NCBI RefSeq assembly: GCF_027011145.1
Contig: NZ_JALVAO010000062.1
Location: 1-53,817, forward strand
Source of the DNA: Thermococcus sp.
GTDB lineage: Archaea; Methanobacteriota_B; Thermococci; Thermococcales; Thermococcaceae
Length of the DNA stretch: 53,817 nucleotides
Direction of reading: 5' to 3'
Every line of letters starts with the position of its first letter. Positions within the stretch are counted from its first letter, which is position 1. The translations under genes were made by a program, and so were the position numbers. Below are positions 1 through 53,817 of the stretch, piece by piece. Below the pieces are notes generated by a model, which did not search any database, was not told where the DNA came from, and saw nothing but the letters and a program-made list of their open reading frames with translations.

Positions 1-360
1 AAAGCCCTCGTTCACAAGGTAGTAGCGGTAGGTCTTTGACCTCGCCCAGAACCGGGGATGGAACTCCTCGGGGACTTCGGAAACACCGAGAACCCATACA
101 TCCCGTAGGTGATGGTTTAAAACCTCCGGTCTGGCCAAATCGGCCCGCTCACTTGGAATAAACGAGACAACGTTGAAGAAAGCCGAAACCCCCCTGTCGG
201 TTCGGGAGGCCCCCTTGAAGTCGTTCTCCTCGGGGCTTTCAACTATTTTGAGCTTCTTCAAAACGCGAATCAGCTCACCTTCAACCGTTCTCACGTCCGG
301 TTGCCTCTGAAACCCATAGAAGGCGGTTCCATCGTACGCTATCCTGAGGGCAAGCTTCAT
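1..360 (-). CDS. truA: tRNA pseudouridine synthase A, N-terminal part (truncated by window edge)
   Basis: Reading leftward from an ATG at 358-360, the frame stays open to the window edge (120 codons; the C-terminal part is missing). The start MKLALRIAYDGTAFYGFQRQ and the motif GASRTDRGVSA (about residues 55-65), carrying the catalytic Asp, are typical of TruA. TruA isomerises uridines 38-40 in the anticodon arm of tRNAs. The gene stands alone on this side and diverges from a short plus-strand ORF beginning at 511. The family assignment is clear from the catalytic motif; the rest of the protein cannot be judged here. Confidence 0.93.
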   Translation of the reverse strand, partial: MKLALRIAYDGTAFYGFQRQPDVRTVEGELIRVLKKLKIVESPEENDFKGASRTDRGVSAFFNVVSFIPSERADLARPEVLNHHLRDVWVLGVSEVPEEFHPRFWARSKTYRYYLVNEGF

Positions 361-510
361 GGTTGGCGCTTTGATGTGAAGTATAAAAAGCCTTCCCCGA
401 ATATTCGCCAACTTTTTTGGCCTTTGTAAAGTCAAAAATCGAACAGAGTACAAAACATTTTGCAAAAGGTTGATAAACACCGCCGGAAACATGAACACGG
501 AGGTGAGAGA

Positions 511-603
511 ATGGAGGGAGTGTTCGACGCGGAGGTGCTCATAAGCATCGTGAACTTTGAGCTTATGTGCATCGGTTTGGAGAAAAGGGCAAAGGAGGAT
601 TAA
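511..603 (+). CDS. possible small ORF, 30 codons, unknown
   Basis: An ATG at 511 follows a good Shine-Dalgarno stretch (GGAGGTGAGA, 499-508) and opens 30 codons (starting MEGVFDAEVL, ending KRAKED) to a TAA at 601-603. It overlaps the end of the convergent pheT by four bases. A weak AT-rich TATA candidate lies near 465-478. No family is recognised. It could be a small acidic protein, the remnant of a longer gene, or chance. The ribosome binding site is the main argument in favour. Confidence 0.35.
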   Translation: MEGVFDAEVLISIVNFELMCIGLEKRAKED

Positions 604-2306
604 AGGTACGGCTCGGTGTAGAGTGGCCTTAAAAACACCTCAAAGCCCGCAACGGGCATCTCGATTCCCCACTTTTCCAGGACAGCTGGGTGCACTTCAC
701 CGATGACGCCGATGGTTTCTCCGTTCACGATTATCCTCCCAGCCCTTCCTGGAATGAAGCTCGGGTGCTCGATTTCCTCCAGCTCGTAAGTGAAGCCAAG
801 GTGGCGCATCACGCTGTCAAGGATTTCCTTCGCATCGGTGAAGGTGACCCTCGCCTGGGCCAGAACAACGGCAAGCTTGCTTTCGCTTACGGTCTTGGTT
901 TCCCTGCTCTCATCTATGAGCGTCGCCTTTCCAACCTCAAAGAGCCTCTGCGGGTATTCCTCATGGGTGTTCTGACTCAGGAAGTCGAGGAGGCTCGGGA
1001 GGAGCCAGTTCCTGAGGGCAGACCACTTCGGGCTTATCGGGTTTTCAATCTCGACAAGCTCGGCTGGAGGATTGTTGAAGTAGTCCTTTCCGTATTCAAG
1101 GTTCATCTTTTCGTATTGCGCCTCCCTGTTGGTCAGGTTAAAGGTCATGACCTCCTGAAGGCCGAAGCCCACCATGAGTTCTCTCACAGCATCTTCAAAC
1201 TCGACGAACTTGTCGCCCTTTCCTTGGACTGCAAGCTTCGGCTCCTCAGGTTCAATCTCGTTGTAGCCGTATGCTATCAGGACATCCTCCAAAACGTCCC
1301 TCGCGTGCATTATGTCGTCGCGGAAGGCTGGATAGAGGAGCTCTGCCTTTCCGCCTTCAAGCTTGACCTCGTACATCATCCTCTCAAGGAGGTCCCTGAT
1401 TTCTTCGTCGCTCAGCTCAAGACCAGAAAGCTTTCTTATGTAGTCCAGCTCAACCTCGAAGGGCTTTGGAGTTAGGTTCGGTGTTTCAATTTCAAAGTCC
1501 GGATAAACGACCTTCACGCTCTTTATCTTTCCACCGCGCTCAGCTAAAGCAGTAACGACAACATTTAGAGCCAGCATGACCTTGTTCAAATCCCATCCCG
1601 TGACGTCAACGAAAACATTCCGGGTTTCGGTCGTTACCCTGCCAGTCACCTCGGAGTTGATAATGGGTGGCATGGATAGGACTTTACCTTCGCTGTCAAC
1701 GAGGAGCGGGTAATACGGCTTGTCTCTGATGAGGTGCCCGTACTCCTTTCCTTTCTCGTGCTTCTCAAGGATTTCCTCAAGGGTAAGCTCCTCGGTGAAG
1801 CCGAGGGGTATGAATTTTTCGGTCTTGTTCGCTGCTCTGTAATAAATCGGTGGCTTCACCTTGTCAAAGTCGAAGATGCCAATCGCTACCTCCCTTCTAC
1901 GCCTTCCAAAGGTCAGTGCCACCTTCTCCTGAAGGTTTATCATCTGCTTTAACGCCTCTTCATCGAGGTGAAGGCCTTCAACTATGGCATAGACACCGTA
2001 GGGCCTTATGTCCCTCAGCTTCTCGTCCACGTAAACCACAACGTCGCTTTTTTCAACTTCATACTTTGGCAGGCCCTTTTCCATTCCGAGCGCCCACTTT
2101 ATCTGCCTCGCTATTCCCTCTGCACTCCACAGGTCTGGCCTGTTGGTGTCCTTTGAGTCGGCCTTGAAGTATATTTCCCCGTTCTCCTCCCAGACGTCGT
2201 CGAGCTCGCATTTCGCGTAGAGGAAGAGGTCCTCCCACTCCTCGACCGTGAAGCTCCTCCCGATGAGCCTCTCAAGGTCGGACTTTGAGACGTCAAACTT
2301 CGGCAT
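600..2306 (-). CDS. pheT: phenylalanyl-tRNA synthetase beta subunit
   Basis: 568 residues, the usual length of the archaeal/eukaryotic-type beta subunit, which lacks the bacterial N-terminal tRNA-binding extension. With PheS it forms the (alpha-beta)2 enzyme that charges tRNA(Phe). It begins MPKFDVSKSDLERLIG and carries the B3/B4 editing region in the first half, the B5 domain around residues 280-350 (LTPKPFEVELDYIRKLSG) and the degenerate catalytic-like domain at the C-terminus (GRIIVNGETIGVIGEVHP). It starts six bases after the pheS stop with a GGTGATG ribosome binding site, so it is co-transcribed with and probably translated after pheS. Confidence 0.97.
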   Translation of the reverse strand: MPKFDVSKSDLERLIGRSFTVEEWEDLFLYAKCELDDVWEENGEIYFKADSKDTNRPDLWSAEGIARQIKWALGMEKGLPKYEVEKSDVVVYVDEKLRDIRPYGVYAIVEGLHLDEEALKQMINLQEKVALTFGRRRREVAIGIFDFDKVKPPIYYRAANKTEKFIPLGFTEELTLEEILEKHEKGKEYGHLIRDKPYYPLLVDSEGKVLSMPPIINSEVTGRVTTETRNVFVDVTGWDLNKVMLALNVVVTALAERGGKIKSVKVVYPDFEIETPNLTPKPFEVELDYIRKLSGLELSDEEIRDLLERMMYEVKLEGGKAELLYPAFRDDIMHARDVLEDVLIAYGYNEIEPEEPKLAVQGKGDKFVEFEDAVRELMVGFGLQEVMTFNLTNREAQYEKMNLEYGKDYFNNPPAELVEIENPISPKWSALRNWLLPSLLDFLSQNTHEEYPQRLFEVGKATLIDESRETKTVSESKLAVVLAQARVTFTDAKEILDSVMRHLGFTYELEEIEHPSFIPGRAGRIIVNGETIGVIGEVHPAVLEKWGIEMPVAGFEVFLRPLYTEPYL

Positions 2307-2312
2307 CTTTCA

Positions 2313-3815
2313 TCACCACACCAGCTTCGCTTCCCTGAGCCACCTTAAGTCGTAGCTGAACAGGTAGCGGATGTCGTCTATTCCGAGCTTGAACATGGCC
2401 AATCTGTCAATGCCTATACCCCACGCTATTACCGGAGCGTCTATGCCCAAAGCCTTGGTCATCTCCTCGCGGAATATTCCCGCTCCACCGAACTCAACCC
2501 AGCCGAGCTCGGGATGGTAGGCGCTCATCTGGACGCTCGGCTCCGTGAATGGGTAGTAATCCGGCAGGAACTTGACCTTTTTCGCTCCGGCTATCTCAAC
2601 GGCGAAGCGCTTGAGGATTCCAAGGAGGTGCCTGAAGTTTAAATCCTCACCAACGACGAAGCCGTCTATCTGGTTGAACTCAATGAGATGGGTTCTATCA
2701 AGGACGTCCGGTCTGAAAACGCGCTGTATCGTGAAGTATTTCCCGGGTATTTCGACGCCTTTGGCAAGCTGTCTGGCATCGAGAGCGGTTCCGTGTGCCC
2801 TAGGCATCAGCAACATCGCCCTCTCTGGACTCCAGGTATAACCCCAGCCACGGGAACCGGCCAAACCGCGTTCGTGTGCCTCTTTAACCCTCTCAACGAG
2901 CTCATTCTCGGGCAGGTAACCGCTCTTGGGGTACTTAAGCTGGTATGTGTCCGTCCATTCTCTGGCGGGGTGGTTCTGCGGTTGGAAGAGGGCATCGAAG
3001 TTCCAGAACTGGGTCTCTATGAGGCTTTCAACGGTCATCTCTATGAAGCCCATCTCTATGAGCCTTCTCCTTATTTTATCAAGGAAGGCCCTGTATGGCT
3101 GTTTCTTGCCGGGATAAATCCTCCTGACGGGAGCTTTTATATCAAAGCGCCTGAACTCGACTTCGCGCCATTTGCCGGACTTTATGAGCTCGGGTGTTAA
3201 AATGGAAACCTCCCTCTTCAGCTCGATGCCCTTTTTCACGAGCTCATCTCCGGCTGGGGTTATCTCAACCCTCCTCTCGGTTACCGTCTCTTCCTCGGCT
3301 ACCTTCCTTCTCTTGAGCTCTTTAACGGGGACCAGCTTCTCGATTTCTTTGAGTGGGACAACTTTCTTCTCGGCGAGAAGTTTTAGGGCCCTGTCAATGG
3401 GCCTCTCTTCGGCGTTGAGGCCCTTTTCAGTGATTTCAAGGACCAGCTTTCCGTCCTCCTTTCTCACGTTTGCCCAGCCCTCCTTCCTGAGAAGGCCGAC
3501 TATCGGCTTCAGCTCGTCTTCGCTGAGAACATCTCTCAGGTCATCGAGTGTGACCTTTCTTTTCTCTCTCAGAACCTTTAGAGCCCTCCATTCCGGAAGG
3601 CCTATGTCAGCGTACTTCTCCCCGGTCTCGGTGAGTTTTACAACCTTTTCGCTCCTCTCATGGAGCTTGGCTAAACCTTTTGCCTGAAGACCTAGGACGG
3701 CCCTCATCACGGCTACCTGTTCGAGGCCGGTTTTTTCCACTAACTCCTCGAATTTAGCCCTTTTAAGCTCACCAAGCTTGATAAGCGTGAGCTTCTCCTG
3801 GTAGCTCAGCTCCAT
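2313..3815 (-). CDS. pheS: phenylalanyl-tRNA synthetase alpha subunit
   Basis: 500 residues. The N-terminal ~220 residues are winged-helix-like tRNA-contact domains ([20 protein letters not shown]...); the class II catalytic core follows, with motif 2 ([25 protein letters not shown]) and motif 3 ([20 protein letters not shown]) near the C-terminus. It activates phenylalanine and transfers it to tRNA(Phe). The ATG at 3813-3815 has a strong ribosome binding site (GGGGAGGTG, about 3820-3828). It lies 77 bases downstream of the RelE-like toxin gene on the same strand and immediately precedes pheT. Confidence 0.97.
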
Positions 3816-3892
3816 GGTGCCACCTCCCCGTTTGGGTGTGCGGGAGAACTTAAGAGAATTGCGGTGACGGAAACTATCTCTACCGGGCCAGT

Positions 3893-4183
3893 TTATCTAT
3901 CGTACGCAGTTTCTCGTGGTTTCAAATCGGTTATGATGATAATCTTTTCGTCCCAGTACACGGTGTAGAAGAGCCTGTAGTTCCCAATTCTAAGGCGATA
4001 GGTGTTGGTTTGTTTTGTTTTCTCACCTTTTACGGGTTTTAAATCATAGGAAGGCTTTGGGTAAGGGTTCGTTTTTAGAGTCTCAATGAATTCGGCCAGT
4101 TTTTGTCTGTGGGCTGGCTTGAGGTATTTCTTGGCCTTTTTAATGACATCCTTATCCACAATGACCGTGTACACCCTACTCAC
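3893..4183 (-). CDS. RelE/ParE-family toxin
   Basis: 96 residues with a GTG start (GTG at 4181-4183) that follows directly on the TAG stop of the upstream antitoxin-like gene. The C-terminal half, with [16 protein letters not shown] and [15 protein letters not shown], matches the basic beta-sheet core of RelE/ParE proteins, and the N-terminus is helical and lysine-rich ([18 protein letters not shown]). Archaeal RelE proteins are ribosome-dependent mRNA endonucleases; this role is inferred from the family and not shown by the sequence. The direct abutment with the antitoxin gene implies co-translation. Confidence 0.85.
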
Positions 4184-4405
4184 CTAACTCAAAAGTTCCT
4201 TGATGGCATCGTCTGCGCTCAGTCCTTCCGAGGGATTATTTTTAAGGCGTTCAGCTCTCTTTTTCAGTTCCTGATACTCCTGTTCTGGGATGATTTCAGC
4301 TTCATCTTTTTCGGCCTGAAGTTTAAGGAGCTCCAGTTTTAGCGCTTCGAGCTCTTTCTCTATCTTCTCAATGCGACTGACGAGTATGTGAACGCTCTCT
4401 GCCAT
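4184..4405 (-). CDS. RelB-like antitoxin, coiled-coil
   Basis: The start is placed at ATG 4403-4405 (MAESVHILVSRIEKIEKELE), preceded by GGTGGG; an in-frame upstream extension to 4474 is less likely because it lacks a ribosome binding site. The 73-residue product is nearly all helix, with a coiled coil (IEKIEKELEALKLELLKLQ) and an acidic tail ending AIKELLS. This is the architecture of antitoxins paired with archaeal RelE. It abuts the toxin gene (stop TAG, then GTG), giving the normal antitoxin-first order. The name rests mainly on position and architecture. Confidence 0.75.
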   Translation of the reverse strand: MAESVHILVSRIEKIEKELEALKLELLKLQAEKDEAEIIPEQEYQELKKRAERLKNNPSEGLSADDAIKELLS

Positions 4406-4455
4406 ATTCCCACCGCTTGATTTATTCGCTCTTCCTACTAAAAAGGTTGCGAGGA

Positions 4456-4470
4456 AAAAATAGGGAAACT
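4456..4470 (-). terminator. T-tract downstream of tdh
   Basis: On the minus strand, CTATTTTTTCC follows the tdh stop within about 15 bases, a typical archaeal oligo-T terminator. It separates tdh from the RelBE-like pair. A second T5 run lies a little further on, near 4440. Confidence 0.5.
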
Positions 4471-5523
4471 TCATCCCTCATGCGGGAAGAAGACGACCTT
4501 TCCGGTCTTGCCAGCGCGCATAAGCTCAAAGGCTTCCTCGAACTTATCGAAGCCCTTGTACTTGTGGGTGATTATCGGGTCGAGATTGAGCTTTCCGCTC
4601 TGGATGAGGCTTGAAACGGTGTACCAGGTCTCCCAGAGGTGCCTTCCCGTTATGCCGTGGATTTCAAGTGCCTTGAAGATTATGAGGTTGTTGAAGTCCA
4701 GCGTAACGTCCCGCGGGAAGAGGCCGAGAAGAGAAACCCTTCCACCCGGAGTTACGGCCTTAAGACCCTGCTCAAGAGCCTTCGGTGCTCCGCTGAACTC
4801 AAGGAAGACCTCAACTCCAGCGCCGTCTGTTATGCTCATGACAACCTCAACCGGGTCCTCCTCAAAGGGGTTGACGACGTAATCTGCTCCAACTTTCTTG
4901 GCCAGCTTCCTCCTGTATTCGCTCGGCTCGCTCACGATGACTGGATAGGCGCCACTTGCCTTCGCCACGGCTATTCCGAGAAGTCCCAGAGGACCGGCTC
5001 CGGTTATGAGGGTGCTCCTCCCCGCTATCGGACCAGCTAAAACGGTATCAACGGCGTTTCCAAGGGGTTCTTGTAGAGTGGCATATTCCGGTTTCATGCC
5101 CTTTGGATTTTTCCAAGCGTTTCTAGCTGGAACTATTGCATAAGTTGCAAAGACACCATCGGTATCGACGCCAAAAATCTTCGTGTTTTGACAGACGTGG
5201 TAGCGGTTGTGCCTACAGGCATAGCACTTGCCACAAACGATGTGGGTTTCAGCACTTATATAATCACCTACTTCCAGCGTATCAACTCCGGGGCCGACCT
5301 CAACAACTTCTCCAGCCACTTCATGACCCATAATCTGGGGCGGCTTTATTCTGCTCTGCGCCCACTCGTTCCACTCGTAGATGTGTAAATCGGTTCCACA
5401 GATGCTCGTTGCGAGAACCTTTATGAGAACCTCCCCCGGGCCGGGCTTTGGAACGTCAACTTCAACAAGCTCAGCACCATAAGAGGGTTTTGTCTTCATG
5501 ATAGCAGGCATCTTTTCGCCCAT
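4471..5523 (-). CDS. tdh: L-threonine 3-dehydrogenase
   Basis: 350 residues from ATG 5521-5523 ([13 protein letters not shown]), which has AAGGAGAT eight bases upstream; in-frame starts further out lack this spacing. It oxidises L-threonine to 2-amino-3-ketobutyrate with NAD. It is a zinc-dependent medium-chain dehydrogenase: catalytic-zinc residues Cys42, His67 and Glu68, structural-zinc cysteines 97, 100, 103 and 111, and a Rossmann motif GAGPLGLLG. Length and sequence fit the characterised Thermococcales Tdh closely. It has its own promoter and probable terminator. Confidence 0.95.
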
Positions 5524-5566
5524 GGCAATCATCTCCTTAACCTTACAATGGAAATCTAAACGGGAG

Positions 5567-5583
5567 CGATATAAACCTTTTGT
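5567..5583 (-). promoter_or_regulatory. tdh: tdh promoter (BRE + TATA)
   Basis: On the minus strand the sequence reads AAAGGTTTATATCG: a BRE-like purine run followed by a TATA box about 45-50 bases upstream of the tdh ATG, leaving a short 5' leader with its ribosome binding site at 5531-5538. Confidence 0.7.
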
Positions 5584-5668
5584 GCTCACTGGAAATTTAA
5601 AGGACGTTGTTGAACATGATTGTGTAGCTACATATGCACAAACAAGTGCACATAGAAAATACTAATCG

Positions 5669-5682
5669 GAAACCTTATATCT
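5669..5682 (+). promoter_or_regulatory. promoter of the ParA/MinD-HMGR operon
   Basis: GAAACCTTATATCT on the plus strand is a TATA box about 35-45 bases before the ATG at 5716; transcription should start near 5702, just before the ribosome binding site AGAGGGGT (about 5704-5711). Confidence 0.65.
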
Positions 5683-5715
5683 ACTATTCTGACAAAAAAG
5701 CTTAGAGGGGTAGCA

Positions 5716-6459
5716 ATGGCAGTGATAGTCGTAACGGGACGAGGGGGAGCTGGCAAAACTACCACAACAGCTAACCTCAGCTCTTATCTTGCCATGAAAG
5801 AGTATCGAGTTCTGGCCGTTGACGGTGACCTCTATCTTCCTAACCTCGGTTTTCATTTCGCCCTTGACACGGTCAAATATACCGTCCACACCCTCCTGAA
5901 GAATCCCGATATTGACCCGGAATGGGCAATATACCGGCACAAAGAAACCGGCGTTTACGTGATGCCGGGAAGCACACAGCTTCAGGACGTTCTCGGAATT
6001 TCTCCCAGAAGGCTCGTTGATATTCTTGAGCGGGTGAAATACAAGTTTGGAGTCGTTTTTGTTGACTCTCCAACAGGAGTTCCCTTCGACACGCTCCCAA
6101 CTTTTCAGGTCGCTAATTACCAGCTCATAGTCGTCGAAATAGAGCGCTCTCCAATTTACTCCTTCGAGACGATGGTGAAAAACGAAATTGAAAAGCTCAA
6201 GGCCCTTGGCGAGAAGTACAACCTCAACATCGGCGTCGTTCTGAACAAGGTTCGCGAGAGCGCCGACGTGGTTGACAAGATAATTGAGGCCATAGAAGAG
6301 GATCTGGACGTCCCGGTTCTTGGATGGGTTCCCTTCGACTACAACGTTCCTGAGTCAATCAACGTCGGAATTCCAATAATCAAATATCTCCCTAACAGCG
6401 ATGCCGCGATTGCCTTTAAAGAGATAGGTGAAGTTCTTGAGGAATGGATTTTTGGCTGA
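5716..6459 (+). CDS. ParA/MinD-family P-loop ATPase
   Basis: 247 residues. The N-terminus holds a deviant Walker A, GRGGAGKTT (residues 8-16), followed by VDGDLYLPNLG (switch I region), VDSPTGV (Walker B) and a late NKVRES nucleotide-base motif. ParA/MinD ATPases dimerise on ATP and position DNA or proteins on surfaces; the archaeal versions are mostly uncharacterised. The signature lysine of MinD (KGGxGKT) is arginine here, at position 9. There is no obvious C-terminal membrane-targeting helix apart from the short tail EVLEEWIFG. It is followed 16 bases later by HMG-CoA reductase and shares its promoter. Confidence 0.85.
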   Translation: MAVIVVTGRGGAGKTTTTANLSSYLAMKEYRVLAVDGDLYLPNLGFHFALDTVKYTVHTLLKNPDIDPEWAIYRHKETGVYVMPGSTQLQDVLGISPRRLVDILERVKYKFGVVFVDSPTGVPFDTLPTFQVANYQLIVVEIERSPIYSFETMVKNEIEKLKALGEKYNLNIGVVLNKVRESADVVDKIIEAIEEDLDVPVLGWVPFDYNVPESINVGIPIIKYLPNSDAAIAFKEIGEVLEEWIFG

Positions 6460-6475
6460 TTCTGGGGGTGTTAAA

Positions 6476-7696
6476 ATGAAGTTTGAGGAGCTCGTTGAGA
6501 AGGTCGTTAATGGAGAGATAAAGCTCCATCAGGTCGAGAAGTACACCGACAAGAGAACCGCAACGGAGGTAAGGAGGAAGGCCCTCGAGAGGAAGCTCGG
6601 AGTAAAGCTTGAGCACATCGGTCACTACTCGATAGACCCCGAGCAGGTTATCGGCAGGAACATTGAAAACATGATTGGCGTCGTCCAGATACCTATGGGT
6701 GTTGCTGGACCGCTCAAAATCAACGGAGAGTACGCAAAAGGCGAGTTCTACATCCCACTCGCGACGACTGAAGGGGCACTCGTTGCCAGCGTCAACCGCG
6801 GTTGCTCCGCTTTAACGGAAGCTGGAGGTGTAAAAACAACGCTCATAGACGACAAGATGACGCGCGCTCCGCTCCTCAAGTGTCCCGACGCGAGGAGAGC
6901 GAGGGAAGTCGCGGAATGGGTCAAGAACAACATCGACTACCTCCAGGAGAATGCGGTAAGCAAGGTTACCAGACACGGGAAGCTCCGGAGTGTTAAGCCC
7001 TTCATAGTCGGCAACAACCTTTATCTGCGCTTCGAGTTCGAAACCGGCGACGCGATGGGCATGAACATGGTAACGATAGCGAGCGAGGAGATAATGAAGG
7101 TCATCGAAGAGAAGTTCCCCGATGTGAGGTATCTGGCCCTCTCTGGCAACCTCTGCGTTGACAAGAAGCCGAACGCGACCAACTTCATCCTTGGAAGGGG
7201 CAAGACGGTCATAGCGGAGGCGATAATACCTAGGGAGATAGTCGAGAGAAAGCTGAAGACAACGCCGGAACTAATAGCCGAGGTCAACTACCGCAAAAAC
7301 CTCGTCGGTTCGGCTCAGGCGGGTTCCTACGGCTTCAACGCGCACTTCGGCAACATCGTCGGTGCAATCTTCCTCGCCACTGGACAGGACGAGGCCCAGA
7401 TAACTGAAGGTTCGCATGGCATAACTTTAGCCGAGGTCACCCCCGAGGGAGACCTCTACATAAGCATAACCATGCCGAGCCTCGAAATCGGAACCGTCGG
7501 CGGGGGAACGAGGGTTCCAACACAGAGGGAAGCGCTCTCGATTATGGGCGTGGCCGGTGGTGGAGAGCCGGCGGGAACAAACGCCAAGAAGTTCGCCGAG
7601 ATTGTGGCGGGTGCTGTTCTGGCGGGAGAACTTTCGCTCCTCGCGGCGATAGCGGCGAAACACCTCGCGAAGGCCCACAAGGAGCTCGGACGCTAA
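6476..7696 (+). CDS. hmgA: 3-hydroxy-3-methylglutaryl-CoA reductase
   Basis: 406 residues from ATG 6476 ([19 protein letters not shown]), with ribosome binding site GGGGGTG at 6464-6470. It reduces HMG-CoA to mevalonate, the committed step towards archaeal isoprenoid membrane lipids. All class I catalytic residues are visible: Glu99 in TTEGAL, Lys230 in CVDKKPN, Asp305 in GQDEAQ and His401 in the C-terminal tail LAKAHKELGR; the DAMGMN and GTVGGGT motifs are intact. No N-terminal membrane domain is present, as expected in archaea. It lies behind the ParA/MinD-like ATPase and overlaps the convergent membrane-protein gene by four bases. Confidence 0.97.
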   Translation: MKFEELVEKVVNGEIKLHQVEKYTDKRTATEVRRKALERKLGVKLEHIGHYSIDPEQVIGRNIENMIGVVQIPMGVAGPLKINGEYAKGEFYIPLATTEGALVASVNRGCSALTEAGGVKTTLIDDKMTRAPLLKCPDARRAREVAEWVKNNIDYLQENAVSKVTRHGKLRSVKPFIVGNNLYLRFEFETGDAMGMNMVTIASEEIMKVIEEKFPDVRYLALSGNLCVDKKPNATNFILGRGKTVIAEAIIPREIVERKLKTTPELIAEVNYRKNLVGSAQAGSYGFNAHFGNIVGAIFLATGQDEAQITEGSHGITLAEVTPEGDLYISITMPSLEIGTVGGGTRVPTQREALSIMGVAGGGEPAGTNAKKFAEIVAGAVLAGELSLLAAIAAKHLAKAHKELGR

Positions 7697-8274
7697 AGGG
7701 AAACCCTTACCACCTTACCCTTCTTTTCCGAGACCTCGTACATCTTTCTGACCATTTTTTCGCTCAGTTCGGTCATCATGTGCCTGCCTTTGGATTCTTC
7801 CCCCAAAAACTGCTCAACCGTCGTGAAAATGACACCAAGGAGAAGGGCTCCCCACAGGCCCGCATGGAAGTAGGCCGAAAGGGAACCTACGACCAGTGTG
7901 GCAACGCCGTCTATCAGCAGACGCCATTTTCGGGCTTTTCGCTTCCATCCTCTATCGCTCAGCCTTTCAAGGTCGTTCTCGGCAAGGGCCCTGAAAAACT
8001 CTCCAAGTCCCCTCTTAGGAACGACGAAAACTCTGGGCAGGGTTTCGTTAATTAGGATTAGGTCTCCCTTGACGGGGAGGACGAAGACGTAACGATTGCT
8101 CCCCCTGACATCAACCACCAGCAAACCCTCGTTCTTTCCGGGAACTGGGACTATTGAAAAGCTCTCGGGTGAAGGGTTCTTGAACTCGAAAGCTGAGGGA
8201 AAAACCTCCCTAACCATCTCGGGGAAAACGTTCAGCTCGTAGTACAGGATAGGCACGGCGTTTATGAACCTCAT
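7693..8274 (-). CDS. uncharacterised two-helix membrane protein
   Basis: 193 residues. A soluble N-terminal part of about 120 residues (MRFINAVPILYYELNVFPEM...) is followed by a hydrophobic hairpin (GVATLVVGSLSAYFHAG and GALLLGVIFTTVEQF, about 123-158) and a basic cytosolic tail. No family is recognised. The next gene leftward in transcription order, 8383-8883, has the same plan: soluble N-terminus starting with a YY-E-L segment, two helices near the C-terminus and a basic tail, so the two may be diverged paralogues. A TATA-like TTTAAA near 8297-8303 can drive it independently. Confidence 0.75.
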   Translation of the reverse strand: MRFINAVPILYYELNVFPEMVREVFPSAFEFKNPSPESFSIVPVPGKNEGLLVVDVRGSNRYVFVLPVKGDLILINETLPRVFVVPKRGLGEFFRALAENDLERLSDRGWKRKARKWRLLIDGVATLVVGSLSAYFHAGLWGALLLGVIFTTVEQFLGEESKGRHMMTELSEKMVRKMYEVSEKKGKVVRVSL

Positions 8275-8327
8275 CGAAGAGAAAACAACTTCACGCTTTA
8301 AATGACTTTCGCATCAGGCTGGTAAAA

Positions 8328-8340
8328 CAGGTTTTTAAAG
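8328..8340 (+). promoter_or_regulatory. plus-strand TATA with no matching gene
   Basis: CAGGTTTTTAAAG on the plus strand resembles a BRE/TATA element and is followed about 25 bases later by a near-perfect ribosome binding site (GGGAGGGG, 8358-8365) and tandem ATG codons at 8366 and 8369. Only an 10-codon frame follows (see the entry at 8366). Confidence 0.35.
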
Positions 8341-8365
8341 AAGACACACGAACATCAGGGAGGGG

Positions 8366-8398
8366 ATGATGACCAATTTCCCTCACTCCGAGGTGTGA
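8366..8398 (+). other. mini-ORF behind a good ribosome binding site
   Basis: ATG ATG ... TGA encodes ten residues (MMTNFPHSEV) and overlaps the tail of the convergent 166-residue gene. Either this is the start of a lost plus-strand gene, a leader-type peptide, or coincidence. There is no protein-family evidence. Confidence 0.2.
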
Positions 8399-8883
8399 CG
8401 AGGAGCCGATGCTCTGACCCGCTTCCTCTTTTTGTAGCCTCTCTTAAAGTTCTCAATAACCCCCGAGAGCAAGAAAAGAAGGGCCACATATGAGAAGACC
8501 TCATTGAGGGCATCGTTTTTGTAGCCAAAATAGCCGAGAAGAATTGCCACGCCCCAGAGGACGGCCTGGACAACGTTTATAACAGTATTGAACCGGGATT
8601 TCTTCACGCCCAGGATTTCCTCCGCCACGTTCTTAAGTCCGCCCTCCCGAGAAACGAGGAACTCGTAAACCTTCCCACCAAGTTCGTATTCCCCCGGGGC
8701 AACATACACGGCCTTGGGGGTTTTCACGACGGTTATTTTTGGACTCGAATACGCCACCTGAAGAAGGGCATCCTTTAGTGCTTCAACATCGGGTGAAAAA
8801 AGGGCAATGTAATTCCTGAGGGTTCCTTTCACATTGTCTTTGTCGAGCTCGTGGTAATAGACCACAAACTTCGCTTTGACCAT
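8383..8883 (-). CDS. uncharacterised two-helix membrane protein
   Basis: 166 residues. The first ~100 are soluble (MVKAKFVVYYHELDKDNVKG...), then come two predicted transmembrane helices (VVQAVLWGVAILLGYFGY and VFSYVALLFLLSGVIENF, about 103-145) and a very basic tail (KRGYKKRKRVRASAPR). Function unknown. It resembles the neighbouring 193-residue protein in architecture and opening segment. It lies upstream of that gene and downstream of gatE on the same strand. The positive tail should face the cytosol. Confidence 0.75.
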   Translation of the reverse strand: MVKAKFVVYYHELDKDNVKGTLRNYIALFSPDVEALKDALLQVAYSSPKITVVKTPKAVYVAPGEYELGGKVYEFLVSREGGLKNVAEEILGVKKSRFNTVINVVQAVLWGVAILLGYFGYKNDALNEVFSYVALLFLLSGVIENFKRGYKKRKRVRASAPRHTSE

Positions 8884-8913
8884 GATAAGGAGTAAGAAAG
8901 AGACCTTAAAAGA

Positions 8914-10806
8914 TTAACCTTTGCTCGCCTCCTGAATCTTCTTCCTGACGAGCTGGCTGACGAGCTTACCGTCCGCCCTGCCACGTAGCTTCGCCATTGC
9001 CCTTCCCATTATCATGCCCATCGCTCCCATCCCCTTGGCCTTTATGACGTCGATGTCGGCTTTGACGACCTCGTCGATGATTTTCTCGACCTCGTCTTCA
9101 CTCAGGAGCGTTAGACCCTTTTCCTCTGCAACCTGCTCGGCCGTCTTCTCCGGGTGCCTGGCGAGTTCCTTGAAAATCTCCTCAAAGGCCTCCTTTGCAA
9201 TCCTGCCGTTGAGGTAGAGCTCAAAGGCCTCCCTGATGTGCTCCTCGGTTATCTTCTCTATCGGAACCTCCTTCTTAAGCCCCTTGAGAACAACCACGAG
9301 GATTGAAGCAACCAGCGATGGCTTTATGCCCTTTTTCACGAGCTCCTCAAAGAGCTCATCGCGCTCGTCGTTGACGAGGGTTTCAGCCAGGCTCCTGTCA
9401 ATCTTGTACTCCTTCACGAAGCGCTCAACCCTTTCCTGTGGCAACTCCGGAAGGTTCGCCCTAATCCTCTCCTTCTCCTCCGGCGGGATGAAAATCGAGG
9501 GTATGTCCGTTTCAGGATACATTCTCGCTTTACCCGGGAGGGGACGCATGTACTGAGTATTGCCGTCCGGCAAAGCCCTCCTCGTCTCCTCTGGAACGCC
9601 CTCTATCGCTTCTCTAGCGCGCTTGATTACCTCGCGAAGGGCTTTCTTGGCGGTTTCCTCCTCCGCGGCGACAAGAACGAACGCGTCTTCTTCGTCAAGG
9701 TTAAGTTTTTCGATGATTGCATTAACCTCTTTTTCTGTAATTCCATAGTTCGGTAGTTCATCAATGTGGAAGATTCCCCTCACGTACTTTTTGGCCCTGT
9801 CTGCCATCTCAGTCCCAAGTCTCCTGCCCGGCTGGATTTCCCTGCCTATAAGCCCGCGGAACTTCGGCAACTTAACGGCAAGAACCTTCCCGCCTTTCTT
9901 TATCATCCGGGCTATTATCTTTGATTCAGTGTTCCTAAAGACGTCGGTAACGTCGTAGAATTCCTCCTTGATGTCATCTGGCTTAACGCCCCTCGCGTGA
10001 AGCTCGTCGCGGATTTTGAGAAGGTTGAGCTGTCTTTCAACCTCGCGCTCGATGATGAGGGGAATCATGTCCAGCTCCTGGACGCCTTTAATCTCGACGC
10101 GAGCGCCACCTTTAATTGAGACGTTCAAATCCTGCCTTATCGTTCCGAGACCGCGCTTGACCTTTCTCGTTGCCCTTAGAGCATCGCCTATGTACTTCGC
10201 GACTACTTTAGCCTGCTCTGGGTGGTGTATGTCAGGGGTTGTGCTTATCTCAACCAGCGGGATTCCGAGGCGGTCGAGGCGGTAGATTACCTCCTTCTCC
10301 TTCCTCTCGACTATCCTACAGGCATCCTCCTCAAGGCATATCGTCGGGATTCCAACGCTCCCCCAGGGAGTATCAACCCTACCGTCGAGCGCTATTATCG
10401 CCGTTCTTTGAAAACCTGAAACGTTCGAGCCGTCTATGACTATTTTACGCATGAAGTGAACTTCATCAACGGGCTTTGCGTTGAGGAGGTAGGCAATCTG
10501 AAGCGAAACTTCAAGGGCTTCCCTGTCGGGTCCCCTCGGCGGTTCCTCATCCATGTAAACCAAATCGCTTAGCTCGTAGTTGCCCTCGTAGATGTATTTT
10601 CTTCCCTTCTTGAATTCCTCCAGAGCAGCGGGGTCAATTTCCCCTAGCTCGCTCATAGTGGGCCTTAAGCGTCTTTCAAAGGTGAAGTCAACCTTCTCGG
10701 TCAGCTCGCTCGGAACGGGTGAAAACAGCTTTTTAGTATCGAGTTGCCTGTGAATCTCAAGGCCGACCTTTAGGCCGAGCTTTTCGTAATCGAACTTCTC
10801 GGTCAT
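8914..10806 (-). CDS. gatE: glutamyl-tRNA(Gln) amidotransferase subunit E
   Basis: 630 residues, the full archaeal length. GatE is the kinase and tRNA-binding subunit of the archaea-specific GatDE enzyme, which converts Glu-tRNA(Gln) to Gln-tRNA(Gln) using ammonia from GatD. The GatB-like cradle begins at [19 protein letters not shown]; an AspRS-like insertion follows around residues 270-420, and a helical plus YqeY-like tail ends [19 protein letters not shown]. The ATG at 10804-10806 has ribosome binding site GGAGGTG inside the end of vapC, whose TGA overlaps it (ATGA). In most organisms its natural partner gene is gatD; here vapB-vapC separates them. Confidence 0.97.
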
Positions 10807-11249
10807 CTCAACACCTCCAGATTGGTTCTCAAAAAGTCATCGTCAAATGTCGCAATCTTTCTTATCCCGTAATACTCACAGGCAGAGGCAATCAGAGAGT
10901 CGTTTGGTAGGAGACCAAACTTAACCCGTATTTCACGGGAGAGACGTACGACTTCCCATGTCTCATCGAGGAAAGTCAATGCGTTTGACGCTAGGAGTAA
11001 ATCCAAGAGTTCATCAAAGGTAGCCACTGGTTTGTACAGCTCTGGACTCTTGGTAAGCTCTTTTCTCAGGGAGTAGAACTTGTAGCTTCCCCTTAGCTTT
11101 GCGTAGTTCCTCGCAAGTAGCTGAAAGACGACCTCACCGTATATTGTAGGGGTTATTGCAAGGTGATACTCACTAACCAGGCGTTCCATTAGCTTGATTC
11201 CACGCTCTTCACCAAGCAAGTAGTCTATCCAGACGTTTGAGTCAACCAT
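10803..11249 (-). CDS. vapC: PIN-domain toxin, VapC family
   Basis: 148 residues from ATG 11247-11249 ([13 protein letters not shown]); this start overlaps the end of vapB by eight bases, and longer in-frame starts (11276, 11297) would run deep into vapB. PIN acidic residues are visible: Asp3 in MVDSNVW, a Glu in YGEVVFQL, Asp in PNDSLIASA and Asp in ATFDDDFL. VapC proteins are Mg-dependent ribonucleases, and many characterised members cleave tRNA or rRNA. Its stop overlaps the gatE start (ATGA). Target and activity are not deducible from sequence. Confidence 0.88.
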
Positions 11250-11454
11250 TACTGGCTCTCTTGAGAACGTACTCATGGTAGGCCTCCTCCCAATCAATTT
11301 CTTGGGCTTCTCTGAGCTCTCTAAGGATTCCCGCGTATTTCTTTATAATCTCCCTAGGGTTTGTTACCACTACCTCCACTTCGGTCCCCTCGGGCAGGTT
11401 AACGTCATCGAGGGGCTTAAAGACGCCGTTTTTGTAAACGGCCCGGATTCCCAT
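11242..11454 (-). CDS. vapB: DUF104 (AF2212-like) antitoxin, VapB type
   Basis: 70 residues from ATG 11452-11454 (MGIRAVYKNGVFKPLDDVNL), chosen because GAGGTGAT lies just upstream within the end of gatD. The pattern AVYKNGVFKPL...LPEGTEVEVVV is the hallmark of DUF104 antitoxins, which form small beta-barrel DNA-binding dimers; the C-terminal helical part (REAQEIDWEEAYHEYVLKR) should wrap the PIN toxin. It starts seven bases before the end of gatD and overlaps vapC, so gatD, vapB, vapC and gatE form one coupled string. Confidence 0.85.
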   Translation of the reverse strand: MGIRAVYKNGVFKPLDDVNLPEGTEVEVVVTNPREIIKKYAGILRELREAQEIDWEEAYHEYVLKRASNG

Positions 11455-11459
11455 TACAA

Positions 11460-12779
11460 TCACCTCAGGAAGGTGTCAAACCTCGTGTAGGGCGTTATCT
11501 CGCCGGCGTAGTTGGTGAGCATCATCTTTCTCACTTCATCGAGGTCATTGGTGTGGCCGAGAACCCACATCAGCTTGACGTAGGCAGTCTCAGGCAACAT
11601 GTCCTCGCAGGGAATCGCTCCAGCCTTAAGGAGCTTTCTCCCGTTGGAGTAGACGTTCAGGTTCACCCTTCCGTAGAGGCACTGGCTCGTTACGCAGACC
11701 GCTACACCCTCCTCAACGGCGCGCTGGACGTGGGGTATGAAATCCTGAGGAACGTGACCGAGGCCCGTTCCCTCGATGACAACTCCCTTATAACCCCTAT
11801 CAACGAGGAAATCTAGTATCTCACCGCTTATTCCCGGGTAGATTTTGAGGATTGCAACTTTTTCCTCCATCTTGCCGTCCACTTCGACTTCCCCTTCGCT
11901 CCTCTTTCTGTAATCGCTCCTAAGGAACTCTATCTCATCCTTAGGCCATACCCTGGCTATTGGGACGTCGTTTATACTCCTGAATGCATCTCTCCTGCTC
12001 GTGTGCATCTTCCTTACCTTAGTTCCGCGATGAGCCAAGCAGTAGGTGTCGCTCGTTTCTCCATGCATAACCACCATAACCTCAGCAACTTCGCTGGTTG
12101 CCATCCTCACGGCACAGGTAAGGTTCATGGCGGAGTCACTGCTCGGCCTGTCGGAGCTCCTCTGCGCTCCAACGAGAACGACCGGCTTTGTGAGGTTCCT
12201 GAGCATGAAGCTCAATGCAGAGGCGGTATAGCCCATAGTGTCCGTTCCGTGGGCAATAACAACTCCATCCTCGCCGGAGTTGAGGGCCTTAGCCACTTCC
12301 TCTGCTATCTTAATCCAATAGGCCGGTTTCATGTCCTCGCTGAGGATGTTCATTATGAGCTTCGGAGTAACGTTGGCCATCTCAAAAATCTCGGGAACAG
12401 CTTTAGCGAGTTCTTCAGCGGTGAAGGCCGGGTGAACGGCACCGGTCTTGTAGTCTATTCTACTCGCTATCGTTCCTCCAGTTCCAAGGATTGTAACGTT
12501 GGGAAGGCCCTCCTTCCTAGGAAGGACTTCTTGGAAGACCATTTTCGGCTTTTCAACGGCCTTCTCAAGTATCTCAACGCTCTCAATGGCGTCGATAAGG
12601 ATTCCGACGTTGTAGCCGTTGTCGAGCTTTATGGTAAGCGTTTCCCCGGGAGAAAGCTCGTAGGGGGGCATTACAAGACCTTCAAACGTAATCCGCTCGT
12701 TTCCCTCCCTCTTGACGACTCTGATTAGGTCTCCAACCTCGAGACCATGCTTTTTCATGAACTCCTCAACCTTCCTCAT
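11460..12779 (-). CDS. gatD: glutamyl-tRNA(Gln) amidotransferase subunit D
   Basis: 439 residues from ATG 12777-12779 (MRKVEEFMKKHGLEVGD), with GAGGGGATG upstream; an ATG six bases earlier is also in frame but sits on the ribosome binding site. GatD is the asparaginase-like subunit that releases ammonia from glutamine or asparagine for GatE. A ~90-residue N-terminal beta domain precedes the asparaginase core, with the nucleophile region LGTGGTIASR, the second motif AHGTDTMGYT and the downstream VGAQRSSDRPSSD. It is the first gene of the gatD-vapB-vapC-gatE string. Confidence 0.97.
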   Translation of the reverse strand: MRKVEEFMKKHGLEVGDLIRVVKREGNERITFEGLVMPPYELSPGETLTIKLDNGYNVGILIDAIESVEILEKAVEKPKMVFQEVLPRKEGLPNVTILGTGGTIASRIDYKTGAVHPAFTAEELAKAVPEIFEMANVTPKLIMNILSEDMKPAYWIKIAEEVAKALNSGEDGVVIAHGTDTMGYTASALSFMLRNLTKPVVLVGAQRSSDRPSSDSAMNLTCAVRMATSEVAEVMVVMHGETSDTYCLAHRGTKVRKMHTSRRDAFRSINDVPIARVWPKDEIEFLRSDYRKRSEGEVEVDGKMEEKVAILKIYPGISGEILDFLVDRGYKGVVIEGTGLGHVPQDFIPHVQRAVEEGVAVCVTSQCLYGRVNLNVYSNGRKLLKAGAIPCEDMLPETAYVKLMWVLGHTNDLDEVRKMMLTNYAGEITPYTRFDTFLR

Positions 12780-12842
12780 AAGCATCCCCTCGTTTTGTCA
12801 CTGAAAGAAAATAGGGACGGGGTTTTATAGGGCTTTCCCAGG

Positions 12843-13136
12843 TCAGCGGGCCTTTATCATGAACCTCGGCTCCTCAATCCACTCGGACTTACAGCGAGGA
12901 CAGCGTGATGGAATGTTAATTTCAGGCTTAAAGCGGAAGCCACACTTCCTGCATTCCGCGGGCTTAACCAGAAGAACCTTGCCCTCGCGTTTTAAGATTT
13001 TTTGAATGGCCTTTAAATCCTCTATGATTAACTTTTTGCTCCCCTTTCCCCTGATTCCGAGGACCTGGGCTAGCTCGCTCACGGAGTAGTCCCTCTCCTC
13101 CAAAAGGCTTATTATCCGTTCCCTTCGAGTGGCCAT
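12843..13136 (-). CDS. HTH/zinc-ribbon transcriptional regulator
   Basis: 97 residues from ATG 13134-13136 (MATRRERIISLLEERDYSVSE), preceded by a purine-rich ribosome binding site; an in-frame extension upstream crosses into the divergent pus10 start and is unlikely. The N-terminal half is a winged helix (DYSVSELAQVLGIRGKGSKKL), and the C-terminal half is a four-cysteine zinc ribbon (CRKCGF...CPRCKSEW). Members of this family occur across euryarchaea as predicted transcription regulators. It diverges from pus10 and may regulate it; nothing in the sequence shows which genes it controls. Confidence 0.85.
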   Translation of the reverse strand: MATRRERIISLLEERDYSVSELAQVLGIRGKGSKKLIIEDLKAIQKILKREGKVLLVKPAECRKCGFRFKPEINIPSRCPRCKSEWIEEPRFMIKAR

Positions 13137-13180
13137 CGGGAGAAGTTGGAAGGGGAGATAAAAAGCTTTAGGGTGGGAAC

Positions 13181-14338
13181 ATGATAATCGAAAAGACCGA
13201 AAAAGTCCTTGAAAACCATGAACTCTGCAACCACTGCCTCGGGAGGCTCTTCGCAAAACTCGGGAAGGGAACAAACGAGGACAGGGGAAAGGCGATAAGG
13301 TTCGTCCTCAACATGGAACGCTCGGCCAGAGGTCTGGCTCCAATAGATGAGCCGGAAAAATGCGAGCTTTGTGGAAACGTCTTCGAAAGGATTCCATTCC
13401 TCGTTGAGAGAATGATTGAAATCTCAAAGGGAGTAGAGTTCGATACGTTTCTGGTTGGTTCCCGCTTCCCTGAGGAAATCAGGGAGAAAGAGCATTCCGT
13501 CTGGGAAGAGTTTGGTATCGAGACGGCCGAACCAATTAACAGGGAGTTCAACAGGGAGTTGGGAAAGGCCTTTGGACTGGCAACTGGTAAGGAGACATCC
13601 AGGAACCCGGACGTTGTCTTCATCGTTGAGCCGTATTCAGGTAAAGTTGAGCTTCAAATCAACCCGGTTTACGTCTACGGCCGTTACAGAAAGCTCGTGC
13701 GCGGGATTCCCCAGACTCCCTTACCAGATTTCGAGGACAGCGTTGCCTCGATAATCTGCAAGGCCTTTTCAAAGGCCTTCGAGGGGAAGTGCATCTTCAA
13801 AGGGGCGGGAAGAGAGGACGTTGATGTTCGCATGCTCGGCAATGGAAGGCCATTCATCGTTGAGGTGAAGCGTCCAAAACGGAGGAAGGTTGACCTGGAA
13901 AAAATAGCGGAGGAAATAAACTCAAGCGGTAAAGTCGAGGTTCTGAACCTTCGCTTCGTTTCACCCAAGGAAGCAGAGGAAGTCCTCACAAAGAATCACC
14001 GCAAGGAATACCTTGCCCTTGTCTTTGTGGAGGAAGGCGTAACTCCCGAGGAAGCTGAGGAGGTTGCAAGGAAGCTCAGGGGTCTGGAAATCCACCAGAG
14101 GACTCCCTGGCGCGTCAGAAAAGCTCGGGCCGATAAGGTGAGGGTTAGAAAGGTTTACGAGGCAGAGGCAAAATGGCTCGATGAGAAACACTTTGAGCTA
14201 CGCCTAGTTACTGACGGTGGCCTCTACATAAAAGAGCTGGTTTCCGGGGACAGGGGAAGGACGAGGCCGAGCGTCAGCGATTTGCTCGGAAAGAAAGCCT
14301 GGTGCGAAAGGCTTGACGTCCTTAATATACTCGACTGA
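13181..14338 (+). CDS. pus10: tRNA pseudouridine synthase Pus10
   Basis: 385 residues, ATG 13181. Archaeal Pus10 makes pseudouridine 54 and 55 in the T-arm of tRNA. The N-terminal THUMP-like domain has zinc-binding cysteine pairs (CNHC at about 16-19, CELC at about 61-64), and the catalytic domain carries GAGREDVDVRMLG with the catalytic Asp. The C-terminus, including QRTPWRVRKARADKVR and GGLYIKELVSGDRGRTRPS, is also characteristic. It reads divergently from the HTH/zinc-ribbon gene with only 44 bases between them. Confidence 0.95.
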   Translation: MIIEKTEKVLENHELCNHCLGRLFAKLGKGTNEDRGKAIRFVLNMERSARGLAPIDEPEKCELCGNVFERIPFLVERMIEISKGVEFDTFLVGSRFPEEIREKEHSVWEEFGIETAEPINREFNRELGKAFGLATGKETSRNPDVVFIVEPYSGKVELQINPVYVYGRYRKLVRGIPQTPLPDFEDSVASIICKAFSKAFEGKCIFKGAGREDVDVRMLGNGRPFIVEVKRPKRRKVDLEKIAEEINSSGKVEVLNLRFVSPKEAEEVLTKNHRKEYLALVFVEEGVTPEEAEEVARKLRGLEIHQRTPWRVRKARADKVRVRKVYEAEAKWLDEKHFELRLVTDGGLYIKELVSGDRGRTRPSVSDLLGKKAWCERLDVLNILD

Positions 14339-14343
14339 GGGCA

Positions 14344-14356
14344 AGTTTTATAAATT
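14344..14356 (+). promoter_or_regulatory. rpl21e operon promoter (TATA)
   Basis: AGTTTTATAAATT lies just after the pus10 stop. A start about 25 bases downstream would be near 14372-14376, which puts the L21e ATG (14494) about 120 bases into the transcript, an unusually long leader for this genome. Confidence 0.6.
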
Positions 14357-14373
14357 TGAGAGCGAGGGTTTTA

Positions 14374-14493
14374 GTGATTCCCAGGGGGTTAGTCCTAAGT
14401 CTAAACGGAGCGAAAAGCGTTCCCCCTTGAAAAATCCCATATCGTAAACTTGAGTTTGCCCGTTAGGGCCGTAAAAGCTGAGAGGTGGTGAAA
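14374..14493 (+). promoter_or_regulatory. structured 5' leader of the L21e operon
   Basis: About 120 non-coding bases with three inverted repeats: CAGGGGG (near 14380) pairing with CCCCCTTG (near 14430) around an inner AACG/CGTT pairing; AAACTTGAGTTT (about 14447-14458); and GCCCGTTAGGGC (about 14459-14470). The ribosome binding site GAGGTGGTGA follows at about 14481-14490. Leaders upstream of ribosomal protein genes often carry autoregulatory sites or small RNAs; which applies here is unknown. It does not fold as a tRNA. Confidence 0.45.
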
Positions 14494-14790
14494 ATGGTTC
14501 AGAAAGCGCACAGTTTTAGGAGGAAGACCCGCGGAAAGCTCAGCAAGAAGCCGAGAAGGAGGGGCCTTCCCCCGCTCACGAGGTTCCTTCAGGAGTTTGA
14601 AGTCGGGCAGAAGGTTCACATCGTCATAGAGCCGAGCTACCACAAGGGCATGCCCGACCCGAGGTTCCACGGAAGGACCGGAACCGTCGTCGGCAAGCGT
14701 GGCGACGCCTACATAGTCCAGATAAGGGACGGGGGCAAGGTTAAGACCTTCTTCATACACCCTGTTCACCTCAGGCCGCAGAAGGGATGA
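14494..14790 (+). CDS. rpl21e: 50S ribosomal protein L21e
   Basis: 98 residues from ATG 14494 ([19 protein letters not shown]), directly after GAGGTGGTGAAA. Highly basic N-terminus and SH3-like core ([20 protein letters not shown]) typical of eukaryotic/archaeal L21e, a large-subunit protein near the central protuberance. Length is standard. Its TGA overlaps the ATG of rpoF (ATGA), the conserved archaeal order L21e-RpoF-DUF655-RsmA. Likely controlled through the long leader upstream. Confidence 0.97.
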
Positions 14791-15161
14791 GCATGATAGG
14801 CAGGAAAAAGCTCGGGGAGCGGTATCTGACCATAGCTGAAACCAAGGAGCTCCTCGAGCGCAGGAAGGAAGAGGGAATGAAAGAGAACCCAGAGGAGCCC
14901 ATGTTCTACGAGGCCAGGCTTAGCCTTGAGCACGCCGAGAAGTTCGCCAAGCTCAGCCCCGAGAAGGCAAGGGAACTCAAGGAGAAACTCATGGAGCTCT
15001 TCGACTGGATTGACGACAGGATAGCCTCGAAGATAGTGGACATCCTGCCTGAGGATTACCTCGATATCAGGGTAATCTTCGCCAAGGAGGATTACATGCC
15101 CTCGCCCGAGGAGGCCAAGGAAATAGTTAAGCTGGTCGATGAATACCGGCCCCTCGACTGA
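14787..15161 (+). CDS. rpoF: DNA-directed RNA polymerase subunit F (Rpb4)
   Basis: 124 residues, or 122 if translation begins at the ATG at 14793. RpoF pairs with RpoE (Rpb7) to form the stalk of archaeal RNA polymerase, which helps open complex formation and binds nascent RNA. The sequence [23 protein letters not shown] and the HRDC-like helical end [15 protein letters not shown] match the family and its normal length. Translationally coupled to rpl21e through ATGA. Confidence 0.95.
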
Positions 15162-15176
15162 TTTTTCTCCTTTTCT
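15162..15176 (+). terminator. T-tract after rpoF
   Basis: ATTTTTCTCCTTTTCTT directly follows the rpoF stop, an archaeal oligo-T termination signal, before a new TATA box at 15187-15200. Confidence 0.5.
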
Positions 15177-15186
15177 TGGAGTGAGG

Positions 15187-15200
15187 AAAGTATAAAAACT
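15187..15200 (+). promoter_or_regulatory. promoter of the DUF655-rsmA operon
   Basis: GAAAGTATAAAAAC is a clear BRE/TATA element about 40 bases before the ATG at 15232; ribosome binding site GGGGGAGAG lies at about 15221-15229. Confidence 0.7.
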
Positions 15201-15231
15201 CCTGACCAAAATAAGTTCTGGGGGAGAGAGA

Positions 15232-17181
<1,950 letters not shown>

Positions 17182-17204
17182 AGGTAATCCCCAACGCTAT
17201 AGGC

Positions 17205-17227
17205 CGATTGGTTTTTAAAACCCATCG
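17205..17227. promoter_or_regulatory. shared palindromic TATA between divergent genes
   Basis: GGTTTTTAAAACC (17210-17222) is a near-perfect palindrome embedded in a longer inverted repeat (CGATTGG ... CCCATCG). Its centre is about 25 bases from the plus-strand ATG at 17241 and 35 from the minus-strand ATG at 17181, so it can act as a TATA box in both directions. Confidence 0.55.
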
Positions 17228-17240
17228 GGGAGTTGGTGCC

Positions 17241-18986
17241 ATGAAGGTTGTTCTCATAGACGGCTACACCGATGAACCGGCAGGCTTGGGTGTTCCTCCG
17301 TATCTCGGAATCTACCCTAGATACGCCCACGGGGCCGTGAGAAAGGCCCGAAAGGACGCGCAGGTGTTTTACCTCACAATAGACGACCTGAGGGCCACGT
17401 TTCTGGGGGAAAAAGGTATAGCTACGAAGAACAAAACCCCCAACTTCCCCGCGGTTAGGGAGATACTTGAAAAGGCCGATGTAGTTGTTTACATCGGCGG
17501 TCTTCATACGCCTGGCAAATACCTCTCCGCCGTTCCGGGGAGCGTTGAGGAGATAGCCCGCTTCATAAGGGATTTGAAGGCTGTTAAAATCCTCGGCGGG
17601 CCGGCATTTATGGGCTCCGCATCGATGGGTGGAATCAGAATTACGAGCAGGGAGCTCCAGCTGGCGGAAAGCGTCTTTGACCACGTGGTTTACGGAGACC
17701 TTGAGGCCTTTCTATTCGACTACCTGAGAAATCCAAAGGACGCCAACCCCCTAAGGTTTCGAACCTACGAAGAGCTACGCGATTACGCAATCCTCGGTGC
17801 CGAGGTCGTCAGGCAGTTCCCGGACTTTCCTGACTTCGTGATAGTCGAGATTGAGACCCAGCGTGGCTGTCCAAAGGCGATGGGCATAGGCGGTTGCTCC
17901 TTCTGCACAGAACCGGTTCGCTATAGAGTTGTCGAGGACAGACCGGTTGAGGATGTGGTTGCCGAGGTGAAGGCCCTCTACGACCTTGGAGTGAGACACT
18001 TCCGGGTTGGAAGGCAGAGCTGTATCTTCTCGTACATGGCGAAACCGAACGGCAGGGTTCCGGTTCCAAATCCAGAGGCAATAGAAAAGCTCTTTGCCGG
18101 AATACGCTCCGTTGCTCCCGAGGTTAAAACGCTCCACGTCGACAACGCCAACCCAGCAGTGATAGCCAACTATCCCGAGGAGAGCATACGGATTGCAAAG
18201 GCCCTCATAAAATACGGCACGCCGGGAAACGTTGTGGCTTTTGGCCTCGAGAGCGCTGATCCAAAGGTGGCCAAGCTCAACAACCTGAACGCGACCGCAG
18301 AGGAGACCTACGAGGCCGTTAGGATTCTCAACGAGGTCGGCGCGAGGAGGGGCTACAATGGGATGCCGTGGCTTCTGCCCGGGATAAACATAATCTTCGG
18401 CCTTCCGGGAGAGACAAAAAAGAGCTACGAAATAACCTTCCAGTTCCTTAAGAGGCTCCTCGACGATGGCCTCATGGTGAGGAGGATAAACATCCGGCAG
18501 GTGGTTGTCTTTCCCGGAACACCCCTGTGGCACATGAGGAGCAAGGTTAAAACTGAGAAGCACAAAAGGCTAATCCAGCACTACAGACACAAGATAAGGC
18601 ACGAGATTGATTTGCCGATGCTCAAACGGGTCGTCCCTGTCGGGACCGTCCTGAAGGACGTTCGGGCGGAGGTTTTCGACAACGGGCTGACCTATGGGAG
18701 GCAGATTGGGAGCTACCCACTCATCGTTGGGATTCCAAAGCAAATCCAATTAAACAGGTTCTACGACGTTCTCATAGTTGACCATGGCTTCAGGAGCATT
18801 ACCGGAATTCCTGTTCCAGTAAATATCAACCGAGAAAGCCCCAAGACCCTGGAACTTATTCCGGGAATCGGGAGGAAAACTGCCATCAAAATCCTCGCAA
18901 AGAGGCCCTTCAAGAGCGAGGACGAGTTTTTCAACCTCATCGGAGATGACAAAAGGGAAATACTGGGAGGAAAAATCAGCCTGTAG
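17241..18986 (+). CDS. radical SAM protein with C-terminal helix-hairpin-helix
   Basis: 581 residues from ATG 17241 (MKVVLIDGYTDEPAGLGVPP), preceded by GGGGAGTTGGTG. The N-terminal ~190 residues look like a B12-binding-type Rossmann region, the radical SAM core follows, and a C-terminal HhH segment (LELIPGIGRKTAIKILAKRP, about 536-555) suggests nucleic-acid contact. The Fe-S cysteines occur in RGCPKAMGIGGCSFCTEP, spaced CX8CX2C instead of the usual CX3CX2C. Archaeal members of this family have no known substrate. Related enzymes methylthiolate or methylate RNA, but that is only analogy. Confidence 0.85.
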   Translation: MKVVLIDGYTDEPAGLGVPPYLGIYPRYAHGAVRKARKDAQVFYLTIDDLRATFLGEKGIATKNKTPNFPAVREILEKADVVVYIGGLHTPGKYLSAVPGSVEEIARFIRDLKAVKILGGPAFMGSASMGGIRITSRELQLAESVFDHVVYGDLEAFLFDYLRNPKDANPLRFRTYEELRDYAILGAEVVRQFPDFPDFVIVEIETQRGCPKAMGIGGCSFCTEPVRYRVVEDRPVEDVVAEVKALYDLGVRHFRVGRQSCIFSYMAKPNGRVPVPNPEAIEKLFAGIRSVAPEVKTLHVDNANPAVIANYPEESIRIAKALIKYGTPGNVVAFGLESADPKVAKLNNLNATAEETYEAVRILNEVGARRGYNGMPWLLPGINIIFGLPGETKKSYEITFQFLKRLLDDGLMVRRINIRQVVVFPGTPLWHMRSKVKTEKHKRLIQHYRHKIRHEIDLPMLKRVVPVGTVLKDVRAEVFDNGLTYGRQIGSYPLIVGIPKQIQLNRFYDVLIVDHGFRSITGIPVPVNINRESPKTLELIPGIGRKTAIKILAKRPFKSEDEFFNLIGDDKREILGGKISL

Positions 18987-19755
18987 CCGAAACTATCTGG
19001 GGATTCTTCCCCTCAGGCCATTTGAACCCTATTATGTTCTCGATGAGGACTATCTCAGCACGAAGGGTCTCGTCGGTTTTGCCCTCTATCACTAGGAGGC
19101 CTTTTCTGGGAGCATAAACGCAGTTGCATTTTGCTCCCTCAGCCGGGCCTATGAGGAGCACCGTCAGGACTTTGTCGTTCCCCAGAGCACCCCTGCCAAT
19201 GTCGAACTTCGTCCAGAAGCTTAGGTAAGCGATATCGTGCCTGAGCTGGGTCTGTTCGTAGGCATATTCCTTTGCACTGGTGTTGTTGTAACCCTTGGAT
19301 TTAGCCAGCAGGTAGTAGTTCATTGAGAATATGCTTGAAACCAGTGCGGAAATTTCCGTAACTGCGGCCGTTCTAAACTGACAACTTCCGGGATATAACT
19401 GTGGATTTGATTTACATTCCTGAACACTAGGGTTTCCAATAACTATAACGAACTTGTCATACACACTCCTTAACGTAATGTTAAGGTCAACCTCCGGACT
19501 ACCTGTTATGTAGCTCTTGAGCGTTATGTTAAACACCTTTGAGCCCGGTGGGAGTGATTTTCGAGCGCTCTCATATTGGGCAGGGCTCAAAACATAGAAC
19601 TGGCCCCCCGAATACAGCACTATGTAGTGAGACTCTCCCTTGGGAGCTCCTGGATTTAGGACTGCAGAAAACTTCGAATAGCCGTAGAGAACATAAGAAA
19701 CAGGCGTCAACACGACGAGCAGAACAATGATTAAAGCAACTATCTTTCTGCTCAT
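18976..19755 (-). CDS. membrane-anchored extracytoplasmic protein, unknown
   Basis: 259 residues. A single hydrophobic N-terminal helix (KIVALIIVLLVVLTPVSYVLYG, about 4-25) acts as signal anchor; the rest lies outside, with potential N-glycosylation sites (FNITLK, LNITLR, YNNTSAK) and four cysteines that could form disulfides (ECKSNPQLYPGSC and KCNC). No family recognised. It lies 47 bases downstream of the S-layer gene on the same strand, with ribosome binding site GGGAGG, so it may be a read-through partner. Its 3' end overlaps the convergent radical SAM gene by eleven bases. Confidence 0.7.
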   Translation of the reverse strand: MSRKIVALIIVLLVVLTPVSYVLYGYSKFSAVLNPGAPKGESHYIVLYSGGQFYVLSPAQYESARKSLPPGSKVFNITLKSYITGSPEVDLNITLRSVYDKFVIVIGNPSVQECKSNPQLYPGSCQFRTAAVTEISALVSSIFSMNYYLLAKSKGYNNTSAKEYAYEQTQLRHDIAYLSFWTKFDIGRGALGNDKVLTVLLIGPAEGAKCNCVYAPRKGLLVIEGKTDETLRAEIVLIENIIGFKWPEGKNPQIVSATG

Positions 19756-19802
19756 TCAGAAAACCTCCCAAGTAAGAAACGAGAATGAAAAGAGAAGAGA
19801 GC

Positions 19803-21656
19803 TCACTCCTTCGCGAGCTCCGCAATGTACTTCATGAGTGCCTCAGCGGCAACCCTGGTTTCGTTCCTGGTGGCACCAGCGACTATGACAACGTCGTAGC
19901 CGCCGAGAGCCTTCGGAAGGTACTCGACGTCACCGGGGCTCTTGTACCAGTCAACCTTACTGATGTTGTGCTCAACAAGGTACTTGGTGACGCTGTTGGC
20001 GACAGGACCGCCGACAAGGATAAGGTTGCTTCCTGGGTCGCTAATGTTGATCTCGTAGTCCATGTAGACTATCGGCTGGGTAACCGGCTTGGGCACGATT
20101 GTGGTTGTGTAGATTCCCTCAATGGTGTAAGCGCTGTCAGGAAGCTGGTCACCGACCTTGAGCTCCTTCTCTATGACCTTGCCCTCCTTCTCCTTGAGGC
20201 AGATGTAGGCGTAGGCAACTATGAATTCCTTGCCTTTGGGAGCAGTGACGAACTCGCCACTGGCGGGGTTGTAGTACTCGGTGTAACCCTTCTGGACGTA
20301 CTTGTACTTGAGGTCGTAGACGCCGAAGACGTCAATTGGGTTGCCCTCGAGGGTCTTGTCGTTGACGAGTGTTATGTTGGTGATGTATCCATCATTTGTT
20401 TTAACGGTAGCGTTCCATCCTTCGGCCGGGTGGAAGACCGGACCGAGAACCTGGATGTCATATTCAGCGGAAATACTGGCAATGATGTGGTTGTCGATAC
20501 CAACGAAGGTGTCCTCGAGGGTAAGCACGAGGTCGGCCCTGTTGCCAGCGGCAGCAAGGCTGTCGTAGGTCTCGACCTGGCCGTTCTCCTCGAGGAAGTA
20601 GACTGACTCGCCCTTGTTGAGGATAACCTGACCGGTCTGGGCACCTGTGGCAGCGTCCTTGACTATGACGAGAGCCCTCGTCTCCTGGAGGTTGATGTCG
20701 AGGACAGTAACGACCCAGTTGGTTCCTGGTATGGTCTTGCTCTGGCCAACTTCATACCACATGGGGTTGTCGGCTGGGATCATGCCAGCGGTGAAGGTGT
20801 CGTTTCCAACCTCAAGGACGTGATAGCTCTGACCAAACACTGTAAAGTCCATTCCAGCGCTAACTCCCGGGAAGACCTCGCTGACTATAGTTCCACCGTT
20901 TGCTGCAACTTCCTCGGCATCGCCGATGTAGTACTTAGTAACGTTTTTGGTTATCTCTGTAGTGCCCCACTCTGGCTTGCCAAGAGTAATTTTCTCTGTG
21001 GTAGTAACGCTGTAGTTGTAGAGGACGTAGTCAACGAGTATGTTGAGCTTACCGGGAGCAACGACGAGGTCAGCCTTCTTCGGCGGAGCGGTCATGTTCC
21101 ATTTAGTGGGGTCAAGGCTCTTGAGCTCGGGGTTAGCAATCGTAACGTGCCAGTCAACGCTGTACTTGCCAGCCTTGTCCTTTCCGGTCAGGGTAACGGG
21201 AACCTCAAAGGCGCTCTCCCACTCGGTGTAGTTTGCGGTAAAGGCAGCACCGTTCCACCAGTAGTCAGCCGGAAGCTGGTCGTAGCTGGTGGCCCAGCTG
21301 GTTATGTTGCTTATTCCGTGGTCAACAGTTATAGTTGTGTAGTTGTAAGCGTAAATTGTCCACATAGCCTCGGTAGCGGGAGGAATGACCTCTTTAACCT
21401 TAACGTATGCGTTCTGAGCTTCAACCTGCTGGGTTGTGTAGAGCAGGCTTCCAAGGGCAACGGCTATGTCAGCGGCGCTCGCAACATCCATAGCAGCGGC
21501 ATTGCTTCCAACCACGATTTTAACGTTCGGAGTACCATCAGACTTAACGAAGAAGCTCTTCGGAATGTTCGGAACAGTGGTAGCACTGGCAAAGCCTATG
21601 GTTGCACCAATCATTGCGGCACCAACGGCGAGTGCCGCGATCTTCTTCACCTTCAT
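19803..21656 (-). CDS. slp: S-layer protein
   Basis: 617 residues. A cleavable signal peptide (MKVKKIAALAVGAAMIGATI, cleavage probably after ...FASA, residue 25) and at least ten N-X-S/T sequons mark it as a secreted glycoprotein. The C-terminal block with LILVGGPVANSVTKYL and YDVVIVAGATRNETRVAAEAL is typical of Thermococcales/methanococcal S-layer proteins; the N-terminal part, with VKIVVGSNAAAMDVASAADIA, is the matching S-layer N domain. It should form the two-dimensional lattice outside the cell membrane. The strong promoter and protected leader fit very high expression. Confidence 0.93.
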   Translation of the reverse strand: MKVKKIAALAVGAAMIGATIGFASATTVPNIPKSFFVKSDGTPNVKIVVGSNAAAMDVASAADIAVALGSLLYTTQQVEAQNAYVKVKEVIPPATEAMWTIYAYNYTTITVDHGISNITSWATSYDQLPADYWWNGAAFTANYTEWESAFEVPVTLTGKDKAGKYSVDWHVTIANPELKSLDPTKWNMTAPPKKADLVVAPGKLNILVDYVLYNYSVTTTEKITLGKPEWGTTEITKNVTKYYIGDAEEVAANGGTIVSEVFPGVSAGMDFTVFGQSYHVLEVGNDTFTAGMIPADNPMWYEVGQSKTIPGTNWVVTVLDINLQETRALVIVKDAATGAQTGQVILNKGESVYFLEENGQVETYDSLAAAGNRADLVLTLEDTFVGIDNHIIASISAEYDIQVLGPVFHPAEGWNATVKTNDGYITNITLVNDKTLEGNPIDVFGVYDLKYKYVQKGYTEYYNPASGEFVTAPKGKEFIVAYAYICLKEKEGKVIEKELKVGDQLPDSAYTIEGIYTTTIVPKPVTQPIVYMDYEINISDPGSNLILVGGPVANSVTKYLVEHNISKVDWYKSPGDVEYLPKALGGYDVVIVAGATRNETRVAAEALMKYIAELAKE

Positions 21657-21709
21657 TTCACAACACCTCCTTAAGTTGTTGGGCTAAAGCCCCATCTAAG
21701 TGTTGTCAC
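21657..21709 (-). promoter_or_regulatory. slp: 5' leader of slp with nested stem-loops
   Basis: On the minus strand ACAACAC (21700-21706) can pair with GTGTTGT (21660-21666), which overlaps the ribosome binding site AAGGAGGTG. Inside the loop a second hairpin GGGCTTTAGCCC (21681-21692) is perfect. The predicted transcription start lies near 21707-21709, placing the outer stem at the very 5' end of the mRNA. Confidence 0.55.
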
Positions 21710-21727
21710 TGTCATTTGGGACTCAAA

Positions 21728-21745
21728 GGGTATATATACTTTTCG
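21728..21745 (-). promoter_or_regulatory. slp: strong slp promoter (BRE + TATA)
   Basis: On the minus strand CGAAAAGTATATATACC is a textbook BRE followed by an eight-base alternating TATA box, the best promoter in the window, in keeping with the abundance of S-layer protein. Confidence 0.8.
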
Positions 21746-21768
21746 CTTTCAGACCCTTTCACTGACCG

Positions 21769-21776
21769 AAAAAAGC
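21769..21776 (-). terminator. T6 tract upstream of slp promoter
   Basis: GCTTTTTTCGG on the minus strand lies between the 269-residue gene and the slp promoter and is suited to end transcription coming from upstream. Confidence 0.4.
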
Positions 21777-21849
21777 TCGCCAATTGCCGTAAATGATAAA
21801 AGAAAGCTTAACTAAATGCCTATGGCAAATTCGCCTTTTGCCGATAATA

Positions 21850-22647
21850 TCATTGGTTCGATATCAGAGCCCGCCTAACAGGCCTGCTGGTAAGCTCATT
21901 AACAAAGCCACCAATGTCAGTCAATGCGTTCTGAAGCTCTCCTGCGGTTACGTCTATTATCTCCGGCTCGATTATGGATATTGCAACGGGTGCATACTTT
22001 CCAACAAGCTGGAACAGTGTCTCGAAAGTAGACAGAAGCTCTACCGCCAGAAGCCCCTTAAACTCTCCAGCCTCTTCAGAGCCCTCAACAGCCAGCACGT
22101 TTATCAGGCATCCCTCTATTGAAAGCGCCTTTTTCATGATCTCTTCAACTGATTCCTTGTCTTTGCCTGAAACTTCGATTACAAGACGATAACGGATAAG
22201 CCTGTCGTCGAGAATCATTGACTCAATCTCCTCCCTTGAGTAGCCAATCCTGGGCTCTGGAACGTCGCTAAGGTCAGGATACGCCGCAAGACTTCCAAAC
22301 CTGTTCATTAACTTCCCCATTACGAGTGCAACTTCACCAAGGACTTTCATAAGTTCCTTTGAGTCTAGCTCCAATTTTCCAGGGGAGAGAATCTCCACAA
22401 TGGCGGGTCCGTATTTTAGAACGGCCCTGACGAGTTCGCCAAAAGTCCCCGCTACCTTTGCTTCAACCACGCCAGAATACTTCAGGAGCTCATCCTCGTT
22501 CTCAAGTATGTCCTCAACGTGAACGTCCTTAACCTCGACCAGAGTTTCCCCTTTCAACTCATTCACGATATTCTCTATAGCGCTTTCCAAAGCTTTCTTG
22601 TCGTTGGAAAGGCCTTCAATATAGAAAATCGCCTCAATCTTTTCCAT
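21850..22647 (-). CDS. uncharacterised protein with internal duplication
   Basis: 265 residues from ATG 22645-22647 (MEKIEAIFYIEGLSNDKKAL), which follows GGTGGTGA at the end of amrS; a start at 22659 overlapping amrS is also possible. The protein contains two related halves: a beta-alpha opening (IEAIFYIEGLSNDKKALESA / YRLVIEVSGKDKESVEEIMK) and a shared later block (LKYGPAIVEILSPGKLELDS / GKYAPVAISIIEPEIIDVTA) ending in similar helices. No family recognised, soluble. It follows the AmrS-like gene directly, so they are probably co-expressed. Confidence 0.75.
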   Translation of the reverse strand: MEKIEAIFYIEGLSNDKKALESAIENIVNELKGETLVEVKDVHVEDILENEDELLKYSGVVEAKVAGTFGELVRAVLKYGPAIVEILSPGKLELDSKELMKVLGEVALVMGKLMNRFGSLAAYPDLSDVPEPRIGYSREEIESMILDDRLIRYRLVIEVSGKDKESVEEIMKKALSIEGCLINVLAVEGSEEAGEFKGLLAVELLSTFETLFQLVGKYAPVAISIIEPEIIDVTAGELQNALTDIGGFVNELTSRPVRRALISNQ

Positions 22648-22649
22648 TT

Positions 22650-23699
22650 TCACCACCACATCCCGGGATAACGCTTCTTTTTGTACGTCCCCACGATGGG
22701 AATTCTCTCACCGCAGTACTTGCACCTTCCATCCTCGCTGATGTTGTACTCGGTAATCTCGAAACCCCAGCGGACTATTAAAGGCTTTCCACACCTCGGG
22801 CAGTATGTGTTCTCCCCCGGATGGCCGGGCACGTTACCGATGTAGACGAACTTTAAGCCTTCTTCTTTAGCTATGCGGTAGGCCATGTCCATCGTCTCAA
22901 GCGGTGTTGGTGGGAGGTGCCTTAACTTGTAGTGGGGGAAGAAGCGTGAGAAGTGGACCGGCGTATCGTCGCCGAGCTCTTCCACAACCCAGCGGGCAAA
23001 GGCGCGTATTTCCTCCTCCCTATCGTTCAGGGTCGGGATTATCAGGTAGGTCAGCTCCACATGGATTCCAAACTCCTTCTTCGCTATTACCGCTGTTTTT
23101 CTGCTCGGTTCACCGCTTGGAACGCTAGCTATCTTCATGTAGAACTCGTCGCTGAAGGCCTTGATGTCTATGTTCATAGCGTCAATGTAAGGGGCCAGCT
23201 CCCTGAATGGTTCCTCGTTTATGTAGCCGTTGGTTATGAGGAGGTTGTAGATTCCCTCTTCTTTAGCGAGCTTAGCCGTGTCCAGAACGAACTCGTACCA
23301 GATGACCGGCTCGTTGTAGGTGTATGCTATGCTCTCACAGCCGTAGCGCTTCGCTATTGCCACCACCATCTCAGGACTCATGTCGTGAAGGTAAGGAAAG
23401 CTCTCATCGGCCTGGCTAATCTCCCAGTTCTGACAGTGCTTGCAGTGCATGTTACAGCCGACCGAGCTTATCGAGAGGGCACACGAACCCGGCCAGAAGT
23501 GGAAGAGTGGCTTTTTCTCAACGGGGTCCGCTCCGATGGCCGAAACCTTTCCGTAGTTAAGGGTGTAGAGCTTTCCACCGATGTTCTTCCTAACCCTACA
23601 GGAACCCCTCTTCCCCTCGCTGATTATACAGTTGAGCGGGCAGAGCTTACACCTCACGCGGTTGTTATCGAGTGGCTCCCACCACATCGCCTCGCGCAT
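22650..23699 (-). CDS. amrS: AmmeMemoRadiSam-system radical SAM enzyme
   Basis: 349 residues from ATG 23697-23699 (MREAMWWEPLDNNRVRCKLC), with GGGGGTGAGG upstream; a GTG nine bases earlier is the only longer start. An N-terminal cysteine cluster (CKLCPLNC...GSCRVR) precedes the radical SAM motif CNMHCKHC (CX3CX2C), and a zinc-ribbon tail carries CPRCGK and CKYCGE. This is the pyruvate-formate-lyase-activating-like enzyme usually encoded with the AMMECR1 and Memo proteins, neither of which is in this window. The substrate of the system is unclear. Confidence 0.9.
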   Translation of the reverse strand: MREAMWWEPLDNNRVRCKLCPLNCIISEGKRGSCRVRKNIGGKLYTLNYGKVSAIGADPVEKKPLFHFWPGSCALSISSVGCNMHCKHCQNWEISQADESFPYLHDMSPEMVVAIAKRYGCESIAYTYNEPVIWYEFVLDTAKLAKEEGIYNLLITNGYINEEPFRELAPYIDAMNIDIKAFSDEFYMKIASVPSGEPSRKTAVIAKKEFGIHVELTYLIIPTLNDREEEIRAFARWVVEELGDDTPVHFSRFFPHYKLRHLPPTPLETMDMAYRIAKEEGLKFVYIGNVPGHPGENTYCPRCGKPLIVRWGFEITEYNISEDGRCKYCGERIPIVGTYKKKRYPGMWW

Positions 23700-23717
23700 T
23701 TTCCTCACCCCCTTTAA

Positions 23718-24446
23718 CTACCCCCGGGTGCGTTTAAGCTTTTGGTATTCCTCGTAGAACTCCCGGAGGGTCATGAATCTGGCGCCGTTTCCAAGGTGAA
23801 ACTCAATCAGCTTTCTCAACTTTTCAAGGGCTCCCCTCCCTGTTCCGAACCAGCAGTCGGGTCTGAGCCTTTTAGGCATGTCCACGAACTCCCAGGGGTG
23901 GAAGATGTAAACAATCGGACTCTCAAACCTCCTGTGGAAGCCCCTCTGAAGGGCCCAGGGAAGCCTCGTGACTATCGAAGTTGTCGTCGCTGGAACCTCA
24001 AGAAGGCCGTGGAGCTCCATGACTCCCCTCCTCCAGCCCTTGTGCCTGGCCTTTGTCGAGTCAACCTTGAAACCGAGCTTTGCCAGGATTCCGTAGTATT
24101 CGTCTGGAAACTGGAAGTTTGGTGCTCGAAAAGAAATAACCTCTCCAAATTGGGAGAGAGTTTCCATTGCCTCCCTCAACCTTCGCTCTGCTTCTCCCTG
24201 AGGCAGTCTGTCAAAGCGCTCGTGTTCGAGACCATGACAGCCGAGCTCGTGTTTTTTACCGGCGCGTCTTGCCAGTTCCGGGAACTCCTCCGCGATTCTC
24301 CCAGTGAAGAGGAAAGTCCCCCTGATTTCAAACTCCTCGAGCAGGTCCATTACCCTCGGGAGGCCCTCCTCCATTCCCCTCCTTGTCTCCGCGAAGGGAG
24401 GACAGTCCTGCTCAACGTCAAAGGTGAGCATGACGATTTTACCCAT
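23718..24446 (-). CDS. polysaccharide deacetylase (NodB domain)
   Basis: 242 residues from ATG 24444-24446 (MGKIVMLTFDVEQDCPPFAE), overlapping the glycosyltransferase stop by eight bases and preceded by GAGGTGGCTGAGA. NodB-type motifs are present: TFDVEQD with the catalytic Asp, the metal pair HGLEH in ELGCHGLEHERFD, SFRAPNF, and IFHPWEF near the C-terminus. Such enzymes remove N-acetyl groups from glycans or lipid-linked sugars. With the coupled glycosyltransferase it probably acts on a cell-surface glycan or glycolipid, for example deacetylation of an N-acetylglucosaminyl lipid. Confidence 0.9.
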   Translation of the reverse strand: MGKIVMLTFDVEQDCPPFAETRRGMEEGLPRVMDLLEEFEIRGTFLFTGRIAEEFPELARRAGKKHELGCHGLEHERFDRLPQGEAERRLREAMETLSQFGEVISFRAPNFQFPDEYYGILAKLGFKVDSTKARHKGWRRGVMELHGLLEVPATTTSIVTRLPWALQRGFHRRFESPIVYIFHPWEFVDMPKRLRPDCWFGTGRGALEKLRKLIEFHLGNGARFMTLREFYEEYQKLKRTRG

Positions 24447-25584
24447 TCTCAGCCACCTCGTCGAGAACCTCGCGGTAGAGGGAGACAATTCTCCTTACAA
24501 CCACGTTCCAGTCGTAGACCCTCTCAACTCGCCTCTTCCCGAGACGGCTCAGTCTCTTCTCAACGCTCTGGTTGTTGAGGACAAGGTTTATTGCGTTGGC
24601 CAGCTCCCCGGCGTTTCCCGGCGGAACAAGAATACCACAGCCGTCTATTATCTCGGGGATTCCTCCAACACGGGTTCCTATAACCGGCACACCCGAGGCC
24701 ATCGCCTCGAGGAGGACTATTCCAAAGGCCTCGCTGAGGCTTGGCAGAACGAAGACGTCGCTGGCGCGATAGAGAAGTGGAAGCTTAGAGTAATCCACGA
24801 GTCCAAGAAATCTGACCTTATCCTTTATCCCAAGCAGTTTGGCCCTCTCCCTCAGAAGGGGGAGCATGCTCCCCTGACCGGCTACGAGAAGCGTCCCATC
24901 AACGTGTTTCATGGCGTTTATAAGGGTCCCCACACCTTTTCTCGGCTCCAGCCTGCCCACATACAGGATTACCCTCTCCCCGAGACCCAGCTTTTCCTTG
25001 GCTTCCTCCTTCGAAAGGGGTATGTCAAAAAATCCCACGTTGACCCCGTTCTGGATTACCTCCACCGGAACGCGGGTGAAACGCCTTATGAAGTCCTTTG
25101 AGGCTTTGCTGACTGCTATTATCCTGTGGGGGTTCCTGAGGTGGTATTTGAAGTAGGGAAACGTAACCCTGGCCAGCGCCCTAATCACTGAGGAGTTCTC
25201 GTAGTTTATGCTGTGCGTTGTTATCAGCGTTGCCTTCCCTATCTTCCTGCCGGCGGAGACGGCTTTCAGTGCCAGAGGTGTAAAAGCGTGCTGGCCGTGG
25301 ACAACGTCGTAACCCTCGATGTAGGGAATCATTTTGGAGGCATTGTGAGACAAAACGCTCATATTTATCCCAACTTTACCCAGGGTATAACCAGGAACCT
25401 TTATTAGATATATTCCATTTTCTTTTAACTCCATTTCCTTTCCGGTTATGCGATTGTTTGTGATTATAGCAACCTCGTGGCCTAGACTCCTGAGGTAAAG
25501 CGCGAGGTCATGCATATGAACGGCAACGCCACCGAGCTTGGGGTAATACCAGTCGCTCACCAGCGCGATTTTAAGGCTCTCCAT
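24439..25584 (-). CDS. GT4-family glycosyltransferase
   Basis: 381 residues, GT-B fold. The N-terminal acceptor domain has the loop YYPKLGGVAVHMHDLALYL; the donor domain has LYVGRLEPRKGVGTLINA and the retaining-enzyme EX7E region SEAFGIVLLEAMASGVPVIG. The sequence is close to the PIG-A-like group that transfers GlcNAc to phosphatidylinositol-type lipids, which fits the coupled deacetylase gene (compare the PIG-A/PIG-L steps); this pairing is inference. Cytosolic or membrane-peripheral, using a sugar nucleotide. Confidence 0.9.
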   Translation of the reverse strand: MESLKIALVSDWYYPKLGGVAVHMHDLALYLRSLGHEVAIITNNRITGKEMELKENGIYLIKVPGYTLGKVGINMSVLSHNASKMIPYIEGYDVVHGQHAFTPLALKAVSAGRKIGKATLITTHSINYENSSVIRALARVTFPYFKYHLRNPHRIIAVSKASKDFIRRFTRVPVEVIQNGVNVGFFDIPLSKEEAKEKLGLGERVILYVGRLEPRKGVGTLINAMKHVDGTLLVAGQGSMLPLLRERAKLLGIKDKVRFLGLVDYSKLPLLYRASDVFVLPSLSEAFGIVLLEAMASGVPVIGTRVGGIPEIIDGCGILVPPGNAGELANAINLVLNNQSVEKRLSRLGKRRVERVYDWNVVVRRIVSLYREVLDEVAENG

Positions 25585-25670
25585 ACTTCCCTTCCCCCGA
25601 TGTGCAAGATAACGGAGACGGAGTTTGTCGCTGTCTCTGTATTGTTAAGCCCACCTAATCCGGCAGACAG

Positions 25671-26630
25671 TTAGAAAATTCCATTATAAACCTTCTGCCG
25701 ACTTAGATGTTCCCAGCCCAAGGGAAGAAGAGGCTTCCTGTCTTTATTAGAAACAAAGTAAACGCCATTCCCCTCAACAACCCTTCCGATTACGGAGAAC
25801 TCAATGCCAAGCCCCTCAACTAGTTCCGGCTTCACGGTAAAGACAAGCTCGAACTCCTCACCGCTCGCTATAACCAGCTCCACTGGGTCAAGGCCCAAAA
25901 GCTCCGCCACTTCCTTCACGCCTTCCCCAACTGGCAGTTTTTCAGGGTAAACCTCAATCCCTACTCCGCTCATTCCAGCCAAGAGGTGGAGCTCCTTGGC
26001 CAGGCCGTCGCTTACGTCTATTGCAGAGCTGGCAACTTTCGAGAGGGCCAACCCCTCCCTAACCCTCGCCTTGGGCTCAAGGAACTTCTCGTAGAGTTTT
26101 TTCTTAACTCGCTTGGATAAATCGAGTTCGTTCTTCCAGACCAGATAGCCGGCAAGGGCCCTCCCCAAATCACCGGTAACGCAGACCAAATCACCCAGTT
26201 TTGCCCCGGAGCGGGTGAGAAGCGTCTCAGTTATTCCAAGAGCGATGCCATCTATTATCAAATCGTCGGCCTCGTTTGTGTCGGCGCTTAAAACGGGAAC
26301 CTCGTAGAATTCTAAAGCCTTCTCAATCCCCCTCGCTATCCCTTCGAGGTATTCGGCGTCCAAATCCCCCGGTATTCCAAGCGAGAAGAGGAAGCCTATG
26401 GGCCTGGCTCCCATAGCTGAAACATCGCTCACGTTCATCGTTACCGCCTTAAAGCCGGCCTGCTCGGGAGTCATTATATCTGGAACGTCAGTCCTTCTGA
26501 CGAGCATGTCGTTTGTGGCAACAAGCCATGCCTTTCCGAACCTGATTGCCCCTGCATCGTCCCCGAGGGGTAAATCACCCTGCCTTTTGAGGTGTCTGAG
26601 GAAGAGTTCAATGATTTCGGATTCCCTCAA
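25671..26630 (-). CDS. thiL: thiamine-monophosphate kinase
   Basis: 319 residues with a probable TTG start at 26628-26630 (M/L-RESEIIELF): GGGGGTG lies seven bases before it, and the TTG overlaps the TGA of the upstream ATPase gene. An ATG at 26657 would add nine residues inside that gene. ThiL phosphorylates thiamine phosphate to the active diphosphate. Metal and nucleotide motifs: GDDAGAIRF, TNDMLVRRTDVP, NVSDVSAMGARP, VTGDLGRA and SSAIDVSDGLAKEL. Confidence 0.92.
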   Translation of the reverse strand: MRESEIIELFLRHLKRQGDLPLGDDAGAIRFGKAWLVATNDMLVRRTDVPDIMTPEQAGFKAVTMNVSDVSAMGARPIGFLFSLGIPGDLDAEYLEGIARGIEKALEFYEVPVLSADTNEADDLIIDGIALGITETLLTRSGAKLGDLVCVTGDLGRALAGYLVWKNELDLSKRVKKKLYEKFLEPKARVREGLALSKVASSAIDVSDGLAKELHLLAGMSGVGIEVYPEKLPVGEGVKEVAELLGLDPVELVIASGEEFELVFTVKPELVEGLGIEFSVIGRVVEGNGVYFVSNKDRKPLLPLGWEHLSRQKVYNGIF

Positions 26631-27868
26631 GGTTTCACCCCCAAGAGCCACCGCCATAGGGGTACTAGCTTTACGCGACCGATTTCCCCCTCATCGTCCC
26701 AGGTTATCAAGGTCCTCTCGTGAACGGGAATAAGCTTTGATGCCTCCCCAAGGGCTTTGATTTCCCTCTCTAATGTGTCCCCTTCGGGAGAGCGCGTTAC
26801 CTGAATTAACCTGTACGAATCCCCCTCCCTTATCACGAAATCAACCTCGAACCTCTGGGTTTTGAGGTAGTACGGTCTAATCCCCATGCGAAGAAGCTCA
26901 GTTAAAACCACTGACTCCATTAGTCTTCCCAGTTCCAAGTTTTCCTTAAAGACTCTCACGAGGCCAGTGTCGATGAGATAGACTTTGGGCAGGGCCTTCT
27001 CGCTCTCCCGGGGTGGCGCTAGCTTCTTGACCCTAACAACGAGGTAAGCGTCCTCAAGGTGCTCAAGATAAGCCGAAAGCGTGTTCCTGTTGGCTTCTAT
27101 CCCAATTCCCCTCATGTACCTGGCCGTTCTGTTTATTGAGAACTCCCTGCCAAAGGACGAGCCGATGAGTCTCAGCAAAAGCCTAAGCGCCCTCGTGTTC
27201 TTCACTCCAAAGCGCTCAACAACATCCCGATACAGTATCAGATCAACGTAGCCTTCAAGGGTCTTCCTCTTCAAAAGCTCCGACTTCTCCAGGACCACCT
27301 CGGGAAAACCTCCCCATCTGAGATACTCTTCGAGAAGGGCCTTGATTCTGGCCTTTTTTGGGAGGGATTCCCCTGGTTCGAAGGACTTGGCCCTCAAAAA
27401 CTCCCTGAAGGAAAAGGGATACAGCTCAAAGGAGACTCCCCTACCCCTGAGCTGAGTCGCGATTTCCCTGCTTAGGAGCTTTGAGGAGGAGCCCGATACA
27501 AAAACCGTATGGCCAAGTGAGACAGCCCTCTTGACAAACAACTCCCATTTTTGGACTTCCTGAACCTCATCAAGGAAAAGAACGCCCCTTCTCTCGTCGT
27601 GAATTTCGTGAAATACCTCAAGGAGCTCCCCTAGAGTGTCGAGGGTTGGTGGATAGAGCCTGTCGTCATCTAAGGGCAAATAGAGGGCAGGGATTTGAGA
27701 AAGCAGGCGCTTAAATCTCTGGAGCATGTAGAAGCTTTTTCCAGCCCTTCTGGGGCCTGTTATAGCTATGGCCCTCGGAACCCTGGGAAGGGGGACCTCA
27801 AGTTCCCTCTCAACTCCATCTACCTCAACCTCAAGGTAGTCCTCCACGACCTCCCTGACTATGCCCAT
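26627..27868 (-). CDS. AAA_14/DUF4143-type ATPase
   Basis: 413 residues. Walker A GPRRAGKS (residues 38-45), Walker B GVLFLDEVQEV (about 95-105), sensor VSGSSSKLLSREIATQLRGR, and a C-terminal DUF4143 nuclease-like domain (RFEVDFVIREGDSYRLIQVT), which resembles a Holliday-junction-resolvase fold. These ATPases are very common in Thermococcales and vary in copy number between strains; their role is unknown. The ribosome binding site AAGGTG lies inside the preceding candidate small ORF. Its stop overlaps the thiL start. Confidence 0.88.
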   Translation of the reverse strand: MGIVREVVEDYLEVEVDGVERELEVPLPRVPRAIAITGPRRAGKSFYMLQRFKRLLSQIPALYLPLDDDRLYPPTLDTLGELLEVFHEIHDERRGVLFLDEVQEVQKWELFVKRAVSLGHTVFVSGSSSKLLSREIATQLRGRGVSFELYPFSFREFLRAKSFEPGESLPKKARIKALLEEYLRWGGFPEVVLEKSELLKRKTLEGYVDLILYRDVVERFGVKNTRALRLLLRLIGSSFGREFSINRTARYMRGIGIEANRNTLSAYLEHLEDAYLVVRVKKLAPPRESEKALPKVYLIDTGLVRVFKENLELGRLMESVVLTELLRMGIRPYYLKTQRFEVDFVIREGDSYRLIQVTRSPEGDTLEREIKALGEASKLIPVHERTLITWDDEGEIGRVKLVPLWRWLLGVKP

Positions 27869-27871
27869 TTT

Positions 27872-27973
27872 CTACACCTTATTACCAATTTTAATCTTCA
27901 ATTTCTTAAAAATCTTGCCAATTTTAGCCAGCAATTTTCTCCAAATCTTGCCAGTTACGTTTGGCAATCTCAT
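27872..27973 (-). CDS. candidate 33-residue cationic repeat peptide
   Basis: The ATG (27971-27973) overlaps the TGA of the endonuclease Q gene (ATGA), and the frame runs 33 codons to TAG at 27872-27874, three bases before the ATPase start. The peptide has no acidic residue and eleven Lys/Arg. After MRLPNVT it contains two consecutive 11-residue repeats, GKIWRKLLAKI and GKIFKKLKIKI, then GNKV. The hydrophobic and basic residues alternate as in an amphipathic membrane- or nucleic-acid-binding helix. The DNA is AT-rich compared with its neighbours. It may be a real small protein or an intergenic stretch that is open by chance. Confidence 0.45.
   Translation of the reverse strand: MRLPNVTGKIWRKLLAKIGKIFKKLKIKIGNKV
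27899..27954 (-). repeat. two imperfect 23-bp direct repeats, 33-bp period
   Basis: CAATTTCTTAAAAATCTTGC (27899-27921, first 20 bases) and CAATTTTCTCCAAATCTTGC (27932-27954, first 20 bases) match at about 18 of 23 positions. The 33-base spacing equals eleven codons, matching the repeat in the encoded peptide. Confidence 0.6.
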
Positions 27974-29226
27974 CTACGCTTCAGGAACTCCGTTATGCTC
28001 CTCTGCTTTGGTTTTTCCTCGGGAAGCTCGATGTCAACGCTGTCCAGTTCCTCTATTTTCGCCCTCCTAATCTCCTCTGGAAGTCTTATCTCCCCGTATT
28101 TTCCTCCCCCGCCGGGAATTACGATTAGCTTTTCGTTCCTGTAGGCCCAGATGGCTTTCGCAACGTCCTCATGAACCCTGGCGAGCTCTCTGACCGGTAC
28201 GTCAACGAGAACTCTAATCTCGCTCCCAAAGTCCCTTAAAAAGCGCTCCCAGATTACCCTTACTGCCTTTGTTTCGACTCCTTTGCCGATTACCATCGCT
28301 ATTATCTCCGCAAGAGGGGCTAGCCTTAGATACGGGGGCCTGTCCTCGGGCCTCTCGTTGGTATCGGCCAGCTCCAGAATTCTGTCCCTCACGCCCTTCT
28401 TTATCCTTCCACCGCACCTGGGACATTTCCATTTCAAAGCTTTGGCCTCCCCGAGGGAATAGTGGGTGTAACAGCGCGAGCATGCGGTGAGGTGGTACTT
28501 GCCAAGCCTCGGGTCGAGACCGGCGTTGAGAACGATTCTCCTGCCACCCAGTTTGAGGATGGCCTTTCTAATCTCCTCAAAGGTCGCCTCCCTAACATCG
28601 AAGCGGTTGAACTCCCTTCCGAGACGGTGGGGCATCGGTGAGTGAGCGTCGCTGTTGCTTAGATAGGTCAGCCTGTGGTGGGCCCTTATCATGTCGGCCA
28701 TCTCGCTATTGGCGGAGAGGCCAAGCTCAAGGAAGTGGATTCTTGCGCTTCCATAGGCCTCCTTCAGGGAATCGTACTCCTTGTAAAGGCTCGTCCAAGG
28801 AGTGAATGCATGGGCCGGGCCTATGAGAACGTCGAGCTCGTTTGCCAGGTCGGCTATTTCAGAGGCTGAAAGGCTTAAGTGGGGCCTCCCTTCCGTATCG
28901 ATGTCGCCCGAATAGGGCTTCAGCCTCTCGCGCATCTCCCTTACGGTCTCGATGCTCGGGAAAATCAGGACGTGGTGAACCCTCCTATTGTCCTCGACTT
29001 CCGTCGTCAGAAGAAACCTTACCCCCTTCCTCTCATAGGTTCCTTCGTCAACTTTTCTGGTGTATCTAAGGAGTTCCCTTTCCCACATCGGGTTAAGTAT
29101 GTCGCCGGTTCCAACGATACCCAAACCCTTAAAGCGCGCGTTTTCAGCGAGGTTGGGAACCGTCATTGCCTTTGAGACGGCCTTTGAATAGCGCGAGTGA
29201 ATGTGAAGGTCGGCATCGACGAGCAT
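27970..29226 (-). CDS. endoQ: endonuclease Q (PHP domain, DNA repair)
   Basis: 418 residues. The PHP metal-binding motifs are DLHIHSRYS (6-14), TTEVEDNRRVHHVLIFP and YLSNSDAHSPMPHRLG; a four-cysteine zinc finger follows (CSRCYTHY...CPRCGG, about 247-275) and then a helical C-terminal domain. EndoQ, known from Pyrococcus and Thermococcus, cuts DNA 5' of deaminated bases such as uracil and hypoxanthine and of abasic sites. The last residues, QRSITEFL (408-415), form a canonical PIP box for binding PCNA. The start is ATG at 29224-29226; the first gene of the string endoQ-small ORF-ATPase-thiL. Confidence 0.92.
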   Translation of the reverse strand: MLVDADLHIHSRYSKAVSKAMTVPNLAENARFKGLGIVGTGDILNPMWERELLRYTRKVDEGTYERKGVRFLLTTEVEDNRRVHHVLIFPSIETVREMRERLKPYSGDIDTEGRPHLSLSASEIADLANELDVLIGPAHAFTPWTSLYKEYDSLKEAYGSARIHFLELGLSANSEMADMIRAHHRLTYLSNSDAHSPMPHRLGREFNRFDVREATFEEIRKAILKLGGRRIVLNAGLDPRLGKYHLTACSRCYTHYSLGEAKALKWKCPRCGGRIKKGVRDRILELADTNERPEDRPPYLRLAPLAEIIAMVIGKGVETKAVRVIWERFLRDFGSEIRVLVDVPVRELARVHEDVAKAIWAYRNEKLIVIPGGGGKYGEIRLPEEIRRAKIEELDSVDIELPEEKPKQRSITEFLKRR

Positions 29227-29235
29227 CGGACCACC

Positions 29236-30957
29236 TCATTCTATGTACATTCCTTCGAGACCGCGATAGTAGGCGCGGTATATGTCCCTTTTGGTGACGA
29301 CGCCGATGAGTTTCCTGTTTCCCGGAGCCTTTACCACAGGCAGGAGGTTCTGGTCGTAGGCCATAAGTTTTTCTAAGGCATCCTGGGCCGTTTCTCCGGG
29401 GTAAGTTACACCGTAGGCCCTTCTGAGAAAACGCTTAACCCTGAGCCTCTTCATCGAGCTCGACCTTTTGAGAATGTCCTTTACTCCGATTATCCCAACC
29501 ACTTCCAGGTTTTCGTTGACAACGGGGAAGCAGTCGTGGCCCGTTTCGGCTATTAAATGCTCGACCTCGAAGAGCGTCATGTTCTCTGTGACGTAAACTG
29601 GCTTTTTAGTCATAATTTCCTCGACGGAGATTGTTTCCAGGATAACCGGCTTTCCGGTCTTTATGTGGTAGCCCTTTCTGAGGAGCTTGAACGTGTAAAC
29701 GGATTCACCCCGCAGGAAGAACCTCGCGCTGAGGAAGCCCATAGTTGCCGATGTCATGATGGCCGGCAGAACGGAGTAGCTCCTCGTTAGCTCGGTCACC
29801 ATGAGTATCTGGGTGAGGGGTGCCTGCGTCATGCCGCTGAAAAAGGCCGCCATTCCAGCCAGGGCGTAAACGGTAGGATTAGTACCGAAGGAGGGGAAGA
29901 GACTACCAACAGTCAGCCCGAAGGCCGCGCCGAACATCGTCCCGATGTAGAGGCTAGGAGCAAAGACACCTCCGCTACTTCCAGAGCCCACAGTTAAAGC
30001 TGTTGCAATCATCTTCATCACCGCGAGGATTAGGAGCATTCCCACAGCCAGCTCACCGTAGAAGGCCATCCTCATACCTTCATAGCCTATACCGAAGATG
30101 CCGTAGTCCGGGAAGAGCATACCCAAGAGACCAACACCGAGACCTCCAATAACGGGTTTTACAGGCTCGGGAACCTTCAACCTATCAAAGCCGTCTATAA
30201 GCCCGTAGAGAAACCGGGCGTAAAAAGCGGCGAGGATTCCAAGAAAAAGACCTAGAAGGAAAAAGAACGGTAACTCGGGAAGTGTATGGCCTATTCCGCC
30301 AGGAATTTCTATTTCAAAGGCCCTGTTGAGTATGGCCAGCGTAACTGCGTTTCCTGTTATGGCCGAGAGGAAAATCGGGACGAGGTTTATCGAGAAAGCC
30401 CCCATGTAGACCACTTCCAGGGCGAACATCGCTCCAGCTAGAGGCGTGTTGAAGGTCCCCGCTATTCCCGCAGCTAAACCACAGGTGACGAGGAGCTTTT
30501 TCATCTCCCGCGAGAGATTGAACCACCTGGCGAGTATCGAAGTTAGAGATGCACCAATGAAGCCTATTGGGCCTTCCCTTCCAACGCTCCCTCCGGAACC
30601 AATTGTCACAGCCGTTGCCAGGGTTTTCAGTACCGCAAACTTACCCTGTATATCTCCACCCCGAAATATGACTGCCTCTATAACCTCCGGGATTCCATTC
30701 CCCTTTATCTCGGGGCATCTAGAAACTATGATTGCCACGATTCCGGCACCAATCGCCGGGAGAAGCATGTAACCCAAATTAAACCCTCTATAGTGAAGCG
30801 TAATCAACTGAAGGAGCTTTCCAAAGAAGAGGTTGTGGAAAAACCCAATCACGAGCCTGAAAACAACGGCACCGAGACCACCAGCTAGACCGGCTATTAT
30901 TGAGAACCCAAGAACAAGGGTCCACTTCCTTATGTACTGGAGGGTCTCCCACTTCAT
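29236..30957 (-). CDS. CLC-family chloride channel/transporter with CBS pair
   Basis: 573 residues. The CLC core of about ten helices holds the selectivity motifs GSGGSVGREGPIGF (gating Glu), GSGSSGGVFAPSLYIG and the N-terminal region GLAGGLGAVVFRL; the last ~130 residues are two CBS domains (SVEEIMTKKPVYV...VVGIIGVKDIL and AQDALEKLMAYDQNLLPVV) that usually sense adenine nucleotides. The gating glutamate is present. Whether it is a channel or a Cl-/H+ exchanger cannot be decided from what I can see. It diverges from the 156-residue gene through a palindromic element. Confidence 0.93.
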   Translation of the reverse strand: MKWETLQYIRKWTLVLGFSIIAGLAGGLGAVVFRLVIGFFHNLFFGKLLQLITLHYRGFNLGYMLLPAIGAGIVAIIVSRCPEIKGNGIPEVIEAVIFRGGDIQGKFAVLKTLATAVTIGSGGSVGREGPIGFIGASLTSILARWFNLSREMKKLLVTCGLAAGIAGTFNTPLAGAMFALEVVYMGAFSINLVPIFLSAITGNAVTLAILNRAFEIEIPGGIGHTLPELPFFFLLGLFLGILAAFYARFLYGLIDGFDRLKVPEPVKPVIGGLGVGLLGMLFPDYGIFGIGYEGMRMAFYGELAVGMLLILAVMKMIATALTVGSGSSGGVFAPSLYIGTMFGAAFGLTVGSLFPSFGTNPTVYALAGMAAFFSGMTQAPLTQILMVTELTRSYSVLPAIMTSATMGFLSARFFLRGESVYTFKLLRKGYHIKTGKPVILETISVEEIMTKKPVYVTENMTLFEVEHLIAETGHDCFPVVNENLEVVGIIGVKDILKRSSSMKRLRVKRFLRRAYGVTYPGETAQDALEKLMAYDQNLLPVVKAPGNRKLIGVVTKRDIYRAYYRGLEGMYIE

Positions 30958-30981
30958 CGTTTGAAGTTGAACCTTAAACTA

Positions 30982-31001
30982 AAAAGCTTAAGCTTTTATA
31001 G
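30982..31001. promoter_or_regulatory. 16-bp palindrome / divergent TATA region
   Basis: AAAAGCTTAAGCTTTT (30982-30997) is a perfect palindrome and runs into TATA on the plus strand (CTTTTATAG, 30993-31001). It lies between the CLC gene (minus, 30957) and the 156-residue gene (plus, 31032), about 25-40 bases from each start, so it can be a shared TATA region or an operator. Confidence 0.5.
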
Positions 31002-31031
31002 AGTCCCGACGAACCAAACCTGGTGAAAGGT

Positions 31032-31502
31032 ATGAAGGTTGAGGGATTCGTGGCGTCTCTCAGAAACGCCGAGACAATCGGCGAGCTGTTCAAGATACTT
31101 CAGGAGAAGGGGGCACCCGTAGTGGAGCTCGATGGCCAGAGGTTCCTGATAGTTGTCGAGGGCGACTTCGAGGGGAGGCCCTTCTGGACGGAGATAAACG
31201 GCGAGAAGGCCAACCAGGCCCTGGGCGATGCTATGCTCAACTCCTCAAGCTTCCCCTTCAAGTGCAAGAGACCTTACACAGGAGGAAACGTCATTTTCGT
31301 CAACTTCGACGACATCGAGGTCGAGAAGTTCCTAGTTGCTTACCGCGACCCCGACTACGGAATTTTCTACATTGTTGAAAACGGCAAAGCACGGGAAATA
31401 ACCAAGGAGGAGTACGAGAAGCTCAAGGAGGAGATGCCTGAGTTCAAGATAAAGAGCATGAGCGAGGAGCAGATGGACATGATGGGGGCCTTCTTCGGCT
31501 GA
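31032..31502 (+). CDS. uncharacterised protein, 156 residues
   Basis: ATG 31032 (MKVEGFVASLRNAETIGELF), preceded by GGTGAAAGGT; a GTG at 31023 is an alternative. A soluble alpha/beta protein with no membrane segment and no motif that I recognise; it ends in a methionine-rich, acidic tail (MSEEQMDMMGAFFG). It is expressed divergently from the CLC gene. Codon use and composition resemble its neighbours. Confidence 0.75.
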   Translation: MKVEGFVASLRNAETIGELFKILQEKGAPVVELDGQRFLIVVEGDFEGRPFWTEINGEKANQALGDAMLNSSSFPFKCKRPYTGGNVIFVNFDDIEVEKFLVAYRDPDYGIFYIVENGKAREITKEEYEKLKEEMPEFKIKSMSEEQMDMMGAFFG

Positions 31503-31512
31503 AAAAAGAAGG
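31503..31512 (-). terminator. T6 tract after the CPA2 antiporter
   Basis: CTTCTTTTTTC on the minus strand lies within the 14 bases that separate two convergent genes. Confidence 0.4.
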
Positions 31513-31516
31513 GAAA

Positions 31517-32833
31517 TCACTGTCCCTTGAGTTCCCTTATTTTCTCCTTTGTCTCGTTGATTCTCTCGACCTTCTGGGCAACCTTCATGGCTTTTGCTTT
31601 CTCTATTTCTGCCTTAAACGCCCACTTCAGGAGCGGTGGTGTTATCAAAACTGAGACCGTTATGAATATCAGTGTGGCCGCTATGAAGTCCGGGGCATCG
31701 CTCGGAGGTATGGCACCGCCGTGGATTGCCACCATGAGGTCAACCAGGGCCACCTCCGTTCTTGGAATTGACCCGATACCCATCTGAAGGGACATCCAGA
31801 AGTTCTCCCTGGTGAACAGGAAGTCTCTACCTCTGCCCCAGGCCGTTATCCAGGCTCCGAAGCCCCTGCCTATTATCTTTCCGACGACAGCTATTGTGGT
31901 AAGGACCGTCGCTAGGATGAGGGCGTTTTCATGTTCAAAAACGGTGAGGTTAAGCATTGCACCTGTGTGAACGAAGAAGAACGGAATCAACAGGCCGTAA
32001 CCGATGGCCCTCACGTCGTCCATTAGGCGCTTTCCTTCGGGGAGCTTGGAGAGTGTCAAACCCATCATGAAGGCACCTTCGATGGCGGCCGCAAACCAGC
32101 CTTCGGCCAGGGCCGCGAAGAGAAACATCATTCCAAGGGCCATTCCGAGGATTCCCTTCTCGACGTGAAGCCTCTCGGCGAATTTGATGTAGTAATCGAC
32201 GAGATACCACCAGATGACGCCGGTTATCACAAAGAACGCGACTATCTTGAGAGTTAGATTCAACAGGCCACCGGTTCCAACGGCGAAGATAACGAGTGCT
32301 ATACCCAAGAAATCATCCATAACACTCGCACTCAGGGAGGCGGCACCGACTTCGCTCTTGAGAACTCCCAAATCCATCATAACACGAACGGTCAGGCCGA
32401 TGCTGGTAGCAGTCAAAAGTACGCCACCGGCGAAGGCCTCCCTGCTTGGGTAGCCCATCTCCATGAGGGCGAACCAGCCGAGAATCAACGGAACGAAAAC
32501 ACCCAAAACGGTGGAAACCGTGGCCGTAACGCCCGTCTTCTTAAGCTGGTCAATATCCGTATCGAGGGCACCGAGGAAGAGCAGGAATATTATACCAAGT
32601 TTGGCCAGAAAATTCGCTATGGCCGTAATGTCAGTCGTGAAACCCTGTCCGCTGACTATCGGAAGGTACTGGGGTGAGACTATACCGAAGTAAACGAGGT
32701 TTCCTAGAATCATGCCCATAACAAGCTCTCCCAAGACACCAGGGAGTTCAAAGCGCTCTATTATGCTATCCCCTATTTTCGCAAGGATTAGAGCTATTCC
32801 AATCGTTGCAAGGAGCCAGGTCACTGTTTCCAT
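31517..32833 (-). CDS. CPA2-family Na+(K+)/H+ antiporter
   Basis: 438 residues with about 13 hydrophobic segments. The family motif of two adjacent aspartates appears in ASVMDDFLGIAL, preceded by ATSIGLTVRVMMDLG; GELVMGMILGN near the N-terminus is also typical. It exchanges Na+ or K+ for H+ across the membrane; the ion cannot be told from the sequence. A basic, coiled cytosolic tail (KAEIEKAKAMKVAQKVERI) ends the protein. Its 5' end overlaps the CBS-protein gene by thirteen bases, which suggests the CBS protein regulates it. Confidence 0.9.
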   Translation of the reverse strand: METVTWLLATIGIALILAKIGDSIIERFELPGVLGELVMGMILGNLVYFGIVSPQYLPIVSGQGFTTDITAIANFLAKLGIIFLLFLGALDTDIDQLKKTGVTATVSTVLGVFVPLILGWFALMEMGYPSREAFAGGVLLTATSIGLTVRVMMDLGVLKSEVGAASLSASVMDDFLGIALVIFAVGTGGLLNLTLKIVAFFVITGVIWWYLVDYYIKFAERLHVEKGILGMALGMMFLFAALAEGWFAAAIEGAFMMGLTLSKLPEGKRLMDDVRAIGYGLLIPFFFVHTGAMLNLTVFEHENALILATVLTTIAVVGKIIGRGFGAWITAWGRGRDFLFTRENFWMSLQMGIGSIPRTEVALVDLMVAIHGGAIPPSDAPDFIAATLIFITVSVLITPPLLKWAFKAEIEKAKAMKVAQKVERINETKEKIRELKGQ

Positions 32834-33315
32834 GAGGCACCACCCACCTTCATTAATCTTAGAAGTTCATCAATCAGTATCCTAAGGCTGACCTCTCCGA
32901 CGAGCTTATCCCCCTCCACAACGGCCAGCACCTGAACCCTGTACTTCCTCATCTTCATGAGGGCATCAAGGACAGTTGCATCTTCCTCAATGGTTAGAGG
33001 ATTTCTCTCGGCAACATCTCCCGCCTTAGTGGCACCTCCGAGGAGAGACTTCATAGTTCTGCTGGTCATGCCGAGCTTGAAACGATGCGCTTCTGGCGGA
33101 AGGAGGATGTCTATGACGTCGAGGTACCTTATAACCCCGACGAGATTCATGCTGTCCCTGTCCTTGACGACCCATACATGATGCCTTGTCCTGAGTATCT
33201 TGAGAACGCTCATTATGTCGGCATCTTCCGTAACTACCGGAAGGGACGTTACCCCGTGGTTAATGTCAGTAAGCCTAAGGGAGTGAAACGTCTTGAGTGC
33301 CTGCTCTATTTCCAT
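32821..33315 (-). CDS. CBS-domain protein, probable antiporter regulator
   Basis: 164 residues made of two CBS repeats: LPVVTEDADIMSVLKILRTRHHVWVV...GVIRYLDVIDIL and NPLTIEEDATVLDALMKMRKYRVQVLAVV...GEVSLRILIDEL. CBS pairs bind AMP, ATP or SAM and often gate transporters. It overlaps the downstream CPA2 antiporter gene, so a regulatory partnership is the natural inference. The leader contains a TATA-like CTTAAATATG (minus strand, near 33345-33355). Confidence 0.85.
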   Translation of the reverse strand: MEIEQALKTFHSLRLTDINHGVTSLPVVTEDADIMSVLKILRTRHHVWVVKDRDSMNLVGVIRYLDVIDILLPPEAHRFKLGMTSRTMKSLLGGATKAGDVAERNPLTIEEDATVLDALMKMRKYRVQVLAVVEGDKLVGEVSLRILIDELLRLMKVGGASWKQ

Positions 33316-33695
33316 TGGTCATCACCAGACTTTGATTAAAATAAAGTCATATTTAAGGGTTTGTGAAGAACCGTGGCCAGCGAGGGAATTTTTAGGTCAT
33401 TGTACCAGAAAACTGACTCCTTCCACCATTTTGGGCTTCACAGTGGTTCAAGAGAAGGCACACTAGAAAACGACAACTTTTCTCCCTCAGGGTACCAATC
33501 CTCGAGTTTTAATTTTTGGGACTTTAGTTTTACCCTCTAAGGCATTTAAGACAATTTAAAACTATTTTAGGCAAAAATTCGAACGTACTGAGAAGTAATG
33601 AACCAAAAAGGATATAAGGACGTCGCCTGGGTGCCCTATAACCATGTACAGAATGATTCATTCAGATGGGCCACAGGGGTTACGGGGTGAGGCAC
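33316..33695. other. 380-bp intergenic region between divergent transport genes
   Basis: The largest gene-free stretch in the window, AT-rich in its right half. It holds the CBS/antiporter promoter on the left and the TATA box for the CPA1 antiporter on the right (33606-33619). I see no tRNA, repeat or convincing protein gene; a 30-codon frame at 33598-33690 is discussed among the rejected items. Confidence 0.6.
33606..33619 (+). promoter_or_regulatory. promoter of CPA1 antiporter gene
   Basis: AAAAGGATATAAGG is a BRE-like run plus TATA box about 80 bases upstream of the ATG at 33696, implying a leader of about 55 bases with ribosome binding site GGGGTGAGG near 33684-33692. Confidence 0.5.
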
Positions 33696-35030
33696 ATGAT
33701 TGGGGCATCAGGATTGGCCAGTGTGGATACGGTGGTCTACGTTTTCTTCATAACCATGAGCATAGGCCTTGTATCCCTGCTCATAAGCCAAAAAACTAAC
33801 ATCTCTTACATTCCACTGTTTATATTCTTTGGAATACTGATTGGACCGATTCTCAACATTGTTAACAGGAACCTCGCTCACGTTCTCTTTGACTATGTGC
33901 GTGTCTTCGGTCTCGTCATGATACTCTTTACGGAGGGCCATAACCTCAGCCTTTTCCTCCTGAAAAAAAGACTCGGGACCGTTTTAACGCTCGATACCAT
34001 AGGCCTCTTGGTCACGGCCCTTCTCTCAGGGGCGTTCTTCTCGTGGGTTTTCCACGCTCCTTTCGTTGTGGGCTTTCTCTTTGGAGCAATAATCTCGGCT
34101 ACGGACCCGGCAACGCTCATTCCCCTCTTCAGACAGCATCGCGTCAGACAGGACATAGAAACGATAATAGTGACTGAGTCCATATTCAACGACCCCCTGG
34201 GTATCGTTCTCACTTCAGTGGCCATAGCCCTCTTGGTTCCACAGGCACCAAGTGCCCAAATTCTTGAGAGAATCGCGGGTTATATAGGCATATACCCAGC
34301 CGCGGTGGTGTTTTTCCTCTACCAAATGCTGGTCTCGATAGCTATAGGGATTGGAGTGGGCATTTTAGGATACTGGATTCTCAAAAAGGCAGGGGTTATG
34401 GATTTTCCCGACGTCGTCATATTCTCCCTGTCTCTAGCCTTTGGGGGGTTCCTCCTCGGCGAACTCGCCCATGCCTCCGGCTACCTCGTTGCGACAGTGA
34501 CGGGGATAGTTCTAGGCAACCACAAGATATTCTTCAAGGAAGACCTCAAAACCGCGCGCTGGATAATCAGGGCTGTTGAGAAGGAGGTGCACTTCAACGA
34601 GAGCCTGGCCACGATTGCGACGATACTAATCTTCACACTCCTCGGGGCGAGCATCAACCTCTCGGTCATAGAGGACTACCTCTGGAGGGGAATCGCCCTA
34701 GCCCTTGCCATAATCCTCGTGGCCAGACCGATTTCAGCCCTACCAATCCTCAAGTGGCACGACTTTAGGGAGTACCTGTTCATATCCTTGGAAGGACCCA
34801 GAGGAGTCGTCCCCTCTGCCCTCGCGAGCCTTCCATTGACTCTTGGAATAACCTACAACAACGTTCAGCTCATTCACTGGGGTGAGATAATCCTCGGCGT
34901 CACCATAATAACCGTCCTAACCACCGTTATCGTCGAAACGCTTTGGGTTCCAATCCTTAGGGAGAAACTCCTCACGGTCAGGGACATAGTTAAAGAATTT
35001 GAAGAGGCCGGATACAAACCGGCTTCATAA
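33696..35030 (+). CDS. CPA1-family Na+/H+ antiporter
   Basis: 444 residues from ATG 33696 (MIGASGLASVDTVVYVFFIT), directly after GGGGTGAGGCAC; a longer start at 33666 lacks a ribosome binding site. About 12-13 transmembrane helices. The ion-binding signatures are SATDPATLIPLF and the ND pair in TESIFNDPLGIVL. It extrudes Na+ in exchange for H+. It is a single-gene transcript, overlapping the end of the convergent agmatinase gene by six bases. Confidence 0.92.
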   Translation: MIGASGLASVDTVVYVFFITMSIGLVSLLISQKTNISYIPLFIFFGILIGPILNIVNRNLAHVLFDYVRVFGLVMILFTEGHNLSLFLLKKRLGTVLTLDTIGLLVTALLSGAFFSWVFHAPFVVGFLFGAIISATDPATLIPLFRQHRVRQDIETIIVTESIFNDPLGIVLTSVAIALLVPQAPSAQILERIAGYIGIYPAAVVFFLYQMLVSIAIGIGVGILGYWILKKAGVMDFPDVVIFSLSLAFGGFLLGELAHASGYLVATVTGIVLGNHKIFFKEDLKTARWIIRAVEKEVHFNESLATIATILIFTLLGASINLSVIEDYLWRGIALALAIILVARPISALPILKWHDFREYLFISLEGPRGVVPSALASLPLTLGITYNNVQLIHWGEIILGVTIITVLTTVIVETLWVPILREKLLTVRDIVKEFEEAGYKPAS

Positions 35031-35894
35031 CCTTCCCATTTTTTCCATTGCCCCGATGAAGTAGAAAAGCAACTTTGCCCCCGTTAAAGCCGTCGGGTTG
35101 CCTAGCGTTTCTCCGGCGACCTCCATTATGTCGAAGCCCGCTATCCTTTTGTTCTCGACGAGCCACTCTATGGCCTCAACGACGTCCCAGAAAGCCAAGC
35201 CACCGGCCTCCGGCGTTCCTGTTGTCGGGACGAGAGGTAAATCAAAGACGTCTATGTCAACGGAGAGGTAGATGGGCTCAGGAAGAGGTTTGACGAGCTC
35301 AACGAATGCGTCAAAGCTGTAGTCCCTCGCGTGAACCCAGGAGATTCCGCTTCTCTCGGCGAACTCGACTTCTTCCCTCGTTCCGCTCCTGATTCCGAAC
35401 ATCGCTTCCCTGACTCCAAGCTCCGCTATCCTTCTCGCAACGCACGCGTGGTTGTAGGGGTTGTCCTCGTAGGAATCGCGGAGGTCGAGGTGTGCGTCGA
35501 AGACCACGTAGCTCTTGGGCCTCAAGGCCTTAACTGCTCCAAGCGTCTGGGAGTGCTCCCCGCCAAGGAGGATTGGTAGGGCTTTTGGATTCGCCTTTTT
35601 CAGCTCTTCAATGGTTTCCCTGACCCTGTCTGCGGTTTTTCTCGGGTCTCCGGCAACGACTGCAACGTCGCCTATGTCCGCTATCGGAAGTTCCGACAAA
35701 TCAACGTCGTAATCGAGGATGTAGCTCTCGAGGTTGAGAGTCGCCTGCCTGATAAGACCAGGTCCAAAGCGCGCCCCCGCTTTATAGCTCGTCGTCCCGT
35801 CGAATGGAACGCCCAAGATGACGTACTTTGCGCTCTCTGGGTTGGTTAGAGGGAGCTCAAGCCTGAACGTTTCGTAGGTGTACAGGAACTCCAT
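35025..35894 (-). CDS. speB: agmatinase / ureohydrolase family (polyamine synthesis)
   Basis: 289 residues. Binuclear manganese motifs are complete: GGEHSQTLG, FDAHLDLRDSY and LSVDIDVFDLPLVP. In Thermococcus the characterised family member hydrolyses N1-aminopropylagmatine (and agmatine) to spermidine-type polyamines plus urea; agmatinase is therefore the likely role rather than arginase. Ribosome binding site CGGTGGTG. The gene starts about 40 bases beyond the end of a Usp gene with its own TATA (35922-35934). aIF5A, whose hypusine is made from spermidine, lies 2.4 kb away. Confidence 0.9.
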   Translation of the reverse strand: MEFLYTYETFRLELPLTNPESAKYVILGVPFDGTTSYKAGARFGPGLIRQATLNLESYILDYDVDLSELPIADIGDVAVVAGDPRKTADRVRETIEELKKANPKALPILLGGEHSQTLGAVKALRPKSYVVFDAHLDLRDSYEDNPYNHACVARRIAELGVREAMFGIRSGTREEVEFAERSGISWVHARDYSFDAFVELVKPLPEPIYLSVDIDVFDLPLVPTTGTPEAGGLAFWDVVEAIEWLVENKRIAGFDIMEVAGETLGNPTALTGAKLLFYFIGAMEKMGRL

Positions 35895-35908
35895 GCCACC
35901 ACCGGGGC

Positions 35909-35915
35909 AAAAAAA
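35909..35915 (-). terminator. T7 tract between Usp operon and agmatinase gene
   Basis: TTTTTTT on the minus strand just after the Usp stop and before the agmatinase ATG, suited to end the Usp/transporter transcript; it lies within the agmatinase leader, so some read-through is likely. Confidence 0.35.
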
Positions 35916-35921
35916 GAGGGA

Positions 35922-35934
35922 GGGGTTTTAAAGC
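35922..35934 (-). promoter_or_regulatory. agmatinase promoter (TATA)
   Basis: AGCTTTAAAACC on the minus strand overlaps the stop of the upstream Usp gene, about 30-40 bases before the agmatinase ATG. Confidence 0.5.
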
Positions 35935-36383
35935 TACCTCACTATCATCACGGGCGGTTCAATGTGACCAACTACTTCCTCAAGGAGGGACCCTATCCTC
36001 GTCTTTCCGCTCTTACCGTAGGCGCCCATGACGACGAGCGAATACTTTCCGGAGTTGGCCTCCTTTAGTATTGTTTCCCTCGCGGGCCCCTCCGCTATCT
36101 TGAAGGAGCAGTTAACTCCCTCTTTTTGACCGAGTTCGAGCAGGGTTGTGAGCAGTTCCTTTACGTTCCTTTTGTTCTCCTCCCAGAGGGTCTCCTCAAA
36201 GCGCTTGATTTCCTCAAGTGAACCGCTCCTGACGCTGGCGTGGAAGGCGACGGCCCTCGCCTCACGCCTGTCCAGAACCGAGAAAAGGACCACCTTGGCC
36301 CTCTTTACTTTGGCTATTGCAAAGGCGTGTAAAGCCGCCTTCTGGCTCCACTTAGAGCCGTCAACGAGCACGAGTATCCTCAT
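35934..36383 (-). CDS. universal stress protein (UspA family)
   Basis: 149 residues: RILVLVDGSKWSQKAALHAF at the start and the ATP-loop VVMGAYGKSGKTRIGSLLEEVV followed by HIEPPVMIVR at the end, which is the full GX2GX9G(S/T) nucleotide-binding pattern. Usp proteins bind ATP as cytosolic dimers. It follows the ArsB/NhaD-type transporter gene by nine bases, so they are co-transcribed and Usp may sense energy state for the transporter. Confidence 0.9.
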   Translation of the reverse strand: MRILVLVDGSKWSQKAALHAFAIAKVKRAKVVLFSVLDRREARAVAFHASVRSGSLEEIKRFEETLWEENKRNVKELLTTLLELGQKEGVNCSFKIAEGPARETILKEANSGKYSLVVMGAYGKSGKTRIGSLLEEVVGHIEPPVMIVR

Positions 36384-36392
36384 ACGACCACC

Positions 36393-37670
36393 TCACAGTC
36401 CGTATCTAACCCATAGCATTAAACTGCCAACCGCGACGGTCGAGAACATTATCACGGCACCAACCTTCAGGAACTCGCCAAAGGTTATTCTAACGCCCTC
36501 CCTGTGTGCGATTCCTATAACGACGACGTTGGCGCTTGCTCCTATCGCCGTCCCGTTTCCTCCGAGACAAGCACCGAGCGAAAGGGCCCACCAGAGGGGG
36601 TATGTGTTCATGCTCGACCCCATCGCCTTTATCAGCGGAATCATTGTGGCCGTTAGAGGTATGTTGTCAACTACAGCACTTGAAATAGCGGAGAACCATG
36701 AGATTACGAATATTGCCTGGGCTTCGCTGTGGATGAGACTGACTATGCGCTGGGCAAGCAGGTCTATGAAACCCGTCTCCACTAGGGCCCCGACGATGAG
36801 GAAGAGCCCGCCGAAGAAGAAGAGCGTTGCCCACTCCACCTTCTCAAGGGCTTCCTCAGGGGAAGCACCAGACCAAAGGAGCAACGCCGATGCACCAGTC
36901 AGGGCTATAACCGCGGGTTCGAGGCCGAGCTGGTCGTGGAAGAAGAATCCAACGACTATCGCTAGAATTGTGACCAGGGACTTTTTGAAAAGCTCTCTAT
37001 CCCGAATGGCGTCGTTCTCGTCCATCTCCACTATCAGCATTTCAATCTCGGCTCTCCTTGAGGAGTTAATCCTAATCGCACTCCTGTAGGCTAAATAAAC
37101 TATGGCCACCGTGATGAAGAGGTCGGCCAAGGCTATCGGCCCCATGTTTAGGAGGAACTCGTTGAAACTCAGCTTTGCCGCCGAGCCTATCATAATGTTC
37201 GGTGGGTCTCCTATCAACGTTGCGGTTCCACCTATGTTGGAGGCAAAGATTTCGGAGAGGAGAAAGGGGACGGGGTTGACGTTCATCTTTTTAGTTATGT
37301 ATAGAAGCATCGGGGTTAGCAAAAGGACGGTCGTAACGTTGTCGAGGAAAGCGCTCACAAGGGCAGTAACCACCGAGAAGAGGAGGAGCACCTTCATAGG
37401 ATTACCTTTCGACAGCTTTGCGGTCTTTATGGCGATGTACTCAAAGAGCCCGCTCTCCCTGGCGACGTTTACAACCACCATCATCCCGGCGAGGAGGAGA
37501 ATAGTTCCAAGGTCGAGGTACTCGGGAACCTTTTCCCAGGGCACTATACCCACAAGCAGAACAACGCTGGCACCGACCATGGCGGCGACGGTTCTGTGGA
37601 TTTTCTCCGTTATTATGAAGGCGTAAACTCCCAGAAAAACTGCGAGGGCTATGACCTCCTGCGTGTTCAT
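36393..37670 (-). CDS. ArsB/NhaD (IT superfamily) ion transporter
   Basis: 425 residues with about 11-12 transmembrane helices in two inverted halves, each with a conserved DN motif: AFLDNVTTVLLLTPM and VVDNIPLTATMIPL. The family covers arsenite efflux, Na+/H+ antiporters and dicarboxylate transporters; the substrate cannot be settled, but the location among antiporters and Usp genes suggests a Na+/H+ or anion role. ATG start at 37668-37670, with ribosome binding site GGTGGTATC. Confidence 0.88.
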   Translation of the reverse strand: MNTQEVIALAVFLGVYAFIITEKIHRTVAAMVGASVVLLVGIVPWEKVPEYLDLGTILLLAGMMVVVNVARESGLFEYIAIKTAKLSKGNPMKVLLLFSVVTALVSAFLDNVTTVLLLTPMLLYITKKMNVNPVPFLLSEIFASNIGGTATLIGDPPNIMIGSAAKLSFNEFLLNMGPIALADLFITVAIVYLAYRSAIRINSSRRAEIEMLIVEMDENDAIRDRELFKKSLVTILAIVVGFFFHDQLGLEPAVIALTGASALLLWSGASPEEALEKVEWATLFFFGGLFLIVGALVETGFIDLLAQRIVSLIHSEAQAIFVISWFSAISSAVVDNIPLTATMIPLIKAMGSSMNTYPLWWALSLGACLGGNGTAIGASANVVVIGIAHREGVRITFGEFLKVGAVIMFSTVAVGSLMLWVRYGL

Positions 37671-37679
37671 GATACCACC

Positions 37680-38225
37680 TCAGTAAACGATTACGGGTTT
37701 TTTAATGCCCTGAACAATCCTGAAAACGACGGGGCTAACCTTGTGGGTTTTCACGCTCTCAGAACCAAAGTGCCTTGATATCACAAGTAAGTCTCTGCTT
37801 TCTGTTTCATTTTCAATAAATTCAACTTTATCATCAAAGATTATCGCCATTGTAAAGTTCATGCCAAGTTCTGAGAGCGTGCTTTCTATTTTTTTGAGAA
37901 TTTCTCTTCCAAGAGCCTCCTCTTTTTCTCGGAATTTTCTAGCTTCATCCTCTCCGAGAGTTTCCCGTATTAAGCCACAGAGAACACTATCAATAAGATA
38001 AACAACCTCAACTTTTGCACCTGGATACGCAGAGACCACATCAAAAACTTCATCAGGTATCTTACCAGAAAATCTATCAATAGCAAAGAGTATTGAATTT
38101 ATCGTAGGAATCTGAAGTTCTTCCTCCGTTAGGAAAAACTCCTGGTAGGCTTTCATTATTTCCTCATAGCGAGAGCCTGCGATGTTCCTGAACTTTCGGA
38201 GAATGAGCTCGCTGAAATTAACCAT
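37680..38225 (-). CDS. diverged Usp-like protein
   Basis: 181 residues. A 45-residue N-terminal extension (MVNFSELILRKFRNIAGSRY...) precedes a Rossmann-like Usp core, INSILFAIDRFSGKIPDEVFDVVS, ending RDLLVISRHFGSES...VSPVVFRIVQGIKKPVIVY. The canonical ATP-loop GX2GX9G is not fully kept (SRHFGSES), so nucleotide binding is uncertain. It sits nine bases before the transporter gene, giving the order usp-like, transporter, usp. Confidence 0.75.
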   Translation of the reverse strand: MVNFSELILRKFRNIAGSRYEEIMKAYQEFFLTEEELQIPTINSILFAIDRFSGKIPDEVFDVVSAYPGAKVEVVYLIDSVLCGLIRETLGEDEARKFREKEEALGREILKKIESTLSELGMNFTMAIIFDDKVEFIENETESRDLLVISRHFGSESVKTHKVSPVVFRIVQGIKKPVIVY

Positions 38226-38254
38226 AAGCCCACCCCGGGGTTTTCAAGAAAAGG

Positions 38255-38268
38255 AACTTTAAAAGGTT
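38255..38268 (-). promoter_or_regulatory. promoter of usp-like-transporter-usp operon
   Basis: AACCTTTTAAAGTTCC on the minus strand is a TATA element about 35 bases before the ATG at 38223-38225, followed by GGGGTGGG as ribosome binding site. Confidence 0.5.
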
Positions 38269-38283
38269 GTGCAGGGAAGGGGC

Positions 38284-38694
38284 TCACTCGCCCCTGACCC
38301 TCTTAATCTGGATTCTCCCAAGGGTTTCCCAGTACTCGACGGTTATTCCTTCTTTAAGCTGGTCCCTCACTTCCTCGTCGACGCCTCCTTCGAAGGGAAC
38401 GTCATAGAGCTCGTAGGTTTCCATGTCCATAAGCTGGACTGTATCCGGTGTTATAGCTATGACTTGGCCAACGCGCTTGTCGATGATGGGGACATCAACT
38501 TCCGCGCTTGTCGGCTTAACGATGCTCCTGACCTTGCCGTCGAAGATTCCAACGGCCTCAATCCTCGCCTTGGCTGAACCGTGCTTTCCAGGGGAAGAAA
38601 CCGTTATGTTAACAATCCTGCAGGGTTCTCCATCAATAATAATGTACCTTCCGGGCTTGAGCTTGCTGACCTGAACCTTAGTCTTGTCTCCCAT
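38284..38694 (-). CDS. eif5a: translation initiation factor 5A
   Basis: 136 residues, normal size for aIF5A. The N-terminal SH3-like domain carries the hypusination loop [15 protein letters not shown] with Lys37 as the modified residue; the C-terminal OB-like domain ends [10 protein letters not shown]. It promotes peptide-bond formation at difficult motifs such as polyproline, and the modification requires spermidine and deoxyhypusine synthase (not in the window). Ribosome binding site GAGGAGGTATGAAAG; TATA at 38739-38752. Confidence 0.97.
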
Positions 38695-38738
38695 CTTTCA
38701 TACCTCCTCTAAGAGTTCTGGTTTGAGTTGGAGAAGGC

Positions 38739-38752
38739 GTTTAAAAAATTTT
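38739..38752 (-). promoter_or_regulatory. aIF5A promoter (TATA)
   Basis: AATTTTTTAAACG on the minus strand, about 45-55 bases before the ATG, immediately after T-tracts that could also end the upstream transporter transcript. Confidence 0.5.
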
Positions 38753-38762
38753 TGAAAAAGGC

Positions 38763-40142
38763 TTAGCGACGGCTCCTCAAGAATATTCGGTTCATAAAGA
38801 GAGGAACCAGAAGAACGAGACCAAGTATTGCTCCAAGCTTAACAGCATCACTCTGGCTTCTAAAAGAGTAATAGAGAGCAAAAAATCCAACAAAAGCCAA
38901 GAGAATCATTGAAAGCAGAACTGCGCTTCTTCTGCGAAGTATTCCTGACTTAACAACTGGGTATGCTTCCACCAATGCTATTATCGCCCCAACACTAAAG
39001 GGAACTGCAAAAAACATTGTTCTTGCAAAACCAGCTGTCATTACGACCGATATTGCGATTCCAATAAGGGAAACCCCAGCCAATCCCTTCGTTCTCTCGA
39101 GTTGCATCACTTCAGACAGGACTTGGGTCCCCATTTCAATGAGAACGATAATTGTAGTTAGACCAGCAAAGTAGAAGGACAGTATGAGCAGAAAAATAAT
39201 CGTCTCTGCTCCAGGGATATTGCCTCTGATAATCTGGGGAATCATGTAAAAAACGGTGATAGACTGGGGAAGAGGTGTTGTACTGTTGGTTGCATATGCT
39301 TGAAGGGCCATAAACTGGGAATAAAGTTTTAGACTCTCTTCGGGGTTTATGTTGGGATTGTGAACACTTTGCTCAAATGCTTGGAAGGCGGGGCCAAGGG
39401 AGTATGCAATTGTATAAGCAGCTGCAAAGCTCAAGATTATCTGGAAAAAGAAAACCACCACTAAAACTCTTTTGAAATCGAGATCCTCCGGAGCAAAACT
39501 TCCAAGAACGTAGTATACACCAGCACCCAGTCCAAACGCTATTACAATAGAAACAAGAAGCATAATAATTCCCTCAACTGTCAGGGGATGGTTAAATGAG
39601 GTTATGCTTGAAACTGCATTGCCCATATAATACTTGGCCTGTTCCGACGTCACTACTTTAAGTGCTCTATCTCTGATGAGAATCGTTGAGATCACAGTAA
39701 ACAGAATCATCAATACAGATATTCCAGATATAAACTCCAGAGCTTTACCTTTCGCCAACATTAACAGGAGGGAAGCCAAAAGAATTGTCAGAATCGCCAA
39801 TGGTATTACGTATTCACTTGTCCCCCCAAACAGATAAACAAGTCCCCATCCTGAAGCATATGCCGTAACGCCCAAGATTATGAGAAGAAACATGAGTAGT
39901 GTGAAAACAACAGAGGGAGTCCTAGCTACTCTGGTGAAAAACTCATAAATGAGATATCTAGTCTTCTTTGTGCTCTGAGCCTCGTTATAGGCCAAGAACA
40001 GGGCAACAATTGACGGAACGAGGGAAATCAAGAAACCTTTTAGGCCAAATACAATGTAATACTTAGGAACCACAAGAAAGCTCCAGATTCCAAGGATGTA
40101 ACCAGTAATGAGCAGAGCCATCAGTATGTTTACCTTTTTCAT
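38763..40142 (-). CDS. divergent NSS-like sodium-coupled transporter
   Basis: 459 residues from ATG 40140-40142 (MKKVNILMALLITGYILGIW), with GGGGGG upstream; the in-frame start at 40202 lies beyond the TATA box. About 12 transmembrane helices in a LeuT-like layout: the segments ITSFNHPLTVEGIIMLLVS... and IIFLLILSFYFAGLTTIIVL resemble later helices of the neurotransmitter:sodium symporter family. The usual TM1 motif GXGNXWRFP is absent. The substrate cannot be stated. It is a single-gene transcript. Confidence 0.7.
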   Translation of the reverse strand: MKKVNILMALLITGYILGIWSFLVVPKYYIVFGLKGFLISLVPSIVALFLAYNEAQSTKKTRYLIYEFFTRVARTPSVVFTLLMFLLIILGVTAYASGWGLVYLFGGTSEYVIPLAILTILLASLLLMLAKGKALEFISGISVLMILFTVISTILIRDRALKVVTSEQAKYYMGNAVSSITSFNHPLTVEGIIMLLVSIVIAFGLGAGVYYVLGSFAPEDLDFKRVLVVVFFFQIILSFAAAYTIAYSLGPAFQAFEQSVHNPNINPEESLKLYSQFMALQAYATNSTTPLPQSITVFYMIPQIIRGNIPGAETIIFLLILSFYFAGLTTIIVLIEMGTQVLSEVMQLERTKGLAGVSLIGIAISVVMTAGFARTMFFAVPFSVGAIIALVEAYPVVKSGILRRRSAVLLSMILLAFVGFFALYYSFRSQSDAVKLGAILGLVLLVPLFMNRIFLRSRR

Positions 40143-40188
40143 TGCGAACCCCCCGTATTCTAGAACATTCAATGCAGTATGTAACAAG

Positions 40189-40199
40189 CTGTATAAAAA
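40189..40199 (-). promoter_or_regulatory. promoter of the NSS-like gene
   Basis: TTTTTATAC (minus strand) lies about 50 bases before the ATG at 40142, with ribosome binding site GGGGGG. Confidence 0.5.
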
Positions 40200-40239
40200 C
40201 ATTATGGCATAAGGATTTGGAATTACAAAAGAAGTGATT

Positions 40240-41953
<1,714 letters not shown>

Positions 41954-42057
41954 AGCTGACACCGATGGAGTTTTGGATTGAGCCTTAATAAGGTCTCCCA
42001 ATACTTCCCTAAGTGCTAAAGTTTTTAAAGGGACTAAGAGTATCACCTGCGGTCAGA

Positions 42058-43221
42058 ATGAAGATAAAAGCTTCGTTGATTGCGTTGATATTGCTGGCCT
42101 TTACTATTTCCACCATTTCCCAAGTTAGTGCAAATAGCATGGGGAAGACAAACGTAACCTTGTCATGTAGCCCGCTGATTGTTAAGGCCGTTGACTCCAA
42201 ATACGGTTTAGAATTCGTAGCCGAAGGAACTTGCAAGGGGCATGTACTCAACCCGAAAAACACAACGGTAGTCCCCATAGATGAAACATACTATATCATC
42301 AATGCCACAGGTCCGTTTTATGGAGAATACAAAAGCACTCTCTTTGTCAAAAATGGTCAATACAAGCCGGGAGATATGATCCCAATTGAGCTTCACGTTA
42401 GAGCCCTTTATCAACCCGTGAATTTAATACCCTGGATTCTGAGGCACGACTCCACAAACGTGAGCCTTCAAGGAACCCTCTGGGTTCATCCCGTGGGAGA
42501 AAAAAAGAATTCCATTATACCAGTCGGCCTGTACTGGAAAGGACTCGTCCCTGTTAAGGCTGACTGGGTGAGCATTATAAGCGGGACCCTCATTGTGGTA
42601 TCGATTCTCCTAGGGATTATACTCGGGTTTATGGGCTCCCTAGCAGTTAAGGGCAAAAGGCTCAAAAATACGCTCTGGACCTCGGGCTTTCTGTTCGGCT
42701 GGCTGGTTGTTTCAGTGGTTGCCTCTACGGGTCTGAAAACCCAGGTAGGAGGCCTCGTAGTCATTCAACTCCTTTTTACGGCAGTGTGGTTCTCGTCGAT
42801 AAACTACGCACTGTACCTCGTCCTGCCCAAACCGGTGAAAACTCCCAAGAACATTGCGATGGCCCTTTATCTTACAGCAGTTGTGTTCTCCTTTGTCTGG
42901 AGTATCTTGACGAGAAATAGCGCATTTATTCTTGGGACACTAATCCTCCTTGTGATTTTTGAGGTTCTGCTAACGAGGGGAATACAGAGAGGATTAGACG
43001 AACTCAAGGTCAAAGGGGAAGAGATAGACCCTTACTCCCTGGGAGTACTACCGTTTGTGGGTTACTTCCTTTCCCTCTTGTTCCTGGGTGGGATCATGAA
43101 GTCAGTACAGTTTACACTTTTTGCCACTGCATTCTTTGGAATCAGTCTGCTCGCTGGATTAGTAACAATAAGATACTATCGGAAAAAGGGTAATATACAC
43201 GAACCGACCAGCGTCTATTAG
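42058..43221 (+). CDS. multi-span membrane protein with secreted N-terminal domain
   Basis: 387 residues from ATG 42058 (MKIKASLIALILLAFTISTI). A signal-like helix is followed by an outside domain of about 150 residues with N-X-S/T sites (NVTLSC, NTTVVP, NATGPF, NVSLQG), and then about seven transmembrane helices from residue 170 onward. No family recognised. The stop (TAG) overlaps the GTG at 43221, the earliest possible start of the next gene, so it is coupled to the metallophosphoesterase. TATA GTTTTTAAAGG near 42021-42031. Confidence 0.75.
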   Translation: MKIKASLIALILLAFTISTISQVSANSMGKTNVTLSCSPLIVKAVDSKYGLEFVAEGTCKGHVLNPKNTTVVPIDETYYIINATGPFYGEYKSTLFVKNGQYKPGDMIPIELHVRALYQPVNLIPWILRHDSTNVSLQGTLWVHPVGEKKNSIIPVGLYWKGLVPVKADWVSIISGTLIVVSILLGIILGFMGSLAVKGKRLKNTLWTSGFLFGWLVVSVVASTGLKTQVGGLVVIQLLFTAVWFSSINYALYLVLPKPVKTPKNIAMALYLTAVVFSFVWSILTRNSAFILGTLILLVIFEVLLTRGIQRGLDELKVKGEEIDPYSLGVLPFVGYFLSLLFLGGIMKSVQFTLFATAFFGISLLAGLVTIRYYRKKGNIHEPTSVY

Positions 43222-43229
43222 TGTTCCCA

Positions 43230-43802
43230 ATGCTCGGCTTTCTCAGGAGAAGAAAGCTCCGGAACTTAAGGAAAAACACGGAAGAGACCCTTGTGATGCA
43301 CGTAGGTGACACTCCGGAAAGCGTTTACCGCTTCATTGAACGGCTAATAGACGATTACCGTCCGGAGATAATAATTCACACGGGCGATTTGGTTGACAAC
43401 GTTAAGCTTGAGAGAAAACCTGAGCTAAAGCCGGCCTATGAAGCCGGGCTGAGGAAGCTTGCCCGCATACTCAAGGGCTCGAAGGCAAAGCTTTACATCG
43501 TTCCCGGCAATGAAGATGACGTGGAGCTCGTAAAGAGGTTCTTTGGAGAGAGCGTTGTTGAGCCGGGAAGTGTTATTGAGATAAATGGGAAGACCCTCGC
43601 CCTTGGACACACTTGGGAGGACGTTGTCAATAAAAACGCCGACTTCAAACTCTACGGCCACAACTTCAGGGTAATCCCAAAGGGATTAAACGCAGTCCTG
43701 GGGGTTAACTTCATTTTCCTCCCGAGCGGGAGGGTCGTAAGGATAGACTACCCGGTTGGAACCGACACTGCAAGGGGTTACAAACTCAGGAGGGGGTTAT
43801 GA
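43230..43802 (+). CDS. calcineurin-like metallophosphoesterase
   Basis: 190 residues from ATG 43230; a GTG at 43221 is also in frame. Metal-binding motifs run through the protein: MHVGDTPES, IIIHTGDLVDN, VPGNEDDVE (for GNHE) and LGHTWED plus YGHNF. The first motif lacks the usual D-X-H, so it is degenerate at one metal site. Family members hydrolyse phosphodiesters or act on nucleotides; the substrate is unknown. It ends with TTATGATG, overlapping the start of the next gene. Second gene of a three-gene cluster. Confidence 0.8.
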   Translation: MLGFLRRRKLRNLRKNTEETLVMHVGDTPESVYRFIERLIDDYRPEIIIHTGDLVDNVKLERKPELKPAYEAGLRKLARILKGSKAKLYIVPGNEDDVELVKRFFGESVVEPGSVIEINGKTLALGHTWEDVVNKNADFKLYGHNFRVIPKGLNAVLGVNFIFLPSGRVVRIDYPVGTDTARGYKLRRGL

Positions 43803-44773
43803 TGAGGCTCATGCGCTTTGGACCCTCGATTGTTTTCCTGAGGGGTGACGTGGAAAAGTTGAAGGACGCTGTAAAGGAGCTCTTTAATGTGGAGGAGATA
43901 CCCACAGAGGAGGCAATAAGGGAAAGTAGCGAGTTTGAGACGATACTCCTTGTTACACCACCAGAGGAGACCGGGACAGTGCCACCAGAGACGGGCTTTC
44001 ACATAAAGCAGGGTGCAAAGGTCGTCCTCTCGGAGATAGTGAACAGCAAGCTACCCGTTGAGAGGGTGGAAATTGAGAGCACGATAATAATCCTCCGTGT
44101 CCCCGAGAAGGTGGAGGAGGCACTAAAACTGCTTGCCGAGAAGTTCAATGGTGAGATAATGAGCCAGATAGACGCCCTCAACCTCGGAGAGGCCTGCGAC
44201 ACAGTAATTTCAGTCACCAGGAAGAAGCTGAGCTCGCCGATAGGGCCCGAGGACATTGATGGGGCCGTTCTGGTTAGGAGGGACTTCCTAAGTGTTTACA
44301 GGGAGCTTCTCATAGATACGCCGATGCTTCTCCTCAAGCTCCTGCCTGAATGGAACGAGCTGACAATAAAGCTCTATGATACTGAGAGGCGCTACGAAGA
44401 AAACATTGAACGGCTCTTGCTCGTTATAGAGGACCTGGATTTGGGCTTTATAGTGGGAGAGGGCTGGGACTGGGACTATCCACGGCCATTCATGCGCGTT
44501 CCCGTTTATAAGCTCAAGCTTCTCACGTGGGAGAAACCGGAAAAGGTTAAGTTCCTACTCAAGGGACTTGAGTATAGGGGTTACAAAAGGCTTTGCGACA
44601 TCGATGTTTTTGTTGGAAACAAGAAGATAGAGTGGATAAGCCTCGGAAAGTTCGGCTCGAAGTTCGAGCTGGCCCAAAAAGCCAGAGAAGAGCTCGAAAA
44701 ACTTCTGAGTGATGACGTGAAGAAAAAACTCCACGAGATAGAGGAAAGACTTATCGCTGAATCCAAGGAGTGA
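43799..44773 (+). CDS. uncharacterised protein, 324 residues
   Basis: ATG 43799 overlaps the previous stop (ATGA). A soluble alpha/beta protein beginning MMRLMRFGPSIVFLRGDVEK, with a central segment LVRRDFLSVYRELLIDTPMLLLKLLPEWNE and a long C-terminal coiled-coil-like helix (KFELAQKAREELEKLLSDDV...). No family or motif recognised. Third gene of the membrane-protein/phosphoesterase cluster, so probably works with them. Ends one base from the convergent methyltransferase gene. Confidence 0.75.
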   Translation: MMRLMRFGPSIVFLRGDVEKLKDAVKELFNVEEIPTEEAIRESSEFETILLVTPPEETGTVPPETGFHIKQGAKVVLSEIVNSKLPVERVEIESTIIILRVPEKVEEALKLLAEKFNGEIMSQIDALNLGEACDTVISVTRKKLSSPIGPEDIDGAVLVRRDFLSVYRELLIDTPMLLLKLLPEWNELTIKLYDTERRYEENIERLLLVIEDLDLGFIVGEGWDWDYPRPFMRVPVYKLKLLTWEKPEKVKFLLKGLEYRGYKRLCDIDVFVGNKKIEWISLGKFGSKFELAQKAREELEKLLSDDVKKKLHEIEERLIAESKE

Positions 44774-44774
44774 C

Positions 44775-45704
44775 TCATCGCTTTCTTATCTTTGCCACAA
44801 AAAACCCGCTCGTGTCGTGCCTGTCCGGATAGAAGCGCCTCGCCTTTTTCATCTCTTCGCTCAGCTCGATTCCAAAGGGATTGGTTAAAGCCGGCTCGCC
44901 GTATCTCAGGGGGAGGAGCTCAACGTCGAAGTTATCCAGAACCCATTGGATTACGAACTCGTTCTCCTCCGGTTCAAGGGAACATGTGGAGTAAACGAGG
45001 ATTCCGCCTTTTTTAAGGACGCTTAGACCTTTCTCGATGAGCCTCATCTGGAGATTCTGGCAGAACTTAACGTCCTCCATAGTTCTGCTGGTTTTTCTCT
45101 CCGGGTTCTTGTGTATCGTCCCGGAACCTGTGCAGGGGGCATCGAGGAGAATTTTATCGAACTCAACGCCAAGCTCGTCTATGTAGAGAGATGATTTATG
45201 GAAGAGAACCGTGTTTGTAACGCCGAGACGGGAAAGGTTAAGTCTCGTCTCCTTTAAGCGTTCCTCGCCGACGTCGAAGGCGTAGATTATTCCCCCGTTC
45301 TCCATCAGCTGGGCGAGGTAGCTTGTCTTCCCACCGGGGGCGGCGGCCATGTCAGCAACCGCCTCTCCCGGCTTCGGCTCAAGGGCAACGGGGGGATACA
45401 TCGAGCTTGCCTCCTGAATGTAGAGGAGGCCACTGAGATATTCGGGCGTTGAAGTTATCGAGAAGGGTTCTTTTGTCAGGCAGAAACCTTCCCTCGCCCA
45501 TGGCACTCTTCTAAACTGGAAGCCCTTCTTGTTGAGGAGCTTTGTAAGCTTTGGAATCTCAACGCGGAGCGTATTTACACGGAAACACCTTGGAAGAGGC
45601 CTTTCCATGGCCTCGGCTATTTTTAACGCCCTTTCGCCCCAGAGCTGGTAATAGCGTTCCGCGAACGTTTTGGAGTAGCCGAGGGAAAACAACTTTTCGA
45701 GCAT
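44775..45704 (-). CDS. Nol1/Nop2/Sun (Trm4-like) RNA m5C methyltransferase
   Basis: 309 residues. SAM-binding motif MAAAPGGKTSYLA, catalytic PC motif LLDAPCTGSGT and the second cysteine STCSLEPEENEFV (the nucleophile). The length and the lack of a PUA domain fit the archaeal Trm4-type enzyme acting on tRNA positions 48/49; an rRNA target is also possible. The ATG at 45702-45704 follows a TATA (GTTTTAAACC, near 45723-45732). Confidence 0.9.
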   Translation of the reverse strand: MLEKLFSLGYSKTFAERYYQLWGERALKIAEAMERPLPRCFRVNTLRVEIPKLTKLLNKKGFQFRRVPWAREGFCLTKEPFSITSTPEYLSGLLYIQEASSMYPPVALEPKPGEAVADMAAAPGGKTSYLAQLMENGGIIYAFDVGEERLKETRLNLSRLGVTNTVLFHKSSLYIDELGVEFDKILLDAPCTGSGTIHKNPERKTSRTMEDVKFCQNLQMRLIEKGLSVLKKGGILVYSTCSLEPEENEFVIQWVLDNFDVELLPLRYGEPALTNPFGIELSEEMKKARRFYPDRHDTSGFFVAKIRKR

Positions 45705-45801
45705 GGTTGGAGGTTGGGAGGGGGGTTTAAAACGTCTGCGCTTTGAAGTTTTGTGGAAACTCTTTTAACTTCAATGTTGAGAAAAATATGGGTAGATTAG
45801 A

Positions 45802-47553
45802 ATGAGGAAACTCCTCGCCTTGATGTTAATGGGACTCGTTATTCTCGTGAGCGGATGCCTTGGATCAGCACCAACAACATCATCTACACACCAACCCTCA
45901 ACCTCAACGACGTATTCTCAGTCCCAGAGTCTTCCCAACGTTACTCATTCCCAAGGCTTTCCTGAAAACTCTTCAAAAAACGTTTCCCAATCTTCACAGG
46001 GCATAAACTTCACTCCAGTCGAGGTAAACCTCTCTCCTAGGGTTCACCTTGAGATAGACCCGCGCGTTGAACTCATTCAGATAATCTACTTCATAGCCAA
46101 TCCCAAATGGTATCAGGAAAGGGTCAGCCCTTACCTTGCGGGAGCAACTCCATATAATTACCCTTACATGAAAGACGTCGCTGAATACTTCGAGAACTAT
46201 ACAAACGCCACCGCGGTCAAAATGATCCCAATAATGGTAAAGGAGGGCATTGCATACGATGCAATCCCCGAGTTCGCCCTTCATTTGAATCCGGTCAACT
46301 TTTCAAAGGCCATGAACTGGAGCGATATGCTCCAGTACAGGCCGTGGCTGAACACCACCTTACTCGACAAGTTCGCCCGGGCGGTTGCCCAGTTCGCCAA
46401 TGAGACAGACTTCTGGAAGTTCTACAACGAGCACAGAGCGTTCTACAACGAAACTCTCCGCAGATTCGAGGAAGGAAACGGTAAAACAATTCTCAACGTG
46501 ACCCGGTTCGAGGAGAGCTTCTTTGGCGAAAAAGCTTCTTCATGGACGATAGTTCCTCTCACATTAATATCCAGACATGGATTTGGTTTTTACATAAACA
46601 GAAAGGGGGACAAATACGTCTACGCGTTTCTCGGGTTTAGTAATGTCAAAGACGGCATTCCAATAGTTTATCTCTCGGAATATGGAATAACTTTCCTTGT
46701 TCACGAGTTCGCCCACAGCTTTGTGAATCCAGCGGTGAACGAGTATTACAGCCTCTTTCAGCCCTACGAGTCGCTCTACGACCCAGTAAGGGAAAAGCTC
46801 TCCATGATGGCATACACCAACTTCAAGATAATGCTCTACGAAACCTTTGTCAGGGCCGTCGAGGTTTACTATCTCAACATTACAGGCAATAAAGACGATG
46901 CCAAAAGAAAACTCGGTATGTACAGCGTGCCCTTCTATTTCATAAAGGACGTCTACAATGCCTACGTCAACGACTACATGAAGCACAGAGACGTTTATAA
47001 GAACTACACCGATTTCATGCCAGAACTTGCAAAAGTTGTTGGGAAAGTTTACAACGAGACCGACGGAGGAAAGAAAGTTAAACCTCCGATGACGGTTTAC
47101 GACTTCCTCAAACGGGCTAACTCAACTGGTGCAATCGTTGCATACAGTTCAGGAGGCTACTCTCGGAGAGTCGCTGAGAACGAGTACCACTGGCTGTTAA
47201 GTCTTGGCATCAACGCAACCCTGAAACCTGTATCAAACCTCACGGAGAAAGAACTAAAGGGTAATCTGATGCTGGTTCTTTACTCCAACAGCTCCCTGCT
47301 CAAAGAACTCAACAGGAACGCCCTCGTCACGGTAAACGGCAACAAGTTTTACAGCAGACCAAGCGGAGAAACCTACACAGGTGGGCTGAAAGTCTTTGAA
47401 GTTTTCAGAAACCCGTGGAATGAGAGTGCAGTGGTTTATTTAGCAGTTGGAAGTGGTAGGTGGCCCTTCTACAACGGATACTTCCCGCGCATTTACTATC
47501 TAACGTACGTAATTATCCCTGATTGGGGTGGTGATGCCTTCGAGTGGGCATGA
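45802..47553 (+). CDS. lipoprotein with HEFAH putative metallopeptidase domain
   Basis: 583 residues. Signal peptide with lipobox VSGC (Cys19) followed by a Ser/Thr-rich linker (STHQPSTSTTYSQSQ) likely glycosylated. The central domain resembles DUF4932, with the zinc-site motif HEFAH near residue 300 (FLVHEFAHSFVNP) and a later Glu-rich helix that could supply the third ligand. The C-terminal ~150 residues (AIVAYSSGGYSRRVAENEYHW) form a separate domain. Location: anchored to the outer face of the membrane. Substrate unknown; peptidase activity is inferred from the motif only. Confidence 0.75.
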   Translation: MRKLLALMLMGLVILVSGCLGSAPTTSSTHQPSTSTTYSQSQSLPNVTHSQGFPENSSKNVSQSSQGINFTPVEVNLSPRVHLEIDPRVELIQIIYFIANPKWYQERVSPYLAGATPYNYPYMKDVAEYFENYTNATAVKMIPIMVKEGIAYDAIPEFALHLNPVNFSKAMNWSDMLQYRPWLNTTLLDKFARAVAQFANETDFWKFYNEHRAFYNETLRRFEEGNGKTILNVTRFEESFFGEKASSWTIVPLTLISRHGFGFYINRKGDKYVYAFLGFSNVKDGIPIVYLSEYGITFLVHEFAHSFVNPAVNEYYSLFQPYESLYDPVREKLSMMAYTNFKIMLYETFVRAVEVYYLNITGNKDDAKRKLGMYSVPFYFIKDVYNAYVNDYMKHRDVYKNYTDFMPELAKVVGKVYNETDGGKKVKPPMTVYDFLKRANSTGAIVAYSSGGYSRRVAENEYHWLLSLGINATLKPVSNLTEKELKGNLMLVLYSNSSLLKELNRNALVTVNGNKFYSRPSGETYTGGLKVFEVFRNPWNESAVVYLAVGSGRWPFYNGYFPRIYYLTYVIIPDWGGDAFEWA

Positions 47554-47564
47554 ATGCAGTTTTG

Positions 47565-47581
47565 ACATTTTTCCTTTTTTC
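47565..47581 (+). terminator. T-tract after the lipoprotein gene
   Basis: ACATTTTTCCTTTTTTCT lies about 15-30 bases past the stop, a strong archaeal oligo-T terminator. Confidence 0.6.
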
Positions 47582-47608
47582 TAGCCTTATGGAGCTAGCC
47601 TTATGGAG
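47581..47608. repeat. exact 14-bp tandem duplication
   Basis: CTAGCCTTATGGAG occurs twice in a row between the lipoprotein and argF terminators. No function is apparent; it looks like a recent slippage duplication. Confidence 0.7.
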
Positions 47609-47613
47609 AATGA

Positions 47614-47627
47614 TTAAAGAAAAAACA
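47614..47627 (-). terminator. T6 tract after argF
   Basis: GATGTTTTTTCTTTAATC on the minus strand directly follows the argF stop. Confidence 0.5.
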
Positions 47628-48575
47628 TCAAACCTTAATCCCGCCCATGACGAGGGCCATAACCGCTTTCTGGGCGTGGAGCCTGTTCTCGGCCTGGTCA
47701 AAGACGACGCTGTTCGGGCTGTCTATGACATCATCAGTAACTTCCTCGCCTCTGTGAGCGGGGAGACAGTGCATGAAGATGTAATCCGGCTTGGCGTGCT
47801 TGACAAGCTCTTTGTTGACCTGGAACGGCTGGAATATCTTCCTCCTCTGCTCTGCTTCCGCTTCCTGTCCCATGCTCGCCCAGACATCGGTGTATATGAC
47901 GTCCGCGTCCTTAACGGCCTTGACCGGGTCATGGAGGAGCTCAAAGCTTCCACCGCTCTCAGCCGCGTTCTGCTCCGCCCACTTGATAACCCTCTCGTCG
48001 GGCTCGTAGCCTTCGGGCGTTGCAACCACAACGTGGGCACCGAGCTTTGTGCCCGCTATCATTAGTGAGTGGGCCACGTTGTTTCCATCTCCAACGTATA
48101 CTATCTTAAGACCGGCTATACGACCCTTCTTCTCAAGTATGGTCTGGTAGTCGGCCAGAGCCTGGCACGGGTGGGAGAAATCGCTAAGGCCGTTTATGAC
48201 CGGGACGCTCGCGTACTTGGCGAGGTCTTCCACATCTTTGTGGGCGTAGACGCGAGCCATTATTCCGTCAACGTACCTGCTGAGAACTCTCGCTGTGTCG
48301 GCTATCGTCTCGCCCCTCCTCAGCTGGAGGTCATTGGCGTTGAGGTAGAGGCCATAACCCCCGAGCTGGTAGATTCCGACCTCGAAGGAAATCCTCGTCC
48401 TCGTTGATGGCTTCTGGAATATCATGGCTAGCGTTTTGCCCTCAAGAACGCGATGGGGCTTCCCAATCTTGTTCCAAATCTTCATCATTTCCGCCGTCTT
48501 GAGAATAGTCTCAATCTCCTCCCTTGTGAAGTCCTGAAGGCAGAGAACGTCCCTTCCGGCCAAACTAACCACCAT
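47628..48575 (-). CDS. argF: ornithine carbamoyltransferase
   Basis: 315 residues from ATG 48573-48575 (MVVSLAGRDVLCLQDFTREE), behind GGTGATG; this equals the size of characterised Pyrococcus OTCases. Joins carbamoyl phosphate and ornithine to citrulline in arginine synthesis. Carbamoyl-phosphate motif KPSTRTRISFE, ornithine motif HPCQALADYQ and HCLPAHRGEEV are intact. TATA GGATTATTAAATTC lies near 48604-48618 (minus strand). Confidence 0.96.
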   Translation of the reverse strand: MVVSLAGRDVLCLQDFTREEIETILKTAEMMKIWNKIGKPHRVLEGKTLAMIFQKPSTRTRISFEVGIYQLGGYGLYLNANDLQLRRGETIADTARVLSRYVDGIMARVYAHKDVEDLAKYASVPVINGLSDFSHPCQALADYQTILEKKGRIAGLKIVYVGDGNNVAHSLMIAGTKLGAHVVVATPEGYEPDERVIKWAEQNAAESGGSFELLHDPVKAVKDADVIYTDVWASMGQEAEAEQRRKIFQPFQVNKELVKHAKPDYIFMHCLPAHRGEEVTDDVIDSPNSVVFDQAENRLHAQKAVMALVMGGIKV

Positions 48576-48603
48576 GTGCATCACCGTTTAAAGCTGTCTA
48601 CTG

Positions 48604-48618
48604 AATTTAATAATCCTT
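48604..48618 (-). promoter_or_regulatory. argF promoter (TATA)
   Basis: AAAGGATTATTAAATTC on the minus strand, 30-45 bases before the ATG, fits BRE plus TATA spacing. No operator is obvious. Confidence 0.5.
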
Positions 48619-48785
48619 TCGTCGGAAAATCATCGGAGTTTCTGAAATTGTTTGAAACAATCCCGTAGATTCCTTTCCAAACGTAAGGCCAAAAAGACTG
48701 AGAAATTAGCAAAGAGTCGTTGACTTCTCCACGTCAAAGCAAACCTAATAAGTTGTAACACCTTTGCCCACTGGTGATTCTCACT

Positions 48786-49523
48786 ATGGGCGAAATCAAG
48801 GTCAAGCTCGTCAATTATACAAAAAAACCACTTGAAACTGTCACATGGTCAGCACTCATAAGCTACTGGGAGGACTGGGAAACTGAAGCCTTTGAGAGAA
48901 TGAGCGAGAAGGACGTCGAGATGCACCTGCCGAGGGTTCTCGGCTACGGCCACGAGTCAATCCTTGAGCATGCGGTTCTTACCTTTGCAATTGAGGGATG
49001 TTCTCGCGTATGTTCTCACCAATTAGTGAGACATAGGATAGCAAGCTATACCCAGCAGTCCCAGCGTTACGTAAAATTGAACCCAAATGATGTTGAGGAA
49101 ACCTTTGTAATTCCGAAGAGCGTGAAAGAAAATCCGGAGCTCTACGAGAAGTGGAAAGAGCTCATGAGGAGCGCCATCGAGCTATATGAGGAAACTCACA
49201 GGGCCGGCGTTCACCAAGAGGATGCCCGTTTCATCCTACCCCAGGCAGTCAGAACGAAGATAGTCGTTACGATGAACCTCCGCGAGCTTAAGCACTTTTT
49301 TGGGCTGAGGCTCTGCGAGAGGGCCCAGTGGGAGATTCGAGAAGTTGCTTGGAAGATGCTTGAGGAGATAGCGAAGAACGATGAGCTGAGGCCAATTATA
49401 AGGTGGGCAAAGCTCGGGCCACGCTGTATACAACTCGGATACTGTCCGGAGAGAGAACTAATGCCAAAGGGCTGTTTGAAACGGACGAAAGAACGCTGGA
49501 TAAAACTAACCGAGGTTGAGTAA
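48786..49523 (+). CDS. thyX: flavin-dependent thymidylate synthase
   Basis: 245 residues from ATG 48786 (MGEIKVKLVNYTKKPLETVT), preceded by GGTGATTC. ThyX makes dTMP from dUMP using FAD and methylenetetrahydrofolate-type cofactor, and is the route archaea like this use in place of ThyA. The signature RHRIASYTQQSQR (Arg82-His83-Arg84) binds FAD and dUMP; the conserved HESILEHAV segment is also present. Separated from argF by a divergent promoter region. Confidence 0.95.
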   Translation: MGEIKVKLVNYTKKPLETVTWSALISYWEDWETEAFERMSEKDVEMHLPRVLGYGHESILEHAVLTFAIEGCSRVCSHQLVRHRIASYTQQSQRYVKLNPNDVEETFVIPKSVKENPELYEKWKELMRSAIELYEETHRAGVHQEDARFILPQAVRTKIVVTMNLRELKHFFGLRLCERAQWEIREVAWKMLEEIAKNDELRPIIRWAKLGPRCIQLGYCPERELMPKGCLKRTKERWIKLTEVE

Positions 49524-49533
49524 TTTTGCGGAG

Positions 49534-49544
49534 GATTTAAAAAC
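49534..49544 (+). promoter_or_regulatory. promoter of the START-like gene
   Basis: GATTTAAAAAC lies about 45-50 bases before the ATG at 49587, followed by ribosome binding site AAGGGGGTAA. Confidence 0.5.
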
Positions 49545-49586
49545 TAACGTGCATTCTTTTCATCGAAATTCAAAGGGGGTAATAAT

Positions 49587-50273
49587 ATGAAGTCCAAGAG
49601 CTGGGAGGTTGAACTTCCATACGACTGGGAAACTCTTATATTAATCCTGAGTGAGCCCGAAAAGACACTGCCGTTTTTCCCGTATTTCGAAAAATTCGAG
49701 AGGGGCAGGGTAAAATTCAAGGTTCCCCGGTTTATATTCAACTTCGGCTATGAATTCGAGCTTGACGTGGGGATAGGACGAAACGAGGTTATATATACTT
49801 TCAGAGGGGACAAGGGTATTCTAACGGTCACTTTCAAAATGATTGGGAGAAAGCTCCGCGTTACGGCCAGCTGGGCGGGTTTCGGGGAAACTTTCATGGG
49901 CAAGCCCCTTGAGAACTTCGCGAAGGGAATAGCGGAGGCAATCCGGGAGTTCTGCTCTTCCATGGCATGCCCCGTTGTGAGATTCCACGGGAGCGAGGGC
50001 GAGGTGGAGCACATAACACCCGAAACGGCCCCGGCGCTGGTCAAGAGGGTGGCAATGGAATTTGGAAAGGACTTTATACTTGAAGGGGAGGCAGAAGACG
50101 GGACGTATCTGGCCATAACGGTTAAGGACGGCAATCTCAAGGAGCTAAGGGTTAGACAGGGCATGAAAGAGAGCGTTATTGAGGCGGACATACCGGTCAT
50201 AGAGCTCGGAAAAGAACTTTTTGAAGGCCTTCCTCTTGATAAGAAGTTTAAAATAAGAGCAAAGAAACTTTAA
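49587..50273 (+). CDS. uncharacterised protein with START/SRPBCC-like N-terminal half
   Basis: 228 residues. The first ~120 residues alternate hydrophobic beta strands ending in a long helix (GKPLENFAKGIAEAIREFCSS), as in SRPBCC lipid/ligand-binding proteins: VKFKVPRFIFNFGYEFELDVG, TFRGDKGILTVTFKMIG. The second half (VKRVAMEFGKDFILEGEAEDGTYL...) is a separate alpha/beta unit I do not recognise. No catalytic motif. It overlaps the convergent HIT gene by four bases. Confidence 0.7.
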   Translation: MKSKSWEVELPYDWETLILILSEPEKTLPFFPYFEKFERGRVKFKVPRFIFNFGYEFELDVGIGRNEVIYTFRGDKGILTVTFKMIGRKLRVTASWAGFGETFMGKPLENFAKGIAEAIREFCSSMACPVVRFHGSEGEVEHITPETAPALVKRVAMEFGKDFILEGEAEDGTYLAITVKDGNLKELRVRQGMKESVIEADIPVIELGKELFEGLPLDKKFKIRAKKL

Positions 50274-50761
50274 TCTTTTTCAACTTCTTCTATGGCCCTT
50301 TTGAGTTCGTCGTAAGCTTCTTGCAATGATTCTGGGATAACCTTTGTGTCCGCTATGACGGGCATGAAGTTCGTGTCGCCGTTCCACCTCGGGACTATGT
50401 GGAGGTGAACGTGGCTGTCTATTCCAGCTCCAGCAACCCTACCGAGGTTAACACCGAGGTTGAAGCCGTCTGGGTTCATGGCCTTCTTTATGGCCTTAAT
50501 CATCAGCTGGGTGAGCTTCATTATCTCAAGCAATTCTTCGTCCGTCAGTTCCTCCCAGTTGGCGACGTGCCTGTAGGGAGCGACCATTACGTGGCCCGGA
50601 TTGTAGGGGTAGTTGTTCATGATGACAAAGGCGTGCTTTCCACGGTAAAGGATGAGCCTCTCCCTGTCGCGGTTCTCCTTTGGAAAGTCGCAGAAGATAC
50701 AGCCCTCGTGCTTTGGGGAGCGTATGTACTCTATTCTCCACGGCGCCCACAGGACCTTCAT
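50270..50761 (-). CDS. HIT-family nucleotide hydrolase
   Basis: 163 residues from ATG 50759-50761 (MKVLWAPWRIEYIRSPKHEG); an upstream in-frame extension to 50812 is unlikely. The histidine triad SHVHLHIVPRW carries the catalytic centre, with a zinc-binding pattern IFCDFP near the start. The variant MLAPWR-like N-terminus groups it with archaeal HIT proteins acting on adenosine nucleotides or AP4A-type substrates. Ribosome binding site GGTGAGA. Confidence 0.9.
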   Translation of the reverse strand: MKVLWAPWRIEYIRSPKHEGCIFCDFPKENRDRERLILYRGKHAFVIMNNYPYNPGHVMVAPYRHVANWEELTDEELLEIMKLTQLMIKAIKKAMNPDGFNLGVNLGRVAGAGIDSHVHLHIVPRWNGDTNFMPVIADTKVIPESLQEAYDELKRAIEEVEKD

Positions 50762-50801
50762 TCTCACCACCAGAGGGGGAAAGAGGGGGAGTTTAAAAAC
50801 C

Positions 50802-51734
50802 TTACAGCTCAACTCCTGAGAAAATCAGGACGAGGTAGACCGCGTAGAGAACCAGGAAGTACGCTCCCACGGGCCTGTCTATCCCCCCTGTCTTTTTCAG
50901 CGAGGCTATCATGGGAATCATCGCGAAGAGAACCAAGACTACCGTCAGCACCGAAGCGCCGGTCTGGATTGGTCTTATGAGCGAGGCAATACCGAGGACA
51001 ACGAGTGCGTTCATTATGTTGGCCCCAATTATGTTGCCCACGCTTATGCTTCCCCGTTCCCTCAGGGCACCGTAGAGGGCGTTGGTCATCTCGGGCAGGG
51101 AGGTTCCAATAGCGACAACGGTGGCTCCGATGACGAAATCAGATATGCCGAGGGCCTGCGCTATGTTCTTACCCCCAAAGACGACCATCTCGGCACCGCC
51201 GACGAGGAAGAGTCCAAGAACTATCAGGAGGACGTAATCAAAGGCCTTAACGTCTCCGCTTGGCTCCCAATCCACTTCACTCCTCGCATGCTTCTTGAGA
51301 AGCCACCGTAGGTAGACCGCGTATGCAAGGAGTAGCAGAAGCCCGTCGAGTCTACTCAACGTCCCGTCAATTGAGAGGGCTATGAGAAAGACGAGTGAGG
51401 CGAGCATAACGAGAGAGTTCTCATATGCGGAACGGCCGGCTTTTAGGGGCCTAATCATGGAGGCGAGACCGAGAATGAGGGCGATGTTGGCGAATATACT
51501 CCCGAGGGCGTTTCCGAGGGCTATCCCGTTGACCCCCTGATAGCTCGCCAGGGCACTCGTCGTTATTTCGGGCAACGTCGTTGAGAGACTAACAAGGACG
51601 ATGCTTATTACCAGCGGAGAGATTCCGGCCTTTCTTGCAACCTCAATTATCTTGTCGGAAAGCTTGTCACCGGCAACCACAAGGACGGCTATTCCAATGA
51701 GGATTGAAAGTGACCATACTGCGAACTCAAGCAT
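50802..51734 (-). CDS. Ca2+/cation exchanger (CaCA family)
   Basis: 310 residues from ATG 51732-51734 (MLEFAVWSLSILIGIAVLVV), behind GAGGGGAGAG; the in-frame extension to 51785 is not needed. Ten predicted helices in two inverted halves, each with an alpha-repeat: VSLSTTLPEITTSAL...GNALGSIFANIALIL and VAIGTSLPEMTNALYG...GNIIGANIMNALVVL. Extrudes Ca2+ or Na+ in exchange for H+/Na+, of the type of archaeal NCX_Mj. Single gene. Confidence 0.92.
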   Translation of the reverse strand: MLEFAVWSLSILIGIAVLVVAGDKLSDKIIEVARKAGISPLVISIVLVSLSTTLPEITTSALASYQGVNGIALGNALGSIFANIALILGLASMIRPLKAGRSAYENSLVMLASLVFLIALSIDGTLSRLDGLLLLLAYAVYLRWLLKKHARSEVDWEPSGDVKAFDYVLLIVLGLFLVGGAEMVVFGGKNIAQALGISDFVIGATVVAIGTSLPEMTNALYGALRERGSISVGNIIGANIMNALVVLGIASLIRPIQTGASVLTVVLVLFAMIPMIASLKKTGGIDRPVGAYFLVLYAVYLVLIFSGVEL

Positions 51735-51786
51735 TTCTCTCCCCTCAATTGCCTTCTTGGGACAGTTTAAAAGGTTGCCCAACAAA

Positions 51787-51797
51787 CTTATTAACCG
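51787..51797 (+). promoter_or_regulatory. apgM promoter (TATA)
   Basis: AACTTATTAACC lies about 35 bases before the ATG at 51826, with ribosome binding site GGTGATAGGT. Confidence 0.45.
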
Positions 51798-51825
51798 GAC
51801 CTGCTAATCACTCACGGTGATAGGT

Positions 51826-53061
51826 ATGAAGCAGAGAAAGGGACTTCTCATAATTCTCGACGGCCTCGGAGACAGACCGATCAAAGAGTTTGGAGGAAAA
51901 ACACCGCTTGAGTATGCAAAAACGCCCAACATGGACAAGCTAGCCAAGATGGGAATCCTCGGCCAGCAGGACCCCATAAAGCCCGGCCAACCAGCTGGCA
52001 GTGACACGGCTCACCTCAGTATCTTCGGCTACGACCCCTACAAGGTCTACCGCGGAAGGGGCTTCCTCGAGGCCCTCGGCGTTGGGCTCGACTTGGATGA
52101 GGACGATTTGGCCTTCAGGGTTAACTTCGCCACAATTGAGAATGGGATAATAGTAGATAGGAGAGCTGGCAGGATAAGCACGGAGGAAGCTCATGAACTT
52201 GCGAAGGCAATACAGGAGAACGTTAAACTGCCTGTTGACTTCATCTTTGTAGGGGCTACAGGTCACAGAGCCGTTCTGGTTCTCAAGGGCATGGCTAAGG
52301 GCTATAAAGTGGGGGAAAACGACCCGCATGAGGCAGGTAAACCTCCAAAGAAGTTCACCTGGAAGGACGAGGAAAGCAGAAAAGTAGCTGAAATCCTCGA
52401 AGAGTTCGTTAGACAGGCCCATGAGGTACTCGAGAGGCACCCAATCAACGAGAAGCGCAGAAAGGAAGGAAAACCGGTTGCAAACTACCTCCTCATAAGG
52501 GGGGCGGGCACTTATCCGAACATTCCCATGAAGTTCACCGAGCAGTGGAAGGTTAAGGCTGGAGCGGTTATAGCTGTTTCCCTCGTTAAGGGCGTTGCAA
52601 GGGCAATAGGCTTCGACGTTTACACTCCAGAAGGAGCGACCGGCGAATACGACACGGACGAGATGGCTAAAGCCAAAAAGGCAGTCGAGCTTCTCAAGGA
52701 GTATGACTTCGTGTTTCTACACTTCAAGCCGACTGATGCAGCTGGCCACGACAACAATCCAAAGCTGAAGGCCGAGATGATTGAGAAAGCCGACAGGATG
52801 ATAGGCTACATCATTGACCACATCGACCTTGAGGAAACTGTGATAGCGATAACCGGCGACCACTCAACGCCATGCGAGGTTATGAACCACAGTGGCGACC
52901 CGGTTCCGCTCCTCATAGCGGGCGGTGGCGTCAGAACCGATTCAACCGAGGCCTTCGGCGAGCGCGAGTGCATGCGCGGTGGTCTCGGCAGGATAAAGGG
53001 CCACGACATAGTCCCCATAATGATGGACCTCATGAACCGCTCTGAGAAGTTCGGGGCCTGA
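51826..53061 (+). CDS. apgM: 2,3-bisphosphoglycerate-independent phosphoglycerate mutase
   Basis: 411 residues from ATG 51826 (MKQRKGLLIILDGLGDRPIK), preceded by GGTGATAGGT. It interconverts 3- and 2-phosphoglycerate in the archaeal glycolysis/gluconeogenesis branch. The alkaline-phosphatase-superfamily metal ligands include Asp12 (LDGLGDR), catalytic Ser59 in GSDTAH, DAAGHDNNP and TGDHSTPCEVMNHSGD. The archaeal type (ApgM) is distinct from bacterial iPGM. Its end nearly touches the convergent cbiZ. Confidence 0.95.
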   Translation: MKQRKGLLIILDGLGDRPIKEFGGKTPLEYAKTPNMDKLAKMGILGQQDPIKPGQPAGSDTAHLSIFGYDPYKVYRGRGFLEALGVGLDLDEDDLAFRVNFATIENGIIVDRRAGRISTEEAHELAKAIQENVKLPVDFIFVGATGHRAVLVLKGMAKGYKVGENDPHEAGKPPKKFTWKDEESRKVAEILEEFVRQAHEVLERHPINEKRRKEGKPVANYLLIRGAGTYPNIPMKFTEQWKVKAGAVIAVSLVKGVARAIGFDVYTPEGATGEYDTDEMAKAKKAVELLKEYDFVFLHFKPTDAAGHDNNPKLKAEMIEKADRMIGYIIDHIDLEETVIAITGDHSTPCEVMNHSGDPVPLLIAGGGVRTDSTEAFGERECMRGGLGRIKGHDIVPIMMDLMNRSEKFGA

Positions 53062-53062
53062 A

Positions 53063-53644
53063 TTACGCCCTCGTTCTCTCCCATTTTCTAAGGCTTTCTT
53101 CTAAAGCTTGCCTTACTGCCTTTCCGATGTTTATTCCGAGCTTTGTGGCGGTTCCCGCCCACTCTTTGTTCCCCTCAAAAGCAAAGATGCCGATTCCATC
53201 GCTCGTCGTTCCGGTAGCGTTGTAACCGAGTTTCAAAAGTGTGTAGGTCTTTGCCTCGGTTGCGGTCATTATCGCGTTGACCATCGCACCGACTGTCAAT
53301 CCGTCGTTGATAAGAAGGGCTATGTTTATCGTTCCCGGCTTCCAGGGGGGCGGAACCTCGCCGGCTATTGCTGGATTTGTTATTCCAGCGGTGACATAGG
53401 CCGTAACTTCCCCGCTTTTTGCTATGGAGAGGACTTTACTTATCTCCGCGGCCGTCATGAAGCCGACAAAGTTTTCAAGGCCGTGTTCCTGCTCAAAGAC
53501 CAGACAGTCCTTCTTGTAATCTCCGGAGTAGTTCTTGGGAACCTTCAGGAAGAAGAATCCTCTGGCCTCAGTTAAGCCTCCGCGATGAGGGGCGTTGCTC
53601 AAAGCGAGCATGGGCTCTTTGAATGCCATTATGAAGTTGCCCAT
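53063..53644 (-). CDS. cbiZ: adenosylcobinamide amidohydrolase
   Basis: 193 residues. CbiZ hydrolyses adenosylcobinamide to adenosylcobyric acid, so that archaea can salvage incomplete corrinoids. Characteristic strings: ALSNAPHRGG, VTAYVTAGITNPAIAGE, GTINIALLINDGLTVGAMVNA and ATGTTSDGIGIF...AGTATKLGINIGKAV. ATG at 53642-53644 or an internal ATG (MAFKEPM) could start it; no clear ribosome binding site. It diverges from an exported-protein gene, possibly the corrinoid-uptake system. Confidence 0.88.
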   Translation of the reverse strand: MGNFIMAFKEPMLALSNAPHRGGLTEARGFFFLKVPKNYSGDYKKDCLVFEQEHGLENFVGFMTAAEISKVLSIAKSGEVTAYVTAGITNPAIAGEVPPPWKPGTINIALLINDGLTVGAMVNAIMTATEAKTYTLLKLGYNATGTTSDGIGIFAFEGNKEWAGTATKLGINIGKAVRQALEESLRKWERTRA

Positions 53645-53696
53645 GATTGGGATTTGGCCCTGCAGTTAATAACGTTTGCCTTGTCAGAACCGTAAA

Positions 53697-53707
53697 CTTT
53701 ATAAACC
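53697..53707 (+). promoter_or_regulatory. promoter upstream of the last partial gene
   Basis: ACTTTATAAACC on the plus strand is a TATA box about 50 bases before the ATG at 53756. A T-rich stretch follows. An equally AT-rich element (GTAATATTAAAC, about 53720) sits closer to the gene. Confidence 0.45.
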
Positions 53708-53755
53708 ACTTGCGTATATGTAATATTAAACTTACACATGCAGGGGGTTGAGAAC

Positions 53756-53817
53756 ATGAGAAAGATGTGGTTTGGATTGGGGCTGATTGCCCTGTTAATA
53801 GGAATGACCCTCGGGGG
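53756..53817 (+). CDS. start of an exported protein (truncated by window edge)
   Basis: ATG 53756 behind GGGGGTTGAGA opens 20 codons to the window edge: MRKMWFGLGLIALLIGMTLG, a signal peptide with basic start and hydrophobic core. Nothing after that is available. Beside cbiZ, a corrinoid-binding protein of an ABC importer is a natural guess, but the sequence shows only that it is exported. Confidence 0.6.
   Translation, partial: MRKMWFGLGLIALLIGMTLG

Follow-up and report, generated by a model that had tools for sequence, protein, structure and literature searches.

A VapBC toxin-antitoxin pair as a probable exchangeable cassette at the gatD-gatE junction of Thermococcus

The window analyzed here, a stretch of 53,817 nucleotides, belongs as contig C62 to the draft genome of a Thermococcus (G000). 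On its minus strand a toxin-antitoxin pair separates the genes for subunits D and E of the Glu-tRNA(Gln) amidotransferase GatDE, on which archaea depend for Gln-tRNA. The locus comprises the following features:

12824..12838, minus strand: probable gatD promoter, BRE/TATA-like GGAAAGCCCTATAAA, the best-scoring site near the operon
11460..12785 (start at 12785 or 12779), minus strand: gatD, Glu-tRNA(Gln) amidotransferase subunit D (TIGR02153 equivalog, 659.5 bits against a cut-off of 324)
11459..11466, minus strand: Shine-Dalgarno site GAGGTGAT across the gatD stop codon, from the junction alignment
11242..11454, minus strand: vapB, AF2212-like (DUF104, COG2880) antitoxin of 70 aa (PF01954, E 3.5e-18)
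10803..11249, minus strand: vapC, PIN-domain toxin of 148 aa (PF01850, E 6e-19)
10810..10838, minus strand: near-invariant 3' tail of vapC, GACTTTTTGAGAAC....CTGGAGGTGTT, which includes the gatE Shine-Dalgarno site GGAGGTG (10812-10818)
8914..10806, minus strand: gatE, Glu-tRNA(Gln) amidotransferase subunit E (NF003107 equivalog, 934 bits against 456)

Curated family models identify each of the genes; the order gatD-vapB-vapC-gatE and the tight coupling of the four genes described in the original prediction are confirmed, with spacings of +5 nt (gatD/vapB), -8 nt (vapB/vapC) and -4 nt (vapC/gatE). The 8-nt overlap of vapB with vapC (ATGGTTGA) and the ATGA in which the gatE ATG overlaps the vapC stop were also correctly described. 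The start of vapB, which had been placed inside the end of gatD, was wrong: homology and the Shine-Dalgarno site put it at 11454, 5 nt past the gatD stop and 4-5 nt downstream of the AGGTGAT Shine-Dalgarno site; this ATG position is also where homologues begin, with ATG, GTG or TTG. An in-frame GTG at 11463, overlapping the gatD stop, has no Shine-Dalgarno site. Assembly error, raised earlier as a concern, is excluded because the architecture recurs in ten further genomes, of which five consist of a single contig. Two small ORFs without a Pfam match lie 3' of gatE on the minus strand (window 7693-8274 and 8383-8883), the nearer beginning ~30 nt past the gatE stop. The GatE matches at L015, L016, L019, L026 and L028-L030 cross one TGA in full-length alignment to the window protein, which probably reflects merely a C terminus two residues shorter.

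The pair in the window is likely to be a working type II toxin-antitoxin system, because the toxin keeps its acidic residues, is confidently modelled with a PIN fold closest to VapC toxins and evolves under purifying selection, and because the antitoxin matches an established family. A check of the acidic PIN residues of VapC found no disabling mutation: D3, E39, D117 and D136 are all intact in the window copy, and across 24 VapCs compared the first three are invariant and D136 nearly so. The bodies of lineage-I vapC genes (defined below) give dN/dS values of 0.05-0.15, which indicate purifying selection; values from out-of-frame extraction, namely vapC pairs with G011 and some gatD pairs, were left out. 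A sequence search of the PDB with VapC returned no match, and a fold search was therefore used; the AlphaFold model (pLDDT 95.3) has a PIN fold and, among PDB structures, comes closest to VapC toxins. With the NCBIfam VapC model the protein stays under the cut-off (23.3 vs 80 bits). VapB is recognized by PF01954 with 66.2 bits (cut-off 21.6) and matches AF2212 (PDB 2nwt; phmmer E 1e-4), and in the copies read its 70-aa gene lies directly upstream of the toxin gene with the same 8-nt overlap. Makarova et al. 2009 (PMC2701414) pair COG2880/DUF104 antitoxins with PIN toxins.

Of 94 Thermococcaceae genomes (one genome per species, some incomplete), 86 had a gatD-gatE junction that could be read. 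Whether the pair occupies this junction in all species or only in some had been posed as a question, and the answer is only some: gatD and gatE are adjacent at 69 of the 86 readable junctions, vapBC lies between them at 11, and the other 6 hold a remnant, a scar or an orphan antitoxin. Empty junctions have a gatD-gatE distance of -4 to 12 nt and the typical sequence CTGAGGTGATNNNATG. All 11 full copies, five of them in single-contig genomes, sit at exactly one point, precisely between the gatD stop with its Shine-Dalgarno site and the gatE start, and VapC relatives of at least ~50% identity were found only in these 11 genomes. Near sisters with a clean empty junction exist both for the window genome (G002) and for G013 (G031). 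The VapCs form two lineages, I (G000, G005, G094, G014, G001 and G013) and II (G015, G027, G089, G011 and G095), which share ~53% nucleotide identity at the same site, even in sister species.

In G061 most of vapB is fused in frame to the final vapC codons, such that the toxin is deleted and both the gatE coupling and the vapC tail are kept, and G072 bears a 115-nt scar that resembles vapB at its start and vapC at its end; these two genomes represent two other genera (g11 and g12, respectively). Antitoxin-only junctions number 5 and toxin-only junctions 0, an asymmetry that is consistent with addiction but goes back to roughly three independent events. At the junctions of G022, G006, G065 and G069 (L014, L016, L206 and L207) a DUF104 antitoxin-like gene stands alone and has a TATA-like site of its own; in the first two its stop overlaps the GTG start of gatE. 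In two genomes from another family of the class (G048 and G044; L040 and L041) the gap holds a ~1 kb gene for a thioredoxin-like membrane protein; the junction thus accepts unrelated genes too.

The BRE/TATA-like site upstream of gatD, which falls in the top 0.01% of window minus-strand positions, is the sole strong one near the operon and is almost unchanged in the empty-site sister G002. This suggests that vapBC relies on the gatD promoter for its expression. A crude BRE/TATA scan revealed no evident promoter belonging to vapBC and no good site directly upstream of vapB; an internal vapB candidate, GGGAGATTATAAA near 11354, was discarded because the alignment shows no conservation of it. The earlier statement that the pair cannot be transcribed or translated independently therefore holds in part, in that coupling is tight and no separate promoter is evident in this crude scan, but 'cannot' exceeds what can be read from sequence.

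In the junction alignment, the Shine-Dalgarno site at the gatD stop serves gatE in empty genomes and vapB in the window. At the other end of the module, the final ~36 nt of vapC are nearly identical between the two lineages, unlike the gene bodies, and the pattern GACTTTTTGAGAAC....CTGG.GGTGTT is present as a single copy in 11 of the 94 genomes, only at the gatDE junction. These 11 are ten full copies plus the G061 remnant, with the full copy in G089 one base off. Conserved residues are codon-invariant in 5 of 8 cases in the tail, compared with 2 of 46 in the vapC body (Fisher p 3e-4), and the tail with its gatE Shine-Dalgarno site is retained even in the toxin-less G061. Selection for gatE initiation and recombination breakpoints within the tail are both possible causes of this conservation, and neither excludes the other.

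When vapBC is compared with its hosts, the two histories disagree. On an rpoB tree covering 28 genomes, presence of the pair is patchy and does not track the branching, with 10 changes between full and empty states against a mean of 8.9 for shuffled labels. The sister genomes G005 (lineage I) and G015 (lineage II) have gatD and gatE flanks that are ~90% identical around vapC bodies of 53% nucleotide identity, and between lineages identity rises from 40-60% to 86-98% at the vapC end. Conversely, vapBC of G014 and G001 is 98-99% identical at the nucleotide level, against 86.7% for rpoB, 89.5% for gatD and 88.8% for gatE. The vapC nearest to that of the window is from G094 (dS 0.33 for vapC against 0.98 for gatE), whereas G002, the closest relative of the window genome, has an empty junction. 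Forcing vapC into the host groupings G005+G015 (p 3e-5), G001+G013 (p 0.008) or G027+G094 (p 4e-64) is rejected by AU tests. The G094 module itself appears to be a mosaic, its vapB being nearest to lineage II in the 5' part and resembling lineage I, to which its vapC belongs, in the remainder. The tree conflict, the AU tests, the transfer tracts and the G094 mosaic together show that vapBC has been transferred between species, clearly so for some modules, and replaced in place.

The flanks give a mixed picture of how this exchange occurs. For two recently exchanged pairs the similarity of the gatE start is unusually high (98th and 99th percentile), but for G014/G001 it is only at the 17th percentile, and similarity of the gatD end is not clearly raised in any exchanged pair, so that flank similarity backs homologous recombination around the module only in part. 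A search of plasmids for a carrier element gave one weak match (31% identity, Methanocaldococcus), and viral contigs gave none. For T. kodakarensis, natural competence has been documented (PMC7137780).

Similar modules are found in other operons. Of 30 genomes, 3 (G005, G009 and G090; L306, L309 and L310) have a related DUF104-PIN pair between gcvPA and gcvPB, which encode glycine dehydrogenase subunits; in the other 27 these two genes are adjacent. Further vapBC pairs adjoin surE, a QueD-like gene, moeA and others. In most Thermococcus genomes the sulfhydrogenase maturation protease gene is preceded by vapBC-like genes (L355-L382), often behind a T-rich stretch after hydA, and because of this stretch they are probably expressed separately.

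Taken together, these observations make it quite probable that in Thermococcus a functional type II VapBC pair exists as an exchangeable cassette, which occupies a single fixed position between gatD and gatE. The pair would be transcribed from the gatD promoter and would therefore need no regulated promoter of its own; ribosomes would initiate vapB at the Shine-Dalgarno site of the gatD end, get to vapC through the overlap and initiate gatE from the Shine-Dalgarno site within the vapC tail. As the tail would thus hand back this site, insertion may be nearly neutral for the essential enzyme. VapC would be an RNase kept in check by VapB, and the cassette would have spread by DNA uptake and recombination at the junction. 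A broader proposal, to which we give about even chances, is that gatD-gatE is a fixed-site exchange locus where one vapBC body is substituted for another through recombination, probably following natural uptake of DNA, with breakpoints at the gatD end and in the vapC tail, the latter being kept because gatE needs its Shine-Dalgarno site; the same habit would extend to other two-subunit operons such as gcvPA-gcvPB and form a general route for promoterless toxin-antitoxin modules to pass between archaea without a mobile element.

We considered whether the pair might instead serve the enzyme whose genes surround it. The original prediction suggested that toxin supply is tied to Gln-tRNA charging, and in its explicit form VapC, perhaps a tRNA RNase, would be made in proportion to GatDE and would sense or adjust Gln-tRNA supply. 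The tight coupling of all four genes fits such a dedicated regulator, as does the fact that tRNAs are frequent targets of bacterial VapCs, although VapC4 of S. acidocaldarius cleaved mRNA and rRNA and not the tRNAs tested (PMC11633383). This role is nevertheless very unlikely, given that 69 of 86 relatives, near sisters included, lack the pair at this junction, that two strongly diverged VapC lineages share the site and that a similar module resides within gcvPAB. Since presence at gatDE is patchy and vapBC pairs occur in gcvPA-gcvPB and other operons, the tie to Gln-tRNA synthesis appears to be one of position and not of function, and vapBC is better seen as a mobile passenger in the operon than as a regulator of GatDE.

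It had also been proposed that the pair stabilises itself by residing in an essential operon, so that loss of the module would harm gatDE. In the window genome gatDE is likely the sole route to Gln-tRNA, as a search gave a single GatE match and no GlnRS (glnS) match over the cut-off, and the toxin-deleted G061 retains both the vapC tail and the gatE coupling. Clean empty junctions are, however, common among sister species (G002 and G031 among them), and nothing thus prevents removal; the remnant without its toxin and the scar likewise speak against such anchoring, and the location could equally mean that only insertions harmless to gatE survive. We therefore regard stabilisation through linkage as unlikely. 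Inheritance from the ancestor of Thermococcus with repeated loss and no exchange would account for the single site of all copies, and the remnants in two other genera mean that the presence of vapBC may indeed be old. Yet the strong conflict between vapC and host trees, the near-identical modules of G014 and G001 and the different lineages in sister species contradict vertical descent as the sole explanation, as does the mosaic appearance of G094 vapB, and we consider it the least probable of these readings; old presence combined with exchange is possible.

Insertion of a toxin-antitoxin pair into a core operon has bacterial precedents. In relA-mazEF-mazG and dinB-yafNO-yafP of E. coli, a type II pair likewise occupies an intercistronic gap of a core operon, strains without the pair have an undisturbed bicistronic operon, as relatives without vapBC have adjacent gatD and gatE, and no functional link of mazEF or yafNO to the host operon is thought to exist (PMC7167474). 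The gatDE case differs in being archaeal, in involving a probably essential aminoacyl-tRNA operon, in having no evident promoter of its own, in its tightness at both junctions and in the swapping of two lineages at one point. A further parallel, which PMC7167474 takes from Mine et al. 2009, is ccd(O157) between folA and apaH of E. coli, which shares the fixed chromosomal insertion point, patchy presence and decay of the toxin-antitoxin genes; that gap can hold REP elements, whereas the alternatives at gatDE are the other VapC lineage, an orphan antitoxin or nothing. The PIN-COG2880 (DUF104) family has the same toxin and antitoxin domains as the gatDE pair, and the available text of PMC2701414 describes this pairing and its expansion in Archaeoglobus and does not describe residence inside gatDE. 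Our literature searches on gatD/gatE with VapC, and on toxin-antitoxin pairs in essential operons, found nothing on the gatD-gatE junction. What is new here is the fixed-site swapping of lineages and the adapted vapC tail.

It has been described as unresolved how toxin-antitoxin pairs on chromosomes reach new hosts and integrate there (PMC7167474), and the gatDE locus offers a natural series at one point, in which empty sites stand beside two full lineages and a mosaic, together with orphan antitoxins, a scar and a remnant that has lost its toxin. The series suggests that movement at this locus needs no visible mobile element and that the module is adapted to keep an essential downstream gene translated, and with the competence of T. 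kodakarensis both cassette exchange and its cost to gatE are directly testable. It also cautions against inferring the function of toxin-antitoxin genes from their operon neighbours.

Follow-up and report, generated by a model that had tools for sequence, protein, structure and literature searches.

In the window analysed here, that is, the whole 53,817-nt stretch of Thermococcus sp. DNA, the S-layer gene slp lies on the minus strand, and the DNA just ahead of its start codon can be read as an RNA that folds back upon its own Shine-Dalgarno sequence. This raises the question whether the slp mRNA begins with a dedicated structured leader, and whether such a leader would gate translation, protect the mRNA or support its expression.

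The slp gene and its predicted leader

Gene slp (19803..21656, minus strand, with its ATG at 21656) encodes an S-layer protein of 617 aa. The product passes the cut-off of the curated NCBIfam family TIGR01564 (S_layer_MJ) with 183.4 bits against 25, and matches PDB entry 9fsa_A (E 4.4e-16). Upstream of the gene, a TATA box TATATATA is read at 21731..21738 (minus strand). A sequence-only reading of this DNA had called it the strongest TATA box in the window, which is reasonable by string counts (AAAAGTATATATA occurs once, and TATATATA at one other place, 49790), and had set it 25 bases upstream of ACAACAC, which is indeed the distance from the TATA end.

The transcription start was predicted by a rule in which a TG step is sought 23-26 nt after the TATA match. 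Such a step was found 24 or 25 nt after the match in all of the 72 loci compared below, window included (25 in 59, 24 in 13). From this constant spacing we infer that +1 lies at G21707 (minus strand; T at -1, G at +1), 51 nt ahead of the ATG, which gives slp a predicted leader of 51 nt. By the same rule, the start of the T. kodakarensis gene (TK0895/csg) would be expected at the G of TGACAACAC. Leaders are reported to have a median length of 16 nt in T. kodakarensis (PMC4247193) and 12 nt in T. onnurineus (PMC5316973). Since leaders in the genus are mostly short, a 51-nt leader is in itself uncommon.

Read 5' to 3' on the minus strand, the leader is G21707-ACAACACUU-AGAUG-GGGC-UUUA-GCCC-AACAACUUAA-GGAGGUG-UUGUGAA-AUG. 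The pairing previously noticed, ACAACAC (21706-21700) with GTGTTGT (21666-21660) around a nested GGGC/GCCC, was borne out at the positions given for it. It can be extended to ACAACACUU/AGGUGUUGU, an outer stem of 9 bp with one G-U. The 5' arm of this stem (21698..21706) begins at +2, and its 3' arm (21660..21668) overlaps the Shine-Dalgarno sequence GGAGGTG (21664..21670), so that 5 of the 7 nucleotides of the latter fall within the stem. The inner hairpin (21681..21692), which comparison of leaders marks as the conserved core, is made of GGGC (21692-21689), the loop UUUA and GCCC (21684-21681). RNA folding pairs ACAACACUU with AGGUGUUGU and GGGC with GCCC, the outer arms being also read from the clade alignment, and we infer a similar fold in the cell.

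Taken alone, the leader of the window is only mildly unusual against chance. Its fold had a z of about -2.1 to -2.3 in three of four spans, where 3-7 of 200 shuffles folded equally well, and of -1.1 in the 81-nt span (31/200). A genome background was provided by a sample of 463 ORF starts preceded by a Shine-Dalgarno sequence, drawn from 454 kb made up of 400 kb of the relative G025 and the window. Among these starts, the slp leader has a folding energy close to the median and an opening cost for its Shine-Dalgarno sequence at the 75th-90th percentile; both are ordinary, and the notion of a strikingly stable leader was rejected. A promoter was predicted for 80 of the 463 starts and a leader of 30-80 nt for 19, slp included. 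The longest 5'-arm match among these 19 is that of slp (9 bp, the next being 7), and a hairpin precedes the Shine-Dalgarno sequence in five of them. The case for more than chance rests on the relatives, above all for the inner hairpin.

The inner hairpin in related genomes

Homologues of slp were found in 82 of 94 genomes of the family. Leaders were taken from 81 slp-like loci, G036 being left aside (match without the N-terminus). Nine loci (L032-L035, L040-L042, L047 and L049) were excluded for other N-termini or for having no such promoter, and the 72 kept comprised 63 outside genus g3, with 54 distinct leaders, and nine of g3, which we take to be Pyrococcus. The g3 leaders were kept out of the alignments. 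Genome G024 corresponds to T. kodakarensis, as its locus L057 alone of the 81 matches both published csg primers exactly.

The inner hairpin is present in all 54 distinct leaders outside g3. Under a fixed rule based on the loop-side ends of the G run and the C run, both runs were found in 56/56 distinct leaders, namely these 54 and two leaders of a diverged S-layer-like gene described below. The closing pair was CG in 35, UA in 11 and UG in 7 of the 56, and unpaired in 3. It was thus paired in 53 leaders, compared with a shuffle mean of 45.9, and the two runs were of equal length in 45, compared with 29.7; each value was reached by 0 of 5000 shuffles, counts that are not probabilities, since the leaders are mutually related. 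When one leader was taken from each of the ten clusters, the closing pair was paired in 10/10, yet 356 of 5000 shuffles reached the same, and the runs were equal in 7/10 (reached by 132 of 5000). The covariation of the inner hairpin can therefore be described as moderate over all leaders and weak with one leader per cluster. In the cleanest of the alignments, that of 34 sequences, the closing pair is CG in 18, UA in 8, UG in 2 and other in 6. RNAalifold predicted the inner hairpin in this group and nothing else; the outer stem was not predicted.

The position of the hairpin is tied to the Shine-Dalgarno sequence. Over the 54 aligned leaders, in which GGAGGTG is invariant, the distance from the hairpin to GGAGGTG is 6-11 nt (sd 1.2), compared with 12-26 nt (sd 4.5) to the predicted start, and the loop is 3-6 nt long. 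A spacing held to the Shine-Dalgarno sequence and not to the start favours an RNA role linked to the former, and disfavours an operator fixed relative to the promoter. This place is not universal, since in g3 a GCCC/GGGC hairpin starts from +3 in 7 of the 9 leaders and is missing in the other two.

The outer stem and the covering of the Shine-Dalgarno sequence

In the clade of the window (13 distinct leaders), the outer stem hardly varies: A-U has become G-U in two leaders, the end pair is lost in two, and there is one gap. No covariation test can thus be drawn from this clade. In the 34-sequence group, the outer stem in its shorter form, CAACAC/GUGUUG, is paired in 90.1% of cells. The changes kept in this outer helix are one-sided G-U types (20 cells), and pairing fails in another 20 cells, of which 16 belong to the two outermost pairs; at columns 3/58, 9 of 34 leaders no longer pair. 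The sequence-only reading held that the leaders of close relatives should not break the stems without compensation. The closest relatives do keep the outer stem, but more distant ones break it with no compensating change, as at columns 3/58. When the whole structure of the 34 sequences was scored, inner hairpin included, 92.3% of cells were paired, compared with 90.9 in shuffles and 17-49% when the structure was slid. Its covariation score was reached by 0 of 500 shuffles, and all eight double-changed cells lie in the inner hairpin.

Coevolution of the two outer arms was rejected by a swap test over ten clusters, in which own arms gave -8.6, swapped 3' arms -8.7 (p 0.92) and swapped 5' arms -8.3 (p 0.56). 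When paired with the 3' segment, own 5' arms do better than shuffled ones in 10/10 clusters (mean z -0.69, p 0.002), while the energies of whole leaders in these ten clusters showed no significant gain over shuffled 5' arms (p 0.11). Folds of the g4 leaders and of L036 and L037 of g2 display a terminal stem of other letters, with its 3' arm just upstream of the Shine-Dalgarno sequence. Paired by eye, these stems read AAUACC/GGUAUU in g4, and AGACCUU/AAGGUUU and GACUUU/AAAGUU in g2; a single double change, C-G to U-A, separates the two g2 stems. In L066, the remaining g2 leader, no clean stem is seen at the terminus. From these comparisons, the terminal stem itself may be what is wanted.

At 37 °C, GGAGG is calculated to be unpaired with a probability of 0.23 to 0.98, depending on the cluster (0.85 in the g4 cluster, 0.98 in the L036 cluster and 0.41 in the L066/L037 cluster). 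Judged from these leaders, conservation does not extend to the covering of the Shine-Dalgarno sequence. The effect of temperature was estimated with an extrapolated nearest-neighbour model, which ignores real salt, proteins and RNA modification. According to this model, the outer stem is formed at 0.82 at 70 °C, 0.43 at 80 °C and 0.17 at 85 °C, being half melted between 75 and 80 °C, and the inner hairpin at 0.85, 0.69 and 0.52 at the same three temperatures, while GGAGG is unpaired at 0.42 at 37 °C, 0.54 at 70 °C and 0.71 at 85 °C. The earlier suggestion that covering of the Shine-Dalgarno sequence could gate translation found no support as a conserved function: the covering differs between clusters, the opening cost falls within the common range of the genome's starts, and growth temperatures leave the stem marginal.

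An alternative pairing of a second segment, ACC.UCCU, with the Shine-Dalgarno sequence was also considered in the 34-sequence group. In that helix 81.1% of cells are paired, with four double-changed cells. The paired share of the resulting structure is no better than that of shuffles (92 of 500 reach it), and its double-changed cells number 12, compared with 5.2 in shuffles, 8 of the 12 being in the inner hairpin.

Specificity of the leader

Two leader models were searched against the 94 genomes with stricter filters, under which weak matches may be lost. Model R1 (E<=0.01) gave matches in 52 genomes, 51 of them at slp and one, in G020, only at EF-1alpha; model R2 (E<=0.1) gave matches in 50, of which 46 at slp and 4 at a diverged S-layer-like gene. 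Every R1 match better than 0.005 and every R2 match better than 0.014 lies at slp.

The diverged gene belongs to four g4 genomes in which the homologue search had found no slp (G075, G078, G079 and G082), where the slp promoter and leader precede a gene for a protein of 488-500 aa (L120-L123). The L120 product, the one tested, is like the slp product in its signal peptide, and part of its C-terminal region resembles the S-layer domain (BLASTP 27.3 bits, E 0.001); against TIGR01564 it scores 16.9 bits, below the cut-off of 25. A wider leader regulon was rejected, as the matches beyond slp and this diverged gene are marginal only. They lie before EF-1alpha (G020), a Mrp-type ATPase gene (G055), a gene for a 203-aa protein without NCBIfam match (G050 and G060) and a CyaB-type protein gene (G086), with one more in G092. 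The leader of the 203-aa protein (L126:291-352, and L127) has ACATCAC/GTGATGT arms around a CCCAC/GTGGG hairpin, which is the slp layout. An in-frame TGA seen in many slp matches proved to be the normal stop codon in the four checked.

DNA motifs upstream of slp

Upstream of the leader, three further motifs were found on the minus strand. M1 (ATTATCGGCAAAAGGCGAA, 21830..21848) is present with at most one mismatch in 78 of 94 genomes; it has one further place in four genomes, that of the window among them, and a backward control also gives scattered matches. M3 (TTACGGCAATTGGCGAGCTT, 21773..21792) occurs in 65 of 94 genomes, and M4 (AAAGGGTCTGAAAGCGAAAAGTAT, 21736..21759), which runs into the BRE and TATA box, with at most two mismatches in 77 of 94, both at one place each and with 0 control matches. 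M1 and M3 have CGGCAA..GCGA in common, and their spacing is 53 bp in 56 and 54 bp in 11 of the 72 loci, a motif being missing in the remaining five. We know of no regulator for the CGGCAA..GCGA motif. The three motifs centre on slp across six genera. M1 and M4 are also carried by G081 and G084. They are unmatched in nine genomes, each at least 94% complete (G019, G020, G021, G030, G033, G042, G056, G067 and G072). Seven of these nine have a 36-39% identical slp homologue with another N-terminus, and G020 and G072 have none.

As a control, the region upstream of EF-1alpha was examined by its identity to the genome of the window over 25 genomes, g2 and g3 being left out. It is as conserved as that of slp (mean identity 0.81 and 0.79, respectively), and the idea that the slp upstream region is uniquely conserved was rejected. 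The last 50 nt before EF-1alpha reach 0.86, against 0.75 for the slp leader. A palindrome, CTAGTC-N5-GACTAG, lies 41-25 nt before the EF-1alpha ATG in 21 of the 26 loci read (L129-L158; spacer of 4-6 nt allowed), with matched changes in two loci (CTACTC/GAGTAG). By TATA spacing, counted by eye, it is mostly upstream of the EF-1alpha start, so that matched changes alone are no proof of an RNA structure.

Possible function of the slp leader

A structured leader on slp is supported by the TATA-start spacing in 72/72 loci, the inner hairpin in 56/56 leaders and the restriction of strong model matches to slp. Data from T. kodakarensis bear on its direction of action. In that species, as reported in PMC4247193, slp (TK0895) comes 10th in one library and 9th in another when ordered by reads per ORF, and PMC4549637 calls the csg fragment a strong constitutive promoter. 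Located by the primers published there, this fragment spans M1 to GGAGGTGTTGT, leader included, and a repressing leader does not fit with its strong, constitutive activity. The slp leader is thus probably not an off switch, and the rank of slp together with the csg fragment points to a leader that would support rather than gate expression. Among the matches listed, a literature search of titles and abstract starts gave no account of a structured slp/csg leader in Thermococcales.

The explanation that we tentatively prefer, though at a little under even chances, is that the slp mRNA begins with a dedicated leader of about 50 nt which is conserved and structured, belongs to a slp-specific control region and supports high expression. 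The constant part of the leader is its small G+C hairpin, placed 6-11 nt before the Shine-Dalgarno sequence; this hairpin might keep the landing stretch before that sequence defined and free of other pairing. In the clade of the window, a terminal stem of 8-9 bp from +2 would enclose the hairpin and, by loose pairing, take in the 3' half of the Shine-Dalgarno sequence, possibly shielding the 5' end until the ribosome opens the stem. The 5'-UTRs of Sulfolobus acidocaldarius alba, slaA and slaB are reported to raise the protein yield of a reporter (PMC11627041). They likewise belong to genes of abundant archaeal proteins, S-layer genes among them, but the alba UTR is given there as 14 nt long, whereas the slp leader has 51 nt and a hairpin.

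Protection of the mRNA by a 5'-terminal hairpin is possible from the modelled folds, although we consider it a minority chance as the main explanation. The terminal stem would leave G+1 alone unpaired and slow 5'-to-3' decay of an abundant mRNA. The E. coli ompA 5' leader is such an mRNA-stabilising terminal hairpin, and both leaders belong to the mRNA of an abundant surface protein and have a stem, predicted in slp, that lies at the 5' end or close to it and ahead of the Shine-Dalgarno sequence. The slp leader differs in being archaeal and shorter, and in its outer stem overlapping the Shine-Dalgarno sequence in the clade of the window. The predicted start at 21707, which puts pairing at +2, agrees with protection, as do the better pairing of own 5' arms than shuffles in all ten clusters, the terminal stems of other sequence in two genera (g4 and g2) and the g3 hairpin from +3. 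Nucleotides +2..+9 are paired at 0.89 in the cluster of the window and at 0.85 and 0.72 in two others (37 °C), but at 0.37 in the largest cluster and 0.03 in L020. Moreover, the spacing of the conserved hairpin is steady towards the Shine-Dalgarno sequence but varies towards the 5' end, and L066 of g2 departs from the pattern. A translation gate or RNA thermometer, in which the outer stem would mask some of the Shine-Dalgarno sequence until heat or a signal opens it, seems distinctly improbable. Bacterial RNA thermometers have a stem that touches the Shine-Dalgarno sequence and melts with heat. The slp leader shares such a stem, with predicted melting in the growth range (from 70 to 85 °C in the model above), and the leaders of the 34-sequence group have, besides, the alternative ACC.UCCU pairing described above. 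Unlike in thermometers, however, the covering of the Shine-Dalgarno sequence is partial and not conserved, this sequence being free in the g4 and L036 clusters. The modelled gain in GGAGG exposure is small, the opening cost is within the ordinary range of the 463 starts, and the promoter-leader fragment is used as strong and constitutive according to PMC4549637.

The inverted repeat and the conserved +1..+8 might instead act at the DNA level, as the target of a dimeric regulator or as the first transcribed stretch of a very strong promoter, which we regard as unlikely. The conserved upstream motifs centred on slp would agree with this, and so would the EF-1alpha palindrome, whose matched changes mostly lie upstream of the start. 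An operator should nevertheless hold its distance to the TATA box and its spacer, while the slp repeat varies by 14 nt in its distance from the start and by 3-6 nt in its loop; the TATA-to-start spacing, by contrast, is constant at 24-25. Less probable than any of the foregoing is an autoregulatory or protein-binding site, at which a cell protein such as L7Ae, Alba or the S-layer protein itself would bind the hairpin and set translation. The confinement of strong leader matches to slp is in keeping with this. A precedent is the archaeal L7Ae mRNA, whose k-turn leader is reported to be bound by L7Ae (PMC6298567); it resembles the slp leader as an archaeal leader stem-loop thought to regulate translation, but it belongs to a different gene. 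Against such a site, Rfam release 15 gave no match at the gathering threshold in the window and none at E<=1 in 21600-21900.

On a broader view, the supportive leader could be one part of a dedicated slp cassette in Thermococcaceae, made of a pair of CGGCAA..GCGA boxes with a spacing of 53-54 bp, an extended BRE/TATA, a constant start and a ribosome-positioning leader hairpin 6-11 nt before the Shine-Dalgarno sequence. This cassette would pass on as one unit and persist in genomes whose S-layer protein can hardly be recognised any more, a proposal that we consider less likely than not. If the leader does support expression, part of the output of a top-expressed archaeal gene would be owed to a small conserved RNA fold, at temperatures where short stems are marginal, and the hairpin in the csg cassette, with which proteins are produced in Thermococcus, could be deliberately tuned or broken. 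The slp leader would also offer a clean, testable case of archaeal ribosomes meeting structure just ahead of a strong Shine-Dalgarno sequence. As a minor observation, a three-codon reading frame, AUG GGG CUU/CUG UAG (21684-21695, minus strand), runs across the inner hairpin in L001-L005 only.
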